A stretch of DNA of 64,000 bases from Eubacteriales bacterium (lineage in GTDB: Bacteria; Bacillota; Clostridia; Lachnospirales; Lachnospiraceae). Every line of letters starts with the position of its first letter. Position 1 is the first letter of the stretch. The notes beneath the pieces are model-generated. The model had not been told where the DNA came from. It did no database searches and was given only the letters and a program-made list of their open reading frames with translations. Below, in pieces: positions 1-64,000 of this stretch. The DNA lies in NCBI GenBank assembly GCA_030524745.1, contig JAUNGC010000018.1, positions 1-64,000 of the forward strand, written 5' to 3'. Position numbers and translations under genes: made by a program.

Positions 1-87
1 AAAGAGACAAAATCTCAAGTGAATCCTAAGGTGACATTATCACAAGTGAATAACAATGCAGACGAAATACCCCTTGACAATCCGTGA
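1..87 (+). CDS. Possible 3' end of an upstream gene (partial)
   Basis: Frame 1 is open from the left edge to a TGA at 85-87 and encodes about 28 hydrophilic residues ending in DNPLD-like acidic sequence (PLDNP at the end). No start codon with a ribosome binding site is visible inside, so if it is real it is the tail of a gene beginning outside the window. A short open frame like this can arise by chance. Function unknown. Confidence 0.25.
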   Translation, partial: KETKSQVNPKVTLSQVNNNADEIPLDNP

Positions 88-102
88 AAAATTCGCTATC
101 CT
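74..102 (+). promoter_or_regulatory. Sigma-A promoter of the HMGL-type aldolase gene
   Basis: TTGACA at 74-79, a 17-base spacer and TATCCT at 97-102. The start codon lies about 100 bases downstream, which leaves an untranslated leader with no obvious riboswitch. Confidence 0.6.
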
Positions 103-209
103 GTAATAGACTGTTTTAGCGATTTAAAGCGCGAAAAAGCAAGAGAGAAAGAACTGCGACAGTTTCACAAAAGAAAGAAGTCACAGAGAGTTTGCAGGAG
201 GATTAAGAA

Positions 210-1190
210 ATGAGCAACAGGCAGGGATCACTGGTATCAGTACGCCCGGACGTCAGGGTAGTGGATTGCACGATGAGAGACGGCGGACTGGTGAACAATT
301 TTGCATTTACGGATGAATTTGTGAAGGACTTGTATCTGACCAATATTAAAGCGGGCGTAGACTATATGGAATTTGGATATAAGGCGTCCAAAGAAATTTT
401 TGATCCGAAAAAATTCGGCAAGTGGAAGTTTTGCGATGAGAAGGATATCCGCAGCGTCGTGGGGGACAACAAGACAGATTTGAAGATTTCTGTTATGGCC
501 GATGTGGGAAGAACCGATTTTAAGAAGGATATTGTCAACCGGAAGGACAGCGCGATCGATATGATCCGGGTGGCGACTTATATTAATACGATTCCGGCTG
601 CTATTGAAATGCTGGAAGACGCGAAGAAGAAGGGGTACGAAACGACGGTCAATATTATGGCGGTTTCCAAAGTGAATGACAGCGATTTGGAGACGGCGCT
701 GGACCTGCTGGGACAAAGCAGCGTGGATGTCATCTATGTGGTGGACAGTTTCGGCGTTTTTTATCCGGAACAGATGGAGCGGCTTTGCGACAAATATTTG
801 AGCGTGGCGGCAAAGTACAATAAGAAAATCGGAATTCATGCGCATAATAATCAGCAGTTGGCTTTTGCCAACACGATCGAAGCGCTTTCCAGAGGCGCGA
901 GTTATCTGGATGCGACGATCAGCGGAATGGGGCGCGGCGCGGGAAACTGTTATATGGAATCGCTGCTTTGCTTTTTGAAAAACCCGAAATATAACAAGCT
1001 TGCGGTCATGAACTTTGTGGAGAAGCATATGCTCAAGCTGCGGGAGGAAGGCGCGGTATGGGGATTCGACATTCCTTATCTTCTGACCGGCATTCTGAAC
1101 AGCCATCCTTCCAGCGCCATTCAGTTTATCAAAGATAACAGAACGGATTATTCCATGTTCTATCAGGAATTAATGGATAATGTTCTGTAA
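210..1190 (+). CDS. HMGL-like / DRE-TIM-type aldolase
   Basis: 326 aa TIM-barrel enzyme of the HMG-CoA lyase / isopropylmalate synthase / 4-hydroxy-2-oxovalerate aldolase superfamily. The N-terminal signature DCTMRDGG (residues 19-26) carries the D-x-T-x-R-D-G pattern that binds divalent metal and substrate carbonyl. GIHAHNN (208-214) carries the two histidine metal ligands. The family makes or breaks C-C bonds next to a 2-oxo acid or acyl-CoA. No DmpG-type C-terminal communication domain is obvious and no acetaldehyde dehydrogenase lies next door, so the substrate cannot be assigned. The start is ATG behind GCAGGAGG. The gene is monocistronic, with its own promoter and a strong terminator. 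Confidence 0.75.
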   Translation: MSNRQGSLVSVRPDVRVVDCTMRDGGLVNNFAFTDEFVKDLYLTNIKAGVDYMEFGYKASKEIFDPKKFGKWKFCDEKDIRSVVGDNKTDLKISVMADVGRTDFKKDIVNRKDSAIDMIRVATYINTIPAAIEMLEDAKKKGYETTVNIMAVSKVNDSDLETALDLLGQSSVDVIYVVDSFGVFYPEQMERLCDKYLSVAAKYNKKIGIHAHNNQQLAFANTIEALSRGASYLDATISGMGRGAGNCYMESLLCFLKNPKYNKLAVMNFVEKHMLKLREEGAVWGFDIPYLLTGILNSHPSSAIQFIKDNRTDYSMFYQELMDNVL

Positions 1191-1209
1191 CGGAGAAATC
1201 AGGAAGAGA

Positions 1210-1246
1210 ACACCCTGGGGCGGTTACTGCCGTTTCAGGGTGTTTT
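1210..1246 (+). terminator. Rho-independent terminator of the aldolase gene
   Basis: An ACACCCTG arm pairs with CAGGGTGT around a GC-containing loop and is followed directly by a run of T. Confidence 0.85.
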
Positions 1247-1277
1247 TTACAGGAATTTTCTTATACAGAAAAAAAGG

Positions 1278-1306
1278 TTGCGGCCGGTCTTTTTATGGAT
1301 CATAAT
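1278..1306 (+). promoter_or_regulatory. Candidate promoter of the sugar-sensing operon
   Basis: TTGCGG at 1278-1283, a 17-base spacer and CATAAT at 1301-1306. The -10 is one base from consensus and the -35 is weaker. It sits between the upstream terminator and the GTG start at 1342. Confidence 0.4.
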
Positions 1307-1341
1307 ATTTTTAGATAAAGAACGGGAGATAGTGGGCTAAG

Positions 1342-2400
1342 GTGAGGAGACGGGAGCAGGAAAAAAACAGAGCGGGGAGAAGAAGCCGGGGCGTGTTTAT
1401 GGCCGCCACAGCGCTGCTGGGGATTTTAATTGCATTTCATGTAGTTGGCCTGATCAGCGCCAGCATGCATATGGAAAGGATTACCGGTCAGGGCGGTATC
1501 GAATATGAGGACTTTGACAGGCATTATGTGCTGATTACGCAGGAAACCAATGAATCGGTCTGGAAAGAAGTGCTCTCCGGCGGCAGCAGCAGAGGACGGG
1601 AAACGGGGGCCTATGTGGAATGGTACGGGCAGAATCTGGACGTGGATTATTCCAGAGAGGAATTGATGCGCATGGCGATTGCGGCGCGCGTTGACGGGAT
1701 TATTCTGGAAGCGGATGAAGGAGATGAACTGCGCGAACTGATCGACGAGGCGGTGGAAAATGAAATCCCGGTGGTGACAGTGTTGTCAGATTGCTATAAG
1801 AGCAGCAGGCAGAGTTATGTGGGAACGGGAAATTATAATCTGGGAAGAGAGTATGGGAGACAGATTATAAAGGTTTCCACCAAGGAGACGAAGAAAGCGC
1901 TGGTACTGATGGATTCCAAAGCGGATGACAGCAACCAGAATATTGTGATAAACGGGATCCGGGAAACTTTGGCCAATGAGGGAAATCATCTGCGTCTGGA
2001 GCTGGAACTGGCGGCGATTGACAGCGCCAGTTCGTTCGGAGCGGACGAGGCGATACGGGACATGCTGGTAAATATGGAGGAACTGCCGGACATTATCGTC
2101 TGTCTGAACGAAAAAAATACGCTCAGCGTTTACCAGGCGGCGGTGGACTATAACATAGTAGGAAAGATGGATATTCTGGGGTATTATACTTCCGACACGA
2201 TTCTTCAGGCGGTTGATAAGGGCATTCTCACATTCAGCATCGCAATTGATTTTGAGAAAATCGGAATTACCTGTGTGGATGCGCTGAACGAATATTTAAA
2301 TACGGGGTATGTCAGCGATTATTTCGTGATGGAAGTCAATACGGTAAACCGGACAAATGTAAAGGAGTATCTGAAAAATGCTTCAGAAAATCAGAAATAG
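1342..2400 (+). CDS. Membrane-anchored periplasmic-type sugar-binding protein (XylFII-like sensor subunit)
   Basis: 352 aa. A basic N-terminus is followed by one hydrophobic segment (about residues 17-38) with no lipobox cysteine, then a type I periplasmic-binding-protein fold (PF13407-like) through the rest. VDGIILEADEGDELRELIDEA and the later Asp/Asn-rich segments resemble ribose/xylose-binding proteins. The GTG start at 1342 is the first in-frame start after the candidate promoter. The 3' end overlaps the histidine kinase gene by 23 bases, so the two are probably translationally coupled. In Clostridium beijerinckii a membrane-bound XylFII hands the xylose signal to a LytS-type kinase. Gene order here supports that role by inference, and the ligand is not proven. 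Confidence 0.75.
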   Translation: MRRREQEKNRAGRRSRGVFMAATALLGILIAFHVVGLISASMHMERITGQGGIEYEDFDRHYVLITQETNESVWKEVLSGGSSRGRETGAYVEWYGQNLDVDYSREELMRMAIAARVDGIILEADEGDELRELIDEAVENEIPVVTVLSDCYKSSRQSYVGTGNYNLGREYGRQIIKVSTKETKKALVLMDSKADDSNQNIVINGIRETLANEGNHLRLELELAAIDSASSFGADEAIRDMLVNMEELPDIIVCLNEKNTLSVYQAAVDYNIVGKMDILGYYTSDTILQAVDKGILTFSIAIDFEKIGITCVDALNEYLNTGYVSDYFVMEVNTVNRTNVKEYLKNASENQK

Positions 2401-3868
2401 ATCTCAGAAATCCGCTATGGGAATTCAGACGAAGCTGCTGATTGTTTTTCTGGTTACCAGCGTGCTGATTTTTTCCGTCAATATTTATGTGTACATGAAT
2501 ATTAACAGGATGATGGTGCAGATTGACAGTGTGTATGCCAGCAATGCGAATCTGAACGAACTGCAGAACACGATCAACCGTGTGCAGGTTTGCATGACGG
2601 AGTATCTGAATACAAAAAGTTCGGACGCTATGGAGGATTATTTTAGAAATGCGGAAAAATACAGGGAACTGATCGGACAACTCAACGAAAAAATCGTTGC
2701 GGATGAGACGCTCCTGATGGAAAAGAACATCAAAAATATATCGGAAAGCTATCTGGAAGCAACGGAGCAGGCGATTGAATACAGGCGGGGAAGAAATGTG
2801 GAAAAATATAAGGAAAGCTACGAAAAAGCCTCTCAACTGTATTCTTATGTTGATGTTGGAATATACAGTCTGAACAACAAACGTTTCGGCGATAATTCGG
2901 AAAATTACAGGGAACTGATGACGTCCATGCAGAAGGCGGAGATGACAAATATTCTGATTCTGTGTCTGACGGGCCTTATGACAATGACGCTGATCGGCCT
3001 TGTGACGCAGGAAATCACACAGCCGCTGCGCCAGCTTGCCAGAACTGCCAATCAGGTCGCTGAGGGCAATCTGGAGGTGGAATTGGTTGAAGTGCGCACA
3101 CGGGACGAAGTGGGCGTTGTGGCTTATGCGTTTAACCAGATGATTGAGAGCATCCGGGAATACATAGAGAGACTCAAGAGAAGCATGGAACTGGAACGGA
3201 AAATGAAGGAAAAGGAATTGCTGATGGAGACGCATTTAAAGGACGCTCAGTTGAAATATCTGCAGGCGCAGATCAATCCCCATTTTCTGTTCAACACGCT
3301 GAACGCGGGAGCGCAGCTTGCCATGATGGAGGATGCGGAGAAAACCTACCGATATGTGCAGAATGTGGCGGATTTTTTCCGGTACAGCGTTAAAAAAGAT
3401 TATGGCAGCGTGACGCTTATGGAAGAAATCGAACTGGTAGACAGTTATCTTTATATTCTGAATGTCCGGTTTTCGGGAGAAATCCATTTTCAGAAAGACG
3501 TGGACGAGGAACTGACCAATGCGTCGATTCCGGCCATGACGCTGCAGCCTGTTGTGGAAAACTGTGTCAATCACGGAATCCGGGGAATTGACTGGCCCGG
3601 CAAAATTTCGCTGTCCGTTTATCAGGAGAATGATACGATCTGCGTCAGCATCAGGGACAACGGGGTAGGAATGCCGGCGGAGCAGGTGGAACGCATTCTG
3701 AGCGGAACAGGGGGCGGTCAGGATTCTGATAAGGACTCTAATGGGGTCGGCATGGATAACGTGATCAACCGCCTGCGGCTTTTTTATGGCAGAGAGGATG
3801 TCATCGATATTACGAGCGCCGGAGAGAATATGGGAACGGAAGTTGTCATTTATATTCCGATCAGTTGA
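2378..3868 (+). CDS. LytS/YesM-type sensor histidine kinase
   Basis: 496 aa membrane kinase. A first transmembrane helix (about 21-43) is followed by an extracytoplasmic helical sensor region, a second helix near 188-210, a HAMP linker beginning around TQPLRQLARTANQVAEGN, and a His_kinase domain (PF06580). The phospho-acceptor is the His near residue 302 in QINPHFLFNTLN. The C-terminal ATPase carries VVENCVNHGI (N box), DNGVGM and GVGMDNVINRL (G boxes). It begins inside the sugar-binding protein gene and is followed 39 bases later by its response regulator. It likely senses the ligand-bound upstream binding protein and phosphorylates the YesN-type partner (inferred from family and gene order). 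Confidence 0.9.
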   Translation: MLQKIRNRSQKSAMGIQTKLLIVFLVTSVLIFSVNIYVYMNINRMMVQIDSVYASNANLNELQNTINRVQVCMTEYLNTKSSDAMEDYFRNAEKYRELIGQLNEKIVADETLLMEKNIKNISESYLEATEQAIEYRRGRNVEKYKESYEKASQLYSYVDVGIYSLNNKRFGDNSENYRELMTSMQKAEMTNILILCLTGLMTMTLIGLVTQEITQPLRQLARTANQVAEGNLEVELVEVRTRDEVGVVAYAFNQMIESIREYIERLKRSMELERKMKEKELLMETHLKDAQLKYLQAQINPHFLFNTLNAGAQLAMMEDAEKTYRYVQNVADFFRYSVKKDYGSVTLMEEIELVDSYLYILNVRFSGEIHFQKDVDEELTNASIPAMTLQPVVENCVNHGIRGIDWPGKISLSVYQENDTICVSIRDNGVGMPAEQVERILSGTGGGQDSDKDSNGVGMDNVINRLRLFYGREDVIDITSAGENMGTEVVIYIPIS

Positions 3869-3907
3869 GGTGAGACGGAAACGGCGGAATGGAGGGGAGG
3901 ATTTTTC

Positions 3908-5509
3908 ATGTACAAGATTATGCTGGCAGATGATGAAGGAATTGTCATCGATGCCCTTACTTTTATCATTGAGAAGAACTTCGGGGAAAACTGTGTGATT
4001 GAATCGGCAAAAACCGGGCGAAGCGTGATAGAACTGGCGGAGCGTTTCCGGCCGGATATCGCGTTTATGGATATCCAGATGCCGGGAATTAACGGAATCG
4101 AAGCGATGAAGGAGATCCGTAAGAGTTGTTATAATACGATCTTCATCGTGATCAGCGCCTACGACAAGTTCGGATATGCGCAGGAGGCGATCGGACTGGG
4201 CGTATTGGCTTATATCAACAAGCCGATTGAAAAAGGGGTTATTGTGGATGTGCTCCAGCGGGCTATGGGGCAGGTGGACCGGGAACGGGAGAAGCGCAGC
4301 AACGACCTGATGATCCGTGAGAAGCTTGAGACGGTAGTGCCCATCATAGAAAGCGGCCTGATTTACTCCGCTCTGTTTCAGGAAAATTATGCGGAAGAGA
4401 CGGAGAACTATAAAAGGCTGCTGGGCATTCAGGAGGACTATGGATATATGATGGTCATCAAATGCGGAGACGGCCAGGAGAACGGAAAGCTGACCAATGT
4501 AGTGGGGGCCAGCGTTCGCGTACAGTCTTCCTATTGCGAGATAAGGGAGATCATAAAGGAATATTTCGATGGAATCGTCGGCTCCATGATGGCGAATATG
4601 ATTATTGTTTTCGTACCGCAGGCGAAGGCGGAATTTGACGACGAATATGAGAAACGAATTGAAGTGATAGAAAGCGCCAGAAAGATGGTGCGGAAGCTGA
4701 AGAGCAGAATTGACGCCGGATTCCGGGTGGGAATCGGTTCGGTGAAGCCGCTGAAGGAAGCGGGAATTTCCTATACGGAAGCGCTCAATTCCTTTCGGTG
4801 TACCAATGGGAGCGTGGCGCATGTGAAAGATCTGCCGCTGGGTTGCGATTACGAGGACAACTATCCGATTGAAACGGAGAAAAAATTGTTTGCAGGCGTG
4901 GAGGCGGGCAACATGGAAGAGGCGGTGGCCCAGGCCAGCCGTTTTTTTGGATGGATGATAGATACATATGCGGAAAACATGATGGATATTAAACTGAAGG
5001 TTCTGGAATTTGTGCTTTGGGCGGAACGAATCGGTTATGAAAGCGGCGGTATGGTATACCATTTTCGTTCCAGACAGGATTATCTCAAAACAATCACGGA
5101 ACTGAAAAATTATGAAGAACTGCGTTCCTGGTTTTTGACGAAAATTCAGAATGTATGCCGCAATGTGGTTAAAAAGAAGGAAGAAACCTCGACCAATATT
5201 ATCGTGAAGGCAAAGGAATATATCAACAGCCATTACCGGAAGGATATTTCCCTGGATGAGGTTTCCAGAGAGGTAAACATCAGTCCCTACTATTTCAGCA
5301 AGCTGTTTAAGGAGGAAGCGGGACAGAATTTTATTGAGTATGTGACGGGCATCCGGATGGAACGGGCCAAGGAACTGCTTTTACAGACTGATAAGAGTAT
5401 GAAGGAGATCTGCAGCGAGGTGGGATATGCGGATCCCAATTACTTTAGCCGTTCTTTTAAAAAGAATGTAGGGGTTACCCCCACGGAATATAAGGAGAAA
5501 AGAGGATGA
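3908..5509 (+). CDS. YesN-type response regulator, AraC family
   Basis: 533 aa. An N-terminal receiver domain (about 1-120) has the phospho-acceptor Asp55 in FMDIQMPG, an acidic pair near residue 8-10 (ADDEG) and the conserved Lys in INKPI. A linker with a GGDEF-like-fold spacer region (about 170-330) follows, then a C-terminal AraC-type double helix-turn-helix (about 430-530) with ISPYYFSKLFKEE and the second helix GYADPNYFSRSFKK. The start follows GGGGAGGA. It overlaps the next gene by 4 bases (ATGA). It likely activates the sugar ABC genes downstream. The inverted-repeat region at 6550-6690 is the obvious place to look for its site. Confidence 0.92.
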   Translation: MYKIMLADDEGIVIDALTFIIEKNFGENCVIESAKTGRSVIELAERFRPDIAFMDIQMPGINGIEAMKEIRKSCYNTIFIVISAYDKFGYAQEAIGLGVLAYINKPIEKGVIVDVLQRAMGQVDREREKRSNDLMIREKLETVVPIIESGLIYSALFQENYAEETENYKRLLGIQEDYGYMMVIKCGDGQENGKLTNVVGASVRVQSSYCEIREIIKEYFDGIVGSMMANMIIVFVPQAKAEFDDEYEKRIEVIESARKMVRKLKSRIDAGFRVGIGSVKPLKEAGISYTEALNSFRCTNGSVAHVKDLPLGCDYEDNYPIETEKKLFAGVEAGNMEEAVAQASRFFGWMIDTYAENMMDIKLKVLEFVLWAERIGYESGGMVYHFRSRQDYLKTITELKNYEELRSWFLTKIQNVCRNVVKKKEETSTNIIVKAKEYINSHYRKDISLDEVSREVNISPYYFSKLFKEEAGQNFIEYVTGIRMERAKELLLQTDKSMKEICSEVGYADPNYFSRSFKKNVGVTPTEYKEKRG

Positions 5510-6537
5510 AGCGTTTCTGGCTGATAATGGCGCTGCTGTTATTTCTGACAGGCTGCGGCGACGGCGCTGCAAAAGCGGAGCCGGCAGAGGAAGGGGATAA
5601 GGAAATTCAGATCGGGCTGAGTTTTGACACTTTTGTGGTGGAGAGATGGCAGCGGGACCGGGATGTTTTTGTCTCGACCGCGTCCGAACTTGGGGCGCAG
5701 GTTAACGTGCAGAATGCGAACGGGGATGTGCAGGAGCAGATTGCACAGTTGGAATATTTTATTGAGAAAAAGGTGGATGTCATCGTGGTTGTGCCGATAG
5801 AGGCGGAATCCCTCGCGTCTACGATCAAAAAAGCCCGGGAGGAAGGGATTAAGGTTATATCCTATGACAGACTTGCAACAAATTCGCATGCCGATCTTTA
5901 TATCTCTTTTGATAATGAAGCGGTCGGCGCCCTGATGGGAAAGGCGGTGTCCGGCCAGCTTGACAAAGGGGATCAGGTGCTGATGATCTGCGGCCCCAGA
6001 AGCGATAATAATGTTTCTCTGGTGCGGAAAGGATTTTTGGAAGAACTGGAACAAAAAGGCGCAGAGGTACTGGACACCGTATATATCGACGGCTGGAAAG
6101 CGGAGTTTGCGGCCGATTATATCAGTGAAAATATAGACCAGGTCGGACAGATACAGGCGATCATGTGCGGCAATGACAATCTGGCCGGACAGGTAATCCG
6201 CGTTCTGGCGGAAAACAGACTGGCAGGTTCTGTCTGTGTGGTGGGGCAGGACGCCGATCTGGAAGCGTGTCAGAGGATCGTGGAAGGCACGCAGTATATG
6301 ACGGTGTACAAACCGGTGGAAAAGTTAGCCAAACGTGCGGCGGAAGCGGCGGTGGCGCTGGCAGAGGGCGAAGAAGTGGAAGCGCCGGATACAATTTTTG
6401 ACGGGAGTTGGGACGTTCCTTATATTAAGCTTGATCCGCTTGCTGTGACGGCTGAAAATATGGACGCCATTATTGTGGACAGCGGCTTTCATTTGAAAGA
6501 AGACATCTATATTGACCGGCCGAACGTTGCACCTTAA
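5506..6537 (+). CDS. Sugar-binding lipoprotein of a monosaccharide ABC system
   Basis: 343 aa. A signal peptide ends in the lipobox LTGC with Cys17, followed by a mature type I binding-protein fold typical of ribose/xylose/galactose carriers: IGLSFDTFVVERWQRDRD near the N-terminus, then SYDRLATNSHADLYISFDN and VVGQDADLEACQRI. Similar domain organisation to the product of 6754-7932, so there are two extracellular binding proteins in one locus plus the anchored one at 1342. It is translationally coupled to the response regulator gene (ATGA overlap), so it is co-made with the sensor rather than with the transporter. It could be a soluble co-sensor or an alternative-specificity receptor (inference). 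Confidence 0.8.
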   Translation: MKRFWLIMALLLFLTGCGDGAAKAEPAEEGDKEIQIGLSFDTFVVERWQRDRDVFVSTASELGAQVNVQNANGDVQEQIAQLEYFIEKKVDVIVVVPIEAESLASTIKKAREEGIKVISYDRLATNSHADLYISFDNEAVGALMGKAVSGQLDKGDQVLMICGPRSDNNVSLVRKGFLEELEQKGAEVLDTVYIDGWKAEFAADYISENIDQVGQIQAIMCGNDNLAGQVIRVLAENRLAGSVCVVGQDADLEACQRIVEGTQYMTVYKPVEKLAKRAAEAAVALAEGEEVEAPDTIFDGSWDVPYIKLDPLAVTAENMDAIIVDSGFHLKEDIYIDRPNVAP

Positions 6538-6550
6538 TTACCGCATATGG

Positions 6551-6595
6551 TGAAATACATAAAAATTTCATAAAAATCAATAGGAATTTATTGAT
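6551..6595 (+). repeat. Two small inverted repeats upstream of the main sugar-binding protein gene
   Basis: TGAAAT at 6551-6556 pairs with ATTTCA at 6565-6570. ATCAATA at 6576-6582 pairs with TATTGAT at 6589-6595. Both are perfect. They lie in the AT-rich gap in front of a larger inverted repeat and could be regulator sites. Confidence 0.5.
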
Positions 6596-6611
6596 ATTGC
6601 AAGGAAAATGG

Positions 6612-6687
6612 CGCAAAAAAGTGCTACCTTACTTCAAAAAACTATGCAAAGAGCATAAAAATTTGAAGAAGGTAGCAAGTTTTTGCG
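6612..6687 (+). promoter_or_regulatory. Long imperfect inverted repeat with nested hairpin, upstream of an extended -10 promoter
   Basis: The arm 6612-6638 pairs with 6662-6687: blocks of 8, 9 and 7 base pairs interrupted by a 2-base mismatch and one bulged A. Inside the loop, TATGC at 6643-6647 pairs with GCATA at 6653-6657. It ends just before the -10 at 6701-6706. Because no good -35 is present, an activator-binding or DNA-cruciform role is at least as likely as an RNA hairpin. Confidence 0.65.
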
Positions 6688-6697
6688 TCATTTTGTG

Positions 6698-6706
6698 TGA
6701 TATAGT
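6698..6706 (+). promoter_or_regulatory. Extended -10 promoter of the sugar transporter genes
   Basis: TGATATAGT at 6698-6706 fits the TGnTATAAT extended -10 form. The expected -35 place holds no TTGACA-like hexamer, as is usual for activator-dependent promoters. The leader then runs to GGGAGG in front of the ATG at 6754. Confidence 0.45.
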
Positions 6707-6753
6707 AAATCTCGTAACAGAGAGTTACCAAAAATTTCAGGGAGGTTTATAAA

Positions 6754-7932
6754 ATGAAGAAAAAATTACTCAGTATGATGCTCGCGGCTGCCATGATGAC
6801 AGGATTGCTTGCAGGCTGCGGTTCGACGCCTGCATCCGCTCCGGCAGACGAACCCGCGGCGGAGACGGCAGTTGAGGATGTGAAAGAAGCAGAGGCGCCC
6901 GCTGCAGACGGCAACGTGCAGGTTGGCATCGTGCTTCCGACAAAGGACGAACCCAGATGGTTACAGGACCAGGCGCAGTTTGAAGCAATCCTGGGCGACG
7001 CAGGATTTACAAATCAGGTATTGTTCAGCCAGGGATCTTCCGCGACAGAGAAGACAAACGTTGAAACTCTGATTTCTCAGGGCATTGATGTTCTGGTTAT
7101 CTGCGCACAGGACGGCGCGGCGGCGGCAGCGGCAGTGGAAGCGGCAAAAGATGCCGGCGTAACCGTTATCGCATACGACAGACTGATCACCGGTACAGAA
7201 GCGGTTGACTATTATGTAACATTCGACAGCTTTGCAGTAGGTGTGGCTCAGGGCCAGTATCTGATTGACAATGCGCCGGAAGGCAGCGGCATTCCGCTTT
7301 ACCTGTATGCAGGCGCTGCAACAGACAACAATGCGTTCATCTTCTTTGAAGGCGCATGGAGCGTTCTTCAGCCCAAGATCGCTGACGGCACATTCGTAAT
7401 TGCGAATTCTTCCGAAGCGGTAGCGCTGCAGGATAAGTTGGAACTTACCCGTGACGAAGAAGCGAAGATCATCGGCCAGATCACAACGGACTGGGATTTC
7501 AACGTAGCAAAATCCAAAGCGGAAGCAAACCTGACGGCAGCAGGCGCAGAGAGCAAAGGCGACGTCGTTGTATTAGGTCCTAACGATGGTACCGCCCGTT
7601 CTATCGCAGACGTATTCGCTGTTGATAAAGATATCACAAGCTATATCATAACCGGTCAGGACTGCGAGATCGCTTCCGTACAGTACATCATCGACGGCAT
7701 TCAGTCCATGACAGTGTTCAAGGATACCCGTACACTGGCTGCTGACTCCGTTGAAATGGCAGTGTCCATTCTGAACGGCGAAACTCCGGCAACAGATACA
7801 ACCTACAACAACGAGAAGATCGATGTTCCGGCAAAACAGACCGATATCGTTGTAGTAACAAAAGATAACGTAAAAGAAGCGCTGATTGATTCCGGATACT
7901 ATGAAGCATCTGAATTCACAGGATTAGAATAA
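6754..7932 (+). CDS. Main sugar-binding lipoprotein (XylF/ChvE type)
   Basis: 392 aa. The signal peptide and lipobox LLAGC put the lipid-anchored Cys at residue 22. A low-complexity Ala/Glu/Pro linker (about 25-50) and a type I binding-protein domain with VGIVLPTKDEPRW, IAYDRLITG, LGPNDGTARSIADVF and ITGQDCEIASVQYI follow, as in xylose and multiple-sugar (ChvE) carriers. It delivers a monosaccharide to the ATPase/permease encoded next. Codon choice is more uniform than in neighbouring genes, fitting high expression. A GC-rich stem-loop separates it from the ATPase gene, which would give more binding protein than transporter. The sugar is probably a pentose or related aldose (inference). Confidence 0.88.
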   Translation: MKKKLLSMMLAAAMMTGLLAGCGSTPASAPADEPAAETAVEDVKEAEAPAADGNVQVGIVLPTKDEPRWLQDQAQFEAILGDAGFTNQVLFSQGSSATEKTNVETLISQGIDVLVICAQDGAAAAAAVEAAKDAGVTVIAYDRLITGTEAVDYYVTFDSFAVGVAQGQYLIDNAPEGSGIPLYLYAGAATDNNAFIFFEGAWSVLQPKIADGTFVIANSSEAVALQDKLELTRDEEAKIIGQITTDWDFNVAKSKAEANLTAAGAESKGDVVVLGPNDGTARSIADVFAVDKDITSYIITGQDCEIASVQYIIDGIQSMTVFKDTRTLAADSVEMAVSILNGETPATDTTYNNEKIDVPAKQTDIVVVTKDNVKEALIDSGYYEASEFTGLE

Positions 7933-7959
7933 GGAATGAAACTTTATTAGCTTAACCCA

Positions 7960-8000
7960 AAGGCCGGCTTTATTCAACAGGTTTGTATAAAGCCGGCTTT
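7960..8000 (+). terminator. Intercistronic stem-loop between binding protein and ATPase genes
   Basis: The 14-bp arms 7960-7973 and 7987-8000 pair fully apart from one G-U. There is no long T run after it, so partial termination or mRNA 3' end stabilisation is more likely than full termination. Confidence 0.7.
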
Positions 8001-8020
8001 ATATGAATGGAGGTCCTGCG

Positions 8021-9547
8021 GTGAGCGATTATATATTGGAAATGAAAAATATTACGAAAGAATTTCCGGGTGTGAAGGCCTTAAATGATGTCAATTTCAA
8101 AGTAAGGCGCGGGGAAATTCATTGTCTGGTCGGTGAAAACGGCGCAGGCAAATCCACACTGATGAAGGTACTGTCCGGCGTATATCATTATGGGACCTAT
8201 ACGGGAGATATTGTTTATAACGGTGAAGTACAGCAGTTTAAGTCAATTGCGGACAGTGAAGAAAAGGGAATTGCGATCATTTACCAGGAATTGGCGCTGG
8301 TTCCGGAATTGAGCGTATATGAGAACATCTTTTTCGGACATGAGATCATGAACGGCCGCACGATCGACTGGAATAAAACGATTGTGGAAGCGGCGAAGGT
8401 TCTTAAAAAGGTCCGGTTGAATATCGACCCTTCCACAAAAGTGAAAAATCTGGGCGTCGGCAATCAGCAGTTGGTGGAAATTGCGAAAGCGCTGAGTAAA
8501 AATGTAAAGCTGTTAATTCTGGATGAGCCGACAGCTTCGCTGAATGAGGACGACAGCCAGAATCTGCTGAAGTTAATCAGAGAATTGAAAGAACAGGGCG
8601 TGACCTGTATTATGATCTCCCATAAATTGAAGGAAATTATTGCGATAGCGGATACGATTACCGTTCTGCGCGACGGCGCTACCATATGCTCCATGGACGC
8701 TTCAAAGAAGACGGTTACCGAGGCGGAAATCATCAAGCATATGGTTGGAAGAGAAATCGACAACATATATCCGAAGCGGGAGAAGAAAAATATCGGAGAT
8801 ATATGTTTTGAAATAAAAGACTGGACCGTGGAGGATCCTGTCAAAGGCCGGGAGATTTTGCATCATGTCAATTTGAATGTAAGAAAGGGCGAAATCGTCG
8901 GTCTGCAGGGACTGATGGGAGCGGGAAGAACCGAACTGGCTATGAGTGTGTTCGGCAATCCGACGGGCTATAAGATACATTCCGGCGAACTGGTGCTGGA
9001 CGGAGAGGTGAAAAAATTCCGCAATCCGAAAGCGGCAATCGCAGCCGGCATAGCATATGTTTCCGAGGACCGGAAAGGAAACGGGTTGATTCTGATTCAG
9101 GACATTAAGTATAACAATTCCATTGCGAATCTGGAAGAACTGACGGAAGGACTGGCCATTAACGAAAATGAAGAGATTAAAGTGGCGAATTCCTATAAGG
9201 ATTCCATTAATATCAAGGCGCCTTCCATCATTCAGAAGGTCGGAAACTTAAGCGGCGGCAACCAGCAAAAGGTACAGCTTGCCAAGTGGCTGTTCGTCAA
9301 GCCGAAGGTTTTGATTCTGGATGAGCCGACCAGAGGAATTGACGTGGGTGCGAAATATGAGATCTATTCCCTGATGAATAAACTCGTGGAGCAGGGAATG
9401 AGCATTATTATGATATCTTCTGAACTGTCGGAAGTGTTGGGCATGAGCGACAGACTCTATGTAATGTCGGAAGGAACCATTACAGGGGAATTGTCGGCAG
9501 AAGAAGCAAGTGAAGAAAAAGTCATGAAGATGGCAATTCAATCATAG
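8021..9547 (+). CDS. Sugar ABC transporter ATP-binding protein (duplicated, XylG/MglA type)
   Basis: About 508 aa with two ABC domains. Domain 1 has Walker [10 protein letters not shown] and Walker [11 protein letters not shown], with a degenerate signature ([14 protein letters not shown]). Domain 2 (from about residue 265) has a weaker P-loop ([10 protein letters not shown]), an intact signature [13 protein letters not shown] and Walker [13 protein letters not shown]. This pattern is typical of monosaccharide importers. I take GTG at 8021 as the start because GGAGGT lies 6 bases in front of it. An in-frame ATG at 8003 would place that Shine-Dalgarno inside the gene. It energises uptake with the permease that begins 11 bases after the stop. 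Confidence 0.92.
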
Positions 9548-9558
9548 GAGGGATAGCA

Positions 9559-10785
9559 ATGGGAGAAAAAATTCAGGAAACGAATATGCCGCAGGAGACC
9601 GGAAAGGTTTCACTGGGAAAAGAACTGGCGATATTGGTAAAAACGAACATCAGAGATTATATGATGTATATTGCGCTTGTTGTCATCATGGCATTTTTTA
9701 CCTGGCAGACAAACGGGGGCTTCATTCAGGCGAGAAATATTTCCAATCTTATTAACCAGGCCGGATATGTTGCTGTGCTGGCCATCGGAATGACGATTAT
9801 CCTGATTTTGAAGCATATCGATCTGGCGATCGGTTACGTGGCGGGTTTCTGCGGCGCCGTCGCAGCGATCCTGATGACGCAGCGCGGCATGAGCGAATGG
9901 CTCGTCATACCGATCGTTTTGCTGATCGGCCTTGCGGTAGGTATGTATCAGGGCGTTCTTGTAACAAAGGTTGGCGTCCCGGCGTTTGTGACCACATTGG
10001 CAGGCCAGTTCATATTCCGGGGACTGCTGAATCTGACCCTGCAGAAAACCGGTACGATTATTGTGCCAAACAAGGGCTTCAATGCGCTTTCCAACGGATT
10101 TATACCGGATATTCCGGGACTGGATCTGGGGATACATGTGCTCACCGTCCTGATCGGCGTCGTTGCCGTTGTGCTGGTCGTAGTTTCGCAGGTTAAGGCA
10201 AGAAGGAACAGAATCAAATATAATTTCTCCGTGACTTCTGCACCGATCTTCGTATTTACGCTGGTAGCAATTTCCGCCATCATTATGGTTATTATATGGA
10301 TGCTGGCAAAGTATAACGGCATTCCGTGGACCGCAGTGATTGTCGGCGTGGTGCTGATTATTTATAATTTCATGCTCAATAAAACGAGATTGGGCCGCTA
10401 CATTTACGGTATCGGCGGCAACGATCAGGCGGCTGAACTCTCCGGCGTCAATGTAAAAGCCGTTACATTGTTTGCATTCTGCTCCATGGGTGTTCTGGCG
10501 GCGTTGGCCGGCATTCTTTATACGGCCAGACTGCAGTCCGCAACGCCTACGGCCGGTCTCGCATTTGAAATGGACGCAATCGCATCCTCATACATCGGCG
10601 GCGTCGCTGTAAGCGGCGGTATCGGTAAAGTGACCAACACCATCATCGGCGTGCTCGTTATCATGTCCCTGACAAACGGCATGAACCTGATGGGCGTGGA
10701 TATTTCTTATCAGTATATTGTAAAAGGTATTATTTTCATCATCGCGGTGGCGTTTGACGTCAGAAGCCGTAAGAGCGGAAAATAA
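9559..10785 (+). CDS. Sugar ABC transporter permease (XylH/GguB type)
   Basis: 408 aa hydrophobic protein of the BPD_transp_2 family with around ten membrane segments. GMTIILILKHIDLAIGYVAG and the cytoplasmic coupling region YGIGGNDQAAELSGVNV are characteristic. A central insert of charged residues (KARRNRIKYN) followed by extra helices matches the longer XylH-type permeases rather than RbsC. It is preceded by GGAGGG and follows the ATPase gene closely. It completes the importer fed by the lipoprotein at 6754. The last codons run into a 30-bp tandem repeat. Confidence 0.9.
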   Translation: MGEKIQETNMPQETGKVSLGKELAILVKTNIRDYMMYIALVVIMAFFTWQTNGGFIQARNISNLINQAGYVAVLAIGMTIILILKHIDLAIGYVAGFCGAVAAILMTQRGMSEWLVIPIVLLIGLAVGMYQGVLVTKVGVPAFVTTLAGQFIFRGLLNLTLQKTGTIIVPNKGFNALSNGFIPDIPGLDLGIHVLTVLIGVVAVVLVVVSQVKARRNRIKYNFSVTSAPIFVFTLVAISAIIMVIIWMLAKYNGIPWTAVIVGVVLIIYNFMLNKTRLGRYIYGIGGNDQAAELSGVNVKAVTLFAFCSMGVLAALAGILYTARLQSATPTAGLAFEMDAIASSYIGGVAVSGGIGKVTNTIIGVLVIMSLTNGMNLMGVDISYQYIVKGIIFIIAVAFDVRSRKSGK

Positions 10786-10834
10786 ATCGAAATACCCGGT
10801 AAAAACGGAAAATAGAACGAAATGCCCGGTAAAA
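10775..10834 (+). repeat. 30-bp tandem duplication across the permease stop codon
   Basis: Two adjacent 30-base units (10775-10804 and 10805-10834) differ at only a few positions. Each contains CGAAATRCCCGGTAAAA. The first unit includes the permease stop codon. Confidence 0.85.
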
Positions 10835-10837
10835 GCG

Positions 10838-10877
10838 GGGGACGGTACAAAGCTTTGTCTTTGCACCGTCCCCTTTT
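10838..10877 (+). terminator. Terminator of the sugar transport operon, probably bidirectional
   Basis: GGGGACGGT..CAAAG at 10838-10852 pairs with 10859-10873 with one mismatch and is followed by TTTT. It lies between convergent genes, so it could serve both. Confidence 0.85.
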
Positions 10878-10903
10878 GTAATAGAATTGCCGGATTTTAA
10901 ATT

Positions 10904-11912
10904 TCAGATCTGTCCGATCAGATATTCCTGCCGCCCTTCCCGTAAAAAGACCGGAAGCGTATCGAGCGGCGCAGCGATTTCATAAGTCTGTCCGCCGGCA
11001 TAGGTCCGACCGCTTCCCGCATGTACCCAGAAAGCGCCGGCGGGGAGATAAACCTGACGGCCCGCCGCTTTTTCGTGGCAGATGGGAGCGACTAAAATAT
11101 CGGGGCCGAATAAGAAGGAATCCGGAACGTCCCAGCAGGCCGGATCTTCGGGAAATTCATAGAACAGCGCGCGCATGACGGGACAGAAGGTTCCAAACTG
11201 GAACCAGCGGACCAAAAGTTCCCGGAAATTTTCATCCGCCGTTATGCCGCCGTGAAAGCCGCCGATGTCCGTGGTCCACCAGGGAATGCCGCTAAGCCCC
11301 ATATGGATGCCTGCGCAGATCTGTTTGCGGAAATCTTCGTAAGTCGACATAATGTCACCGGACCAGACCAGAGCGCCGTAGCGCTGGCTGCCCGCCCAGG
11401 CGCAGCGGATGAGATTCACGATGCCGGACTGACCGTTTGCCTGCTGTCCCTCATAAAAAAGGCGCGCATATTCCCGGGGATAAATATTGCCGGTTTCGGC
11501 CACCGCGCCTGCATGATAGCGGTAGTTTTCAAAGTCATAGCCTGTAAATTCCGGTTCGGCCTCGTCCAGCCAGAACGCTTTAATCCCCATATCGGCGTAA
11601 TTCTTTTTGCATTTTTCCCAGACATAATCCCTGGTGCGGGGATTGGTGGCGTCCATGAATACGTTGTTTCCGTGAAAAAGCATCTGCACATCGATGCCGG
11701 AATTGATTTTCACCAGCAGCCCCTGTTGCTTCATTTCTTCATAGTTCTCGCTGCGCCAGTCCACCTGCGGCCAGACGGAAACCATCGTACTCAATGTCGC
11801 TTAAAATGCGGGCGCGCACGCGCAGGCTGTCGGCGCCCCAGGGCGTGAGCATGACGGTCTCGCCGTCGTTGCGGAATAACAGGCTGCCGTCTTTTTCAGA
11901 AAAATATTTCAT
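10904..11912 (-). pseudogene. GH31 glycosidase (alpha-xylosidase/alpha-glucosidase type), internal deletion with frameshift
   Basis: The reading begins at ATG 11912 behind AGGAGG and gives a GH31-like N-terminus (MKYFSEKDGS..TPWGADSLRVRARILSDIE), but only about 41 residues match before the frame changes. That frame stops at 11739. The C-terminal part, in another frame from 11794 to 10904, is a good GH31 core: VSVWPQVDW, nucleophile region FWLDEAEPE (Asp77 of the fragment), acid/base Asp in WSGDI (147), WWTTDIGG. GH31 enzymes are usually 650-800 aa, so some 300-350 residues between the pieces are missing. The join lies near 11785-11795. Position next to a pentose-type importer suggests a former alpha-xylosidase (inference). 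It would not make an intact enzyme. Confidence 0.85.
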
Positions 11913-11977
11913 GGCGATCCTCCTGACGTTTTATAGTATTATAATAACAGAATATCCTGTTCCGGGGAGTTTTTTCT

Positions 11978-12006
11978 TTCACAATTTTGCCGTAAAGTAA
12001 TACAAT
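11978..12006 (+). promoter_or_regulatory. Candidate promoter of the TetM-like GTPase gene
   Basis: TTCACA at 11978-11983, a 17-base spacer and TACAAT at 12001-12006, in the gap between divergent genes. Confidence 0.5.
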
Positions 12007-12084
12007 CTTGATTATTGTGGGGAGAAGCTTTATAGTGAAAAAGAAGTTCCCTGAGGGATCAAACGGCAGAAAGGAAAATTCAGG

Positions 12085-14880
12085 ATGGAACGTACAACGG
12101 GAAATACCCCCGATAAACATATTTGCATTGGGCTGTTGGCACATGTGGACGCCGGGAAGACGACGCTGGCGGAAAGCATTTTATATAAAACGGGAAGCAT
12201 CCGGAAGCTGGGAAGGGTGGATCATCAGGATGCGTTTCTGGATACGGATGCCATGGAGAAGGCGAGAGGGATCACGATCTTTTCCAAGCAGGCGGCAGTT
12301 TCGCTGGGAGAATATGAGATCACGCTGCTCGATACGCCGGGACACGTGGACTTTTCGGCGGAAATGGAGCGGACGCTGCAGGTACTGGATTATGCGGTGC
12401 TTGTAATCAGCGGCGCGGACGGCGTGCAGGGACATGTGGAGACGCTTTGGCGGCTGCTTTTGCGGTATCAGATTCCGGTTTTTTTGTTCATCAATAAGAT
12501 GGACCAGACGGGAACGGACGCGAAAAAACTCATGAAGGAACTGCAGGACAGGCTGGATAGCAGGTGTATCGATTTTTCCCTGGCGTTAAACGGCGCGCGG
12601 CAGAGCGCCGAAGCGGCCGGACGGCAGGAATTTTATGAGAATCTTGCCGTGTGCGACGAGGCGTTGATGGAGAAATATCTGGACGGACAGCAGATCACGG
12701 CGCAGGATATCCAAAACCTGATCGCAGAGCGCAAGGCGTTTCCCTGCTTTTTCGGCTCTGCGCTGAAGGTGACGGGCGTGGAGGAATTTCTGCAGGGGCT
12801 GGAAACGTATATGAAACCGCCGGTTTATCCGGAAACCTTCGGCGCGCGGGTGTTCAAAATTTCCAGAGACGAGCAGGGAAAGCGGCTGACCCATATGAAG
12901 ATCACCGGCGGATGTCTGAAAGCGAAAATGATGCTGGAAGGCCCCAAAAAGGGAGCCGGCGAAGGGGAAAAATGGGAAGAAAAAGCCGATCAGCTACGGC
13001 TTTATTCCGGGGCCGGATATAAAGGACTGCAGGAAGCGCAGGCCGGAAGCATCTGTGCGGTGACGGGTCTGACGGAGACCTTTGCCGGACAGGGACTGGG
13101 GGCGGAAACGGAACCGGTGATACCGGTGCTGGAGCCGGTTTTGACGTACCGGATTGTGCTCCCGGCGGATTGCGATGTTCACAGCATGTATACAAAGCTG
13201 AAGCAATTGGAGGAAGAGGAGCCGGAACTTTCCGTTGTCTGGCAGGAAGCTGCCGACGAAATCCATGTGCAGATCATGGGAGAAGTGCAGACCGAGATTT
13301 TAAAGAACCAGATTCAGCAGCGGTTTGGCGTATCGGTGGAATTCGGGGCAGGAAGCATCGTATATAAGGAAACCATTGCGGACGTCGCAGAGGGAGTGGG
13401 ACATTTTGAACCGCTGCGCCATTACGCGGAGGTGCATCTTTTGCTGGAACCGCTGGAACCGGGATCGGGCCTGCAGTTTGCGTCCCGCTGCAGCGAAGAT
13501 GTGCTGGATAAGAATTGGCAGCGGCTGGTATTGACGCATCTGGAAGAAAAGAAGCATAAAGGAGTGCTCACCGGAGCGGAGATTACGGATATGAAAATCA
13601 CGCTGGCGGCGGGGCGCGCCCATCTGAAACATACGGAAGGCGGGGATTTCAGGCAGGCCACATACCGGGCGGTCCGTCACGGACTGATGCGGGCGAAGAG
13701 CGTGCTTTTGGAGCCGGTTTATGCGTTCCGTCTGGAAGTGCCTTTGGAAAATGTTGGCAGGGCCATGACCGATATTCAGAAAATGTACGGAACCTGTTCC
13801 CAGCCGCAGACGGAAGGGGCAATTTCCATATTGACCGGCTGCGCGCCGGTGGCGACGATGGGCGGCTATCAGACGGAAGTGACGGCTTATACGAAGGGCC
13901 GGGGAAAGCTGAATTGTACGCTGCAGGGGTATGAACCCTGTCACAATGCCGAAGAAGTGATCGCCGCCGCCGCGTATGATCCGGAGACGGATCTTTCCAA
14001 TCCGGCGGATTCCGTTTTCTGCGCGCACGGGGCCGGTTTTGTGGTGCCCTGGGATCAGGTGGAAGAATACATGCATCTGGAAAGCTGTCTTGCGCCGAAA
14101 GCATCGGAGGAAGAGGAACTTGAACAGGCCGCGCAAAAGGCAAAGCGCCTGGCGGAAGGAAGGCGAAGAGGAGAAGTTGCGCTGCCGGAAGGGGTGAGCA
14201 ACGAGGAACTGGAAGAAATTTTTGCCCGTACCTTCGGAGCAAACAAAAAGGAGCGCAGCGGCTATAAAAAAAGCCGCGCGGAAATCCATGTATGGGGGAA
14301 ACAGGCGGATACGCCCCATATTCACAGTGGAAAAAAGAAGGAGAATGTGGAAGAATACCTGTTGGTGGACGGTTATAACATCATTTTTGCCTGGGAAGAT
14401 TTGCGCGAACTGTCGAAGGTCAATATTGAAAGCGCCAGAAATAAGCTGATGGATGTTTTATCCAATTACCAGGGCTTTCATCAATGTGTGGTCATTCTGG
14501 TTTTTGACGCATACCGTGTGGAAGGCGGTCAGGGAAGCGTGCAGAAGTATCACAATATCGATGTGGTTTTCACCAAAGAAGCGGAAACCGCCGACCAGTA
14601 TATCGAAAAGACGGCCCATAAACTGGGGCGGCAATACCGCGTTACGGTGGCCACTTCGGATGCGCTGGAGCAGGTAATCATTTACGGACAGGGGGCGCGC
14701 AGGCTTTCCGCCCGGGAATTGCTGGAAGAAGTACAGCAGACGCAGGCGCAGATCCGGGACGTCTGGGAACAAAGGCGCAAAGATACGAAAAACTATCTTT
14801 TTGACCATTTGCCCAAAGAACTGGAACAAATGATGGAGGACGTGCGGCTGGGAAAGTATGAAAGGAAAGAGACGGAATAA
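12085..14880 (+). CDS. TetM-like translational GTPase fused to a C-terminal NYN (YacP-like) domain
   Basis: 931 aa. The first 650-700 residues follow EF-G/TetM: G1 AHVDAGKTT (19-27), G2 RGITI (61-65), G3 DTPGH (83-87), G4 NKMDQ (about 137), domain II, and EF-G-like domains III-V. From about residue 755 comes a second module, LLVDGYNIIFAWEDL, then ILVFDAYRVEGG and TADQYIEKTA, the acidic pattern of NYN/PIN-type YacP (Rae1) ribosome-associated endoribonucleases. A basic linker (about 700-750) joins them. Known TetM/TetO proteins are about 640 aa and lack this tail. It may act on stalled or drug-bound ribosomes and cut the mRNA (inference); tetracycline resistance is not shown. It starts at ATG with AAGGAAA upstream. 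Confidence 0.85.
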   Translation: MERTTGNTPDKHICIGLLAHVDAGKTTLAESILYKTGSIRKLGRVDHQDAFLDTDAMEKARGITIFSKQAAVSLGEYEITLLDTPGHVDFSAEMERTLQVLDYAVLVISGADGVQGHVETLWRLLLRYQIPVFLFINKMDQTGTDAKKLMKELQDRLDSRCIDFSLALNGARQSAEAAGRQEFYENLAVCDEALMEKYLDGQQITAQDIQNLIAERKAFPCFFGSALKVTGVEEFLQGLETYMKPPVYPETFGARVFKISRDEQGKRLTHMKITGGCLKAKMMLEGPKKGAGEGEKWEEKADQLRLYSGAGYKGLQEAQAGSICAVTGLTETFAGQGLGAETEPVIPVLEPVLTYRIVLPADCDVHSMYTKLKQLEEEEPELSVVWQEAADEIHVQIMGEVQTEILKNQIQQRFGVSVEFGAGSIVYKETIADVAEGVGHFEPLRHYAEVHLLLEPLEPGSGLQFASRCSEDVLDKNWQRLVLTHLEEKKHKGVLTGAEITDMKITLAAGRAHLKHTEGGDFRQATYRAVRHGLMRAKSVLLEPVYAFRLEVPLENVGRAMTDIQKMYGTCSQPQTEGAISILTGCAPVATMGGYQTEVTAYTKGRGKLNCTLQGYEPCHNAEEVIAAAAYDPETDLSNPADSVFCAHGAGFVVPWDQVEEYMHLESCLAPKASEEEELEQAAQKAKRLAEGRRRGEVALPEGVSNEELEEIFARTFGANKKERSGYKKSRAEIHVWGKQADTPHIHSGKKKENVEEYLLVDGYNIIFAWEDLRELSKVNIESARNKLMDVLSNYQGFHQCVVILVFDAYRVEGGQGSVQKYHNIDVVFTKEAETADQYIEKTAHKLGRQYRVTVATSDALEQVIIYGQGARRLSARELLEEVQQTQAQIRDVWEQRRKDTKNYLFDHLPKELEQMMEDVRLGKYERKETE

Positions 14881-14942
14881 GAACATCAGAACTGCAAAAT
14901 AAAACAAAAAAAACACATTTCCTGATCTTGTCATATGAAAAG

Positions 14943-14972
14943 GTTTTCATTAAAATGAAAACATGATATAAT
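14943..14972 (+). promoter_or_regulatory. MATE gene promoter with a palindrome over the -35 region
   Basis: GTTTTCATT at 14943-14951 pairs perfectly with AATGAAAAC at 14954-14962. TATAAT lies at 14967-14972 and the -35 position (TTTTCA, 14944-14949) falls inside the palindrome. This is the layout of a repressor operator. Confidence 0.6.
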
Positions 14973-15047
14973 GGATAAGAAATCTCCTATAGAATTGAAC
15001 AAAGAAAGGAAGAAAGTCCGCTTCGGCGGACGAAGGGTGAATTCAGG

Positions 15048-16493
15048 ATGTGGTTCCACAGACGCGAACAGAATGAGGCGGGAGAGAAAAGCGGAAGGAG
15101 TTTCGGACTGATCAGGGAAGGTTCCCGGATAGACCGCTTGTTTGACCGGCAGTTTGGCAGTACGATGTTCGATTGGAGACAGATTTTTTCCATGCTGATT
15201 CCGTTGATCATGGATTCTTTTTTTGTATCTCTGATGAGCATGCTCTCCACAGCCATGATCAGCAGTTCCAGCCAGGAGTCGGTTTCAGCGGTCAGCCTGG
15301 TGACGCCGCTGTATATGATGATCTATGCCGTGTTCAATGCGATTTCGGCGGGCGGTACCGTGGTGGTTGCCCAGTTTAAGGGGCGGGGCGAAGAAGAAAA
15401 AATGAAGCTGGCGGCCGGACAGCTTATGCTGGCGACCCCGTTGTCGGCAATTGTCGCATGTATTGTTTTGGTTACTTTTTCCAATCCTCTTGTCCATTTG
15501 ATGTACAACGGAATGGAAGAGGCCGTGCTGGTGAAAGCGGAGCAATATCTGATCGGCATTGCAATTTCCATGATTTTTCTTGCGGTATATATGAGCGGAT
15601 TTGCGGTGTTCCGCGGACTGGGGGAGACAAAGATCTGCCTTCGTCTGACGGTCATCATAAACCTGCTTCATTTTGTGGCGAGTTTTGTATTTATCAATTT
15701 GATGCGGCTGGATATTCTGGGAAGCGTGCTGTCGCTGAATCTTGCCCGCGTGGTGGGCGGTTTTGCCGCGGTGTGGATGCTGCTGTCTCCCAGGAGTATT
15801 CTGCGCGTGCAGGCGAGGCATATTTTTCATGTGGATTGGACAATTTTAAAAGAGGTCTTCCGCATCGGCGTGCCTTTCGGGATGGAGCAGGTTTTCATGA
15901 ACGGTGGAACCATGCTGGTACAGGTTTATATGGCGAAGCTGGGAACGGTGAGCGTAGCGGCCAATGCGGTTGCAAATTCCGCATTCATGCTGTTATATGC
16001 GGCGCCCATTGCGGCGTGCAATCTGGCGGTGACGGTGGTGGGACAGTGTATCGGCGCAAAGGACAAGGCGCTTGCGCGCCGTTACGGAAAGAGCATGATT
16101 GTGTTATGCACCGGACTGGTCGTACTGTCCCTGCTGATACTGATGCCTTTGATGCCTTTTGTTCTGAAGCTGTACGGCGCGCCGGATGAGACGCTTTCCC
16201 TGATTTATGTGGTGCTGGGAATTTCGGCGGTGTGCATGCCGTTTTTCTGGCCGTCTTCCAATGGAATGCCCTATGTCATGCGGGCGGCGGGAGACGCGGC
16301 GTTTTCTTCCTATTTTTCTTTGATTACCATGTGGGTGATCCGTGTGGGATTGGGGTATCTGGCGGCGATTCCGATGGGGTTTGGCCTGCCGGGCGTATGG
16401 ATGACTATGTGTCTGGAATGGGCCGTGCGGACGGCGGTGTTCTGGAAGCGGTTTCAGGGTGAGAAATGGCTGGCGCATTATAAGGAAGTGTGA
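15048..16493 (+). CDS. MATE family efflux transporter
   Basis: 481 aa, 12 predicted membrane segments in two halves. FDWRQIFSMLIPLIMDSFF, VAQFKGRGEEEK, VPFGMEQVFMNGG and VGQCIGAKDKA are MatE (PF01554) landmarks, and the conserved Gln-containing loops of both halves are visible. The long hydrophilic N-terminus (about 45 residues) before the first helix is unusual, and a later in-frame ATG (15165) could be the true start. The family exports drugs or cationic metabolites using Na+ or H+ gradients. The promoter has an operator-like palindrome, so the gene may be inducible. It follows the TetM-like gene but has its own promoter. Confidence 0.9.
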   Translation: MWFHRREQNEAGEKSGRSFGLIREGSRIDRLFDRQFGSTMFDWRQIFSMLIPLIMDSFFVSLMSMLSTAMISSSSQESVSAVSLVTPLYMMIYAVFNAISAGGTVVVAQFKGRGEEEKMKLAAGQLMLATPLSAIVACIVLVTFSNPLVHLMYNGMEEAVLVKAEQYLIGIAISMIFLAVYMSGFAVFRGLGETKICLRLTVIINLLHFVASFVFINLMRLDILGSVLSLNLARVVGGFAAVWMLLSPRSILRVQARHIFHVDWTILKEVFRIGVPFGMEQVFMNGGTMLVQVYMAKLGTVSVAANAVANSAFMLLYAAPIAACNLAVTVVGQCIGAKDKALARRYGKSMIVLCTGLVVLSLLILMPLMPFVLKLYGAPDETLSLIYVVLGISAVCMPFFWPSSNGMPYVMRAAGDAAFSSYFSLITMWVIRVGLGYLAAIPMGFGLPGVWMTMCLEWAVRTAVFWKRFQGEKWLAHYKEV

Positions 16494-16505
16494 ATTTGTT
16501 TTAGG

Positions 16506-16535
16506 TTGACGTTTCAGGGCAGAGTGGACTATAAT
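16506..16535 (+). promoter_or_regulatory. Sigma-A promoter of the RelA/SpoT-domain gene
   Basis: TTGACG at 16506-16511, an 18-base spacer and TATAAT at 16530-16535. The expected transcript start near 16542 is only 10 bases before the ATG at 16552, which favours the GTG at 16612. Confidence 0.7.
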
Positions 16536-16553
16536 AGGAAGCGGAAAGACAAT

Positions 16554-16588
16554 GAGGTCAGGGATTACGATTTGTAGTTCCTGGCCTC
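16554..16588 (+). promoter_or_regulatory. Leader hairpin ahead of the RelA/SpoT-domain gene
   Basis: GAGGTCAGG at 16554-16562 pairs with CCTGGCCTC at 16580-16588 (one G-U), with a 17-base loop. It lies in the mRNA leader if translation begins at 16612. Confidence 0.45.
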
Positions 16589-16611
16589 TTAAGCTGTATG
16601 GGGGCATCATC

Positions 16612-17523
16612 GTGTTTTTAGAAAAAGAAGCATTCCTGAAAAAGTTTGCGATCACCAGAGAGCAGTTTGCGGAAGCAGATCTTTCCTGGGAGGAATTATG
16701 CGCGATCGCGGAAGATTATGCGGCGCGGCTGGACGGATTTTATGAAGTCCGGGATCTGTTTTTGAAGGAATTTATTGAGAATCAGGAGGAGAAGACGGGT
16801 CTGCATTCTTACCGGACCAGAATCAAAACGCCGGAACATCTGGTGGAGAAGATCATCCGCCGGCGGGTGGAAAACTATCTGAAGTATAAGGATTTAAACC
16901 GGGAGAATTATCTGAAATTCGTGACGGACATCATCGGCTTTCGGGGGCTGTTGCTCTATCGGGAGGACTGGGTGATTTTTCATAAGCATCTGCTCTCCCA
17001 TTTTGAAAACAGGCCGGAGTGGTATGTGCATAACTGCCTGCGGGATTTTGACGGAAGCAGGGACCGGTATATGGTGGAAGCGCCCAAGGTGCACATGCGG
17101 CCGGGTGACTTCGGAGACATTTATGCGGACTGGATTGCCAGCGACAACATTTACGATCAGAAGTATTACCGCAGCGTGCATTACATATTGAAGTATCGCG
17201 GCGCTTATCTGGAGATTCAGGTGAGGACGCTGTTTGAAGAGGGATGGGGAGAGATCGATCATCATATTCTCTATCCTTATAAGAAGCAGGATCCGATGCT
17301 GACGGAATTTTCGGAACTGTTAAACCGCCTTGCGGGTATGGGCGATGAGATGGCGTCTTTTTACCGCAGGCTTCAGAATGTGCCGGATGAAGCGTTCCAG
17401 GGAAAGAAGAGCATGGTGGACGCGCGTCGGGAATATGAACATTATAAGGAGCAGGCGGACAGAGTCAGGCTGGATGAGATCGAGACGGTGGGCGATGCGA
17501 TTCACACCGTAATTTCCCGGTAG
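16612..17523 (+). CDS. RelA/SpoT-domain protein ((p)ppGpp synthetase-like)
   Basis: About 303 aa from GTG 16612 (an ATG at 16552 would add 20 poorly coding residues). The RelA_SpoT synthetase region shows YRTRIKTPEHLVEKI, DIIGFRGLL, YYRSVHYILKYRGAYLEIQ, then QVRTLFEEGWGEIDH, which includes the catalytic Glu of the EIQVRT motif. There is no HD hydrolase and no TGS/ACT tail, so it is a small alarmone-synthetase type, though with a longer N-terminus than RelP/RelQ. It likely transfers pyrophosphate from ATP to GDP/GTP. It heads a group with two small unknown genes and an MFS transporter. Confidence 0.82.
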   Translation: MFLEKEAFLKKFAITREQFAEADLSWEELCAIAEDYAARLDGFYEVRDLFLKEFIENQEEKTGLHSYRTRIKTPEHLVEKIIRRRVENYLKYKDLNRENYLKFVTDIIGFRGLLLYREDWVIFHKHLLSHFENRPEWYVHNCLRDFDGSRDRYMVEAPKVHMRPGDFGDIYADWIASDNIYDQKYYRSVHYILKYRGAYLEIQVRTLFEEGWGEIDHHILYPYKKQDPMLTEFSELLNRLAGMGDEMASFYRRLQNVPDEAFQGKKSMVDARREYEHYKEQADRVRLDEIETVGDAIHTVISR

Positions 17524-17545
17524 CCGGGGGAAAGGCGGGAGAGTT

Positions 17546-17773
17546 ATGGAGACTGTTATTTTTTCCGGCGTTCCAAAGAGCGCTTATGAGAGTGCGGACA
17601 GAATGCTTTCTCTTATAAGGGAAGGCGGCATCCGGCAGCATCTGTTGGGGGACGCTTCCCAGGTCCGTCATGGTACGGTGGAGGATAAGAGCGTGGATGA
17701 TTACTGCAATTTTTTGAGATCAAAACAGTGCTATGAAATTTTGCGGCTGGAGGGCAGGGAACATCATGAATAA
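17546..17773 (+). CDS. Small protein of unknown function
   Basis: 75 aa soluble protein preceded by GGGAGAG. No family recognised. The N-terminus METVIFSGVPKSAYESADRML and the basic/acidic mixed C-terminus have no membrane segment. It overlaps the next gene by 8 bases and follows the RelA/SpoT gene by 22 bases, which supports translation as part of an operon. Confidence 0.55.
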   Translation: METVIFSGVPKSAYESADRMLSLIREGGIRQHLLGDASQVRHGTVEDKSVDDYCNFLRSKQCYEILRLEGREHHE

Positions 17774-18329
17774 TATCGAGAGCATTTACAGCAATTACGA
17801 GGAACTGATGGAAGAGTTTACGGAAGTGGTGATCCGGAACCGCTACGCTTTTTTATATAAGGAATGCGAGGAATTTTTGCAGAGTCTGGGGCTTGGCGAA
17901 TCGGTGCGGGTGGATGAAGTGCTGCTGATGCACGCGGTATTGGATTATTTTTCCGATGTATCCAGACTCAAGAAGTTCCACCATATCAACCACATCAATG
18001 AGATCAAGGTGATCTCTTACGAGAGTTTCTGGCTGCTCCGGCGCAGGCCGCTGCAGGTCGCATGCGGGAATGCGGACAGCGACCTTCTGGCTTTTGTGAA
18101 TGAAAAGTTCGTTTTTTCCAGAATTGCCGCTTTTCTGGTAGAAGAAAAAATGGATCAGGTTTTACAGAAAACGGATAAGAAGGCCTTTTTAAATTATCTG
18201 GATACGTTATATTATTTTCTGAAATACAGACAGTATGATGCGCAGGTGCTGGAACTGATGATTCTGGGATTTAAGGCCGGAGAAATCTGGGGAAGACAGG
18301 GGGAGAAGAAGCATGAAACTGAACTATAA
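17766..18329 (+). CDS. Hypothetical helical protein
   Basis: 187 aa from ATG 17766 (an upstream in-frame start at 17733 lacks a ribosome binding site, while GGAGGGCAGGGA precedes 17766). It is predicted mostly alpha-helical, with acidic N-terminus NNIESIYSNYEELMEEF and no membrane segment or known motif. It overlaps the small ORF before it (8 bases) and the MFS gene after it (17 bases), so the three are coupled. Function unknown. Confidence 0.65.
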   Translation: MNNIESIYSNYEELMEEFTEVVIRNRYAFLYKECEEFLQSLGLGESVRVDEVLLMHAVLDYFSDVSRLKKFHHINHINEIKVISYESFWLLRRRPLQVACGNADSDLLAFVNEKFVFSRIAAFLVEEKMDQVLQKTDKKAFLNYLDTLYYFLKYRQYDAQVLELMILGFKAGEIWGRQGEKKHETEL

Positions 18330-19617
18330 GAGAACTTTTTTCGTCGGACTGGCATTTTTGTCCATCTGCGCATTCTGGCAGATGTACGACAATATTATAC
18401 CGCTCATTTTGCAACAGACGTTTCATCTGAACGAAACGCTGACGGGAGCGATCATGGCTGCCGACAATGTGCTGGCGGTTTTTCTGCTGCCGCTGTTAGG
18501 TTCCCTGTCCGATAAGGTGGATACGAAGTGGGGAAAGAGAACGCCGTTTATCGTTGTGGGAACGGCGCTTGCGGTGGCGTTCATGATGCTGCTTCCTGTG
18601 GCGGACCGCAGGGCGAATCTGGCGCTGTTTGTGGGAAGCCTGTTCTTTTTGCTGATCGCCATGGGATTGTATCGTTCTCCGGCGGTGGCGCTTATGCCGG
18701 ATCTGACGCCGAAGCCGCTGCGCAGCCAGGCCAATGCGGTGATCAATCTGATGGGCGCAGTCGGCGGCGTTTATACGCTGATTCTCATAAGCCTTTTGTT
18801 AAAGGGCGGCGAAAAACCGGATTATATGCCGGTGTTTCTGGGCGTAGCGCTTCTCATGGCAGCGGCGGTGATATTGCTTGTCCTTACCGTCCGGGAAAAG
18901 AAGCTGGCGGCGCTGGTGGCCAAAGAAAATGAGGAAGAGGAAGCTGCCGGCGGCAAAGCGCAGGAGCAGATTCAGGAAACTGCTGCGGACACGGTTTCGG
19001 AGCTCGCGCCGGGAGTGAAAAAGAGCCTGACGATGATTCTGGTATCTATCTTCCTGTGGTTTACGGCATATAATGCGGTGACGACCGCTTTTTCCCGCTA
19101 TGCGACGACGGTCTGGAAGCTGGAAGGCGGCGGGTTTGCCAACTGTCTGATGGTGGCGACGGTGGCGGCGATCATCAGTTATATACCGATCGGATTTATT
19201 TCCGCGCGGTTTGGACGCAAAAAGACGATTCTGGGCGGACTGGTCCTCATGCTGATCAGCTATTTTGCGGCAATCTTTTTCACCCAATATCATCCGGCCA
19301 TTAATATCGGTTTTGCGCTGATCGGCATGGGCTGGGCGGCGGTCAGCGTCAATTCCCTGCCGATGGTGGTGGAGATGTGTTCCAGCGGCGACGTCGGGAA
19401 GTACACGGGACTGTACTATACGTTTTCCATGTCGGCGCAGATTTTTACGCCGATTTTGTCGGGCGCATTTCTGCAGTACGTTTCCTACCGGACGCTGTTT
19501 CCTTACGCCTGTGTGTTCACAGTGGCCGCCATGGTTACGATGAGCATGGTGCGTCACGGGGATAACAGGCCGAAGGTAAAAGAAAACATTCTTGAGAATT
19601 TTGATGTGGAAGATTAG
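18313..19617 (+). CDS. MFS transporter (SLC45/sugar-cation symporter-like)
   Basis: 434 aa, 12 membrane segments. The first loop SDKVDTKWGKRTPFI is the MFS motif A region with the 'GRRRP' variant of sucrose/glycoside-cation symporters. The N-terminal FWQMYDNIIPLIL and YRSPAVALMPDLTP resemble SLC45-type carriers. A charged central loop (about 198-235, Glu/Lys-rich) separates the halves, and RFGRKKTILGG starts the second. It probably moves a sugar or glycoside with a cation (family inference). It overlaps the upstream gene by 17 bases. Confidence 0.85.
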   Translation: MKLNYKRTFFVGLAFLSICAFWQMYDNIIPLILQQTFHLNETLTGAIMAADNVLAVFLLPLLGSLSDKVDTKWGKRTPFIVVGTALAVAFMMLLPVADRRANLALFVGSLFFLLIAMGLYRSPAVALMPDLTPKPLRSQANAVINLMGAVGGVYTLILISLLLKGGEKPDYMPVFLGVALLMAAAVILLVLTVREKKLAALVAKENEEEEAAGGKAQEQIQETAADTVSELAPGVKKSLTMILVSIFLWFTAYNAVTTAFSRYATTVWKLEGGGFANCLMVATVAAIISYIPIGFISARFGRKKTILGGLVLMLISYFAAIFFTQYHPAINIGFALIGMGWAAVSVNSLPMVVEMCSSGDVGKYTGLYYTFSMSAQIFTPILSGAFLQYVSYRTLFPYACVFTVAAMVTMSMVRHGDNRPKVKENILENFDVED

Positions 19618-19623
19618 AAACGG

Positions 19624-19645
19624 CAGTTCAGTTTGGTCTGAACTG
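19624..19645 (+). terminator. Stem-loop between MFS gene and gdpD
   Basis: CAGTTCAG at 19624-19631 pairs perfectly with CTGAACTG at 19638-19645 around a 6-base loop. No T run follows, so it may be an mRNA processing or regulatory element. Confidence 0.5.
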
Positions 19646-19673
19646 ATACAGTTACAGAGAGGAGTGTATATAT

Positions 19674-20489
19674 ATGAGATATAAAAAGAAAATACCGTTT
19701 ACATTGGCGGCGGCAGGCGCATATCTGTTCGCGGTTTCTCCCCGGCTGACGAACCGTCCGAACCAGATGCCGAAGGTATATTACGCGCACAGAGGTCTGC
19801 ATGACAACATTTCAGATGCGCCGGAAAATACGCTGGCGGCTTTTCGGAAAGCTGTGGAAGCGGGCTATGGGATCGAACTGGATGTACAGCTGACCAAAGA
19901 CGGAAAGGTAGTCGTGGTTCACGATTTTAATTTAAAACGTATCTGCCATGTGGACAAAGACGTGGACAGTCTCACATATGAAGAACTGAAGCAGCTGCCG
20001 GTTTATGACAGCGAAGAGCGCATTCCGCTTTTTAAGGACGTGCTAAAGCTGGTGGACGGCAGGGCGCCGCTCATTGTGGAACTGAAATACAAAAATGAAA
20101 AAAGCAAAATCTGTGAAAAGGCACAGGCGATTCTGAACGACTATCAGGGGATTTATTGCGTGGAGTCGTTTCACCCGCAGGTTCTTTTATGGTATAAGAA
20201 CAATTATCCGGCCATCTGCCGCGGTCAATTGTCCATGAACTATCAGAGGGAGGAAGGCGACCGCGGACTGCAATTTTTTGTGATGCGTCATCTGCTGATG
20301 AACTTTTTGACCAGACCCGATTTTATCGCCTATGACTGCCGTGCCATGCGCGCGCTTTCCAAAAATGTGTGCCGCATTCTGTTCGGATGCCCGTCCGTAG
20401 CCTGGACGGTGAAGTGTCAGGCACAGTTGGACGCCTGCCGCCCGTATTTTGACTATTTTATTTTTGAAGGCTTTGTGCCGAAGAATTAA
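19674..20489 (+). CDS. Glycerophosphodiester phosphodiesterase family protein
   Basis: 271 aa with an uncleaved N-terminal hydrophobic stretch (about 7-22). The GDPD catalytic set is present: HRGLHDNISDAPENTLAAF (first His and Glu), ELDVQLTKDG, VVVHDFNLKRIC (second His) and IVELKYKN. The family hydrolyses glycerophosphodiesters to sn-glycerol-3-phosphate and an alcohol using a metal ion. The anchor suggests it works at the membrane. It starts at ATG behind GAGAGGAG. Followed by a hairpin and greA. Confidence 0.88.
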   Translation: MRYKKKIPFTLAAAGAYLFAVSPRLTNRPNQMPKVYYAHRGLHDNISDAPENTLAAFRKAVEAGYGIELDVQLTKDGKVVVVHDFNLKRICHVDKDVDSLTYEELKQLPVYDSEERIPLFKDVLKLVDGRAPLIVELKYKNEKSKICEKAQAILNDYQGIYCVESFHPQVLLWYKNNYPAICRGQLSMNYQREEGDRGLQFFVMRHLLMNFLTRPDFIAYDCRAMRALSKNVCRILFGCPSVAWTVKCQAQLDACRPYFDYFIFEGFVPKN

Positions 20490-20501
20490 ACGTGATATTC
20501 A

Positions 20502-20548
20502 GGAAGCGGCAGGCGCTGTGCAGACAGGCCGCCGCTTCCCGCTCTGTT
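20502..20548 (+). terminator. Terminator-like hairpin after gdpD
   Basis: GGAAGCGGC at 20502-20510 pairs perfectly with GCCGCTTCC at 20531-20539, with GCTCTGTTTT after it. The T run is short and interrupted, so read-through into greA is likely. Confidence 0.6.
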
Positions 20549-20574
20549 TTATGAAAAGAAAGGATCTGTTTGAC

Positions 20575-21075
20575 ATGCATAATCAGTTAACCGAAAGCGA
20601 TATTCAGAAAATGCAGGAGGAAATCGAGTACAGAAAGCTTGTAGTGCGCAGGGAAGCGCTGGAGGATGTGAAAACGGCGCGGGCTCAGGGCGATCTTTCC
20701 GAGAATTTTGAATATACCGCAGCGAAGAAATTTAAGAACAAGAATGAAAGCAGAATCCGTTTTCTGGAACGGATGATTAAAACGGCCGAGATCGTTTCCG
20801 ACGATTCCGCGGCGGATGAAGTGGGCGTGAACAATAAGGTGGAAGTCTATCTGGAAGAGGATGACGAGACGGAAGTTTACAAAATTGTGACCACGATGCG
20901 CCAGAATTCTCTGGAAGGCCTGATTTCCATGGAATCGCCGATGGGAAAAGCGCTGATGGGCCACAAGGTGGGCGACAGGGTATTTGTGGAAATCGGAAAC
21001 GGCGCCGGATACTATGTGGTGATAAAATCCATCGATAAAACGGAAGGGGATAACGAGGCGCTGCGGAGTTTTTAG
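20575..21075 (+). CDS. greA: Transcription elongation factor GreA family
   Basis: 166 aa from ATG 20575. An earlier in-frame start at 20449 would run through the hairpin and inside gdpD. The N-terminal coiled coil has the LSENFEYTAAKK loop that carries the two acidic residues inserted into the RNA polymerase secondary channel, and the C-terminal FKBP-like domain has SPMGKALMGHKVGD. It rescues backtracked RNA polymerase by stimulating transcript cleavage. Length is close to the usual 158 aa. A weak AAAGGA lies 10-12 bases before the start. Confidence 0.88.
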   Translation: MHNQLTESDIQKMQEEIEYRKLVVRREALEDVKTARAQGDLSENFEYTAAKKFKNKNESRIRFLERMIKTAEIVSDDSAADEVGVNNKVEVYLEEDDETEVYKIVTTMRQNSLEGLISMESPMGKALMGHKVGDRVFVEIGNGAGYYVVIKSIDKTEGDNEALRSF

Positions 21076-21138
21076 GACATGGCGCCAAATGCGTGAATGG
21101 AGAAGAATGTGCGAAAACGGTGACAGGGGAGAAATGAT

Positions 21139-22014
21139 TTGGAAAAGACAGCGGTTAAATTACTCATAACGGGGTGCGGCGGCTTCCTGGGAAGCCGCGT
21201 TGCAGCATATTATCAGAAAAAATACGAAGTGTGGGCGCCGTCTCACAGTGAACTGGATTTTGCGGATGAGGGGCAGACGAATAAAGCGATCGCAGAATTT
21301 TGCCCGGATGTGGTCATACATTGCGGGGCGATTTCTGATGTGACGGCCTGCAGCCAAAATCCGGAACTTTCCATGTCAGTAAATGTGAGAGGAACGCAGT
21401 ATCTGGCCCGCGCCTGTGCGCAAAGCGGCGCCAGGTTCGTGATGTGCAGTTCGGATCAGGTATATTTTCGGGATCGGGCTGCGGGGGAAAGCGAAGAAGG
21501 ATTTCTTTGTCCGCATAAAGAGACGGAGGAACTCTTTCCGATTCCGGTATATGGACAGCATAAACTGCTTGCGGAGCGGCTTGCGCTTGAGGAACAGCCG
21601 GATAGCGTGATTTTACGGCTGACCTGGATGTATGGAGAACTGACGCAGAGAGAACTGCAAAAAGGAAGAAAGAATCTTCTGACGATACTGCAGGAAGCGG
21701 TACAAAATCAACGCCCGGTCACCTTTTCGGCGACGGATTACCGGGGGGTGACGGATGTAAAAGAAGTGGTGCGCAATCTGGAGGCGGCATGGAAGCTGCC
21801 TGCGGGCGTATATAATTTCGGCAGCAGCAACGACGCGTGCATGTATGAGACGGTACGGCATGTGATGACGGCGGCAGGCTGCGAAAATCTGGTGCAAAAG
21901 GAAGAGGGAAGCGCGCTGCGGAATCTGACGATGGATATCGGAAAGCTGGAAAACTGCGGAATCGGATTTTCAGGTACCGCGGAGAGAATTTTGAGATATG
22001 TGTTGAGGATATGA
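21139..22014 (+). CDS. RmlD-like sugar nucleotide reductase/epimerase
   Basis: 291 aa extended SDR of the RmlD substrate-binding family. GCGGFLGSR is the NAD(P)-binding glycine loop. VVIHCGAISDVTACSQNP and the YGQHK motif (catalytic Tyr and Lys) are present. RLTWMYG and VYNFGSSN follow the dTDP-4-dehydrorhamnose reductase pattern. The start is TTG 21139 behind GGGGAGA; the only nearby ATG (21134) is out of frame. No rmlABC genes are nearby, so the substrate is open. It ends in a strong terminator. Confidence 0.82.
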   Translation: MEKTAVKLLITGCGGFLGSRVAAYYQKKYEVWAPSHSELDFADEGQTNKAIAEFCPDVVIHCGAISDVTACSQNPELSMSVNVRGTQYLARACAQSGARFVMCSSDQVYFRDRAAGESEEGFLCPHKETEELFPIPVYGQHKLLAERLALEEQPDSVILRLTWMYGELTQRELQKGRKNLLTILQEAVQNQRPVTFSATDYRGVTDVKEVVRNLEAAWKLPAGVYNFGSSNDACMYETVRHVMTAAGCENLVQKEEGSALRNLTMDIGKLENCGIGFSGTAERILRYVLRI

Positions 22015-22018
22015 AGAA

Positions 22019-22062
22019 AGAGCAGGAAGCCGGTTGAAGACAGCCGGTTTCCTGTTTTTTTT
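22019..22062 (+). terminator. Terminator of the RmlD-like gene (left copy of a repeated terminator)
   Basis: CAGGAAGCCGGTTG at 22023-22036 pairs with 22041-22054 with one or two G-U pairs, followed by eight T. Its first 20 bases recur at 23590-23609 with two changes. Confidence 0.9.
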
Positions 22063-22081
22063 GCAGAATGCTTTTTAATGC

Positions 22082-22132
22082 TTGACAAAAGAAAATAAAG
22101 AGAACATAATGACTAAAAAGATATTTAAGTCA
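22082..22132 (+). promoter_or_regulatory. Promoter and operator-like repeat of the tetR-hydrolase pair
   Basis: TTGACA at 22082-22087, a 17-base spacer and CATAAT at 22105-22110. TGACT at 22110-22114 and AGTCA at 22128-22132 form an inverted repeat that overlaps the transcript start, the usual place for TetR autorepression. Confidence 0.65.
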
Positions 22133-22147
22133 CAAAAGGAGATGAAT

Positions 22148-22726
22148 ATGCCGAAGATATTTTCAGAAGAAGAAAAGAAGCTGTTGCGGGAAAAGCTGCT
22201 TCAATACGGGATACACGAACTGGAGCACAGAAGATACAGAAATATATCTGTAGATGAAGTGACGGATGGAGTGGGTATTGCCAAGGGAACTTTTTATCAT
22301 TTTTTTGCATCAAAGGAAAGTTATTTCTATGAAATTATGCAGCTTATAAAAACGCGGAACAGAAAAAAACTGGTTGGACTTTTGGAGAGGGACCATTTAT
22401 CAAAAGAAGATGTTGCGGGTTGCCTCTATGAGCGGTATACAGAAACAAAGACCGTATATGACTATTTTACGCCTGAGGAAATGCGTATTATTGTCAGAAA
22501 ACTGGAGAATGGCGATGAGGAAAACGACAGCGCACAGTTTGCAGCAGATATCATAAAGAAAGTAACCGGAAAGACGGATGTGGAAAAAGCAGGAACAGTG
22601 GTAGCTTTCTGCAATATGCTTGCTTTGGCAGAGTCCAACAGGGATTTGTATGGAAATCGGGAATATCAAAATGCGATCCGCGTATTTTCAGATGCAGTGG
22701 CGGATTATATATTCAGGGAGGAATAG
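22148..22726 (+). CDS. TetR family transcriptional regulator
   Basis: 192 aa from ATG 22148, 6 bases after AAAGGAG. The longer open frame back to 22082 would start inside the -35 box. The N-terminal helix-turn-helix is YRNISVDEVTDGVGIAKGTFYHFFASKESYFYEIM, with GTFYHFF as the TetR recognition-helix signature. The C-terminal helical domain is the ligand/dimer part. It probably represses itself and the hydrolase gene, which begins 3 bases after the stop. Confidence 0.88.
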   Translation: MPKIFSEEEKKLLREKLLQYGIHELEHRRYRNISVDEVTDGVGIAKGTFYHFFASKESYFYEIMQLIKTRNRKKLVGLLERDHLSKEDVAGCLYERYTETKTVYDYFTPEEMRIIVRKLENGDEENDSAQFAADIIKKVTGKTDVEKAGTVVAFCNMLALAESNRDLYGNREYQNAIRVFSDAVADYIFREE

Positions 22727-22729
22727 ACG

Positions 22730-23608
22730 ATGAGAACATTGGATGAATTTTATGAAAAATACCCGTTATCGAAATATACACTTCATACGGGGAAGGAGTT
22801 CGTTTACAGATACTATAGAAATGCCAAGGCTTCGCAGACAATTGTGCTTTTGACAGGAGGCATTGGACTTTCAGATCTTTTTTACCTTCATTTTGAAGAG
22901 TTTGCAAAGGATTTTTCTGTTATGACCTTTGATTATCAGTTGGCGTTTCAGAATAACGATGAATTTGCAGATGCGGTAGCGGAACTTCTGAATATGTTAC
23001 ATATAAAAGCGTGGCTTGCAGGACAGTCGTTGGGCGGAATTGTGGCGCAGATTATAGCGAAAAAGCATCCTGAAGTGGTAGAGGGAATGGCGCTTTCCAA
23101 TACCTGCTCTTTATCGGCAAATATGAGCAAAGAAGCTTATGACCACGCGATGGGCATGATAGAATCTGAAAAAAAAGCGAAGAAAATGCTGAACTTTATT
23201 CCGTTTTCTCTTTTTAAGAAAATGATGAAATCCGCAGTCATGAAGAAAAAAACGGGCGGCTTTACTGCGGAAGAAAAAGAACTGATGGAAGGATTGTGCG
23301 ATGCAATGCTTCGCCTTCTCACAAAGGAATACGAAATGCATATGTGTGATTTCCTGATCGACACTCAAAATCACTTTGGCATGGTCAAAGATGATTTTGC
23401 CTTTGTTGAGAATAAGGCGCTTCTGATTTTGTCGGAGGACGACGATACCTTTAATCAACCATGCAAGGACTCGCTGATAGAAATTATGACAAAGCCCACG
23501 GTGATTACCAATATTACAGGAGGACATCTGGCGCTTTTGGTGAAGTTGGAAAAGTATGCGGCGGCGGTCAGAAATTATATTCTCAGAACAGAGCAGGAAA
23601 CCGGCTGA
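22730..23608 (+). CDS. Alpha/beta hydrolase
   Basis: 292 aa. The nucleophile elbow GQSLGG places Ser100, the acid is in SEDDD (about 228-232), and the His is in TGGHLAL near the C-terminus. The oxyanion turn TGGIGLSDLF is near residue 44. No signal peptide. The 3-base gap after tetR implies one transcript. It may act on the ligand that releases the repressor (inference). The last codons form the left arm of the terminator. Confidence 0.85.
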   Translation: MRTLDEFYEKYPLSKYTLHTGKEFVYRYYRNAKASQTIVLLTGGIGLSDLFYLHFEEFAKDFSVMTFDYQLAFQNNDEFADAVAELLNMLHIKAWLAGQSLGGIVAQIIAKKHPEVVEGMALSNTCSLSANMSKEAYDHAMGMIESEKKAKKMLNFIPFSLFKKMMKSAVMKKKTGGFTAEEKELMEGLCDAMLRLLTKEYEMHMCDFLIDTQNHFGMVKDDFAFVENKALLILSEDDDTFNQPCKDSLIEIMTKPTVITNITGGHLALLVKLEKYAAAVRNYILRTEQETG

Positions 23609-23622
23609 AATGGCCGGTTTTG
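23590..23622 (+). terminator. Terminator of the tetR-hydrolase pair (right copy of the repeat)
   Basis: AAACCGGC at 23598-23605 pairs with GCCGGTTT at 23613-23620. The left arm lies inside the hydrolase coding end. The segment 23590-23609 matches 22019-22038 at 18 of 20 positions. Confidence 0.75.
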
Positions 23623-23660
23623 CTTGATTTTATGATTTTATGATGCTTGATTTTATGATT
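23621..23660 (+). repeat. 17-bp direct repeat
   Basis: TGCTTGATTTTATGATT occurs at 23621-23637 and 23644-23660. The following stretch to about 23860 holds no gene I can support. Confidence 0.7.
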
Positions 23661-23903
23661 GAAATTTATGTATTTTCATGCTAAGCTGAAGCTGAGCATA
23701 CAATTTCTTTGAATCCGATGATTTCTTTCATTTCTCTGTGTACCGTGGCTCTCACAGACACGTTACCATTTCATTTCAGAAACTCTATGCTTACGATCCC
23801 ATTAACAGGCAGGAGCGGCTGAAATGAGGGCTGTTTCCTGCAAGATTAAGTTTAAGGATGGCCGTTGTACGGAACATTTTTTGCCGTCAGAAAGGAGCAG
23901 CCT

Positions 23904-24161
23904 ATGACAGAACATTTAAAAGTAGTGAGGAAACACAAGGATACGGTATTTCGGATGCTGTTTCAGGACAAGAAGGAATTGCTTAAGATGTATAATGCCC
24001 TGAATGATACATCTTATGTCAATCCGGAGGATCTGGAAGTTTACACGCTGGAAAACGCCATCTATATGAATGTGAAAAATGACGTTTCATTCCTTCTGGA
24101 TTCGATGCTGAATCTATATGAACAGCAATCCTCTTTTAATCCCAATATGCGAGCGACATAG
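23904..24161 (+). pseudogene. Rpn family nuclease/transposase, N-terminal fragment
   Basis: From ATG 23904 (AAAGGAG 7 bases upstream) it encodes HLKVVRKHKDTVFRMLFQDK, YNALNDTSYVNPEDLEVYTL and LLDSMLNLYEQQSSFNPNM, the start of the PD-(D/E)XK recombination-promoting nuclease/transposase family (Rpn, usually about 250-330 aa). The match stops at NPNM, where the sequence turns into a structured intron-like segment and the frame ends after three more codons. The catalytic core residues further on are absent, so it is broken. Confidence 0.75.
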
Positions 24162-24434
24162 CAATGTCCTTGAGTTTAGCAGGTGGGAATCCTGCTTGGT
24201 AAAGTCCAGTCAGACAACCAATAGCGAGTCATGGAGCGTCATCAGCAATGATGCCGCTTAAGCGTTGACAGTCAGGTAATAGGCTTGAAAGTGATTGAGC
24301 CCCGTTAAGGGCTATAAGAATGGAATCTGCCGACATCTTGCATGTGATGGAAGGCAACACCTGTAACTGCGTTATGGCGAGTAGTTTCAGGGATTCCCGG
24401 GGTCGTAGAGCCAAGCATGTTATACAATGACTCA
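24151..24434 (+). mobile_element. 5' fragment of a group II intron (domain I region)
   Basis: Immediately after the Rpn fragment the sequence begins GAGCGACAT, close to the GUGYG start of group II introns. It is non-coding but rich in small perfect stems: GACAT/ATGTC (24155-24168), GCAGG/CCTGC near 24180, CATCA-GCAA-TGATG with a GNRA tetraloop (24240-24253), and AGCCC/GGGCT near 24300. No reverse transcriptase and no domain V/VI are found before the next gene begins at 24437. I read it as a truncated intron that interrupted the Rpn gene. It could also be another structured RNA. Confidence 0.6.
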
Positions 24435-24436
24435 AG

Positions 24437-25366
24437 ATGAAGACTCTTCTTGAGCAGGCTATGGCATATTACCGTAAAGGTAATATTAAATTGGCAGCGC
24501 AGCGTGCACAAGAGGCAATAGAGGGAAACATCAATGATCCGAAAGCATATGATCTTCTGGCTCGTTGCTATTTTGATATGCAGAATTATACGAAGTCATT
24601 GCAGACAATTGATTCCGGACTAGCTATCTATGCAAATAATTTGGATTTACATTGGCTGGGAGCCCGTATTGCAACGGTCGGAACACAAAATTATGATGAT
24701 GCGCAGAATCGGATCAATAAATTGCTTGAGATTGCTCCGGATAAATCGATTGGTCATAGTGAACAGGTTTATTTACATCTTAGAAAGGGAGATGAGGATC
24801 TTGCGTTCCGGGAAATCGATTCCTATATAGAAGCCCATCCGTCTGATGAAGGATTTAAACGAGGTGTGGCCTATGATTTGGATTCTTATTCCAACGGATG
24901 TTATTACTACGATCAAACTCAGAATGCTACCTTTATTGCTGATAAGGAATCTTATCTGAAATGCTTAAAGCTGAGAACAAAAGCAAATGAGATCTATAGC
25001 GATGAACATACACAAAAGCAGTTGGAAAATGTAAAATATTTTGGTCAGAAAGAATGGAATGACTGGAATATGGACAGCATTAAATCATTGTCGTTATATG
25101 GTGTTATTTTGCTCGTTTTGGTGTGGCCTGTTGGTTTAGTTCTGCTGGCAATAGACGCTTTGCTGATTTATTTTAGTTTCAGACCGTACTGGCAGATCAA
25201 TAAGACATATGTTACGGGTCAAATGGGTACTGCAGAACGGATTGTAAGTTCTATTGGCGATGTTGCTGCAAAATTTGGAGGATGGTTCTTAAGATTTTTG
25301 TGGAAGGCAGTCTGCGGGTTCTTTCGTTTGGCCCTCTGGCTCGCTTCAGGTGGACCGTTCAGATAA
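24437..25366 (+). CDS. TPR-repeat protein with C-terminal membrane segments
   Basis: 309 aa. Residues 1-150 contain three to four tetratricopeptide repeats (YYRKGNIKLAAQRAQEAIEG, AYDLLARCYFDMQNYTKSLQ, then two weaker). A charged middle follows, then a hydrophobic pair (about 217-245) and an aromatic-rich amphipathic tail (WFLRFLWKAVCGFFRLALWL). The start lacks a clear ribosome binding site and an in-frame TGA lies 9 bases upstream. The intron fragment abuts it, so its native 5' region may have been replaced. Function unknown; base composition is more AT-rich than the flanks. Confidence 0.7.
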   Translation: MKTLLEQAMAYYRKGNIKLAAQRAQEAIEGNINDPKAYDLLARCYFDMQNYTKSLQTIDSGLAIYANNLDLHWLGARIATVGTQNYDDAQNRINKLLEIAPDKSIGHSEQVYLHLRKGDEDLAFREIDSYIEAHPSDEGFKRGVAYDLDSYSNGCYYYDQTQNATFIADKESYLKCLKLRTKANEIYSDEHTQKQLENVKYFGQKEWNDWNMDSIKSLSLYGVILLVLVWPVGLVLLAIDALLIYFSFRPYWQINKTYVTGQMGTAERIVSSIGDVAAKFGGWFLRFLWKAVCGFFRLALWLASGGPFR

Positions 25367-25388
25367 AGAAAGCATAACGATTGTAGCG

Positions 25389-25425
25389 ACCCACCGACAC
25401 TGTTTTCTATGTCGGTGGGTATTTT
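25389..25425 (+). terminator. Terminator of the TPR-protein gene
   Basis: The 11-bp arms 25389-25399 and 25410-25420 (ACCCACCGACA/TGTCGGTGGGT) are perfect, followed by ATTTTG. Confidence 0.85.
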
Positions 25426-25443
25426 GAAAAGGGCAAACGAATT

Positions 25444-26469
25444 ATGGGAATAAATAATCGCGAGCGGTTTGAGAATCATATGAATATATCGTCTCCGGAG
25501 ACGATTGGTGATGCGGAAAGAATGACAGATGTAGAAGAACAGGCGCATGATCCGTATGAAGATATGTTTGATGAAAAACTTAATTTGGTAGAACTAAGTT
25601 ATTCAGATAAAAGTATAGATAGCGATTATAATCTTCCAGATAAATCAATTTTCCTCAAAGCGGAAGATATTGCGTTTGAAAGTATTGTAGATGCAAACCC
25701 TCAGTTCGGAGAGGGCGGTGGCAGGCAAATCTTTGTCCGGGATTTCGAAAAAATGGTAGATGATGGCAGGTTAAAGCACATAGAGCATGAAGATGAGATT
25801 TTAAGCATTTCACCAGATACGGGTAATAGTGTGGTAATTGCTCTAAAATCTTCAAATGATGGTTATCCGTACTCTATCGACGAACGAACCTGTGATGAAA
25901 ATGAAATTGAACAATTGGATCAGGGCACATCTCTGGAACAGGGGGAGGCGGAGTTTCAGGAACCGGAAAAAGAAGGCTTGTGTGTTTCGGATCAAACTGT
26001 GACAATTTATGATGGTCAAGGCACTCATAAAATGATGTATACTGTTGAAACCGGAAATCTTACAAATGAAGAACAAGAGGAATGGGATGAGTTAGATCAA
26101 AATACAATAGATGAACAGGGATTGACAAGAGTCATGGAAAATAAGGAAGCGCAACAGAAAGAGGATTGGGGACACCCTTTATCAGATCAGGAAGGATCGA
26201 ACGGCATTTTTTATCCAGATGGATGGGAAAAGTCACGGAAGTTAGAAGTTGGAGAGATTTTTTATCAGATTAGACCGCTTCAACAGGAACATTCCAGTCC
26301 ATACGTTACAGATAGAAAGACTATTGACGAATGCCGAAATAAAGATGGAAATATAGATGCAGGAAAACTACTCGGTAAATTACAGATTCGTCCAGTGGAA
26401 AATACCGTATATATTCTTCGAACATATGAGTATTTGGGAGTTTCCTGTACAAAATCCAACGTTTTGTAA
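25444..26469 (+). CDS. Acidic protein of unknown function
   Basis: 341 aa, strongly acidic, no signal peptide or membrane segment. The N-terminal 250 residues are Asp/Glu-rich and low in recognisable motifs. The last 110 look like a compact domain: GWEKSRKLEVGEIFYQI, SSPYVTDRKTIDECRNKDG, KLLGKLQIRP. That pattern recalls C-terminal domains of secreted polymorphic toxins in outline only, and I cannot assign a family. The start has only a distant AAAGGG. It lies in the AT-rich accessory patch. Confidence 0.6.
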   Translation: MGINNRERFENHMNISSPETIGDAERMTDVEEQAHDPYEDMFDEKLNLVELSYSDKSIDSDYNLPDKSIFLKAEDIAFESIVDANPQFGEGGGRQIFVRDFEKMVDDGRLKHIEHEDEILSISPDTGNSVVIALKSSNDGYPYSIDERTCDENEIEQLDQGTSLEQGEAEFQEPEKEGLCVSDQTVTIYDGQGTHKMMYTVETGNLTNEEQEEWDELDQNTIDEQGLTRVMENKEAQQKEDWGHPLSDQEGSNGIFYPDGWEKSRKLEVGEIFYQIRPLQQEHSSPYVTDRKTIDECRNKDGNIDAGKLLGKLQIRPVENTVYILRTYEYLGVSCTKSNVL

Positions 26470-26503
26470 ACACGGCAATACCATAATGGGGGTGATAATA
26501 GCA

Positions 26504-26740
26504 ATGATTTGCAATAATTGTGGGCATGAAGTAAATGATAGCGCTAAATTCTGCCGTTTTTGCGGTTCCTCTTCACCTGAAAAAGAGACTCTTGAAGCAA
26601 TATCAGATGAAAAGAGTAAGAGCAAAGAACCTTCTGAGAAAAAGAGGATAGGCAGGCCGGTTCTGATACTACTGATCGCTGCGGCATGTTTTTTTGGCTT
26701 TGATCTTATCTTTACAGAAATTCAAACAGATAAAGCCTGA
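26504..26740 (+). CDS. Zinc-ribbon membrane protein, N-terminal part of a frame-split gene
   Basis: 78 aa from ATG 26504 behind GGGGGTGATA. It opens with a zinc ribbon (MICNNCGHEVNDSAKFCRFCG, four Cys), then a charged linker and a hydrophobic stretch RPVLILLIAAACFF. The frame then runs out after about 15 codons. A T7 run at 26689-26695 sits in the membrane segment. Removing one T joins this frame to the ORF at 26694-27563 and completes the membrane helix. So this is most likely the first part of one zinc-ribbon/TM/extracellular-repeat protein. Confidence 0.6.
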   Translation: MICNNCGHEVNDSAKFCRFCGSSSPEKETLEAISDEKSKSKEPSEKKRIGRPVLILLIAAACFFGFDLIFTEIQTDKA

Positions 26741-27563
26741 TGAGAAACTATCTTTTGAAAGTGAACAGGAGAAAATCCCAAATGAAAGTCAAAATATTCA
26801 TGATATGGATATAATAGAAAATAAAGAAGCCGAGAATGATGAGACAGAAAATGCAACGGAGAGTATATTGACAGACAGAGAACAGGTCTATTTACCTGTA
26901 AAAATCAGAATATTGGATGAAATGGGGAAACTTATAAAGTGGGAAGCGCATTTTTATGACGATAACGGAAACAAACTGGGGGAGAATCTTTATAATAGTG
27001 ATGGTACATTGGTATATTTTTTTATATTCGAATATGATGAAAATGGGTATCTTCGATATGGAAAATATAAAAGGGATGATTATGAGACTGAGGAATGGCT
27101 TGAATATGAATTTGATGCGGATGGAAATCGGATTAGAAGCAAACGTTATATGAGAGACGAAGACGGTACAAAGTTTCTTTCGGGAGAGAGCACATTTGAT
27201 AGCGACGAAAATCTGCTTTGTGTAAAAGAATTTGAAAGTAGCGGGGATATATATACCTGGCTCGAACGCATCTATGATTCGCAGGGAAGAAAAACGGGGG
27301 TAGAGTACTACGATAGTGATGGAGTTAAAATTGGAATGACAGAATATACATACGACGATACAGGCCGGTTAATAAGCTGTCGTTATCATAATGGACGACG
27401 GTTGGATTATGAATATGATACGAAGGGAAACTTAATCCATGAAACGGAATACCGAAAGGATGGTACGTTTGCAGGTCGGAAAGAATATGGGTATGACGAG
27501 AGAGGAAATCAGGTTAGTTCTGCCGAGTTTGATGAAGCAGAAAAAGGAATAGATGCCCGGTGA
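26694..27563 (+). CDS. YD/RHS-like repeat protein, C-terminal part of a frame-split gene
   Basis: 289 codons open. After an acidic linker there are seven or more short repeats of the type 'x-YDxxGxxxxxxxYdxdG' (FYDDNGNKLGENLYNSDG, EYDENGYLRYGKY, EYDTKGNLIHETEYRKDG), like RHS/YD beta-repeats that form an extended extracellular structure. The apparent TTG start inside the upstream membrane helix is not convincing. The frame fits as a continuation of the zinc-ribbon gene after a one-base slip in the T7 run. The 3' end overlaps the YitT remnant on the other strand by about 11 bases. Confidence 0.6.
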   Translation: MALILSLQKFKQIKPDEKLSFESEQEKIPNESQNIHDMDIIENKEAENDETENATESILTDREQVYLPVKIRILDEMGKLIKWEAHFYDDNGNKLGENLYNSDGTLVYFFIFEYDENGYLRYGKYKRDDYETEEWLEYEFDADGNRIRSKRYMRDEDGTKFLSGESTFDSDENLLCVKEFESSGDIYTWLERIYDSQGRKTGVEYYDSDGVKIGMTEYTYDDTGRLISCRYHNGRRLDYEYDTKGNLIHETEYRKDGTFAGRKEYGYDERGNQVSSAEFDEAEKGIDAR

Positions 27564-27755
27564 AATTCCGGTCCAATGGTGCAGAAATAAAGTCATGCCC
27601 AGCACGCCGCCTTCCGTGATCTGGCTCTGGCTGTGGATGTTGAACATGCCGAAGGAAAGAATGCATGCTCCCAAAAGCAGGCATCCGTAATGGATAAAAT
27701 AATTTTTCTTACAAAGGACTGCAGAAAGCGGTCCTTTATTGATCGGGAAACGCAA
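27553..27755 (-). pseudogene. YitT family membrane protein, N-terminal remnant
   Basis: From TTG 27755 (AAGGAG upstream) it encodes NYFIHYGCLLLGACILSFGMF, then IHSQSQITEGGVLGMTLFL and HHWTGISPGI, the first two helices and the EGG/GISPG motifs of YitT proteins (usually 280-300 aa). Past GISPGI the similarity stops and the frame runs into the antisense of the YD-repeat gene. The gene is therefore cut near 27553, which marks the right-hand junction of the accessory patch. Confidence 0.65.
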
Positions 27756-27788
27756 TGGCCAGAACTCCTTGTTTTAAATTTGCCATAG

Positions 27789-27816
27789 TTTAGCAGCGGA
27801 CAAAACCGCTGCTAAA
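27789..27816 (-). terminator. Stem-loop at the end of recQ
   Basis: TTTAGCAGCGG at 27789-27799 pairs perfectly with CCGCTGCTAAA at 27806-27816 and overlaps the recQ stop codon. No T run follows on either strand. Confidence 0.6.
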
Positions 27817-29725
27817 AATCCTCCGCCTCTCCGCCCAGTTCTCTGCAAAGCGCCAGAAATTGTTCTCCATACTTCTGATATTTCAGCTCGCCGACCCCGT
27901 GGACGGCGAGCATTTCTTCTTTTGTCTGGGGCAGCAGCACGCACATGGATTCCAGCGTCTTGTCAGAAAATACCAGATAAGGCGGAACGTGCTGCGCGCG
28001 GGCAATTTCCGTACGCAGGCGGCGTAGCGACTCGAAGGGTGCGCTTCCTGTATGTGCTGACGCTGCGCCGCGCTTTCTGCCGGATGCAGAGGCAGCATTG
28101 CCGGATGCGGATGCAGCATCTTTGAACCTGCCCGCTTTTTCTGCCGGGGGCGTCTTTTTTGCCGCCTTCATCGTCAGCACCGGGCGGAATTCCCCGGCTT
28201 CGGAAAAGAAGGTCAGTCCTTTTTCCTTTACCTTAACGATCGGAAACTGATCGTCGGTGACGGTCAGATATTCGGTCAGGACGAGGTAGTTTAATACCTG
28301 CCGGAGAAATACGATGGTCTCGCCGGAGTGGGAACCGTAATAGTGGTTTGCGTCCAGACCGAACCGCAGCACTTTTTCGTTTTTGCTGCCCCGCAGAGCG
28401 TCCAGAATGACGTTGACTCCATAACGCATGCCGCTGGTTAAAATGCAGCCGATCATGTCATTGGCGATCAGAGAGATATCGATTGTTTCAAACACGTTCA
28501 GGCAGTTGGAGCAGTTTCCGCAGTAGTTGGAGCCGTATTCGCCGAAATACCGGAGCATGTAGTCCCGCAGGCAATCAGCGGTATGGCAGTAAAAGGTCAT
28601 CTTTTTCAGCCGCTCCCGGTCGCGCTGACGGACCAGTTCCAGCGCTTCGCCGGTCAGTTCGTCGTTATCCCGGTTTTGTTCGATGAAAAACTGGTTGGTG
28701 ATAACGTCCTGTCCGCTGTAAAAAAGAATGCAGTCCGCCTTTGCGCCGTCTCTTCCGGCGCGCCCGGCCTCCTGATAATAGCTTTCCATATTTTTCGGCA
28801 TATTATAATGGAGCACGAAACGGACGTTGCTTTTGTCGATGCCCATGCCGAAGGCGTTGGTAGCGACCATGATGGGAAATTCGTCATAGGTGAAGGCTTC
28901 CTGATTGGAGCGGCGCTCCGCGTCGGACAGACCTGCGTGATAGCGGGTGGCGGCAAAGCCGTCTGCAATGAGCCTGTCGCAGACTTCCTCCACGTTTTTG
29001 CGGGTGGCGCAGTAGATGATGCCGGAGGAGTCCGGATGGGTATTCAGATATTCTTTGATTCCTTTATACTTATCTTTGTCGTGCCGCACCTCGAAATAGA
29101 GGTTTTTCCGGTCAAAGCCTGTGACCGTCAGGTGCGGGTCGGACAGTTCCAGCATGCGGATGATGTCTTCTTTTACTTCCTTCGTTGCAGTGGCGGTAAA
29201 TGCGCCGACTACAGGTCTTTTGGAAAGCGATCCGATAAAAGACGGTATTTTTAAATAGCTGGGACGGAAATCCTGTCCCCACTGGGAAACGCAGTGGGCT
29301 TCATCCACAGCCACCATGGAAATCTCGGCGTTTGCGGCAAAATCCTGAAAATCTTCCGTCAAAAGCCGCTCAGGAGCCACATAGATGATTTTATAGCGGC
29401 CCTCTTTTGCCAGCGCCAGCGCCTTTTTATATTGAGGAAAGGTGAGAGAACTGTTTAAATAGGCCGCATGCACGCCCATCTGATTCAGCGCGCGTACCTG
29501 ATCCTTCATCAGGGAAATAAGAGGGGAAATGACCAGCGTGATGGCGGGCAGCATAAGAGCGGGCACCTGGTAGCAGACCGATTTGCCAGCGCCCGTGGGC
29601 ATGATGCCGCACACGTCCCGGCCGGAAAGAAGGCAGTCGATCAGTTCTTCCTGTCCGTCGCGGAAACTGTCGTAGCCATAATAGGTTTTTAAAATTTGGT
29701 ATTTATCCTGTGTCGTTTCACTCAT
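27812..29725 (-). CDS. recQ: RecQ family ATP-dependent DNA helicase
   Basis: 637 aa. Helicase motifs: MPTGAGKSVCYQ (Walker A), DEAHCVSQWGQDFRP (motif II and aromatic loop), ATRYHAGLSDAERR, FGMGIDKSNVRFVLHY and QEAGRAGRDG (motif VI). A RecQ zinc site follows (CHTADCLRDYML, YCGNCSNCL), then a winged helix, and a C-terminal HRDC domain ending MLAVHGVGELKYQKYG. A low-complexity Ala/Ser linker (about 535-555) joins the last two parts. It unwinds DNA 3'-5' in recombination repair. The start ATG has no Shine-Dalgarno and lies about 7 bases after a good -10 box. Confidence 0.95.
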   Translation of the reverse strand: MSETTQDKYQILKTYYGYDSFRDGQEELIDCLLSGRDVCGIMPTGAGKSVCYQVPALMLPAITLVISPLISLMKDQVRALNQMGVHAAYLNSSLTFPQYKKALALAKEGRYKIIYVAPERLLTEDFQDFAANAEISMVAVDEAHCVSQWGQDFRPSYLKIPSFIGSLSKRPVVGAFTATATKEVKEDIIRMLELSDPHLTVTGFDRKNLYFEVRHDKDKYKGIKEYLNTHPDSSGIIYCATRKNVEEVCDRLIADGFAATRYHAGLSDAERRSNQEAFTYDEFPIMVATNAFGMGIDKSNVRFVLHYNMPKNMESYYQEAGRAGRDGAKADCILFYSGQDVITNQFFIEQNRDNDELTGEALELVRQRDRERLKKMTFYCHTADCLRDYMLRYFGEYGSNYCGNCSNCLNVFETIDISLIANDMIGCILTSGMRYGVNVILDALRGSKNEKVLRFGLDANHYYGSHSGETIVFLRQVLNYLVLTEYLTVTDDQFPIVKVKEKGLTFFSEAGEFRPVLTMKAAKKTPPAEKAGRFKDAASASGNAASASGRKRGAASAHTGSAPFESLRRLRTEIARAQHVPPYLVFSDKTLESMCVLLPQTKEEMLAVHGVGELKYQKYGEQFLALCRELGGEAEDF

Positions 29726-29732
29726 GTGTTTG

Positions 29733-29761
29733 ATTCTAGCATGAAATGTACAAAAATTGAA
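29733..29761 (-). promoter_or_regulatory. recQ promoter
   Basis: On the minus strand TTCAAT (29761-29756), 17 bases, then TAGAAT (29738-29733). The transcript would begin at or within a few bases of the ATG at 29725, which suggests a leaderless or nearly leaderless message. Confidence 0.45.
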
Positions 29762-29926
29762 GGGAAAATATGATGTTTTTCCATCTTGACAGAAAGGAAG
29801 AAAAAAAGCAGTATATAGGTATGAGACGCAGGAAGTCTGACGCGTCGGCGGCCATAGAAATAAGGGAGGAAGGCCGCCTGATTACGACGATGCGCAATGC
29901 GCCGAAAAAAGAGGAGAGTACATCAT

Positions 29927-31216
29927 ATGAAAGAGAATTTGCCCGAATCTTTAAGGAAACTCATTACAAAAGTAGGGGAGACTTTTGCGGATGATCCGGC
30001 CATGGTGGAGTTATTCATCAATTGCTTTACCAATACGCTGGATACCACGGTGAAGAAGATGGAGGACGGCACCACCCATGTGATCACGGGGGATATTCCG
30101 GCCATGTGGCTTCGGGATTCCGTCGCGCAGGTGCGCCCGTATCTGGTAGCGGCCAGAGAGGATTCCGAGATCGCGGATATGCTGGTGGGCCTTTCCAAAA
30201 GACAGTTTTTCTTCATCAATCATGATCCCTATGCGAACGCTTTCAATCAGGAAGACAACGGCAACTGCTGGGATCATGATGAGACGGAGATGACCGGCTG
30301 GCTGTGGGAACGCAAATATGAGATCGATTCGCTTTGCTATCCGGTTCAGTTCGCTTATCTGATCTGGAAAAATACGGACAGGACGGATCATTTTGACGCA
30401 GCCTTTGTGAAAGGACTGCACACCATTTTAAAAGTATGGAAAACGGAACAGTGCCATGAAGAAAAATCGCCCTATTCCTTCGTGCGCAGGGGCTGTTATT
30501 ACACGGACACCCTTTCCAGAGAAGGGAAGGGCGCGCTGGTGAAGTCGGGCATCGGGCTGACCTGGTCGGGCTTTCGTCCCAGCGACGACGCCTGCGTGTA
30601 CGGTTATCTGATTCCTTCCAATATGTTTGCGGACGTTGTGCTGGGATATATGGAGACGATTGCACGGGATGTGTTGGACGATGAACTGCTGGCGGCGGAA
30701 GCGGCCGAACTCAAGAAGGAAATCCATAACGGCATCGAATCCATGGCGATTGTGAACAATTATTATTACGGAAAGATTTATGCTTATGAAATGGACGGTT
30801 ACGGTCAGTATCTGCTGATGGATGATGCAAACGTGCCGAGCCTTCTGGCGATGGATTATCTGGGATATGAGGCGGATGACCGGGAAGTGGTGGAGAACAC
30901 CCGCAGGTTTGTGTTAAGCAGCGGCAATCCTTATTATTATGAAGGCGCCAAAGCCAAGGGAATCGGCAGTCAGCACACGCGGCCGGATTATGTCTGGCAT
31001 ATCGCGCTGGCGATCCAGGGACTGACCAGCAAAAATCAGGCGGAGAAGCGGCGCATTCTGGAAATGATGAAGGACACTGACGGCGGTAAAGGCATGATGC
31101 ATGAGGGCTTCGACGTGAACGACCCGTCACAGTATACCCGCGAGTGGTTTTCCTGGGCGAACGCCATGTTCTGCGAACTTGTTCTGGATTATTGCGGCGT
31201 CCGCGTGGAGAAATAA
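29927..31216 (+). CDS. GH125 exo-alpha-1,6-mannosidase
   Basis: About 429 aa from ATG 29927, 10 bases after GAGGAG. The all-helical (alpha/alpha) GH125 family (DUF1237) is recognised by GDIPAMWLRDSVAQVRPY, NCWDHDETEMTGWLWERKYE, IGLTWSGFRPSDDAC and GIGSQHTRPDYVWHI. These enzymes remove alpha-1,6-linked mannose by inversion. There is no signal peptide, so it acts inside the cell on imported oligosaccharides. First gene of a run with GH3, GH20 and GH2 enzymes, all in the same direction. A weak TTGACA...TATATA (29786-29817, spacer 20) may drive it. Confidence 0.9.
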   Translation: MKENLPESLRKLITKVGETFADDPAMVELFINCFTNTLDTTVKKMEDGTTHVITGDIPAMWLRDSVAQVRPYLVAAREDSEIADMLVGLSKRQFFFINHDPYANAFNQEDNGNCWDHDETEMTGWLWERKYEIDSLCYPVQFAYLIWKNTDRTDHFDAAFVKGLHTILKVWKTEQCHEEKSPYSFVRRGCYYTDTLSREGKGALVKSGIGLTWSGFRPSDDACVYGYLIPSNMFADVVLGYMETIARDVLDDELLAAEAAELKKEIHNGIESMAIVNNYYYGKIYAYEMDGYGQYLLMDDANVPSLLAMDYLGYEADDREVVENTRRFVLSSGNPYYYEGAKAKGIGSQHTRPDYVWHIALAIQGLTSKNQAEKRRILEMMKDTDGGKGMMHEGFDVNDPSQYTREWFSWANAMFCELVLDYCGVRVEK

Positions 31217-31236
31217 ATACAGGGAGAGTTTAGGAA

Positions 31237-33525
31237 ATGGAGAAGTATCAGGACAGCACGCTTTCGGCCTGCGCGCGGGCAAAAGATCTGTTGGGGAGAA
31301 TGACGCTTCGGGAAAAAATCGGTCAGCTTAATCAGCGTTTATACGGTTTTCGGATTTATGAAAAAAAAGAAGGGGCTGACGGAATTCAGATAGAACTGGA
31401 CCGGGAATTTGAAGAAGAGGTTTTAAAATACGGCGGCCTGGGCTGTCTGTATGGGTTATACCGTGCGGACCCCTGGGCGGACAAGGATTATCATACGGGA
31501 TTGACGGGAGCGCTGGCAAAAAAAGCTTATAATCAGGTGCAGCGTTTTGTGCTGGAGCATTCCCGGCTGGGAATTCCGATGATGATGAGTTCGGAATGTC
31601 CCCACGGGCATCAGGCGCTGGACGGTTATCTGCTTCCGGTCAATCTGGCTGCGGGCGCAACTTTTCACCCGCAGCTTTTAAAGGACGCTTATCATGTCTG
31701 CGGGAAGCAGCTTCAGAACATGGGAGTGGATTTCGCCCTCGCTTCCATGCTGGACGTGCTGCGGGATCCCCGCTGGGGAAGAAGCGAGGAATGTTACAGC
31801 GAAGACCCTTATCTTTCCGCGCGGCTGGCGGAGGCGGCGGTCGCAGGCATTCAGGAAGCGGGTCCTGCGGTGGTGGCAAAGCACTTTGCGGCCCAGGGGG
31901 AAGGAACCGGCGGCATCAACGCCAGCGCGGCGAGAATCGGAGAAAGAGAACTCCGGGAGATTCATCTTCCGCCGATGGCGGCATGCGCGAAGGCCGGCGT
32001 GAAGGGCGTGATGGCGGCCTATAACGAAATCGACGGGATTTATTGTCATGCCAATCCCAGGCTGCTGAAGGATATTCTGCGGGACGAAATGGGATTTTCA
32101 GGCGTCGTGATGGCGGACGGCGTGGCGATCGATCAACTCGATTTCATGACGGGGGACAATGTGGCTTCCGGTGCGCTGGCCCTTTCTTCCGGCGTGGATA
32201 TGGGGCTGTGGGATGCGGCCTTTGGAAAGCTGGAGATGGCTCTGGAACGCGGCCTGGTAACGCAGGAGCAGATCGACGTTGCGGCGCTTCGGATTCTGAC
32301 GCTGAAATTTGAGAGAGGACTGTTTGAACATCCTTTTCTTGAGGAAACGGAAGAGGGAATGTATTTTCCTTATGAAAAATATCCGCAGTCTTTGCAGATG
32401 GCAAGGGAAAGCGGCGTTCTGCTGAAAAACAGGGAAGGCGTTCTGCCGCTGACAGCGCAATCGGGAAGGCTGGCGGTAATCGGGCCCAATGCGGACGCGC
32501 TGTATAACCAGTTGGGCGACTATTCTCCGCCGATGCGCAGAGAGGACGGCTGTACGGTTTTAGACGGCATAAAACAGATTTTTGCGGACTGGCAGGTTTC
32601 TTACACGCAGGGCTGCTATCTGCGGGGGCGTGCCCCGGAAATGTTGGAGGAAGCGAAAAAGCTGGCCGAAGAGAGCGATCTGATCGTCTGTGTGCTGGGC
32701 ACATCGTCCAGCCGGTTTGGCGGCGCGGTCTTTGACGCAAACGGAGCGGCGCTGAATCTGAATACGGAAAGCGGTCTAGGAATGGACTGCGGGGAAGGCA
32801 TGGACTGTGCGGATCTGGAACTGCCGGAGGCGCAGACGGAACTTTTAAAAACGCTGGCGCAAACGGGCAAAAGGATTGTGACGGTGGTGATCGCCGGGAG
32901 ACCGCTGGCGCTCCGCACGGTCTGCGAGTTGTCAGACGCCGTTTTACTCAGTTTTTATCCGGGCCCGTTGGGCGGACTGGCGATTGCAGAACTTTTGGCG
33001 GGAAGAGAAAATCCGTCCGGGCGATTGCCGGTATCGCTGCCTGCGGCGACCGGTCAGGTTCCCGTATATTATAATTATAAGTCGTCCTATCTGGCGTGGA
33101 ATTATATGGACGCTAAGAAGGCGCCGCTGTTTTCCTTCGGCTTTGGTCTGGATTATACGCGGTATACCTATGAAAACGTTGCACTGAGCGCGGCGAGACT
33201 GACAACGGATGAACTGAAAGAAAACGGGATTTCCCTGCGGATGAAGATACGAAATGCGGGCGGCAGGGCCGGATTTGCGGTTCCGCAGCTTTATGTAAAA
33301 GACGTAGCGGCTTCCACGGTACGCCGGGTAAAGGAACTGAAAGCGTTTGATAAAGTCTGGCTGGAAGCGGGCCAGGAAAAGGACGTATGTCTTGCGCTGG
33401 GAGAGGAACAGCTTGGTCTGTGGAATGAGCGCATGCAGTTTGTGACGGAACCGGGCGTGTTTGAACTGGAATTGAGCGATAAGGGAGAATCGATCTGGAA
33501 AGGGGAATTTGAGTTATGTATCTGA
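31237..33525 (+). CDS. GH3 beta-glycosidase
   Basis: 762 aa. TIM-barrel domain with KIGQLNQRL at the start, VVAKHFAAQGEGTGG and the nucleophile region GFSGVVMADGVAIDQ (Asp294), where the usual SDW is MADG. An alpha/beta-sandwich domain (from about 395, VLLKNREGVLPLT) and a C-terminal fibronectin III-like domain (PLFSFGFGLDYTRYTY, then LRMKIRNAG) complete a beta-glucosidase/xylosidase-type GH3. No signal peptide, so cytoplasmic. It starts 20 bases after the GH125 gene and overlaps the GH20 gene by 10 bases. Exact linkage unknown; the context points to glycan trimming. Confidence 0.9.
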   Translation: MEKYQDSTLSACARAKDLLGRMTLREKIGQLNQRLYGFRIYEKKEGADGIQIELDREFEEEVLKYGGLGCLYGLYRADPWADKDYHTGLTGALAKKAYNQVQRFVLEHSRLGIPMMMSSECPHGHQALDGYLLPVNLAAGATFHPQLLKDAYHVCGKQLQNMGVDFALASMLDVLRDPRWGRSEECYSEDPYLSARLAEAAVAGIQEAGPAVVAKHFAAQGEGTGGINASAARIGERELREIHLPPMAACAKAGVKGVMAAYNEIDGIYCHANPRLLKDILRDEMGFSGVVMADGVAIDQLDFMTGDNVASGALALSSGVDMGLWDAAFGKLEMALERGLVTQEQIDVAALRILTLKFERGLFEHPFLEETEEGMYFPYEKYPQSLQMARESGVLLKNREGVLPLTAQSGRLAVIGPNADALYNQLGDYSPPMRREDGCTVLDGIKQIFADWQVSYTQGCYLRGRAPEMLEEAKKLAEESDLIVCVLGTSSSRFGGAVFDANGAALNLNTESGLGMDCGEGMDCADLELPEAQTELLKTLAQTGKRIVTVVIAGRPLALRTVCELSDAVLLSFYPGPLGGLAIAELLAGRENPSGRLPVSLPAATGQVPVYYNYKSSYLAWNYMDAKKAPLFSFGFGLDYTRYTYENVALSAARLTTDELKENGISLRMKIRNAGGRAGFAVPQLYVKDVAASTVRRVKELKAFDKVWLEAGQEKDVCLALGEEQLGLWNERMQFVTEPGVFELELSDKGESIWKGEFELCI

Positions 33526-35375
33526 TACCTGCTCCGGCAAAGCTGGAGAAAAGAGAAGGGGCATTTATTTTTACCTATGAGACCTGGATGAATCTGGAAC
33601 CGAATTGTTCCGGTCTGGTAACGCGGCAGGCGGGCCTGTTTAACGATGAAGTAAAAAAAATTCTGGGTTATCCGGCTATGTTAAACAGGGGCTGCGGCAG
33701 GCAGGGGGACATCGTGCTGCGGCAGGACGACCGCATGAAAGCGCAGAGTTATGTGCTGGATATCGGAGAAGACGGCGTGACGCTTGCCGGATCGGAAAGC
33801 GGTCTCTGGCATGGCATGCAGACGCTGCGGCAGATCCTGGAACAGGAAGGGGCGGTTTTGTCCGCGCTTCATATCGAAGATGCGCCGGATATTTCAAACC
33901 GCGCTTATTACTTTGACTGTGCCCGGGGGCGTGTGGCGAAGCTGGACTGGTTAAAGAAGCTGGCGGACCGCATGGCCTATTATAAAATGAATCAGTTGCA
34001 GCTTTATATCGAGCACTCCTATTTGTTCCGGGGCATGACGGAACTGTGGCGGGACGATACGCCCCTGACGGCGGCGGAGATCATGGAACTGGACCGTTAT
34101 TGTCTGGAACGGGGCATTGAACTGGTGCCTTCCCTTTCCAGCTTTGGACATTTATATAAGCTGCTCTCCACAAAGGAATATGCGCACCTGTGTGAACTGG
34201 AAGATTCCGATAAGCAGCCCTTTTCTTTGAAAGGGCGGATGCACCATCACACGATCAACGCCACCGATCCCGAAAGCCTTGCGCTGATGAAACGGATGAT
34301 CGGCGAGTATATGGAACTGTTTTCCTCCAGGCAGTTCAACATCTGCGCGGACGAGACTTTCGACCTGGGGCAGGGAAAAAGCAGGGAAGCGGTGGAAAAG
34401 CTGGGAAAAGACAGAGTTTATATCGACTATGTGAAAGAACTGGCTCAATTTCTGGTGGATAACGGCAGACGGCCGATGTTCTGGGGAGATATCATCTTAG
34501 GATTCCCGGAAATGATAAAGGAACTGCCCGAAGAGATCATTTGTTTAAACTGGGGCTATGCGTGGAATCAGAATGAGGACAACACGAAATGGATGTATGA
34601 GGCGGGCGCGACCCAGTATTGCTGCCCGGGATGCTGCGGCTGGAATCAGTTTGTGACGCTCAACTGGAATTCCTACAGCAATGTGAGCCGGCTTTGCGGC
34701 TATGCGATGAAGTACGGAGCGATCGGTATTTTGAATACGGACTGGGGCGATTTCTTACATGTGAATCATCCGGATTTTTCCAGAGTGGGCATGATTTACG
34801 GCGCGGCCTTTTCCTGGAATACGCAGATCCCTTCCTATGAAGAAATCAACCGGCAGATTTCCCGGCTGGAATACCATGACCGTTCCGAAAATCTGCTGGC
34901 GGTCGTGGCAAAAATCCAGGAGAACGTGGGATTTGAATGGGAATCTGCCTGCGTTTATCGGGAACTGATGATGGGAAATGAAGAATTTGCCCAGTGCCAC
35001 AGGGATAAAGTCATAGAGTTTCTTCCCAAAATGGAGGGCGTGGATGAGAAAAACGAACGCCTGAAAGAAATCAAACGGGAACTTTACGGTCAGATCGTTC
35101 ATCTGGATGGGGAGAAAAAAGCGCTGATCGAGCCCTATATCATTGCAACGGAAGGAATCCGGCTGTTCAATGAACTGGGGAAAGTGGTGGCGGACGCCGG
35201 CTTCGGTATGACTTTCGACGCCATGCCCGACCGCTGGAAGCTGGCGAAGGAACTGGAAACCTGGCTGTATTATTATAAGGAAATGTACAGACAGGTCAGC
35301 AAAGAGTCTGAATTGGGCCGGATCGGGGAACTGGTCTGCTGGTATGGGGATTATCTGAGAACGGAAAGACAATGA
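33516..35375 (+). CDS. GH20-type beta-N-acetylhexosaminidase
   Basis: 619 aa. An N-terminal GH20b-like alpha/beta domain (LIPAPAKLEKREGAF, then GVTLAGSESGLWHGMQTL) precedes a TIM barrel. The catalytic acid pair is Asp279-Glu280 in NICADETFDLG, the place of the GH20 'GGDE' motif. RMAYYKMNQLQLYIEHSY, LVPSLSSFGHL and GILNTDWGD follow the family. A long helical C-terminus (about 480-615) is extra. It should release terminal beta-GlcNAc/GalNAc. No signal peptide. It overlaps the GH3 gene by 10 bases, so co-translated. Confidence 0.8.
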   Translation: MYLIPAPAKLEKREGAFIFTYETWMNLEPNCSGLVTRQAGLFNDEVKKILGYPAMLNRGCGRQGDIVLRQDDRMKAQSYVLDIGEDGVTLAGSESGLWHGMQTLRQILEQEGAVLSALHIEDAPDISNRAYYFDCARGRVAKLDWLKKLADRMAYYKMNQLQLYIEHSYLFRGMTELWRDDTPLTAAEIMELDRYCLERGIELVPSLSSFGHLYKLLSTKEYAHLCELEDSDKQPFSLKGRMHHHTINATDPESLALMKRMIGEYMELFSSRQFNICADETFDLGQGKSREAVEKLGKDRVYIDYVKELAQFLVDNGRRPMFWGDIILGFPEMIKELPEEIICLNWGYAWNQNEDNTKWMYEAGATQYCCPGCCGWNQFVTLNWNSYSNVSRLCGYAMKYGAIGILNTDWGDFLHVNHPDFSRVGMIYGAAFSWNTQIPSYEEINRQISRLEYHDRSENLLAVVAKIQENVGFEWESACVYRELMMGNEEFAQCHRDKVIEFLPKMEGVDEKNERLKEIKRELYGQIVHLDGEKKALIEPYIIATEGIRLFNELGKVVADAGFGMTFDAMPDRWKLAKELETWLYYYKEMYRQVSKESELGRIGELVCWYGDYLRTERQ

Positions 35376-35472
35376 TTCAGCGTTGTTTTCGGAAGATTTT
35401 TGTCGGCAGCAGGGACATTTGTCCGGTATTTTCCGGATATAGGAATCATAAAGAAACAGGAGGTAAAATAGC

Positions 35473-36480
35473 GTGAAAAAGAAAATGATAGGCAGAGCAG
35501 GAATATGCAGATGGCTGTGTGCTTTTCTGATGGGAGTGTTGGTGATGGCCGGAAGTAAATCGCTTACGGCACAGGCGTTCGAGTATGATTATAAGGCGGA
35601 GGACGTATCGGTAGGAATGCAGCTTTTTCCCAACGAAATATTTCTGGTGCAGGCGGAGAACAATTTAGATGTGCTGTGTATCTGTCTGGATGAGGACGGA
35701 AATGAGTTGGAGCGGTTTTCGTCTTGTCTGAATAACTTCACAATGCTCGTGCGGACCTATAAAAAGGATTTGCCGGAAGGTAAGGAGTTCAAATATTGGG
35801 TGGTTACCCAAAGCGACTATAGCGATACCGCATGGACGCTCAAATACCAGGCTGTGCTGGGAGATATAACAGAGAAGACGGAGACGGCGGCGCCTGCGCC
35901 TGCGCCCTCAATCAGCCCGGAAGAGGCTTATCTGAAACAGTGGCAGGCATGGATAAAGGATGTCAGAAGCTATCTGCCTACGCTGACACTTCCCAACGGA
36001 AGTAAAGAGAGTTCCGTTGTGCCCACGCTCAATATGTGCATAGACGGAACAGGATTTATTGTACCCGGCCCCATTGAAAACACGGAGAGCGCTTTTGAAA
36101 AGACGAGCGCAGGAAATCAGATTGTGGTGACGGTCTGGAACAGCGCCTGCGGCAATGAGATGAAGGCATCGATGGATCTTCTTGCGGCCGGAGCGGGCGG
36201 AACGGTAAAAGCGATTTATGAAGTGTCAGCAATGGAACGCACCAAGGCTGACTATAGCCTGGTGAGAGAGATTGAAAAGGTTTCGCAGCCTGTGGAATAC
36301 CGGATCTGGCCGGCGCAGGAGATCAGAGAAGCGGCAGCGCAGGGGCGCACAGTGATGGTGTTTCAGTATGTGCCTGGGGATAAGAATTTTGTTCAGGTAG
36401 ATGCTGCCATACTTTCCGGCGGTCTGCTGTCTGTTTGGACGAACTATCCCACCGGCATATTTGCGGTGGTTGTGGTCTGA
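35473..36480 (+). CDS. Secreted protein of unknown function
   Basis: 335 aa from GTG 35473 behind CAGGAGG. Signal peptide with a hydrophobic core (about 13-28) and a likely cleavage after AQA (about 36). The mature protein has a beta-rich N-terminal part, a Pro/Ala hinge (AAPAPAPS, about 138-146), and a C-terminal half beginning YLKQWQAWIKDVRSYLPTL. No catalytic motif recognised. It sits between the cytoplasmic glycosidases and could be an extracellular partner of them, or merely a neighbour. Confidence 0.65.
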   Translation: MKKKMIGRAGICRWLCAFLMGVLVMAGSKSLTAQAFEYDYKAEDVSVGMQLFPNEIFLVQAENNLDVLCICLDEDGNELERFSSCLNNFTMLVRTYKKDLPEGKEFKYWVVTQSDYSDTAWTLKYQAVLGDITEKTETAAPAPAPSISPEEAYLKQWQAWIKDVRSYLPTLTLPNGSKESSVVPTLNMCIDGTGFIVPGPIENTESAFEKTSAGNQIVVTVWNSACGNEMKASMDLLAAGAGGTVKAIYEVSAMERTKADYSLVREIEKVSQPVEYRIWPAQEIREAAAQGRTVMVFQYVPGDKNFVQVDAAILSGGLLSVWTNYPTGIFAVVVV

Positions 36481-36533
36481 CCTTGGATAAAATAGAATGC
36501 CTCTGACAGCAGCAGGTTTGGGCGAGGGGCGTC

Positions 36534-36549
36534 TGCCGCCCGGGCGGCA
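36534..36549 (+). repeat. 16-bp perfect palindrome before the GH2 gene
   Basis: TGCCGCCC followed directly by GGGCGGCA. It cannot form an RNA hairpin with a normal loop unless its centre opens, so a protein-binding site is possible. Confidence 0.5.
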
Positions 36550-36578
36550 AGGATAGGGAGAAAATAAGGGGGAAAAAG

Positions 36579-39116
36579 ATGAAAAAGCAGTTTTTACGGG
36601 AAAACTGGGAAATGCGTCAGGTGGGAAAGGAAGCCTTTCTGACGGCAAAAGTGCCGGGGAGCGTATACGGCGATCTGCTGGCGAACAGGGAAATGGAGGA
36701 TCCCTTCTGGAAGGACAATGAAATCGAAGCCTGCGCGCTCATGGAGAAAGACTATGAGTACGTGGAACGCTTTGACTGCGAAGAAGGGATTCTGGACAGC
36801 GACCGGGTGGTGCTGCGTTTCGACGGCCTGGATACGGTGGCGGACGTCAGCTTAAACGGCGTGCATCTGGGCAGTCCTTTGAACATGCATCGCATCTGGG
36901 AATATGATGTGAAGGAAATTTTGCAGGAGAGCGGAAACGAACTGCAGGTCGTCCTGCATTCTCCGAACAAATGGATCCGGGAAGCGTTTCAGAAGTGCCG
37001 GACGATGGGTAACGACGATACCTTTGAAGGGTTTATGCATCTGAGAAAAGCCCATTATATGTTCGGCTGGGACTGGGGCGCGCATCTGCCGGACGCGGGC
37101 ATTTTCCGCCCGGTTTCGCTGTTGGGCATCGACGGCGGAAGAATCGACAGCGTATATATCACGCAGGAGCATGAGCGCACGGGAGAACTGGAGGAAGGAA
37201 CGGTCCGTCCGGTTGTAAAGTCCGTAACCCTCACCTTTAAAGTCATGGAAGAAACGGCCGGCGCCGCAGGCGGCGGGCCGAAGCTGACGGACGTGACCGG
37301 CGGCAGGGTGTGTGAACGCTGCGGAGGGCGCATAAGCTATACGGTTGCGGTCACGGCGCCCGATGGTACGGTGGAGGTTCGGGAGGATTCTCCCGAGACG
37401 ATCCGGATTGAAAATCCGAAACTCTGGTGGCCCAACGGTTACGGGGAGCAGAATCTTTACGGCATCAGGGTGACGCTGTTTTTGGACGGCAAAGAAATTG
37501 ACAGTTGGGAGAGGCGGATCGGTCTGCGCACCATGACCATGCACCGGGAGAAGGATGAATGGGGCGAGTGTTTTGCCCATGAAGTGAACGGTGTGACGGT
37601 CTTTGCCATGGGTGCGGATTACATTCCGGAAGACAATCTGCTGGGCAGGGTGACGCCTGAAACGACCAGAACTCTGCTGGAAAAGGCGAAGTTTGCAAAT
37701 TACAATTCCATCCGGGTATGGGGCGGCGGCTATTATCCTTCGGACTGGTTTTATGATATTTGTGACGAAATGGGTTTCATGGTATGGCAGGATTTCATGT
37801 TCGCCTGCTCCGTCTATGAGTTGACGCCTGAATTTGAAGCGAATATCCGGCAGGAATTCATCGAGAACGTGAAGCGGATCCGTCATCATGCGTCCCTGGG
37901 ACTGTGGTGCGGCAACAATGAGATGGAAATGTTTGTGGGCAATCACAATGAATGGGTGACAAAGCACAGCGAAGTGCGGGATTACCTGTTCATGTATGAG
38001 CGTATCATACCGGAAATTCTGCGCGAATATGATCCCCAGACCTTCTACTGGCCGGCAAGCCCGTCCTCCGGCGGAAGCTTTGACTTCCCCAACGATCCCA
38101 ACCGGGGCGACCAGCACTATTGGGAAGTGTGGCATGGCAACAAGCCCTTTGCCGAGTACCGGAAATATTTCTTCCGTTACGCTTCCGAATTCGGATTTCA
38201 GGCGTTCCCGGCGGTCAAAACGATCGAAACCTTTACGGATGATCCGGCGGATATGAATCCTTTCTCCTATGTGATGGAGAAGCATGAAAGACAGTATGGC
38301 GCCTGCGGCAAGATCATGGGCTACATGCAGCAGACCTATAAATATCCCAACAGCTTTCCGACTTTCGTGTATGCTTCCCAGCTTTTGCAGGCGGACGGCA
38401 TCCGCTACGGCGTGGAGCATTTCAGACGCAACCGGGGGCGCTGCATGGGTGCGGTGTACTGGCAGTTCAATGACTGCTGGCCGGTCATTTCCTGGGCGTC
38501 GGTGGACTACAGCGGCAGGATGAAGGCGCTGCATTATTATGCGAAACGATTCTTTGCGCCCATCATGCTTTCCTGTGAGGAACACGGCATGATGGATGTG
38601 GAAGCCAATATGAACCGGGAGCACTTTGAAGATCTGGAGAAGTCCATCCGGTTAAATGCGACGAATGAAACTGTGGAGGACGTAGATGTGACGGTGCGCT
38701 GGGCGCTGCGCAATCCGAAGGCCGAAATCCTTGACGGCGGGGAAGAAATGCTGCACGTTCCCGCGCTGACAAGCAGGTGGCTGGATAAGAAGGATTTTCC
38801 GGAGGTGGACATTTTCTCCCATTATGTGAGTTATGAACTGGAAAAGGACGGGGAAGTGATTTCTTCCGGAACCGTGAATTTCTCCTATCCGAAATATTTT
38901 AAATATGAGGATCCCTGTCTCACCTGCCGCATGGAAGGCGATGAAATTGTGGTATCTGCAGCCGCCTATGCAAAGAGCGTGGAAATCCAGAATGAGAACG
39001 AGGATCTTGTTCTGTCCGACAATTATTTCGATCTGAACGCGGAGGAAAAACGCGTGAGGATTTTGTCCGGCAGCACGGAAAACCTAAGACTCAGAAGCGT
39101 GTATGATATCAAATAA
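36579..39116 (+). CDS. GH2 beta-mannosidase
   Basis: 845 aa. Jelly-roll N-terminal domain (LRENWEMRQVG, KVPGSVYGDLLANREMEDPF), an Ig-like domain, then a TIM barrel with the acid/base Glu448 in WCGNNEMEMF and nucleophile Glu537 in YASEFGFQAFP. NIRQEFIENVKRIRHHASLG and YWQFNDCWPVISW are typical of beta-mannosidases. It should cleave the beta-1,4-mannose of the N-glycan core (Man-beta-GlcNAc). No signal peptide. GGGGG precedes the start. Together with GH125 and GH20 it forms a set suited to N-glycan breakdown. Confidence 0.93.
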   Translation: MKKQFLRENWEMRQVGKEAFLTAKVPGSVYGDLLANREMEDPFWKDNEIEACALMEKDYEYVERFDCEEGILDSDRVVLRFDGLDTVADVSLNGVHLGSPLNMHRIWEYDVKEILQESGNELQVVLHSPNKWIREAFQKCRTMGNDDTFEGFMHLRKAHYMFGWDWGAHLPDAGIFRPVSLLGIDGGRIDSVYITQEHERTGELEEGTVRPVVKSVTLTFKVMEETAGAAGGGPKLTDVTGGRVCERCGGRISYTVAVTAPDGTVEVREDSPETIRIENPKLWWPNGYGEQNLYGIRVTLFLDGKEIDSWERRIGLRTMTMHREKDEWGECFAHEVNGVTVFAMGADYIPEDNLLGRVTPETTRTLLEKAKFANYNSIRVWGGGYYPSDWFYDICDEMGFMVWQDFMFACSVYELTPEFEANIRQEFIENVKRIRHHASLGLWCGNNEMEMFVGNHNEWVTKHSEVRDYLFMYERIIPEILREYDPQTFYWPASPSSGGSFDFPNDPNRGDQHYWEVWHGNKPFAEYRKYFFRYASEFGFQAFPAVKTIETFTDDPADMNPFSYVMEKHERQYGACGKIMGYMQQTYKYPNSFPTFVYASQLLQADGIRYGVEHFRRNRGRCMGAVYWQFNDCWPVISWASVDYSGRMKALHYYAKRFFAPIMLSCEEHGMMDVEANMNREHFEDLEKSIRLNATNETVEDVDVTVRWALRNPKAEILDGGEEMLHVPALTSRWLDKKDFPEVDIFSHYVSYELEKDGEVISSGTVNFSYPKYFKYEDPCLTCRMEGDEIVVSAAAYAKSVEIQNENEDLVLSDNYFDLNAEEKRVRILSGSTENLRLRSVYDIK

Positions 39117-39145
39117 ATATAACGTCAGGTAAGTGAAAAAGAATA

Positions 39146-39199
39146 TGCGCCCGCCGGGGCGCACGAAGACGCCGCGAAGAGAAAGACTTTGCGGCGTCT
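39146..39199 (+). terminator. Two stem-loops after the GH2 gene
   Basis: TGCGCCC/GGGCGCA (39146-39163) and AGACGCCGC/GCGGCGTCT (39167-39199) are both perfect. The second is followed by GACTTTTGG. They lie between convergent genes. Confidence 0.7.
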
Positions 39200-39227
39200 G
39201 ACTTTTGGATAAGATTTTTTGCGTGCA

Positions 39228-39689
39228 TCATAGCGTTGTTCTTTGACGTACCTTATCGTTCATCTGCTCGATGCGTTTTTTCATGCGCCAGAACTGTACG
39301 ATCCAGATAAAGAGGTAGATTCCGAAAAAAATGCCGAAGTACAGGAAAACCCCGGTCAGATTATGGGGCATCCAGCGCATGAAGTATGCGATCGTAAAGA
39401 TTGCAACTGAGCAGACAACCAGATGGACGACGGTCATTTTCAAAAGACTCCAGTTCTCCATTTCCCAGATCGCGGAAGCCCCGCCGCAGGCTGCGCCGTA
39501 GAGTAGCGAGCAGACCGCCTGTATGAGAACCGCGTTCATCTCTGTTCCGAAATCGGAAATCAATCCGGGTTCAATGGCATAATAGTGACCGTCGTTCACG
39601 ATAAGCGAAACCGCAATGGTAATCGCATAGCTGATTGCCAGGCCGACCGGTGCGCCAAACAGGCACCGCATTAAAATTTTCTTTTTCAT
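39228..39689 (-). CDS. DUF3021 family membrane protein
   Basis: 153 aa with four membrane helices (CLFGAPVGLAISYAITIAVSL, then VLIQAVCSLLYGAACGG, a third near 85-105 and a fourth near 113-135) and a short charged tail. It matches the DUF3021 pattern, which is commonly encoded next to a LytTR DNA-binding protein, as here: it begins 10 bases after the lytTR stop. Such membrane partners usually hold back the LytTR regulator (family knowledge, not shown here). Confidence 0.82.
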   Translation of the reverse strand: MKKKILMRCLFGAPVGLAISYAITIAVSLIVNDGHYYAIEPGLISDFGTEMNAVLIQAVCSLLYGAACGGASAIWEMENWSLLKMTVVHLVVCSVAIFTIAYFMRWMPHNLTGVFLYFGIFFGIYLFIWIVQFWRMKKRIEQMNDKVRQRTTL

Positions 39690-39699
39690 AAAACTCCTT

Positions 39700-40140
39700 T
39701 CATATTCCTAAAACCTGTTTGATTTTTGGGACATATCGTCTTGAAACATAGGCTACGCTTCCGTCCGAAAGGGAAACGCAGATAGTTCCGGTGAAACTCA
39801 GATCAAAATTTGTGACCTTTTTTAAATTGATGATTTCGGAATTGGAAATGCGGACGAAGCTGTTTTTATCGAGCCGCTCTTCCAGTTCGTACAAACGCAG
39901 CCGAAGCATATATTCTCCGTCTTGAGTCGCGGCAAAAACCTTGCCGGCAGCGGCATAAATCCGGACAATGCGCTGCTGCTCCAGAATTTTGAGCGTATCG
40001 TCCCGGAATCCGGCCAATGTCATCGGCGCGTCAAGAGACAGCTTTTTGAAGATCAGATTCACTTCGTCCGTGATTTTGTCGGTCAGGATGAGGATTTTCG
40101 GTTCGGCGCAGGTTTCGTCGATTTTAATTTCAATTTTCAA
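39700..40140 (-). CDS. LytTR-domain DNA-binding regulator
   Basis: 146 aa from TTG 40140, behind AAGGTGAT. The open frame continues to 40485 but that part is the antisense of a large hairpin and is upstream of the promoter. The N-terminal half (KILILTDKITDEVNLIF) is a short beta/alpha domain. The C-terminal LytTR domain has LYELEERLDKNSFVRISNSEIINLKKV and YVSRRYVPKIKQVLG. No receiver domain. It forms a pair with the DUF3021 gene and probably regulates its own operon. Confidence 0.85.
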   Translation of the reverse strand: MKIEIKIDETCAEPKILILTDKITDEVNLIFKKLSLDAPMTLAGFRDDTLKILEQQRIVRIYAAAGKVFAATQDGEYMLRLRLYELEERLDKNSFVRISNSEIINLKKVTNFDLSFTGTICVSLSDGSVAYVSRRYVPKIKQVLGI

Positions 40141-40165
40141 TGGATCACCTTCTTGTTGTGAGTAA

Positions 40166-40194
40166 AGTATAGAAAATATGCGCTGCTTTATCAA
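40166..40194 (-). promoter_or_regulatory. lytTR operon promoter
   Basis: On the minus strand TTGATA (40194-40189), 17 bases, TATACT (40171-40166). The transcript begins near 40159, downstream of the large palindrome, so the palindrome is not in this leader. Confidence 0.7.
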
Positions 40195-40251
40195 TCGATT
40201 TCGGACGGTCGGTCGATTCCGGAGAATAAGTGGTACGGGGCGGTGAAACAA

Positions 40252-40457
40252 CCCGGCGTCAGCCTGCGGCCCGTGTGCATGTTCTCCCCGGGCGGCGCAT
40301 CTATCCTTCCCGGACACGCTCCCGCTCGGGAAACGCGTAGCAGTACATAGGGCGGCAAAGGACGCCGCCCAAGTGCTGACGCGTTTCCAACGGTCCGGAG
40401 AAGGATAGATGCGCCGCCCGGGGAGAACATGCACACGGGCCGCAGGCCGACGCCGGG
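40252..40457. repeat. Giant near-perfect palindrome (about 206 bp)
   Basis: The arms 40252-40309 and 40400-40457 (58 bases each) are complementary at 57 positions. Inside, CCGGAC pairs with GTCCGG (40310-40315 and 40393-40398), GGAAACGCGT with ACGCGTTTCC (40329-40338 and 40379-40388) and GGGCGGC with GCCGCCC (40350-40356 and 40364-40370) around an AAAGGAC loop. GC-rich, no coding frame I can support, located between two divergent promoters. It could be a miniature inverted-repeat element, a cruciform site or an independent structured RNA. Confidence 0.9.
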
Positions 40458-40474
40458 ATGCTCCGACGATCCTG

Positions 40475-40500
40475 ATAAACAGCATACATAAACAGCATAC
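40475..40500 (+). repeat. 13-bp tandem repeat
   Basis: ATAAACAGCATAC occurs twice in direct succession just upstream of the yfcC promoter. Confidence 0.85.
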
Positions 40501-40506
40501 AGGCGG

Positions 40507-40535
40507 TTGAAAAAAGGCGGGCAGGGTTGTATACT
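40507..40535 (+). promoter_or_regulatory. Promoter of the YfcC-family gene
   Basis: TTGAAA at 40507-40512, 17 bases, TATACT at 40530-40535. Transcription from near 40542 supports the start codon at 40617 rather than 40554. Confidence 0.75.
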
Positions 40536-40616
40536 CTAAGGAAATAAAAGTGCATGCGGAGTGCGGATCAGGTCTGTATCCGGATCATAAGGAGAAAGGC
40601 GAAAGGTAAGGGGAAT

Positions 40617-42071
40617 ATGACTGCAAAAGAGCGACAGGGAGAAAAACAGGAGCAGAATCAGGTGAAAGGATTTGGGATCAGTGTGCGTTCCTTTTTGACG
40701 GCGCTCGTCATGCTGTTTGGGCTGATGGTGCTGACCTGGGTGCTCACCTTTTTCATCCCGGGTGGGGAATTCCAACGCGTCTATGCGGATGGGAAAGAAC
40801 AGGTGCTAGCCGGAACTTTTGCATATGTGCAGGGACATCTTCCCTTCTGGAAGTGGCTCCTTTCTCCGGTTTTGGTGCTGGGCGCTGACGGCGGCGGTAC
40901 CATGATTGCAATTATCGTTTTCCTGCTCGTGATCGGCGGCATTTTTCACTGTATGGACAAAAGCGGAATGATGTATTATATGCTGCTGGCGATCAGCCAC
41001 AGATATGAGAAAAAGAAATATCAGATGCTGATGGTCATTGTGCTGTTTTTTATGTGCATGGGAAGCTTTGTGGGCTCCTTTGAGGAGAGCGTGCCGCTGG
41101 TGCCGATTGTTGTGGGACTGGCCGTTTCCATGGGATGGGATGCGCTTGTGGGACTTGGCATGAGTCTTCTTGCCATCGGCTGCGGATTTGCAACCGGTAT
41201 CTGCAATCCTTTTACGGTGGGCGTGGCCCAGCAGCTTGCGGGCCTGCCGATGTTTTCGGGCGCAGCGCTGCGCATTTTCTCCTTTGTGGTCATTTATCTG
41301 TGCCTGACCGCTTTTCTGATCCGCTACGCAAAGAAAGTGGAAGCGCATCCGGAAAAATCCGCTTTGTATGGAAAGGAAATTTCCAATGCCTATGGAAATG
41401 TGATGCGGGATACGTTTGAGAAGGATGCCGATAAGGCGAAGGGGCTCAGGAGATTTTGCCTGATTCTGGGCGGCGGAATCGTGTTGATCTTTGCGTCCGG
41501 CTTTCTTTCCTTTTTACAGGGAATTATCATGCCGCTGATCGCGGTGCTGTTTCTGGCGGCAGGACTGTCGGCGGTGCGGGCCTGCAGGATGGACTGGGGA
41601 CAGATCGGGCGTTACTTTAAAGACGGCGCGGTGAGCCTGCTTCCGGCAATTCTGCTGATTTTAATGGCGGGCAGCGTGAAATATACGCTGACAGAAGCGA
41701 AGATTCTGGATACGATTCTCTATGAAGCCTCCGGATTCATTGAAAAAATGCCGGGCGGCACGGCTGTGCTGCTTTTATATGCCTTTGTTCTGGCGATGAA
41801 TTTCTTCATCGCCTCCGGTTCGGCAAAAGCGTTTCTGATGATGCCGCTGATTACGCCGATCACGGATTTCTGTCAGGTCTCCCGTCAACTGGGCGTGTTG
41901 GCCTTTGCGTTTGGCGACGGCTTTTCCAACGTGTTTTACTTTACCAATCCGGTGCTTTTGATTGCGCTGGGACTGGTGGGAGTCGGCTATGGAACCTGGG
42001 CGAAGTGGAGCGCGAAAATTCAGGTGGTGATTCTGGCGGTGACAAGTCTGATCCTGCTGGCGGCAGCGTAA
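40617..42071 (+). CDS. YfcC family (DcuC-type) transporter
   Basis: About 484 aa from ATG 40617 with AAGGGG just upstream. A dozen hydrophobic segments with the C4-dicarboxylate anaerobic-carrier (PF03606) landmarks: LTWVLTFFIPGGEFQR near the N-terminus, GGIFHCMDKSGMM, CMGSFVGSFEESVPLVPI, GFATGICNPFTVGVAQ and FFIASGSAKAFLMMPL. The family carries dicarboxylates, arginine/ornithine or peptides; no substrate can be set here. It is convergent with the SDR gene, with only 10 bases between the stops. Confidence 0.85.
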   Translation: MTAKERQGEKQEQNQVKGFGISVRSFLTALVMLFGLMVLTWVLTFFIPGGEFQRVYADGKEQVLAGTFAYVQGHLPFWKWLLSPVLVLGADGGGTMIAIIVFLLVIGGIFHCMDKSGMMYYMLLAISHRYEKKKYQMLMVIVLFFMCMGSFVGSFEESVPLVPIVVGLAVSMGWDALVGLGMSLLAIGCGFATGICNPFTVGVAQQLAGLPMFSGAALRIFSFVVIYLCLTAFLIRYAKKVEAHPEKSALYGKEISNAYGNVMRDTFEKDADKAKGLRRFCLILGGGIVLIFASGFLSFLQGIIMPLIAVLFLAAGLSAVRACRMDWGQIGRYFKDGAVSLLPAILLILMAGSVKYTLTEAKILDTILYEASGFIEKMPGGTAVLLLYAFVLAMNFFIASGSAKAFLMMPLITPITDFCQVSRQLGVLAFAFGDGFSNVFYFTNPVLLIALGLVGVGYGTWAKWSAKIQVVILAVTSLILLAAA

Positions 42072-42081
42072 AGCTTCCGGT

Positions 42082-42810
42082 TTATAAAAATCCGCCGTCA
42101 ATCGTCAGGATCTGTCCGGTCATATAGGCCGGCGCGCCGGCAAGCTGCAGGGCAAGCGCGGCCACCTCGTCCGTTCGCCCCAGTCTGTCTGCGGGAATTT
42201 CATCGATGAGCGCCTGCATTTCTTCTTCTGAAAAACAGCGGTTCATATCGGTGTCGATGACGCCGCAGGAGATGGCGTTGACACAGATATTGCTGGGAGC
42301 CAGCTCCTTTGCCAGCGCCTTGGTCAGGCTGTTGACTGCGCCTTTGGAAGCGGAGTAGGCGGCTTCCATGGATGCGCCCACATTGCCCCATATGGAAGAA
42401 ATATTGATGATGCGGCCGCTCTTTTCGCGCACCATGAGGGGAATCGCCAGCTTGCAGGTATAGAAGCAGGCGTCCAGGTTAGTTGACATAATGCTGTGCC
42501 ATTCCGCGGGCGTCATATCGGAAAGCAGACCGATATGGGAAATGCCCGCATTGTTAATCAGCACGTCCAGACGGGGAATCTGCTGAAAAAGCGTGCAGAC
42601 CGTTTCATAGTCGCCGATATCTCCGCAGAAGCAGAAGGCGTTAATTTCGTATTTTTCTGATAATTCCCGGCAGTAGGCGCGCAGAAGTGTTTCTGATTTA
42701 ATGCAGGTCAGGTATAAGTCGTAGCCCGCTTCGGCAAAGGCCTGCGCGATCGCTTTTCCGATTCCGCGGGAAGCTCCCGTAATGAGAGCGCTTTTTCGGG
42801 GAAGGGACAT
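42082..42810 (-). CDS. SDR family oxidoreductase (FabG-like; possibly EF-P 5-aminopentanone reductase)
   Basis: 242 aa classical SDR. TGASRGIGKAIA binds NAD(P), LINNAGISHIG gives the NNAG motif, and the catalytic Ser-Tyr-Lys are in NISSIWG and AAYSASKGAV. The ending YMTGQILTIDGGF is FabG-like. ISSIWGNVGAS and KALAKELAPSNICVN resemble the Firmicutes YmfI group that completes the EF-P lysine modification, but no efp gene is nearby, so this is tentative against a fatty-acid or sugar role. Promoter GTGACA (42901-42896), 17 bases, TATAAT (42878-42873) on the minus strand. Confidence 0.85.
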   Translation of the reverse strand: MSLPRKSALITGASRGIGKAIAQAFAEAGYDLYLTCIKSETLLRAYCRELSEKYEINAFCFCGDIGDYETVCTLFQQIPRLDVLINNAGISHIGLLSDMTPAEWHSIMSTNLDACFYTCKLAIPLMVREKSGRIINISSIWGNVGASMEAAYSASKGAVNSLTKALAKELAPSNICVNAISCGVIDTDMNRCFSEEEMQALIDEIPADRLGRTDEVAALALQLAGAPAYMTGQILTIDGGFL

Positions 42811-42872
42811 TTCTGATTTCCTTTCTTCATTGCAAAATACGGTTCTGAGCGGCGCTCCAGACCGTTTTGCTT

Positions 42873-42901
42873 ATTATATCAGTTGAAAGCGCATTTGTCA
42901 C
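42873..42901 (-). promoter_or_regulatory. Promoter of the SDR gene
   Basis: Minus-strand GTGACA, 17-base spacer, TATAAT. Confidence 0.65.
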
Positions 42902-42961
42902 CCGGGGAAGATGCATGAGCATGTCGGCTGATGGTCAGACTAAGGAGTAACGATTCAGCCC

Positions 42962-43005
42962 GGGATTTTTCACCCGGTAATTTTTCACTCAGTAATTTTT
43001 TTCAC
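42962..43005 (+). repeat. Triplicated short repeat in front of trxB
   Basis: Three imperfect copies of a GGTAATTTTTCAC-like unit of about 15 bases run from 42962 to 43005, just upstream of the ribosome binding site. They may have arisen by slippage. Confidence 0.6.
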
Positions 43006-43030
43006 AAAGCAATTGCAGGAGGAATTTGAT

Positions 43031-43948
43031 ATGTATGACTTAATTATAATCGGATCAGGTCCGGCGGGACTGAGCGCGGCTGTTTACGGAAAACGTGCGG
43101 GCTTTCGCACGCTTGTCCTGGAAAAAAATCCGATGAGCGGCGGGCAGGTGTTAAACACCTATGAAGTGGACAACTATTTGGGAATGCCCGGCATGAACGG
43201 TTTTGATATGGGAATGCAGTTTAGGGAGCATGCGGACAGAATGGGCGCCGAATTTGAGGAAGCGGATGTAACGGGAATCGCGGTGGAAGGCGATAAACGG
43301 ATTGTGAAAACACGGCAGCGTGATTTTGAGGCAAAAGCGATTATCATTGCGACCGGCGCCGCGCATAGAAAACTTGAGGTACCGGGAGAAGAGAGACTGG
43401 CAGGCAGGGGGATTTCTTATTGCGCAACCTGTGACGGCGCTTTTTTCCGGAATAAAACGGCAGCGGTGATCGGCGGCGGAGACGTGGCTGTGGAGGATGC
43501 GATTTTTCTGGCAAGGGTCTGCGAGAAGGTATATGTCGTTCACAGAAGAGAGGAACTGAGAGCGGCGAGGATTCTGCAGGAAAGGCTTTTTGAACTGCCG
43601 AATGTGGAACTGGTGTGGAACAGCACCGTAAATGAGATTCTGGGAAATGAGCAGGTGTCGGGAATTTCCATTCATAATCGAAAGGATGGACAGGATCGGA
43701 CGCTTTCGGTGGACGGCGTATTTATTGCGGTTGGCATTGTGCCGAACGCGGAAGTTTTTCTTGACGTGGTGGATGCGGATCAGGGAGGTTACCTGGCAGC
43801 GGGAGAGGACTGCGCCACAAGCGTTCCCGGCGTTTTTGCGGCGGGGGATGTGCGGACCAAAAAGCTGCGTCAGATCGTAACCGCGGTGGCGGACGGCGCC
43901 AATGCGGTGGCATCTGTACAGGAATACAATAACTTATCCAATCATTAA
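43031..43948 (+). CDS. trxB: Thioredoxin-disulfide reductase (TrxB)
   Basis: 305 aa from ATG 43031 after CAGGAGGAA. GSGPAGLSAAVYGKRAG binds FAD, SYCATCDGAFF has the redox-active pair Cys131/Cys134, GGGDVAVEDAIFLA binds NADPH, and GVFAAGDVRTK is the C-terminal FAD site. It passes electrons from NADPH to thioredoxin in the cytoplasm. Length is typical (300-320 aa). No thioredoxin gene lies beside it in this window. Confidence 0.94.
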   Translation: MYDLIIIGSGPAGLSAAVYGKRAGFRTLVLEKNPMSGGQVLNTYEVDNYLGMPGMNGFDMGMQFREHADRMGAEFEEADVTGIAVEGDKRIVKTRQRDFEAKAIIIATGAAHRKLEVPGEERLAGRGISYCATCDGAFFRNKTAAVIGGGDVAVEDAIFLARVCEKVYVVHRREELRAARILQERLFELPNVELVWNSTVNEILGNEQVSGISIHNRKDGQDRTLSVDGVFIAVGIVPNAEVFLDVVDADQGGYLAAGEDCATSVPGVFAAGDVRTKKLRQIVTAVADGANAVASVQEYNNLSNH

Positions 43949-44070
43949 GTTCCGTGTAATAATTTCGAAGTGACAAATTTGGGACGGTAAATTTGTGTAA
44001 TGTGACGAAAGGTTACAGAATAGTCATAAATTGTACACAAAAAATGGCAGTATTTTCCGTGTATGCGCGA

Positions 44071-44099
44071 TTGACAAAACGGCGTATCGATGGTATAGT
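44071..44099 (+). promoter_or_regulatory. Promoter of the SH3/NlpC-P60 gene
   Basis: TTGACA at 44071-44076, 17 bases, TATAGT at 44094-44099. Confidence 0.75.
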
Positions 44100-44119
44100 T
44101 ATTTCTGGATTTAATAATT

Positions 44120-44172
44120 TTGTAACAAATGTAACAGTTCGGGCAACTAAGCTGTTACAATATACGTAACAA
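44120..44172 (+). promoter_or_regulatory. Leader with repeated TGTAACA motifs and a hairpin
   Basis: TGTAACA-type heptamers occur at 44121 and 44130, inverted (TGTTACA) at 44153, and again as CGTAACA at 44165. TGTAACAG (44130-44137) pairs with CTGTTACA (44152-44159) around a 14-base loop. They lie in the untranslated leader. The repeats recall WalR-type sites, but the spacing does not match the known 11-base period. Confidence 0.5.
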
Positions 44173-44202
44173 ATGACAGAGATTTCATACTTGGGGAAAT
44201 AT

Positions 44203-45630
44203 ATGAAACACAAATTTACGAAAGTGACCATAGGGGCCGTTGTAGCAGCGATGTTGATTTCCGGCAGCGGACTTTCCGCAGAAGCGGCGGGCGTGAAGCT
44301 GTCGCTTCCGGCAGCAGGACTGGGATTGACGTTCGGCGACGGCGCTCCGATTTCTCAGGTCCGCGATGAAGTGAACCAGAAGAAGCAGAGCGGTTCTGTA
44401 TCGGGAAATGACGGACAAAAGACAGGGACGGTAACAGAGACGGAAACGCAGACTTCATCCATCAAGGAGACGGAAGCGGCGGAAACGGAGACAGCAGTTT
44501 CTGAGAGCGCAGTTCAGCCGGAGAACAATGCTGAGACGCAGGAAAAGGAAATTGTGGAAGCGGTGGAACCTGTGATCAAGCAACCGGAGACCAGCATTTC
44601 CGATGAAGAACTGGAGGAAGAAGAAGAGAAAGAAACGCTTATTATTGCGCAGGTTAACGATTATGTGAATATCCGCGACATTCCTTCTACGGATGGTGAG
44701 ATCGTAGGCAAGTTATACAATAATTCTGTCGGCGTGCTCATTTCTGTGGAAGACGACTGGTACAAGATGAAGTCCGGCAACGTGGAAGGATATGTGAAAG
44801 CGGAGTATTTTGAAACGGGCGACGAGGCGAAGCGGATTGCTGACGAAGTGGGAGACAGGATTGCAACTGTTAATACAGAGACGCTGAAAGTCAGAAGTGA
44901 TGCGAGCCTGGACGCATCCGTTCTGGGACTGGTGCCCGGCGGAGAAGAACTGACGGTTCTGGAAGAAGAGAACGGATTTGTAAAGGTAAGCATTGAAGAA
45001 GGCGACGGCTGGGTTTCCATGGATTATGTTATTCTGGAAACAGAATATGTGACGGCCGAATCCGTAGAGGAAGAGCGGGCGAGATTAGAGGAAGAAAGAC
45101 TGGCGAAAGAAGAGGCCAGAAAAGCGGCTGAGGCAGCGGAAAAGAAACTTCGGGAAGAAGAGCAGAAGAAAGCGGAAGAGCAGCGGGCGCAGGAGGAAGC
45201 GGCGCAGAGCGCGGCAGAGGACGGACAGCAGGCAGAATCACAGGCGGCGTCTGAGACACCTGCACCTGCGGTAACCGGCAATTCCAGTCTTGGCGCGGCC
45301 GTAGCCAATTATGCGGTACAGTTTGTCGGAAATCCGTATGTATATGGCGGAACCAGTCTGACAAACGGCGCGGATTGTTCTGGTTTTGTTATGAGCGTCT
45401 ATAAGAATTTTGGAGTATCTTTGCCTCATTCGTCTTCTGCGGACAGGCGTGTGGGATATGCGGTAGGAAGTCTTGCGGAGGCGCAACCGGGAGATTTGAT
45501 TTGCTATTCCGGTCATGTGGCGATTTATATCGGCGGCGGACAGATCGTACATGCGAGTACGGCGGCGACGGGCATCAAGATATCCAATGCGAATTACAGA
45601 TCCATTCTGGCGATCAGAAGAATTTTCTGA
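44203..45630 (+). CDS. Secreted SH3-domain NlpC/P60 peptidoglycan hydrolase
   Basis: 475 aa from ATG 44203 (GGGGAAA upstream). Signal peptide (VTIGAVVAAMLISGSG, cleavage near AEA), a Thr/Glu-rich region, two bacterial SH3 domains (about 148-205 with DYVNIRDIPS, 220-285 with TLKVRSDASL), a Glu/Ala/Lys-rich coiled coil (290-345), and a C-terminal NlpC/P60 domain with Cys392 in GADCSGFV and the His in SGHVAIYIGG, then HAS near 455. It likely cuts the D-Glu/mDAP-type peptide stem bond in cell separation or growth. Promoter region has cell-wall-regulon-like repeats. Confidence 0.92.
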   Translation: MKHKFTKVTIGAVVAAMLISGSGLSAEAAGVKLSLPAAGLGLTFGDGAPISQVRDEVNQKKQSGSVSGNDGQKTGTVTETETQTSSIKETEAAETETAVSESAVQPENNAETQEKEIVEAVEPVIKQPETSISDEELEEEEEKETLIIAQVNDYVNIRDIPSTDGEIVGKLYNNSVGVLISVEDDWYKMKSGNVEGYVKAEYFETGDEAKRIADEVGDRIATVNTETLKVRSDASLDASVLGLVPGGEELTVLEEENGFVKVSIEEGDGWVSMDYVILETEYVTAESVEEERARLEEERLAKEEARKAAEAAEKKLREEEQKKAEEQRAQEEAAQSAAEDGQQAESQAASETPAPAVTGNSSLGAAVANYAVQFVGNPYVYGGTSLTNGADCSGFVMSVYKNFGVSLPHSSSADRRVGYAVGSLAEAQPGDLICYSGHVAIYIGGGQIVHASTAATGIKISNANYRSILAIRRIF

Positions 45631-45678
45631 GAGCCGCAAAAACGAAGCGCTGCGGCGTTGGAGGAAAAACAGAAAGAC

Positions 45679-45721
45679 AGGTATCTCGGAGCGGTATGAG
45701 CGGCTCTGAGATACCTTTTTT
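45679..45721 (+). terminator. Terminator of the NlpC/P60 gene
   Basis: AGGTATCTC at 45679-45687 and GAGATACCT at 45708-45716 pair, continued by GGAGC/GCTCT inside, then a run of T. Confidence 0.9.
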
Positions 45722-45896
45722 GTAACAGCAGATCGGTCGGAAAACGCAGCTTCAATTGTAAGAAGAAATGCGGAGGTTGTCCATTAATTGTCGGACATTG
45801 GGCTTGGGGAAAAGAGGAAGGAAAAAATCATACATTTGTAAAAATGCACAATAAATGTAAAAAACGGATGGAAAAGGTGAAAAATCGTCAATAAAG

Positions 45897-45967
45897 TTAT
45901 CCACATATGAAAAGGCGATATTGACGGGGATTTTGAGTTATACACGAAGTTATACACATTATCCACA
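45897..45967 (+). promoter_or_regulatory. DnaA-box cluster
   Basis: Four same-strand boxes: TTATCCACA at 45897-45905, TTATACACG at 45938-45946 (one change), TTATACACA at 45950-45958 and TTATCCACA at 45959-45967. The last two are directly adjacent. The region 45730-46165 has no gene and is very AT-rich. Confidence 0.8.
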
Positions 45968-46053
45968 TCCGAAAAGAGGAAGAGGAAAAGGGAGAACAAC
46001 AAACAATTGTTTTGTGAGGTTGTACTAAAAATGAAAATAATAAACTAAAAAAT

Positions 46054-46087
46054 GATAATTTATAATTATCAGAAAATTCTGATAATT
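46054..46087 (+). repeat. AT-rich inverted repeats beside the DnaA boxes
   Basis: AATTATCAGAA at 46064-46074 pairs perfectly with TTCTGATAATT at 46077-46087 around two bases. GATAATT (46054-46060) pairs with AATTATC (46064-46070), so alternative stems compete for the same arm. Confidence 0.75.
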
Positions 46088-46108
46088 GAGCAAAAGATTC
46101 AGAAAACA

Positions 46109-46137
46109 TTGCTTCAAAGTGCGCATTATGCTATAAT
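46109..46137 (+). promoter_or_regulatory. hpf promoter
   Basis: TTGCTT at 46109-46114, 17 bases, TATAAT at 46132-46137. Confidence 0.7.
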
Positions 46138-46209
46138 CAATTAAGGGAAATTGTCTCGGACAGTTTGATATATTTCCCTAATCTATGGAACAGAAGGGAT
46201 GATGATAGT

Positions 46210-46737
46210 ATGAAGATTATTATCAGCGGAAAGAACATCGATGTTACCCCCGGATTGCGCAGTGCGGTAGAATCCAAGATTGGAAAGCTGGAGAAGTATT
46301 TTGCTGCAGATATTGTCGTATATGTAACATTGAGTGTGGAGAAGGACAGACAGAAGATAGAAGTGACGATTCCGGTAAAAGGAAATATCATCCGCTCTGA
46401 GCAGACAAGCAATGATATGTATGTTTCCATCGATCTGGTAGAGGAAATTATTGAAAGACAGCTTAGAAAATATAAGACAAAGCTGATCGCGCAGCACCAG
46501 TCCGGCGGCAGCTTCCAGCAGTCTTATATGGAGAATGATTATGAAGAGGACGAGGAAGTGAAGATTGTCAGGGTCAAGAAGTTTGACATCAAGCCGATGT
46601 ATCCGGAAGACGCCTGCGTGCAGATGGAACTGCTCGGACACAATTTCTTCGTTTTCTGCAATGCGGAAACCGATCAGGTGAATGTGGTTTACAAGAGAAA
46701 AGGGGACACTTACGGTTTGATTGAACCGGAAACTTGA
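46210..46737 (+). CDS. hpf: Ribosome hibernation-promoting factor, long form
   Basis: 175 aa from ATG 46210. The N-terminal beta-alpha-beta domain (MKIIISGKNIDVTPGLRSAV, KDRQKIEVTIPV, DMYVSIDLVEEIIERQL) binds the 30S decoding centre. A flexible acidic linker (about 105-118) leads to the C-terminal dimerisation domain (VRVKKFDIKPMYPEDACVQM, FNAETDQVNVVYKRK-like ending). The long form makes 100S ribosome dimers in stationary phase. It has a sigma-A promoter and its own terminator. Confidence 0.94.
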   Translation: MKIIISGKNIDVTPGLRSAVESKIGKLEKYFAADIVVYVTLSVEKDRQKIEVTIPVKGNIIRSEQTSNDMYVSIDLVEEIIERQLRKYKTKLIAQHQSGGSFQQSYMENDYEEDEEVKIVRVKKFDIKPMYPEDACVQMELLGHNFFVFCNAETDQVNVVYKRKGDTYGLIEPET

Positions 46738-46756
46738 AGTATCATCATAAAATGGA

Positions 46757-46784
46757 AGGGCATCCGGCGGGATGCTCTTTTTTT
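46757..46784 (+). terminator. hpf terminator
   Basis: AGGGCATCC at 46757-46765 pairs with GGATGCTCT at 46770-46778 (one G-U) around GGCG, followed by seven T. Confidence 0.9.
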
Positions 46785-46905
46785 GGAAGGATGTTCTGGA
46801 AAAAAATACTTTGTCATAGAATGAAAAAAACAGGCAAATTTTCCTTTTGCGTCCCGGCCGGTCGCATCGGCAGGCTCCGGGAACGGTGGAAATGCGGGCG
46901 GTTTT

Positions 46906-48057
46906 ATGCGTTCAGGAAAGTATTTTGCAGCGATTTTGATTGAACTTTTGCTGATTGCCATACTGGCAGGCGGTTATCTGGCGGATAAAAGGGAGCCGGA
47001 GGCGGTTTCGGGAAATATAAAAATTGCGGAACGAAATACGGAAGAAGGGAAAGAAGATTATATCAAGTGGGTGGATTTCACCGTACCCTGCGAGGCGCTG
47101 GACTTTGCTTATGAGACCGATGTGAAAGCGCATGAGGCGGGAACCAGCCTGGATTGGGTTTCGCTGCTCGCATATACGGCCTCGAAATGGGGCGGAGAGT
47201 TCGGGAAAAAGGCCATGAAGGAAATGGAAAATATGGCGTCGGAGGCGATGGAGAAGGCGGATGCGGCGCATACGGCCACGGATGTGATAGACGAGGCGGG
47301 GGCCGATCTGAAATATTATCCTTACTATAAAGAAGCCTATGGAGCCATTCTTTCCGGCATGGTCGGTTCTTACGAAGCACAACTGGCAGACGAAGACGGC
47401 AATGTGGACTGGCACAGCGTATACGGCCTGAAGGCGTACTCGCCCATTGCCAGGGGATTTGACTATTCGGATTATGATGATTTCGGCGCTTCCCGCAGCT
47501 ATGGCTATGCAAGGCCCCATCTGGGACATGACATGATGGGGCAGGTGGGTACGCCGATCATCGCAATCGAGTCGGGCTATGTGGAGGTCCTGGGATGGAA
47601 TCAGTACGGCGGCTGGCGCATCGGCATCCGCAGCTTCGATAAAAAGCGGTATTATTACTATGCCCATCTGCGGCAAAACTACCCTTACCAGGAGGATTTG
47701 GAAGAGGGGAGCGTGGTGACGGCCGGGCAGGTGATCGGTTATATGGGACATACCGGTTACAGCACGCAGGAAAACGTGAACAATATCCAGACGACGCATC
47801 TGCACTGGGGGCTGGAACTCATTTTTGACGAATCCCAGAAGGAATCGGACAATGAGATCTGGATCGACTGCTATCAGCTCAGCCAGTTTCTGAGAAAACA
47901 CAGAAGCAGCGTGGAAAAGGTGCAGGGCACGAAAGAATGGCGGCGGGTGCTGCAAATCAAAGATCCTGCGGTGGAGGCCTATCAGAAGGAGAAGGCGGAA
48001 GCTGAAAATTCATCCGCAAAAGTCTTGTTATTATCCGCCGTTCCGCTTATAATATAA
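46906..48057 (+). CDS. M23 family metallopeptidase, membrane-anchored
   Basis: 383 aa. One N-terminal membrane helix (about 6-26) without a lipobox, a helical middle region, and a lysostaphin-type M23 domain. Zinc ligands are His205/Asp209 in HLGHDMMG and His300 in HLHWGLEL, with His298 two residues before. PIIAIESGYVEVLGWN and GQVIGYMGHTGY fit the LytM fold. It probably cuts peptide cross-links at the cell surface, or serves in sporulation or division. The ATG at 46906 has only GGAAC upstream, so the ribosome binding site is weak. Confidence 0.87.
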   Translation: MRSGKYFAAILIELLLIAILAGGYLADKREPEAVSGNIKIAERNTEEGKEDYIKWVDFTVPCEALDFAYETDVKAHEAGTSLDWVSLLAYTASKWGGEFGKKAMKEMENMASEAMEKADAAHTATDVIDEAGADLKYYPYYKEAYGAILSGMVGSYEAQLADEDGNVDWHSVYGLKAYSPIARGFDYSDYDDFGASRSYGYARPHLGHDMMGQVGTPIIAIESGYVEVLGWNQYGGWRIGIRSFDKKRYYYYAHLRQNYPYQEDLEEGSVVTAGQVIGYMGHTGYSTQENVNNIQTTHLHWGLELIFDESQKESDNEIWIDCYQLSQFLRKHRSSVEKVQGTKEWRRVLQIKDPAVEAYQKEKAEAENSSAKVLLLSAVPLII

Positions 48058-48102
48058 TGTCAGGTCAGAGGAATTGCCGCCGCCTGAAAAGGAGGAATGA
48101 TC

Positions 48103-48162
48103 GTGCTTTGGAATCTCTGGCCGGCCACCAATAAAAGAGAGGGACAGGAAGCTTTTCCTTGA
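48103..48162 (+). CDS. Short ORF with strong Shine-Dalgarno, possible leader peptide
   Basis: GTG at 48103 sits 6-7 bases after AAGGAGGA and opens a 19-residue frame (LWNLWPATNKREGQEAFP after the start) that ends 7 bases before the next ATG. A second in-frame ATG at 48097 is too close to the Shine-Dalgarno. The next gene has no Shine-Dalgarno of its own nearby, so this ORF may couple its translation. Coding status is unproven. Confidence 0.45.
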   Translation: MLWNLWPATNKREGQEAFP

Positions 48163-48169
48163 AAAAAAT

Positions 48170-48958
48170 ATGAATATAGAAGTGGATGGATATAATATCT
48201 GTTATAAAATTACCGGGACCGGCGACAAAACGGTCGTTATGCTGCAGGGCTGGGGAACGGATCTTGGCGTGTATGATTCCGTGGCGGATTCGATCAATCA
48301 GGAGTATCGGTTTGTGCAGTTCGACTTTCCGGGATTCGGGGGAAGCGACGAGCCGAAGGAAGGATGGAATGTGGATGCGTACGCCGATTTTTTCTGCAAA
48401 TTTATGCAGGCATTACAGATCGATAAGGCGGCGTTAATCGGACATTCTTACGGCGGCAGGGTGATTATTAAACTCGCTGCCAGGGAGAATATTCCTTTTG
48501 AGATTACGAATATTGTGCTGATCGACAGCGCCGGTATCGTACCGGAAAAATCCTTCCGGCAGAAGATGAAGATCAGGCGTTACAAAGCGCTGAAGAAAGT
48601 CTTGAATCTGAAAGTTATTTATGCTCTTTTTCCGGAACTCATTGATGACTGGAGAAGCAGACAGGGCTCTGCGGACTACAGAAATGCAACGCCCGTCATG
48701 CGTCAGTGCCTGGTCATGGCGGTGAATGAGGATTTGACGGAACTTCTCCCCAGGATCAGGCAGGATACGCTCCTTATCTGGGGCGACAAGGACAGGGACA
48801 CGCCTATCGGCGACGCCAAAATTATGGAAGAGAAAATACCCAATGCCGGGCTGGCAGTGCTGTCCGGCGCAGGACACTTTTCTTTTCTGGAGCAGCCCGC
48901 AATCTTTCAAAGCATTATGAGATCATATTTTCAGATTGGAGTAAATAATGTTCATTAG
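48170..48958 (+). CDS. Alpha/beta hydrolase
   Basis: 262 aa. Oxyanion region LQGWGTDLGVY, nucleophile elbow GHSYGG (Ser93), acid in IWGDKDRDTP and His in GAGHFSFLEQP. No signal peptide. It lacks a Shine-Dalgarno: the nearest purine stretch (GGACAGGAAG) is about 18 bases upstream, inside the preceding short ORF. It overlaps the MurF-like gene by 11 bases. Its presence in a peptidoglycan precursor operon is odd. An esterase or depsipeptide-handling role is possible, but this is inference only. Confidence 0.85.
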   Translation: MNIEVDGYNICYKITGTGDKTVVMLQGWGTDLGVYDSVADSINQEYRFVQFDFPGFGGSDEPKEGWNVDAYADFFCKFMQALQIDKAALIGHSYGGRVIIKLAARENIPFEITNIVLIDSAGIVPEKSFRQKMKIRRYKALKKVLNLKVIYALFPELIDDWRSRQGSADYRNATPVMRQCLVMAVNEDLTELLPRIRQDTLLIWGDKDRDTPIGDAKIMEEKIPNAGLAVLSGAGHFSFLEQPAIFQSIMRSYFQIGVNNVH

Positions 48959-50510
48959 AACCCTGATCACGGCAGCGCTGTCAGTTCCGGCATTTTATCT
49001 GACCATGCGTTATAACATGCATATGTTTCAGCTCAATGGATATAAAAACAGGGAACATATCAATTGGCTGAAGAAGAATATAAGACAGCAATGGCTTTTG
49101 ATTGCCGGTATTGTGATTGGCCTTGTAAGGTGCGCGGCGCCATGTCTGGCGCTGGATATTATCTGTTACCTGACCCTGGCGCTCATTATCCTTGTCTATC
49201 GCGCCATGAAGCGGCTCAATACGAAGAAGAAGCTGGTGTATACCGCCCGTGTAAAAAGAATGATTGCCGCTATTTTGATTGTGACGGCGGTGATCGCAGC
49301 CGCTGTTGGCGTATTTGCCGGCGTCCGCCGTTTGTCCGGCGTATTTCTGATTTTGGTATCGGCGCAGTTTTTTATGAATCTGATTTCCAATACGATCAAC
49401 CGCCCTGTGGAAAGCGGGATCAACCGGCATTATGTGAATGACGCGAAGCGAAGACTGAAGGAAACGCCGGGATTGAAGATCATCGGGATAACCGGCAGCT
49501 ATGGAAAAACCAGCGTAAAATTTTACCTGCAGACACTGCTTCAGGGAAAGTATCATGTTCTGGTCACGCCGGAAAGTTACAATACGCCGATGGGGGTCGT
49601 CCGCACGATCAGGGAATCTTTAAAACCGACGCATGAGATTTTTGTATGTGAAATGGGCGCAAGACATGTGGGAGACATTAAGGAGATCTGTGATATCGTT
49701 CATCCGGATCATGGAGTGATAACGTCGATCGGACCGCAGCATCTGGAAACCTTTTTCAATATGGACAATATAAAAAATACCAAGTTTGAACTGGCGGATG
49801 CGCTGCCGGAAGGCGGTATGCTGTTTTTGAACGGGGATAACGAATTTATACAGGAAAAGGCCATTTCGTATGAAAATAAGATTTTCTACTATTCTGAAAA
49901 AGAAGGAGAAGGGTACTGCGCAGGAGACATATCCGTCTCGCAGTTGGGAACGGAATTTACCGTTACGGCCCCCGGCGGAGAAAAGCAGCGTTTTCAGATG
50001 AAGCTGATCGGCGCGCACAATGTGATCAATGTTGTGGGAGCGATTGCGGTGGCTCATAAGATGGGAATTGCGCTGAAGGATTTAAAAATTCCGGTCCGCA
50101 GAATACAGCCGGTTGCGCACCGGATGCAGATGAGGGAGCACGGACTGGTGACCGTGATCGACGATGCCTATAATTCAAATCCGGTCGGATCCAAAGCGGC
50201 AGTGGAAACGCTGGCGATGTTCGACGGGATCCGTATCCTGGTAACGCCGGGAATGGTGGAATTGGGGGAAAAGGAGGCGGAATATAATTATAAATTCGGA
50301 ACATATGCGGCGGACTGCTGCGATTATATTCTCCTGGTGGGAAGAAAGCACACGGAGCCGATCAGGGAGGGCGCGTTAAGCAGGGGATTTCCCAAAGAGA
50401 GATGCCTGGCTTATGACAAGCTTGAAGAAGCCATGTCGTATGCTTATGCGATTAAGGGCCCGGGACATAAATATATTTTGCTGGAAAACGATCTTCCAGA
50501 TAATTATTAG
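48948..50510 (+). CDS. Mur ligase family protein (MurF-like) with N-terminal membrane helices
   Basis: 520 aa. Four hydrophobic segments occupy about residues 1-150, an addition absent from ordinary MurF. Then comes a Mur ligase core: P-loop GITGSYGKTS (181-189), ESYNTPMGVVRTI, EMGARHVGDIKEICDIVHP, NGDN and the C-terminal domain IDDAYNSNPVGSKAAVE. The last is the MurF-type signature for joining D-Ala-D-Ala (or another dipeptide) to a UDP-MurNAc-peptide. The next gene is a Ddl-like ligase, so it probably uses that dipeptide at the membrane (inference). Confidence 0.85.
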   Translation: MFIRTLITAALSVPAFYLTMRYNMHMFQLNGYKNREHINWLKKNIRQQWLLIAGIVIGLVRCAAPCLALDIICYLTLALIILVYRAMKRLNTKKKLVYTARVKRMIAAILIVTAVIAAAVGVFAGVRRLSGVFLILVSAQFFMNLISNTINRPVESGINRHYVNDAKRRLKETPGLKIIGITGSYGKTSVKFYLQTLLQGKYHVLVTPESYNTPMGVVRTIRESLKPTHEIFVCEMGARHVGDIKEICDIVHPDHGVITSIGPQHLETFFNMDNIKNTKFELADALPEGGMLFLNGDNEFIQEKAISYENKIFYYSEKEGEGYCAGDISVSQLGTEFTVTAPGGEKQRFQMKLIGAHNVINVVGAIAVAHKMGIALKDLKIPVRRIQPVAHRMQMREHGLVTVIDDAYNSNPVGSKAAVETLAMFDGIRILVTPGMVELGEKEAEYNYKFGTYAADCCDYILLVGRKHTEPIREGALSRGFPKERCLAYDKLEEAMSYAYAIKGPGHKYILLENDLPDNY

Positions 50511-50523
50511 GAGGCGACAAACA

Positions 50524-51705
50524 ATGAAGACAAGAGTGGCGATGATGTTTGGCGGTAAAAGCGTGGAGCATGAAGTTTCTGTTATTTCCGGCATACAGGC
50601 CATCCTGAATATGGATACTGACAAATATGAGGTCATTCCGGTATATATGACGAAAAACAACGAAATGTATATCGGAGAGGAAGTCGGGAAAATAGAATCC
50701 TATAAAAACATTCCGGAACTGCTTCATAAATCGCAAAGAGTAATGATGATCAATGAAAGCGGAAAAGTACAACTGATACCGTTCCCGCTTAAGAAGTTTG
50801 GGAAGAACAGGGGAGTGGAAATCGACGTGGCTTTCCCGGTGGTCCATGGAACGAATGTGGAGGACGGCGCTTTTCAGGGCTATTTGAAGACGGTGGGAAT
50901 CCCGTTTGTGGGATGCGATGTCACCGCATCGGCCGTCGGCATGGATAAGTATATTATGAAGGCCATTCTGAAAGAGAGCGGCGTTCCGGTTTTGGATGCA
51001 CAATTATATACCTTATCGGATTATGCGGATATGGACGCTTTGCTTGACAAAATAGAGAACAAGTTGGGTTACCCTGTGATTGTCAAGCCGGTGAACTTAG
51101 GTTCCAGCGTCGGAATCAGTGTGGCGAAGAACCGGATTGAACTGGCAAATTCCGTGGACGACGCATTCCGGTATGCCACAAAAGTTCTGGTTGAACATGC
51201 GATTTCCCGTCTGAGAGAGATTAACTGTTCCGTGTTGGGAGACGAGAATGAAGCGATTGCTTCCGAGTGCGAGGAACCGCTGCATTCGAAGGATATTCTC
51301 AGTTATGAGGATAAATATGTGAGCAACGGAAAAGGCGGCGCTTCAAAAGGGATGGCCGGCGTATCCAGAAAGATTCCGGCTCAACTGACGCCGGAAAGGA
51401 GAGAGGAAATCAGGGAACTTGCGGTAAGATCCTTCAGGGCGTTGGGATGTAACGGCGTTTCCAGAATCGATTTTATGATCGATGAGGAACATGATAAACT
51501 TTATTTCAACGAAATCAATACCATTCCCGGATCGCTTGCGTTTTATCTGTGGGAACCTGTGGGAATTCCCTATAAGGAACTGCTGGACCGCATGATTCAG
51601 CTTGCGCTTAAGCGGGTCAGGACAGAAGAAAGCATTATTTTTACATTTGACACGAATATACTCAATTCAGCCAGCTTTGGAGGCTCAAAGGGGGCAAAAT
51701 TGTAA
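50524..51705 (+). CDS. D-alanine--D-alanine ligase family protein
   Basis: 393 aa from ATG 50524 behind AGGAGG (the frame back to 50413 overlaps the upstream gene). ATP-grasp enzyme with FGGKSVEHEVSVISG, FPVVHGTNVEDGAFQGY, GYPVIVKPVNLGSSVGIS, LGCNGVSRIDFM and NEINTIPGSLAFY. The omega-loop region carries an unusual insertion (SYEDKYVSNGKGGASKG), longer than in DdlA/B, which could alter choice of the second substrate. It makes D-Ala-D-Ala or a D-Ala-D-X dipeptide. Its stop overlaps the next start (TAATG). Confidence 0.88.
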   Translation: MKTRVAMMFGGKSVEHEVSVISGIQAILNMDTDKYEVIPVYMTKNNEMYIGEEVGKIESYKNIPELLHKSQRVMMINESGKVQLIPFPLKKFGKNRGVEIDVAFPVVHGTNVEDGAFQGYLKTVGIPFVGCDVTASAVGMDKYIMKAILKESGVPVLDAQLYTLSDYADMDALLDKIENKLGYPVIVKPVNLGSSVGISVAKNRIELANSVDDAFRYATKVLVEHAISRLREINCSVLGDENEAIASECEEPLHSKDILSYEDKYVSNGKGGASKGMAGVSRKIPAQLTPERREEIRELAVRSFRALGCNGVSRIDFMIDEEHDKLYFNEINTIPGSLAFYLWEPVGIPYKELLDRMIQLALKRVRTEESIIFTFDTNILNSASFGGSKGAKL

Positions 51706-52400
51706 TGAAAAGCATTCCTGCGGTTGAGGGGCCGGGGAGATATGAGGAGAGAGAGTTCGCGGATTCAAAATTTGTTGAAATCACATCCGATGAAAACTTT
51801 GACGTCCGGATGCAATATCCGGCGCTTCATATGAAGAATGCGGAAGAGCATTGTTATGTCAGAGAAGAAGTGTATGAGATGCTCGTGCGGGCGGCGCGGC
51901 TTTTGCCGGAAGGATACAGATTCCGGATATGGGATGCGTGGAGGCCGTTTGCGCTGCAGCATGAATTGTATACATCATATTCTGTCGATATTATAAAGGA
52001 TTTTGAACTGGAAGACTGTACGGAAGAGCAGAAAAAGGCCGTTATATGTAAGTTCGTATCGGATCCTGTAGAGGACAGAGAAATACCGCCGGTGCATACC
52101 ACGGGCGGAGCTGTTGATCTGACGATAGTGGACGCTCACGGGAATGAACTGGATATGGGAACGGAATTTGACGCTTTTACGGATAAGACATGCACGGCTT
52201 TCTTTGAAAACGAGAAGAATGAAACTGTAAAAGAAAACCGCAGGCTTCTCTATCATGTGATGACAAGCGTTGGATTTACGAATTTGCCGTCAGAGTGGTG
52301 GCATTTTGACTACGGCGATCGGTTTTGGGCTTTTTATGAAAAAAAGCCGGCGATGTACAGGGGTGTGTTTACGAGGGAGGAAATTCATGGAACAGGATGA
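51705..52400 (+). CDS. M15 D-Ala-D-Ala dipeptidase (VanX-like)
   Basis: 231 aa. Zinc motif HTTGGAVDL places His131 and Asp138, and EWWHFDYGD gives Glu197 and His200, the VanX/DdpX set. YRFRIWDAWRPFALQHELY precedes it, with the substrate-binding Arg. No signal peptide, so it acts on cytoplasmic D,D-dipeptide. Encoded beside a ligase that makes such a dipeptide, it would otherwise be a futile pair, so it may remove D-Ala-D-Ala in favour of another product or recycle it (inference). It overlaps the next gene by 14 bases. Confidence 0.87.
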   Translation: MKSIPAVEGPGRYEEREFADSKFVEITSDENFDVRMQYPALHMKNAEEHCYVREEVYEMLVRAARLLPEGYRFRIWDAWRPFALQHELYTSYSVDIIKDFELEDCTEEQKKAVICKFVSDPVEDREIPPVHTTGGAVDLTIVDAHGNELDMGTEFDAFTDKTCTAFFENEKNETVKENRRLLYHVMTSVGFTNLPSEWWHFDYGDRFWAFYEKKPAMYRGVFTREEIHGTG

Positions 52401-53733
52401 TAATCTAAAGAGTTACCGGGAGAAAAAGAGAAAGGCGAATAAGAAAAACATCGATTTAAGCTATGCGGTAGTCGGTTTTATCGTGGTGGCGCTTATTCTT
52501 CTTGATTATATCATCCTTTCGGATACGGGCAGCTTTAGCTGGGCGGATTTTGTGCAGGACACGGTCGGCAATCTGATGGGAGTTCTGGCGGCATTTCTGA
52601 TTTTTGATATCATTCATGATAAGCTGTCAAAGGACAGTTACGCGGACGAAGTGTCCGAGCAAATTCTGGAAACGCTGCTTGAACAAAAGGGAATTGACGC
52701 GCTGGACGAGAATCTGAAAAGAAAATTTGTTACCGCATCTATTCAGTCTTTGGACAGCGATCAGGAGGCCGCCGCTGAAATTTCTGCCGAACTGGAAAAG
52801 TATTTGTGCGAAGAGGCGGACCGGGCGCGGGTGTTGCGGCATCTGGCGCAATACTCCGAAAGACAGAAGTATGAATTTGTGAGATCGAATGTTGATTCCA
52901 TAACGGATGATGCGGACGCAGCCATGATGATTCATAATTTCCTGCGGAATTATTTAAGCAGCGATAATGACTGCAGAATCCGGACAAGCTTTGAGTATAA
53001 ATTTGAACTGAGAGACAGGCTTCCGGCATCGTTTTATGAATTAAAGCATAAAGAGGATTACTTCTTTGTGGAGGAAACTCTTACATATGATGTGAAATAC
53101 CTTACGGAGAAAATGAATAATTTGAATTCGAACACCGTAAGTATCGGATTTGCCTATGATAATAAAAATCTGGACAAGTTTCTGCGGGACAGCCAGGTAA
53201 ATCAGGCGGGAGATCCGCTGTGCAATTGCATTTTCCGGGAAAGTCTGGATATCGATCCGGAAGATATGCAGTTTTTTGCAGATCTTTCACCGGAAGAACT
53301 GAAGGAAAAACTGCGTCTCATTTTTAAGCCCCATCTGACAATCGACGGGTTTGCCGGAGAACTGACCGGCGCACATGCGTATCCGTATGGAATTGTGGCG
53401 GAATTTAAAGTCGGGCATGACACGACGGCTATGTCGCATACGGTTGATATGATCTTTGATATGCCGAAAAGATGGCACGGAATATTGGAAGTCGCGTTGG
53501 TGGAGCCCACGAAGAAGCCGCGCATTACGCTGAGCTATTCCGGCGATACGATGGATATCGAGATGTACTCGTTCTTAGACAGAGGGGACGATACGTCTTA
53601 TGAGAATACGCATATAGACGATATCGGCATTTACAGAATTATCCTGAACAATACATGGGTTTATCCGGTGAGCGGCGTTGTGTTTACAATTGATAAGAAA
53701 CAGAAAAACATTCACGGATCGCATGTGTCGTGA
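52387..53733 (+). CDS. Membrane protein of unknown function
   Basis: 448 aa from ATG 52387 behind GGGAGGAAA. A basic N-terminus, two membrane helices (about 26-46 and 58-78, VVGFIVVALILLDYII and VGNLMGVLAAFLIFDII), then a helical region (80-200) and a beta-rich C-terminal domain of about 200 residues on one side of the membrane. I recognise no family. It ends the operon with the MurF/Ddl/VanX-like genes and overlaps the dipeptidase gene, so it is made together with them. Confidence 0.7.
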   Translation: MEQDDNLKSYREKKRKANKKNIDLSYAVVGFIVVALILLDYIILSDTGSFSWADFVQDTVGNLMGVLAAFLIFDIIHDKLSKDSYADEVSEQILETLLEQKGIDALDENLKRKFVTASIQSLDSDQEAAAEISAELEKYLCEEADRARVLRHLAQYSERQKYEFVRSNVDSITDDADAAMMIHNFLRNYLSSDNDCRIRTSFEYKFELRDRLPASFYELKHKEDYFFVEETLTYDVKYLTEKMNNLNSNTVSIGFAYDNKNLDKFLRDSQVNQAGDPLCNCIFRESLDIDPEDMQFFADLSPEELKEKLRLIFKPHLTIDGFAGELTGAHAYPYGIVAEFKVGHDTTAMSHTVDMIFDMPKRWHGILEVALVEPTKKPRITLSYSGDTMDIEMYSFLDRGDDTSYENTHIDDIGIYRIILNNTWVYPVSGVVFTIDKKQKNIHGSHVS

Positions 53734-53775
53734 ACCGTGAGGAACAGGCGGCGTCAGTTTATCTTAACTTTCTGC

Positions 53776-53804
53776 TTGCTCTGTGTGATGGACTATGTTA
53801 TAAT
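53776..53804 (+). promoter_or_regulatory. Promoter of the butyrate operon
   Basis: TTGCTC at 53776-53781, 17 bases, TATAAT at 53799-53804. Confidence 0.8.
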
Positions 53805-53818
53805 AGAAGCAGCGGGCA

Positions 53819-53836
53819 ATGATAAAAAATTAACAA
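53819..53836 (+). promoter_or_regulatory. Candidate Rex operator
   Basis: ATGATAA-AAAA-TTAACAA matches the clostridial Rex consensus TTGTTAA-N4-TTAACAA at 12 of 14 defined positions, with the right half perfect. It starts about 8 bases after the likely transcript start, where a bound repressor would block transcription. Rex senses NADH/NAD+. Confidence 0.6.
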
Positions 53837-53888
53837 TCATGTAAGCCCCGATATTATGATATGTTTACAATGATATGGAGGAAAAGAC

Positions 53889-55070
53889 ATGGCTAAGAAA
53901 ATCGTATTAGCAGGTGCCTGCCGTACAGCGATCGGCGTAATGGGCGGCACATTGAGCACCACACCGGCTGCAGAACTCGGTGCAATCGTTATCAAGGAAG
54001 CGTTAAACAGAGCAGGCGTTCCTGCTGATAAGGTTGACCAGGTATATATGGGCTGCGTTATTCAGGCCGGACAGGGACAGAACGTTGCGCGTCAGGCTTC
54101 TTTGAAAGCTGGTCTTCCGATTGAGACTCCTGCAGTCACCATCAACGTTGTATGCGGTTCCGGTTTAAACTGTGTGAACATGGCAGCGCAGATGATCGCA
54201 GCAGGCGATGCTGACATCGTGGTAGCAGGCGGTATGGAGAACATGTCTATGGCTCCTTATGCAGTAATGCAGGGCCGTTACGGCTACAGAATGAACGATG
54301 GCAAGCTGGTTGACACCATGGTTCATGATGCATTATGGGATGCATTCAATGATTATCATATGGGTATCACGGCGGAGAATATCTGCGAGCAGTGGGGCAT
54401 CACCCGCGAGGAACTGGATGCGTTTGCTGCTAATTCCCAGCAGAAGGCTGTTGCAGCGCAGGAAGCAGGCGCATTCGACAAAGAAATCGTTCCCGTTGAG
54501 ATCAAGAAGAAGAAAGAGACGATCGTATTTGCGAAGGACGAAGGTCCCCGCCCCGGCACAACCGCTGAAGGCATCGCGAGACTTCGCCCCGCATTCAAGA
54601 AAGACGGCGTCGTTACCGCCGGCAACTCTTCAGGCATTAATGACGGCGCAGCGGCAATCGTCGTGATGAGCGAAGAAAAAGCAAAAGAACTGGGCGTTAA
54701 GCCTATGGCAACATGGGTTGCAGGCGCACTTGCAGGCGTAGATCCTACCATTATGGGTATCGGACCTGTGGCGGCTACGAAGAAGGTTATGGCTAAGACC
54801 GGCATGAAGATCGAAGATTTTGATGTGATCGAAGCAAACGAAGCTTTCGCAGCACAGTCCATCGCGGTTCAGAAAGATCTGGGCTTCAAGGATGAACAGC
54901 TTAACCCTAACGGCGGCGCAATTGCTCTGGGCCATCCGGTAGGCGCTTCCGGCTGCCGTATTCTGGTAACACTGCTTCATGAGATGGAAGCGAAAGATCT
55001 GAAGAAGGGTCTTGCAACTTTGTGTATCGGCGGCGGCATGGGCTGCGCAACGATCGTAGAAAGAGATTAA
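53889..55070 (+). CDS. thl: Acetyl-CoA acetyltransferase (thiolase)
   Basis: 393 aa. Nucleophilic Cys89 in [10 protein letters not shown], His in [14 protein letters not shown] (about 350) and the second Cys in LCIGGGMGC (about 380) make the thiolase triad. It condenses two acetyl-CoA to acetoacetyl-CoA, the first step to butyryl-CoA. Start ATG after TGGAGG. It heads the order thl-crt-hbd-bcd-etfB-etfA. The codon set is narrow, fitting high expression. Behind the promoter lies the candidate Rex operator. Confidence 0.96.
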
Positions 55071-55085
55071 TCAAAAGACGGATGG

Positions 55086-55114
55086 GAGAATGTTTCATTT
55101 TGTGAGACATTCTC
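55086..55114 (+). promoter_or_regulatory. Intercistronic hairpin between thl and crt
   Basis: GAGAATGT at 55086-55093 pairs perfectly with ACATTCTC at 55107-55114, continued inward by TCA/TGA. Likely an mRNA processing or stability element, as no T run follows. Confidence 0.7.
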
Positions 55115-55146
55115 TTCACTATGTAGAAAGGCAATGGTGCAGTAAA

Positions 55147-55932
55147 ATGGAATACATTTTATACGAAGTAAAGGGCGGCTATGCGATCATCACCATCAAT
55201 CGTGAAAGAGCGCTGAACGCTTTGAATTCCCAGGTGTTGGAAGAACTGGATCAGACGCTGGACAGCGTTGATCTGAACACAGTAAGATGCCTGATCTTAA
55301 CAGGCGCAGGACAGAAGTCCTTCGTAGCGGGCGCAGATATCGGCGAAATGAGCACGCTGACAAAGGCAGAGGGCGAAGCTTTCGGGAAGAAGGGCAACGA
55401 CGTTTTCCGCAAGCTGGAAACTTTCCCGATCCCGGTTATCGCTGCAGTGAACGGCTTTGCGCTGGGCGGCGGCTGTGAGATTTCCATGAGTTGTGATATC
55501 CGCATCTGCTCTGAGAACGCGGTATTTGGACAGCCTGAGGTTGGCCTCGGCATCACGCCCGGCTTTGGCGGCACACAGAGACTGGCTCGTCTGGTCGGCG
55601 CAGGAATGGCGAAGCAGATGATCTACACCGCACGCAATATCAAAGCTGACGAAGCATTCAGAATCGGCCTTGTAAACGCCGTATATCCGCAGGAAGAACT
55701 GATGGCGGCTGCTGAGAAGATGGCGGCAGGCATCGCAAAGAATGCGCCGATCGCAGTCCGTAACTGCAAGAAGGCGATCAACGAAGGTCTGGACGTGGAT
55801 ATGGATCAGGCGATCGTGATCGAAGAAAAGCTGTTCGGCGATTGCTTCGAGACGGAAGATCAGAAGTACGGCATGGCTTTCTTCCTCGATAAGAACAAAG
55901 AGAAAGTAAAAGAGCCTTTTAAGAATTGCTAA
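55147..55932 (+). CDS. crt: 3-hydroxybutyryl-CoA dehydratase (crotonase)
   Basis: 261 aa from ATG 55147. The frame to 55090 passes through the hairpin. Crotonase fold with oxyanion segments FVAGADIGEM and GFALGGGCEI, catalytic Glu region FGQPEVGLGITPGFGGTQRL (both Glu positions of the family). It dehydrates 3-hydroxybutyryl-CoA to crotonyl-CoA. The ribosome binding site (GAAAGG) is distant, 13-16 bases upstream, so spacing is poor. Confidence 0.94.
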   Translation: MEYILYEVKGGYAIITINRERALNALNSQVLEELDQTLDSVDLNTVRCLILTGAGQKSFVAGADIGEMSTLTKAEGEAFGKKGNDVFRKLETFPIPVIAAVNGFALGGGCEISMSCDIRICSENAVFGQPEVGLGITPGFGGTQRLARLVGAGMAKQMIYTARNIKADEAFRIGLVNAVYPQEELMAAAEKMAAGIAKNAPIAVRNCKKAINEGLDVDMDQAIVIEEKLFGDCFETEDQKYGMAFFLDKNKEKVKEPFKNC

Positions 55933-56013
55933 ACTGAAACGGCAGAAACCGCCTGCCACGGCAGGCGGCGCAACATAAAAGAAGAACACAAACAGAAACA
56001 GGAGGACAACACA

Positions 56014-56853
56014 ATGAAAGTTGGCGTTATCGGTGCCGGCACAATGGGTGCTGGAATTGCACAGGCGTTTGCAATGACAGACGGTTATGAAGTTTGCCTT
56101 TGCGATATCAAGATGGAGTTCGCAGAAGGCGGCAAAGCAAGAATCCAGAAAAACATCAATTTCCTGGTAGGCAAGGAAAAGATCAGCCAGGAAAAGGGCG
56201 AAGAGATCATGGGCAAGATCACATGCGGATTAAAAGACATCTGCACAGACTGTGATCTGGTGATTGAAGTTGCGCCTGAGAAAATGGAAATCAAGAAATC
56301 CACCTTCAAAGAACTGATGGATATTGTGAAGCCTGAATGCATCTTTGCTTCCAACACTTCTTCCCTGTCCATCACAGAAATGGGCGCAGGCCTTGACAGA
56401 CCGCTGATCGGCATGCATTTCTTCAATCCTGCTGACAGAATGAAACTGGTTGAAGTGATCGCCGGTGAGAATACACCTGCTGAACTGGTGCAGAAGATCA
56501 AAGATATCTCCGTAGAAATCGGCAAGACTCCTGTAGAAGTAAAAGAGGCTCCCGGTTTTGTTGTAAATAAGATTCTGATTCCTATGATTAACGAAGCGAT
56601 CGGCATTTATGCGGACGGCATCGCTTCCGTAGAAGATATCGATACCGCTATGAAGCTGGGCGCTTCTCATCCCATGGGACCGCTGGCTCTGGGCGATCTG
56701 GTAGGTCTGGATATCGTTCTGGCTATCATGGAAGTTCTGCAGTCTGAGACAGGCGATCCGAAGTACCGTCCTCATCCGCTTCTGCGCAAGATGGTTCGCG
56801 CAGGCAAGCTGGGCAAGAAGACCGGCATCGGTTTCTATGACTACAGAAAGTAA
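56014..56853 (+). CDS. hbd: 3-hydroxybutyryl-CoA dehydrogenase
   Basis: 279 aa. N-terminal NAD-binding fold with [30 protein letters not shown] and [17 protein letters not shown] contain the catalytic His, with [16 protein letters not shown] following. It reduces acetoacetyl-CoA to (S)-3-hydroxybutyryl-CoA with NADH. AACAGGAGGA precedes the ATG. Its stop codon lies within the hairpin at 56850-56878. Confidence 0.95.
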
Positions 56854-56913
56854 GCGAACGCAGACTGCGTGCGCTTACTTGATACTTCTCGATTCGCACA
56901 GCGGATCGAGAAG
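56850..56913 (+). promoter_or_regulatory. Two strong hairpins between hbd and bcd
   Basis: GTAAGCG (56850-56856) pairs with CGCTTAC (56872-56878), continued inward by ACGCA/TGCGT. CTTCTCGATTCGC (56885-56897) pairs with 56901-56913 around ACA with a single G-U. Neither has a T run. They probably set mRNA ends or stability between the two halves of the operon. Confidence 0.75.
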
Positions 56914-57001
56914 GTTCCCGTCTTAAGTTACGGCTGTCAAAGCTTGAGAAGGTTCCCGTCTTAAGTTGAGGTTGTCATAGCTTAGGATGATTCCCGTCTT
57001 T
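56908..57001 (+). repeat. 38-bp tandem repeats between hbd and bcd
   Basis: Units at 56908-56945 and 56946-56983 begin GAGAAGGTTCCCGTCTTAAG and are highly similar. A partial third copy (ATTCCCGTCTTT) follows to 57001. The first unit starts inside the second hairpin's right arm. Confidence 0.85.
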
Positions 57002-57041
57002 GTACAGGAAATAGATGATTTTAATTTGGAGGAAAATTGAC

Positions 57042-58193
57042 ATGGATTTTATGTTAGATAAGAAACATGAAATGGCGAGACAGCTCTTCAGAGAGTTTGC
57101 CGAAAAAGAAGTAAAACCTCTGGCGCAGGAAGTCGATGAGACAGAAGAGTTCCCCAGAGTGACAGTAGAGAAAATGGTCAAGGCCGGCTTCATGGGCATT
57201 CCGGTTCCCAAGCAGTACGGCGGCCAGGGCTGTGATATTCTGACCTATGCGATGTGCGTAGAGGAACTTTCCAAGGTTTGCGGCACGACAGGCGTTATCG
57301 TTTCCGCACATACTTCCCTTTGCTGCGATCCGATCCTGACTTATGGTACGGAAGACCAGAAGCAGAAATATCTGGTTCCCCTTGCAAAAGGTGAAAAGCT
57401 GGGCGCATTCGGTCTGACGGAGCCCGGCGCAGGTACGGACGCACAGGGACAGCAGACCAAGGCTGTTTTAGAAGGAGACGAATGGGTATTAAACGGCTCC
57501 AAGTGCTTCATCACAAACGGTAAGGAAGCGGATGTTTATATCATCTTTGCAGTGACCGGTATCGTTGAAAAGCGAGGCAGAAAACAGAAAGAGATTTCCG
57601 CATTCATCGTAGAAAAAGGAACGCCCGGCTTCTCCTTCGGCACCAAGGAAAAGAAAATGGGTATCCGCGGTTCTTCTACATATGAACTGATTTTCCAGGA
57701 CTGCAGAATTCCGAAGGAAAATCTGTTAGGACAGCAGGGCAAGGGCTTCAATATTGCTATGCACACACTGGACGGCGGCCGTATCGGTATCGCTTCTCAG
57801 GCGCTGGGCATCGCAGAGGGCGCTCTTGAATCCACGATCGATTATGTAAAAGAGAGAAAGCAGTTCGGAAGAGCGATCGCGGCTTTCCAGAACACGCAGT
57901 TCCAGCTTGCTGATATGGCTACGAAGGTAGAGGCTGCACAGCTTCTCGTTTACAAGGCTGCAGTAGCAAAACAGACTCAGAAGGTTTACTCTGTAGAAGC
58001 TGCGAAAGCAAAACTGTATGCGGCAGAAGTCGCTATGGAAGTTACCACCAAGGCTGTTCAGCTTCATGGCGGTTATGGCTACACAAGAGAATACGATGTT
58101 GAGCGCATGATGCGTGACGCTAAGATTACAGAGATCTACGAAGGAACCAGCGAAGTTCAGAGAATGGTTATCTCCAGTGCTCTGTTGAAGTAA
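57042..58193 (+). CDS. bcd: Butyryl-CoA dehydrogenase
   Basis: 383 aa acyl-CoA dehydrogenase from ATG 57042 behind TTGGAGGA. GAFGLTEPGAGTDA, LNGSKCFITNG and the catalytic base in KITEIYEGTSEVQRMV are present, with FAD-binding RIGIASQALGIAEGAL. With EtfAB, family members of Clostridia reduce crotonyl-CoA to butyryl-CoA and bifurcate electrons to ferredoxin. It starts the second half of the operon, next to etfBA. Confidence 0.95.
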   Translation: MDFMLDKKHEMARQLFREFAEKEVKPLAQEVDETEEFPRVTVEKMVKAGFMGIPVPKQYGGQGCDILTYAMCVEELSKVCGTTGVIVSAHTSLCCDPILTYGTEDQKQKYLVPLAKGEKLGAFGLTEPGAGTDAQGQQTKAVLEGDEWVLNGSKCFITNGKEADVYIIFAVTGIVEKRGRKQKEISAFIVEKGTPGFSFGTKEKKMGIRGSSTYELIFQDCRIPKENLLGQQGKGFNIAMHTLDGGRIGIASQALGIAEGALESTIDYVKERKQFGRAIAAFQNTQFQLADMATKVEAAQLLVYKAAVAKQTQKVYSVEAAKAKLYAAEVAMEVTTKAVQLHGGYGYTREYDVERMMRDAKITEIYEGTSEVQRMVISSALLK

Positions 58194-58288
58194 TCGCCGC
58201 AAAGAGCGGCCGCAGGGAAGGCGGTTTTACCGCATTTCCCGCTTCTGTAATGAAAAGTAAACAATAAAAATAAGGAGTGAATCATACA

Positions 58289-59071
58289 ATGAAAATCGTT
58301 GTTTGTGTAAAACAGGTTCCCGATACCAAGGGCGGCGTTAAATTCAATCCCGATGGTACACTGGACAGAAGTGCAATGCTTGCGATCATGAATCCTGACG
58401 ACAAAGCAGGTCTGGAAGCGGCTTTAAGATTAAAAGATCAGTACGGCGCTGAAGTTACCGTAGTTACAATGGGTCTTCCCAAGGCAGAAGAAGTGCTGCG
58501 TGAAGCGATCGCTATGGGCGCGGACAAGGGTATTCTGGTAACAGACAGAGTGCTGGGCGGCGCAGATACCTGGGCGACCAGCCAGACAATCGCAGGCGCA
58601 ATCCGCAATCTGGAATATGACCTGATTATCACCGGCCGTCAGGCGATCGACGGCGATACCGCTCAGGTTGGTCCTCAGATCTCCGAACATCTGAATATTC
58701 CGGTTATCAGCTATGCGCAGAATCTTAAGATCGAAGGCGATTCCGTTATCGTGGAGCGTCAGTTTGATGACAGATATCATGTTCTGAAAGCGAAAATGCC
58801 CTGCCTGGTTACGGCGCTGGCAGAATTAAATGAGCCCCGCTACATGACTCCCGGCGGCATCTTCGACGCTTATGATGCAGAGATCACCGTATGGGGAAGA
58901 GCAAACCTTGTAGATGTGGAAGATTCCAATTTGGGTCTGAAGGGATCTCCGACACAGATCGCAAAAGCATCCGACAAAGTTCGGAAAGGCGCAGGCGAAA
59001 AGGTTGCTCTTGATCCGACAGAGTCTGTTGACTATATTATGGACAAGTTACTGACAAGACATGTGATCTAA
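58289..59071 (+). CDS. etfB: Electron transfer flavoprotein beta subunit
   Basis: 260 aa from ATG 58289 behind AAGGAG. IVVCVKQVPDTKGGV opens the ETF beta fold; TGRQAIDGDTAQVGPQISE and AKAKMPCLVTALAELNEPRYM (split by linkers) are signature regions. It carries the flavin or nucleotide that accepts electrons from NADH in the bifurcating Etf type of butyrate producers. It is followed by etfA in the usual order. Confidence 0.95.
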   Translation: MKIVVCVKQVPDTKGGVKFNPDGTLDRSAMLAIMNPDDKAGLEAALRLKDQYGAEVTVVTMGLPKAEEVLREAIAMGADKGILVTDRVLGGADTWATSQTIAGAIRNLEYDLIITGRQAIDGDTAQVGPQISEHLNIPVISYAQNLKIEGDSVIVERQFDDRYHVLKAKMPCLVTALAELNEPRYMTPGGIFDAYDAEITVWGRANLVDVEDSNLGLKGSPTQIAKASDKVRKGAGEKVALDPTESVDYIMDKLLTRHVI

Positions 59072-59186
59072 TGAATCGTAAGGAAAGAGAGTGCGCGCAG
59101 AGCGGACATTTGCTTTCAAACGATCGGTGAACGGCAGGCCGTCAGGCCTGACGTGTAAAAATCTGGAAAGGACATGGTTATTCAAG

Positions 59187-60230
59187 ATGAACTTAGAAGA
59201 ATATAAAGGCGTATTTGTCTTTGCGCAGCAGGTTGATAACGAACTGAGCGGCATCGCGCTGGAACTGGTGGGCAAAGGAAAAGAACTGGCAAAAGATTTG
59301 GACACAGAAGTAACTGCAGTTCTCATCGGCAGCGGCGTAGAAGGTCTCTGCACAGAACTGGCTGAGTACGGCGCAGACAGAATCATCGTTGTGGATGATC
59401 CTGAACTGAAGGAATACAGAACAGAGCCTTATGCGCATGCTCTGGCAGAAGTAATTAAGAAGTATAAGCCCGAGATTATGCTGGTCGGCGCAACCGCAAT
59501 CGGCCGCGATCTGGGTCCCCGCGTATCCGCAAGAATTCATACAGGTCTGACCGCAGACTGCACAAAGCTGGAAATCGGTGATTTCCCGATCAATCCGATT
59601 CCGGGAAGAGAGCAGAAGCACAATCAGTTGCTCATGACCCGTCCCGCTTTCGGCGGCAACACGATCGCAACGATCGCCTGCCCTGAATTCCGCCCTCAGA
59701 TGGCAACGGTTCGTCCGGGCGTTATGCAGAAGGCTCCCCGCGTAGAGGGCGCTCAGGCTGTGGTTGAGAAGTTCAACCCCGGATTTACTCCGGATCACAA
59801 ATATGTGGAGATTCTGGAGATTGTCAAAGCGGTTTCTGATGTGGAAGATATCATGGATGCAAAGATTCTGGTATCCGGCGGCCGCGGCGTAGGCAGCGCA
59901 GAGAACTTTAAACTGCTTGAGGATCTGGCTGACGCGATCGGCGGCACCGTAAGCTGCTCCCGTGCAGTTGTGGATTCCGGCTGGAAGCCGAAGGATCTGC
60001 AGGTGGGTCAGACAGGTAAGACTGTTCGTCCTCAGGTATATTTCGCAATCGGTATTTCCGGTGCAATCCAGCATCTGGCTGGTATGGAAGAATCCGATAT
60101 CATCATCGCAATCAACAAGGATGAGACAGCTCCTATCTTTGATGTGGCTGACTACGGCGTTGTCGGCGATCTGAATAAGATTGTTCCCGCTCTGACGGAA
60201 AAGATCAGAGAAGCAAGAGCAGCAAAATAA
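59187..60230 (+). CDS. etfA: Electron transfer flavoprotein alpha subunit
   Basis: 347 aa from ATG 59187. The open frame back to 59091 has no ribosome binding site, and AAAGGA lies about 14 bases before the chosen start. The C-terminal FAD domain shows LVSGGRGVGSAENFKLLEDLA, GCSRAVVDSGWKPKDLQ-like SCSRAVVDSGW, VGQTGKTVRPQVYFAIGISG and AINKDETAPIFDVADYGV. It pairs with EtfB and hands electrons to butyryl-CoA dehydrogenase. Last gene of the operon, before a very strong terminator. Confidence 0.95.
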   Translation: MNLEEYKGVFVFAQQVDNELSGIALELVGKGKELAKDLDTEVTAVLIGSGVEGLCTELAEYGADRIIVVDDPELKEYRTEPYAHALAEVIKKYKPEIMLVGATAIGRDLGPRVSARIHTGLTADCTKLEIGDFPINPIPGREQKHNQLLMTRPAFGGNTIATIACPEFRPQMATVRPGVMQKAPRVEGAQAVVEKFNPGFTPDHKYVEILEIVKAVSDVEDIMDAKILVSGGRGVGSAENFKLLEDLADAIGGTVSCSRAVVDSGWKPKDLQVGQTGKTVRPQVYFAIGISGAIQHLAGMEESDIIIAINKDETAPIFDVADYGVVGDLNKIVPALTEKIREARAAK

Positions 60231-60250
60231 AGAATTGACGGTAAATTATG

Positions 60251-60299
60251 AAAAGACGGCCATCCGCAGGTTGACAGACCTGCAGGATGGCCGTCTTTT
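60251..60299 (+). terminator. Terminator of the butyrate operon
   Basis: The 21-base left arm 60251-60271 pairs with 60278-60299 (one bulged A) around a 6-base loop and ends in CTTTTG. Confidence 0.95.
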
Positions 60300-60372
60300 G
60301 ATGCAGTCTGGCGTTGAGCGTTACAAAGCGCGAAAAGCTTTTGAAGTTAAGAGGGTTGAGAACGGTTATCGA

Positions 60373-60401
60373 TTGAATAAGATCTTGTAAAAGAGTATAA
60401 T
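60373..60401 (+). promoter_or_regulatory. Promoter of the DUF6809-like gene
   Basis: TTGAAT at 60373-60378, 17 bases, TATAAT at 60396-60401. Confidence 0.7.
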
Positions 60402-60428
60402 AACAATTAAATTGGGTAAATATATACA

Positions 60429-60779
60429 ATGAATTATAGTATATCGATTAATTTTCATGATAAAGGAAATGATAGTTGTGATTGGCAAATTTTAAAGAGG
60501 TATGCCGTGGAAAAAGACGTGATTTTAGAATTATATTATGGGAATATCAGTCCGATTGATTTGAATATGATGGAGAAGGAAACATATTTAAAGCACAGCG
60601 AATATCTGGAAAAGGCGTCGGAGGAGTTCGCGAAAAAACTGCCTTCTGACCTGAAAGCGGAATTTCGCAAGCTGTGTGAAGCGGAAATGAAAGCAGATGA
60701 AATCTTGCACAGGGACGGCTTTTGCAAAGGCTTTCAACTTGGACTGAAGCTGACGGCGGAAGCGCTTTTGGAGGAATAA
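60429..60779 (+). CDS. DUF6809-like small helical protein
   Basis: 116 aa. ILELYYGNISPIDLNM and the C-terminal RDGFCKGFQLGLKLTAEAL resemble the DUF6809 pattern (ELYYGNI.P ... F..GF.LG..L..E), a family of short helical proteins in Clostridia of unknown function. The first 30 residues are not typical of that family, and a start near residue 30 is possible. The central part is charged and helical. It has its own promoter and terminator. Confidence 0.65.
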   Translation: MNYSISINFHDKGNDSCDWQILKRYAVEKDVILELYYGNISPIDLNMMEKETYLKHSEYLEKASEEFAKKLPSDLKAEFRKLCEAEMKADEILHRDGFCKGFQLGLKLTAEALLEE

Positions 60780-60804
60780 CTATTTTGTGAAAGCTTTGCA
60801 TATG

Positions 60805-60836
60805 AGAAAAGTCCAATCGGAAAATCGGACTTTTCT
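60805..60836 (+). terminator. Bidirectional terminator
   Basis: AGAAAAGTCC (60805-60814) pairs with GGACTTTTCT (60827-60836), flanked by A and T runs, between convergent genes. Confidence 0.85.
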
Positions 60837-60857
60837 GTCAATATTTCGCTGCTAAAA

Positions 60858-61217
60858 TCAAATGATTTCGGAACCAAAAGGCATCAGCGCCAGCTTGGCA
60901 ATTTTGAAGTGCTGTAGTCCGAAAGGTATGCCGACAATCGTTACGCAGAGCAGGCAGCCCATGACTGCGGATTCAATGGCCAGAGGCAGACCGGAAACGA
61001 TAATCCAGACGATATTCAGGACCAGGGATGGCGCGCCGCCGCCGTAGCGAACCTCTTTTCCAAAGGGGAAAAAACTCAGAGCGGCAAATTTGAAGCATTG
61101 TGTTCCAATCGGAATGCCGATGATGGTGATGCACCATAACAGACCCGCCAGACACCAGCTTAGGCCGCTGATACAGCCGCCGAACAAAAACCATAATAAA
61201 TTACCGAGACATCCCAT
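60858..61217 (-). CDS. YccF domain-containing membrane protein
   Basis: 119 aa from ATG 61217, behind AAGGAGG. Four hydrophobic segments arranged as two copies of the YccF (DUF307) repeat: LLWCITIIGIPIGTQCFKFA and LLCVTIVGIPFGLQHFKIA, each with the IGIPxGxQxFK motif. This is an inner-membrane protein of unknown role. An earlier in-frame start (61271) would overlap the promoter. Confidence 0.9.
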   Translation of the reverse strand: MGCLGNLLWFLFGGCISGLSWCLAGLLWCITIIGIPIGTQCFKFAALSFFPFGKEVRYGGGAPSLVLNIVWIIVSGLPLAIESAVMGCLLCVTIVGIPFGLQHFKIAKLALMPFGSEII

Positions 61218-61242
61218 AATGATTCCCTCCTTATGTGTGAAA

Positions 61243-61271
61243 AAAGTAACATTACTTCGGGAAAATGTCAA
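61243..61271 (-). promoter_or_regulatory. yccF promoter
   Basis: Minus-strand TTGACA (61271-61266), 17 bases, TACTTT (61248-61243). Confidence 0.65.
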
Positions 61272-61318
61272 CGAATTTTATCCTAAGAATTTCTAAATAT
61301 TGCACAAAGAGAAATCTG

Positions 61319-61347
61319 TTGCAATCAACAGAGAAATGATGTATGAT
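61319..61347 (+). promoter_or_regulatory. Promoter of the flavin reductase-rubredoxin gene
   Basis: TTGCAA at 61319-61324, 17 bases, TATGAT at 61342-61347. Confidence 0.6.
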
Positions 61348-61391
61348 GAAAACAGGAATAATTACTATTTTATGGATAAGGAGGTATTATT

Positions 61392-62030
61392 ATGAATCCA
61401 AATGCATTCAGAAAATTATCTTATGGAGTCTACATTATTTCGGCATGGGATAATGGCAGGGCGACGGGGTGTACGGCTAACTCTGCAATGCAGATTACGT
61501 CTGATCCTGCGACGATAGCAGTCAGCATCAATCATAACAATTATACGAATAAATGCATTTCGGAAAGCGGCCGCTTTGCGATCTCCATTCTGTCTGAAGA
61601 ATCGGAGCCTTCCATCATCGGAACTTTTGGATTTCAGTCCGGCGCGGATGTAAACAAGTTTGACAGCGTCGCGCATGAGATCAGAGGGTATATGCCTGTG
61701 GTAAAGGATTCCTGCGCATATATTGTATGTGAAGTCATCAATAAGATGGAGACCGACACGCATACTGTATTCCTGGGAAAAGTGGTGGACGCGGACCAGA
61801 TCAGCGATCAGGAGGCAATGACCTACGCTTATTACCACAAAGTGATTAAAGGAAAGAGCCCTAAGAACGCGCCGACCTATATTGCGGAGGAAGCCGTTTC
61901 TCAAAAGGAAAACTGGGTGTGTAGCGTTTGCGGTTACGTGTATGAAGGTGAGGCGCCGTTTGAGGATCTGCCCGCGGATTATACCTGTCCGGTTTGCAGG
62001 CAGCCGAAAGCTGTTTTTGTAAAGAAATAG
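61392..62030 (+). CDS. Flavin reductase-rubredoxin fusion (Hrb-like)
   Basis: 212 aa. The N-terminal flavin reductase-like FMN-binding domain (about 1-155) has RKLSYGVYIISAWD, TGCTANSAMQITSDP and SISILSEES-like FAISILSEES. A short hinge leads to a rubredoxin domain (about 170-212) with the iron ligands in WVCSVCGYVYEG and YTCPVCRQPK. This matches high-molecular-weight rubredoxin (Hrb), known in anaerobes as an NAD(P)H-linked electron donor for flavodiiron proteins in O2/NO removal. No flavodiiron gene is next to it here. AAGGAGG precedes the start. Confidence 0.88.
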   Translation: MNPNAFRKLSYGVYIISAWDNGRATGCTANSAMQITSDPATIAVSINHNNYTNKCISESGRFAISILSEESEPSIIGTFGFQSGADVNKFDSVAHEIRGYMPVVKDSCAYIVCEVINKMETDTHTVFLGKVVDADQISDQEAMTYAYYHKVIKGKSPKNAPTYIAEEAVSQKENWVCSVCGYVYEGEAPFEDLPADYTCPVCRQPKAVFVKK

Positions 62031-62046
62031 AGATTTGCCTGTGCGT

Positions 62047-62088
62047 AAGCGCTGCTGTCCGGAAGAAAACCGGATAGCAGCGCTTTTT
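62047..62088 (+). terminator. Terminator of the Hrb-like gene
   Basis: The 16-base arm 62047-62062 pairs with 62070-62085 (one G-U), followed by T run. Confidence 0.9.
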
Positions 62089-62118
62089 GTACCGTAGGGA
62101 GTTTGGGATTTTTAGATA

Positions 62119-62147
62119 TTGTATGGTGCGTGCGGATTTGGTATACT
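62119..62147 (+). promoter_or_regulatory. Promoter of ybaK
   Basis: TTGTAT at 62119-62124, 17 bases, TATACT at 62142-62147. Confidence 0.7.
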
Positions 62148-62173
62148 GGTAGCGGAAAGGAACGGCGGGTTAT

Positions 62174-62659
62174 ATGGCGAAAAATAAAGAAGTGAAAACG
62201 AATGCCATGCGCATTTTGGACCGTATGAAGATTCCCTATGAGCATTATACTTATGAGTGTGAAGAGTTTGTAGACGGTCTGCAGATTGTGGAAATGCTGT
62301 CTCTGGATCCGGCGAAGGTTTATAAGACGCTGGTGACGGAAGGAACCTCCCAAACATATTTCGTGTTTGTTATCCCGGTTGCCGAAGAACTGGATTTAAA
62401 AAAAGCGGCAAAAACTGTCGGGCAGAAGTCGCTTGCAATGATCCATGTGAAGGACATCAATCAGATTACAGGATATGTCAGAGGCGGCTGTACGGCGGTT
62501 GGCATGAAGAAGCAGTATGTGACGGTGATTGACGAATCAGCGAAGAAGCTGCAGTCAATGATTGTGAGCGGCGGAAGAATCGGTTCTCAGATTGAACTGA
62601 CGCCGGAGGATCTGGCGAAAGCGGCAAATGCGCGGTTCGCCCCGGTAGTTGCGGAATAA
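62174..62659 (+). CDS. ybaK: Cys-tRNA(Pro)/Cys-tRNA(Cys) deacylase YbaK
   Basis: 161 aa single-domain trans-editing factor. KTNAMRILDRMKIPYEHYTY opens the YbaK fold, with VYKTLVTEG (the conserved Lys) and GYVRGGCTAVGMKK and VSGGRIGSQIELTPEDL at the ligand pocket. It hydrolyses cysteine mis-attached to tRNA(Pro). Length matches the family (about 155-160 aa). It is followed 84 bases later by mtnA. Confidence 0.9.
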   Translation: MAKNKEVKTNAMRILDRMKIPYEHYTYECEEFVDGLQIVEMLSLDPAKVYKTLVTEGTSQTYFVFVIPVAEELDLKKAAKTVGQKSLAMIHVKDINQITGYVRGGCTAVGMKKQYVTVIDESAKKLQSMIVSGGRIGSQIELTPEDLAKAANARFAPVVAE

Positions 62660-62743
62660 AGGGAAGCGATATGATAAGAGAAAAGGCAGGAAATAATTCT
62701 TAAACGGAAAGGAGAATGCAGGAAAACCTGCGTTACGGAAAGT

Positions 62744-63844
62744 ATGAGCGAAACAAAAAATATTATGGAATATGAAACGGTGGAACTTGACGAGCAGGAA
62801 AAGGCGGTCGTCATCATCGATCAGACGAAGCTGCCGGGCAGGACGGAGATCATCCGTTTAAAGAGCGCGCAGGAGATCTGGAATGCGATTTATCTGCTCC
62901 AGGTGCGGGGAGCGCCTGCAATTGGCGTGGCGGCGGCATTCGGCATTTATGTGCTGGCCGATGCGGTGGAAACGGATGATTATGACGCCTTTTTAACAGA
63001 ATTTACAAAACAGAAAGAATATCTGGATTCGGCCCGTCCGACCGCAGTCAACCTTTCCTGGGCGCTCGGGCGCATGGAAAACGTGGTGCTGGAGAACAGG
63101 GGGAAGAGCGTAGCAGAAATCAAAGAACTGCTGAAAAAAGAATCCATCGGGATCAAGGAAGAAGATATATGGGTCTGCAGGACCATCGGAGAATATGGGC
63201 TGAGTTTGGTGAAGCCGGGGGACGGGATTCTGACCCATTGTAATGCAGGACAGCTTGCCACGAGTAAATACGGGACGGCGACCGCGCCGATTTATCTGGG
63301 ACAGGAGAGAGGATACCATTTCCGCGTGTTTGCGGATGAGACAAGGCCGCTTTTACAGGGAGCCCGGCTGACCTCTTATGAATTGCATTCCGCGGGCGTG
63401 GACGTGACGCTGATCTGCGATAACATGTCGGCCACGGTGATGAAAAACGGCTGGGTAAATGCGGTGTTTGTGGGCTGCGACCGCGTGGCGGCCAACGGAG
63501 ATACGGCCAATAAGATCGGCACTTCGGTAGTGGCGACGGTGGCGAAACGATACAATGTTCCGGTATATATATGCGCGCCCACTTCCACGATCGACATGAA
63601 TACGGCGACCGGCGCGGACATTCATATCGAACAGCGTCCGGCGGAGGAAGTGACCGAGATGTGGTATAAGGAACGGATGGCGCCGGAAGGCGTGAAGGTG
63701 TTCAATCCGGCGTTTGATGTGACGGACAACGATCTCATTGCGGGAATCGTGACGGAATACGGCATTGCGCGTGCGCCGTATACGGAATCTTTACAGGAAA
63801 TTTTCCGGAAGAAAGAAGCTGCGAAAGCGGCGAAGCAGAAATAG
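62744..63844 (+). CDS. mtnA: S-methyl-5-thioribose-1-phosphate isomerase
   Basis: 366 aa of the eIF2B/MtnA fold. [33 protein letters not shown] (catalytic Cys), [17 protein letters not shown] (catalytic Asp) and [18 protein letters not shown] match. It isomerises 5-methylthioribose-1-phosphate to the ribulose form in methionine salvage. No other mtn genes lie in the window, so the pathway may be partial or scattered. The ATG follows GAAAGT without a clean Shine-Dalgarno (a GGAAAGGAGA lies about 34 bases upstream). Confidence 0.92.
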
Positions 63845-63888
63845 GCAAATTGCGCGTAAAAAAAGCGGCATAATTGTACAAGGTTGCG

Positions 63889-63913
63889 AAAAGGCGGGAA
63901 TTCCCGCCTTTTG
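63889..63913. terminator. Bidirectional terminator between mtnA and the edge gene
   Basis: AAAAGGCGGGAA followed directly by TTCCCGCCTTTT, a perfect palindrome. With AATT as the loop this gives a 10-bp stem with A/T flanks on both strands. Confidence 0.85.
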
Positions 63914-63935
63914 TGTTTGGGCAGAGACTTCCCGC

Positions 63936-64000
63936 TTATAAATGCAGAACTTCTTCCACAACCTCTACGGCGTTTGTGATGCAGTCGGGGCAGGTACATA
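63936..64000 (-). CDS. 3' end of a Cys-containing protein (partial)
   Basis: On the minus strand a frame enters from the right edge and ends at TAA (63936-63938). The visible end CTCPDCITNAVEVVEEVLHL has a CxCPxC cysteine cluster and an acidic helix. It ends just before a bidirectional terminator, which supports a real gene end. Too short to assign. Confidence 0.45.
   Translation of the reverse strand, partial: CTCPDCITNAVEVVEEVLHL

Follow-up and report, generated by a model that had tools for sequence, protein, structure and literature searches.

Template switching is a known process, and MITEs and REP repeats are known elements. Bacterial MITEs are short, non-coding and dispersed, as is the element described here, and the inverted ends and target duplications found for it in one Lachnospiraceae genome (G061) agree with them. 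Integron attC sites function as a folded strand with extrahelical bases and poorly conserved arms, and all three features recur in our element. The REP, REPIN and BIME sequences with their RAYT transposases, as far as excerpts of PMC3733652 describe them, are likewise abundant intergenic palindromic repeats. Bacterial stem-loop repeat families are dispersed, structured and mostly intergenic in the sections of PMC2267715 that treat them, and the mobile double-hairpin elements of mitochondria are, in partial descriptions, short mobile hairpins. Template switching at inverted repeats homogenises arms and inverts spacers according to passages of PMC8604942, and part of PMC8794818 describes how it can give double changes in one event. 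Arm homogenisation, spacer inversion and double substitutions are common to these reports and to the present family.

The palindrome of the window

The window, i.e. the whole stretch of 64,000 nucleotides that was analysed, contains a long palindrome. It represents a small mobile DNA element, copies of which lie dispersed between genes in several gut bacteria. A sequence-only reading had placed this palindrome at 40252-40457 with arms matching at 57 of 58 positions. The arms were found again and are three bases longer at each end (40249-40460), the left one covering 40249-40309 and the right one 40400-40460, with 61 nt each, 97% complementarity (59/61) and 90 nt between them. More paired blocks follow inward of the arms and end, as had also been noted, at a loop of 7 nt (AAAGGAC, 40357-40363). 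RNA folding of 301 nt around the palindrome gave -204 kcal/mol against a mean of -111 for shuffled sequences (z -19.4; 0 of 100 shuffles as low), and DNA folding of the palindrome region gave a z of -17.1 (0 of 200 shuffles as low). The features are collected in Table 1, where the sense strand of the head is the minus strand by convention, i.e. the strand bearing the GNRA loop.

Table 1. Features of the window palindrome and its surroundings (positions in the window)
Feature	Position	Strand	Remark
Outer left arm	40249..40310	-	pairs with 40400-40460, 97%
Outer right arm	40400..40460	-	pairs with left arm
Conserved asymmetric head	40311..40399	-	match of model R1, G000:C26:40296-40412 minus, 115.3 bits
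GNRA tetraloop GGGA in side mini-hairpin GAGC-GGGA-GC	40320..40323	-	
Apical stem-loop, 7-bp stem and 7-nt loop	40350..40370	-	
Promoter-like site toward LytTR gene	40166..40194	-	consensus match only
Promoter-like site toward carrier gene	40507..40535	+	consensus match only
LytTR DNA-binding protein gene	39700..40140	-	PF04397, 1.7e-21; start approximate
DcuC/YfcC-type carrier gene	40617..42071	+	PF03606, 9.7e-61; start chosen by eye
13-bp tandem repeat, two copies	40475..40500	.	probably incidental

The earlier placement of the palindrome between divergent promoters agrees with two promoter-like sites found around it, compared with 0.5 in shuffles (consensus matches only). Both flanks of the window copy were matched in no other genome, so that no boundary between element and flank can be set within its arms. 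A gene for a DUF3021 protein (PF11457, window 39228-39689) adjoins the LytTR gene. Elsewhere in the window, at 24186-24412, a group II catalytic intron domain is matched (RF02005, 143 bits), unlinked to the palindrome element.

Copies, anatomy and ends of the family

A search for copies in the same and other Lachnospiraceae genomes, which the sequence-only reading had set as a check, found them in both. When the own genome (G000) was queried with 231 bases, 18 further places were returned with E 6e-8 or better, and a covariance model of the head (R1) gave at least 21 copies there. Since the same head occurs at 18 further places of the own genome and in other assemblies, a local assembly fold-back is unlikely. 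With R1, at least 65 copies were found in the Eisenbergiella genome G003, at least 68 in G007 and at least 25 in G002, followed by at least 3 each in G004 and G006 and at least 1 in G011; the remaining 6 genomes of the 13 in the genus gave none. R1 counts are lower bounds, with 150 first-look candidates scored per genome. All 150 scored candidates matched in a Robinsoniella MAG (G062, at least 150 matches), and a Lachnospiraceae MAG (G061) had at least 60 matches.

Outside the genus, a DNA-similarity search matched 1 of 48 genomes (G023). A scan of genome contigs returned at least 117 stretches, of which 80 were scored with the model, giving 38 matches, all in Eisenbergiella, Robinsoniella or Lachnospiraceae; to the remaining 37 the arm script only was applied. 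No match at E 1e-3 was found for a G061 copy in a plasmid collection or for the window copy in a phage collection. Another 28 stretches of viral contigs, matching an 18-mer of the head, were taken as chance matches, the listed ones being without arms of more than 4 columns.

The head is asymmetric and about 90 nt long (about 85-97 nt in most copies). Its parts are an inner stem, an apical stem-loop, which comes in two main forms, and a one-sided mini-hairpin, GAGC-GNRA-GC. The loop of this side hairpin could be located in 147 of 151 copies from G000, G002, G003 and G007 and is GNRA in 144 of these 147; among the located loops the second position is A, C or G, never T. Leaving out 16 partial or weak-armed elements from the 151 gives a set of 135 palindromes with a median length of 226 nt. 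Their arms cover 38-126 columns (median 66) and are nearly perfect within a copy and mostly unlike between copies. Columns 6-10 of the sense-left arm hold an extrahelical base in 112 of the 135. The gene context, from a crude call based on ORFs, is co-directional for 61 of the palindromes, convergent for 34 and divergent for 26, with 12 at an edge and 2 within an ORF.

Similarity between the arms of different Eisenbergiella copies is weak. A score of at least 15 was reached by 40 of 1225 pairs in G003 (reversed 4, shuffled 0), by 30 pairs in G007 (reversed 1, shuffled 1) and by 2 of 105 in G000 (reversed 0, shuffled 0). The arms have a G+C content of 0.71-0.75 compared with 0.46-0.56 in the flanks (G000, G003 and G007), and that of the first 50 nt in 19 G061 copies is 0.43. 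G+C-rich arms fit G+C-biased repair, for which they are not proof.

Two copies of the own genome have unusual structures. In L015 (G000:C57:105966-106103) the head carries an extra small hairpin, AAAGACTGC AAA GCAGTCTTT, resembling a template-switch insertion; this copy lies near the G000 match of locus L282 described below, seemingly within one and the same intergenic space, and its arms are unlike. In L014 (G000:C9:25824-25917) part of one arm and part of the head are gone between short direct repeats TGCGGCCC, which by eye is a typical palindrome deletion.

The family is short, dispersed and multicopy without evident coding capacity, as are MITEs. In G061 the copies are uniform and have inverted ends CAATGTCATTnACTTAAGC; this end motif, when 2 mismatches at most are allowed, occurs 157 times forward and 151 times reverse in that genome, and a reversed-pattern control occurs 0 times. 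The G061 element is 188 bp long, and among 20 excised copies most have 188-189 bp, some 208-209 bp and one 351 bp. Flanking direct repeats of 9 bp, again a MITE feature, were found at 15 of the 20 (up to 1 mismatch; exact in 14), two further copies having exact flanking repeats of 8 and 11 bp. At L115 and L133, 9-bp duplications were read by eye. The element is thus dispersed, and in G061 its ends are defined and its target sites duplicated over 9 bp. Of the options offered by the sequence-only reading, the non-autonomous inverted-repeat element is supported.

Around 132 Eisenbergiella copies no clear signal of target duplications was obtained (repeats of at least 7 bases: 3 vs 2.6 in the control; at least 8: 2 vs 0.5), and the link to MITEs in that genus therefore rests on the shared head. 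The 13-bp tandem repeat beside the window palindrome is present as described. Its suggested role as a mark of insertion finds no support; the G061 duplications are 9 bp long with the element standing between them, and around Eisenbergiella copies none were seen. A word like TTACAGTTCAC stands beside several insertion sites in G061 (copies L434, L442, L443, L446, L448, L450 and L451), and may be a preferred target or part of another repeat. The ends of the Robinsoniella element read CAGTTCAGCC.

By end motif, no autonomous partner was found among the G061 single-end stretches and viral contigs examined. For 7 of the 8 single-end stretches ORFs were listed and for 3 checked against Pfam, giving no transposase. 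A scan of 24 viral contigs with the end motif gave a single weak candidate for its inverted partner (L470, 4 mismatches); ORFs were listed for 7 of these contigs and checked against Pfam for 5, giving helix-turn-helix matches only and no transposase. The end motif in the viral contigs L462, L463, L468, L470, L471, L472 and L475 is CAATGTCATTTACTTAAGCC, followed by a similar stretch up to GTTA, and the 5 viral contigs checked have helix-turn-helix genes no more than about 2 kb away.

Extrahelical bases and a side mini-hairpin could also be the recognition signal of a strand-specific unit moved by a hairpin-reading enzyme, such as an IS200/IS605 Y1 transposase, a RAYT or an integron-integrase-like protein. 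The bulge at columns 6-10 in 112/135 palindromes is what such an enzyme might read, but we find this reading quite improbable. The Y1 transposase (PF01797), present in 4 of the 13 genomes, was not found in the copy-rich G003 and G002 (at least 65 and 25 copies; G002 is 68% complete) and was found in the copy-less G010 and G008, making it an unlikely mover. The 9-bp target duplications of G061 argue in the same direction: transposition of single-stranded DNA is not known to make target duplications, and duplications of 9 bp point to a DDE-type transposase.

Probable rewriting of arms, heads and flanks

Eisenbergiella arms are locus-specific yet self-complementary. In columns 10-55 of the 135 palindromes (5959 columns; orthologous copies were entered apart, so that not all are independent) there are 204 mismatches, and on the sense strand 77 of these are of G.U type vs 90 of A.C type (p 0.35). 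A set of 64 copies counted before, which overlaps with this one (columns 11-55; L110 of 65 copies left out), gave 46 vs 38. Selection on an RNA would tolerate G.U and reject A.C, and as there is no wobble bias, arm pairing seems to be maintained at the DNA level. Perfect arms, which had been taken as a sign of recent origin or selection, are better read in another way, since old locus-specific copies stay matched because both sides change together.

Covariation is strong in an alignment of 29 heads with their inner arm bases, which are related sequences chosen by head pattern, so that cells are not independent events: 97.5% of cells are paired, 20 of 34 pairs have changed on both sides, and 156 cells have a two-side change, 7 a one-side change and 25 are unpaired. 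Such covariation, together with a GNRA tetraloop in 144/147 located motifs, would be expected of a family of structured RNA genes in which the hairpin is transcribed and its pairing kept by selection on the RNA. An RNA role of the head is possible and compatible with the GNRA loop. As an account of the family, however, we judge the RNA gene improbable, and the separate hairpin RNA proposed by the sequence-only reading gets no support from the arms, where A.C is as frequent as G.U. Double changes with few one-side intermediates (with the same reservation on non-independent cells), heads that flip between species and the occurrence of every gene context among the 135 copies also speak against it, and the window palindrome has no match in Rfam (E up to 1; the one chance-level match lay elsewhere).

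Head orientation was compared between 1.41 Mb of G003 and 0.70 Mb of G007. Among 24 shared filled sites the head has the same orientation at 18 and is inverted at 6, between species only, and base-by-base alignment of 3 of the 6 shows an inverted head between conserved arms. Between G002 and G003 copies there are 6 with the same orientation and 2 flipped; between G002 and G007 there are 4 and 3, respectively, plus 2 without counterpart. Two of the G002 flips are ambiguous, a single G002 element standing opposite two neighbouring elements.

In favour of an assembly artefact, the named relatives are MAGs and several elements lie at contig ends. It is nevertheless hardly credible that the palindromes arose from short reads folded back or chimerically joined, as the same structure is present in several separate assemblies. 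In 23 of the 135 palindromes the arms match perfectly over a run of 55 nt, and in 5 of the 6 flips neither the G003 nor the G007 copy has such a run, so that a 55-mer graph would be unambiguous at those flips (assembler settings are not given).

Inverted heads at 6/24 shared sites, and a window copy between divergent promoter-like sites, would also suit an inverton, i.e. a site-specific invertible switch toggling the two divergent promoters of the window. Both promoter-like sites of the window lie outside the inverted repeats, however, and no sigma-70-like match was found inside 40249-40460 of the window copy. As only 26 of the 135 copies stand between divergent genes, we hold a switch of this kind to be very improbable.

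Heads have been exchanged between loci as well as flipped. Of 23 G003/G007 pairs compared (the 24 minus one partial), 15 reach a similarity of at least 0.85 in both arms; the other 8, with an arm under that value, are outside this set. In 8 of these 15 the G003 head is closer to a G007 head from another locus than to its orthologue, by at least 0.08 (for 2 of the 8 because an insertion of about 19 nt stands at the apex), and in the other 7 the orthologous head is as good or better. The head of L299, for instance, scores 0.81 to its orthologue and 1.00 to L249:19598 at another locus, and its arms score 0.94 and 0.90 to the orthologue. In three of the 8 pairs outside the set, L256/L237, L305/L242 and L272:3208/L281:3143, the site is the same, yet arms and heads are both unlike, which is unaccounted for.

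Copied flank can be part of the arms. At L282 in G007, 24 bp of native sequence are present on both sides of the element, inverted, and once at the uninterrupted site of G003, with a related form in G002; the locus is uninterrupted in G010 too, at 67% identity. The join lies within a short shared word, CCCGC, as would be expected for strand switching back. At L314 in G003 the palindrome enters the 3' ends of convergent genes for an S41 peptidase and a MatE transporter, and these unrelated genes both end in KQKQAAQ before the stop. The ends of the same gene pair differ in G010, G009 and G004, with stops 49, 13 and 5 bp apart; both gene ends were recognised by script in these 3 of the 12 species with the peptidase. 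The simple reading is that an element inserted there and that the end of one gene was then rewritten, the donor gene being uncertain. In the Robinsoniella copy L095:3877 pairing runs, by eye, 17 bp beyond the end common to two other copies.

Ten sites are without counterpart (8 in G003/G007 and 2 in G002). L282 shows flank copying clearly, L254, L319 and L409 are suggestive of it, and L247 shows none, while L237, L240, L244, L414 and L351 have no reading; the empty side of L409 is equally explained by deletion between short repeats. The arms of L247 are absent from its empty site, so that not all arms are flank copies. Flank copying as the sole source of all arms was ruled out by L247 and by the weak arm similarity between copies.

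Proposed mechanism and relation to known systems

We regard it as quite probable that the window palindrome is a MITE copy with a conserved, structured head, from an aged family that has been remodelled by hairpin template switching. A DDE-type transposase, the candidate suggested by the 9-bp duplications, would have moved the element in trans. Polymerase template switching on the extruded hairpin would then rewrite the arms against each other and flip the head, and switching past the element end would copy flank into an arm. Head exchange between loci is outside the reach of template switching within one hairpin, and a second process is therefore needed. Recombination between copies may provide it, perhaps started by SbcCD cutting of the hairpin. 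SbcD was found in 12 of the 13 genomes and was not found in G006, which has at least 3 copies, and SbcCD is thus a possible, not a demonstrated, part of the mechanism.

That the GNRA loop hardly varies and that extrahelical bases recur suggests that the head is under selection, which goes beyond the account of a MITE remodelled by template switching. The head could be a homing unit without an endonuclease of its own, in which an SbcCD-like cut and repair from another copy spread the fittest head; we consider this rather unlikely. Repair would then also flip the head and lengthen the arms by flank copying, so that the structure would drive its own spread and upkeep; the role of the GNRA loop and bulges would be to direct hairpin formation or cutting to one strand.

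Under the preferred reading of a remodelled MITE, a family with both uniform and locus-specific copies is a natural record of hairpin rewriting, in which double changes, inverted heads, flanks copied even into coding sequence and exchanges among loci can be followed. Bacteria with SbcCD are expected to lose or cut long palindromes, yet some of the genomes compared here retain dozens to more than 100. The family also calls for caution in that strong covariation in an alignment does not necessarily indicate a functional RNA.

The differences from the known systems are as follows. Integron attC sites share the folded strand with an element whose copies are, in contrast, dispersed and flanked in G061 by 9-bp target duplications. 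REPs have 20-40 bp, according to excerpts of PMC3733652, compared with a median of 226 nt here, and the element has no link to a Y1 transposase. The stem-loop families come from a survey of 40 genomes, the excerpted text of which (PMC2267715) is without the string 'lachno', and their likeness is by description and not by sequence. The mitochondrial double-hairpin elements belong to an organelle, and here too the likeness is by description. Template switching is reported, in PMC8604942 and PMC8794818, for short repeats in yeast genes and for RNA genes, whereas here it would act on a mobile family and include flank copying. No description of this element family was found in open-licence papers. 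Unlike bacterial MITEs, the Eisenbergiella element is best conserved in its centre, which flips and is exchanged, and its ends are locus-specific and rewritten together. A bacterial MITE with a conserved centre, locus-specific and mutually rewritten ends, head inversion, exchange and flank copying is thus apparently new, as judged from the open-licence literature.
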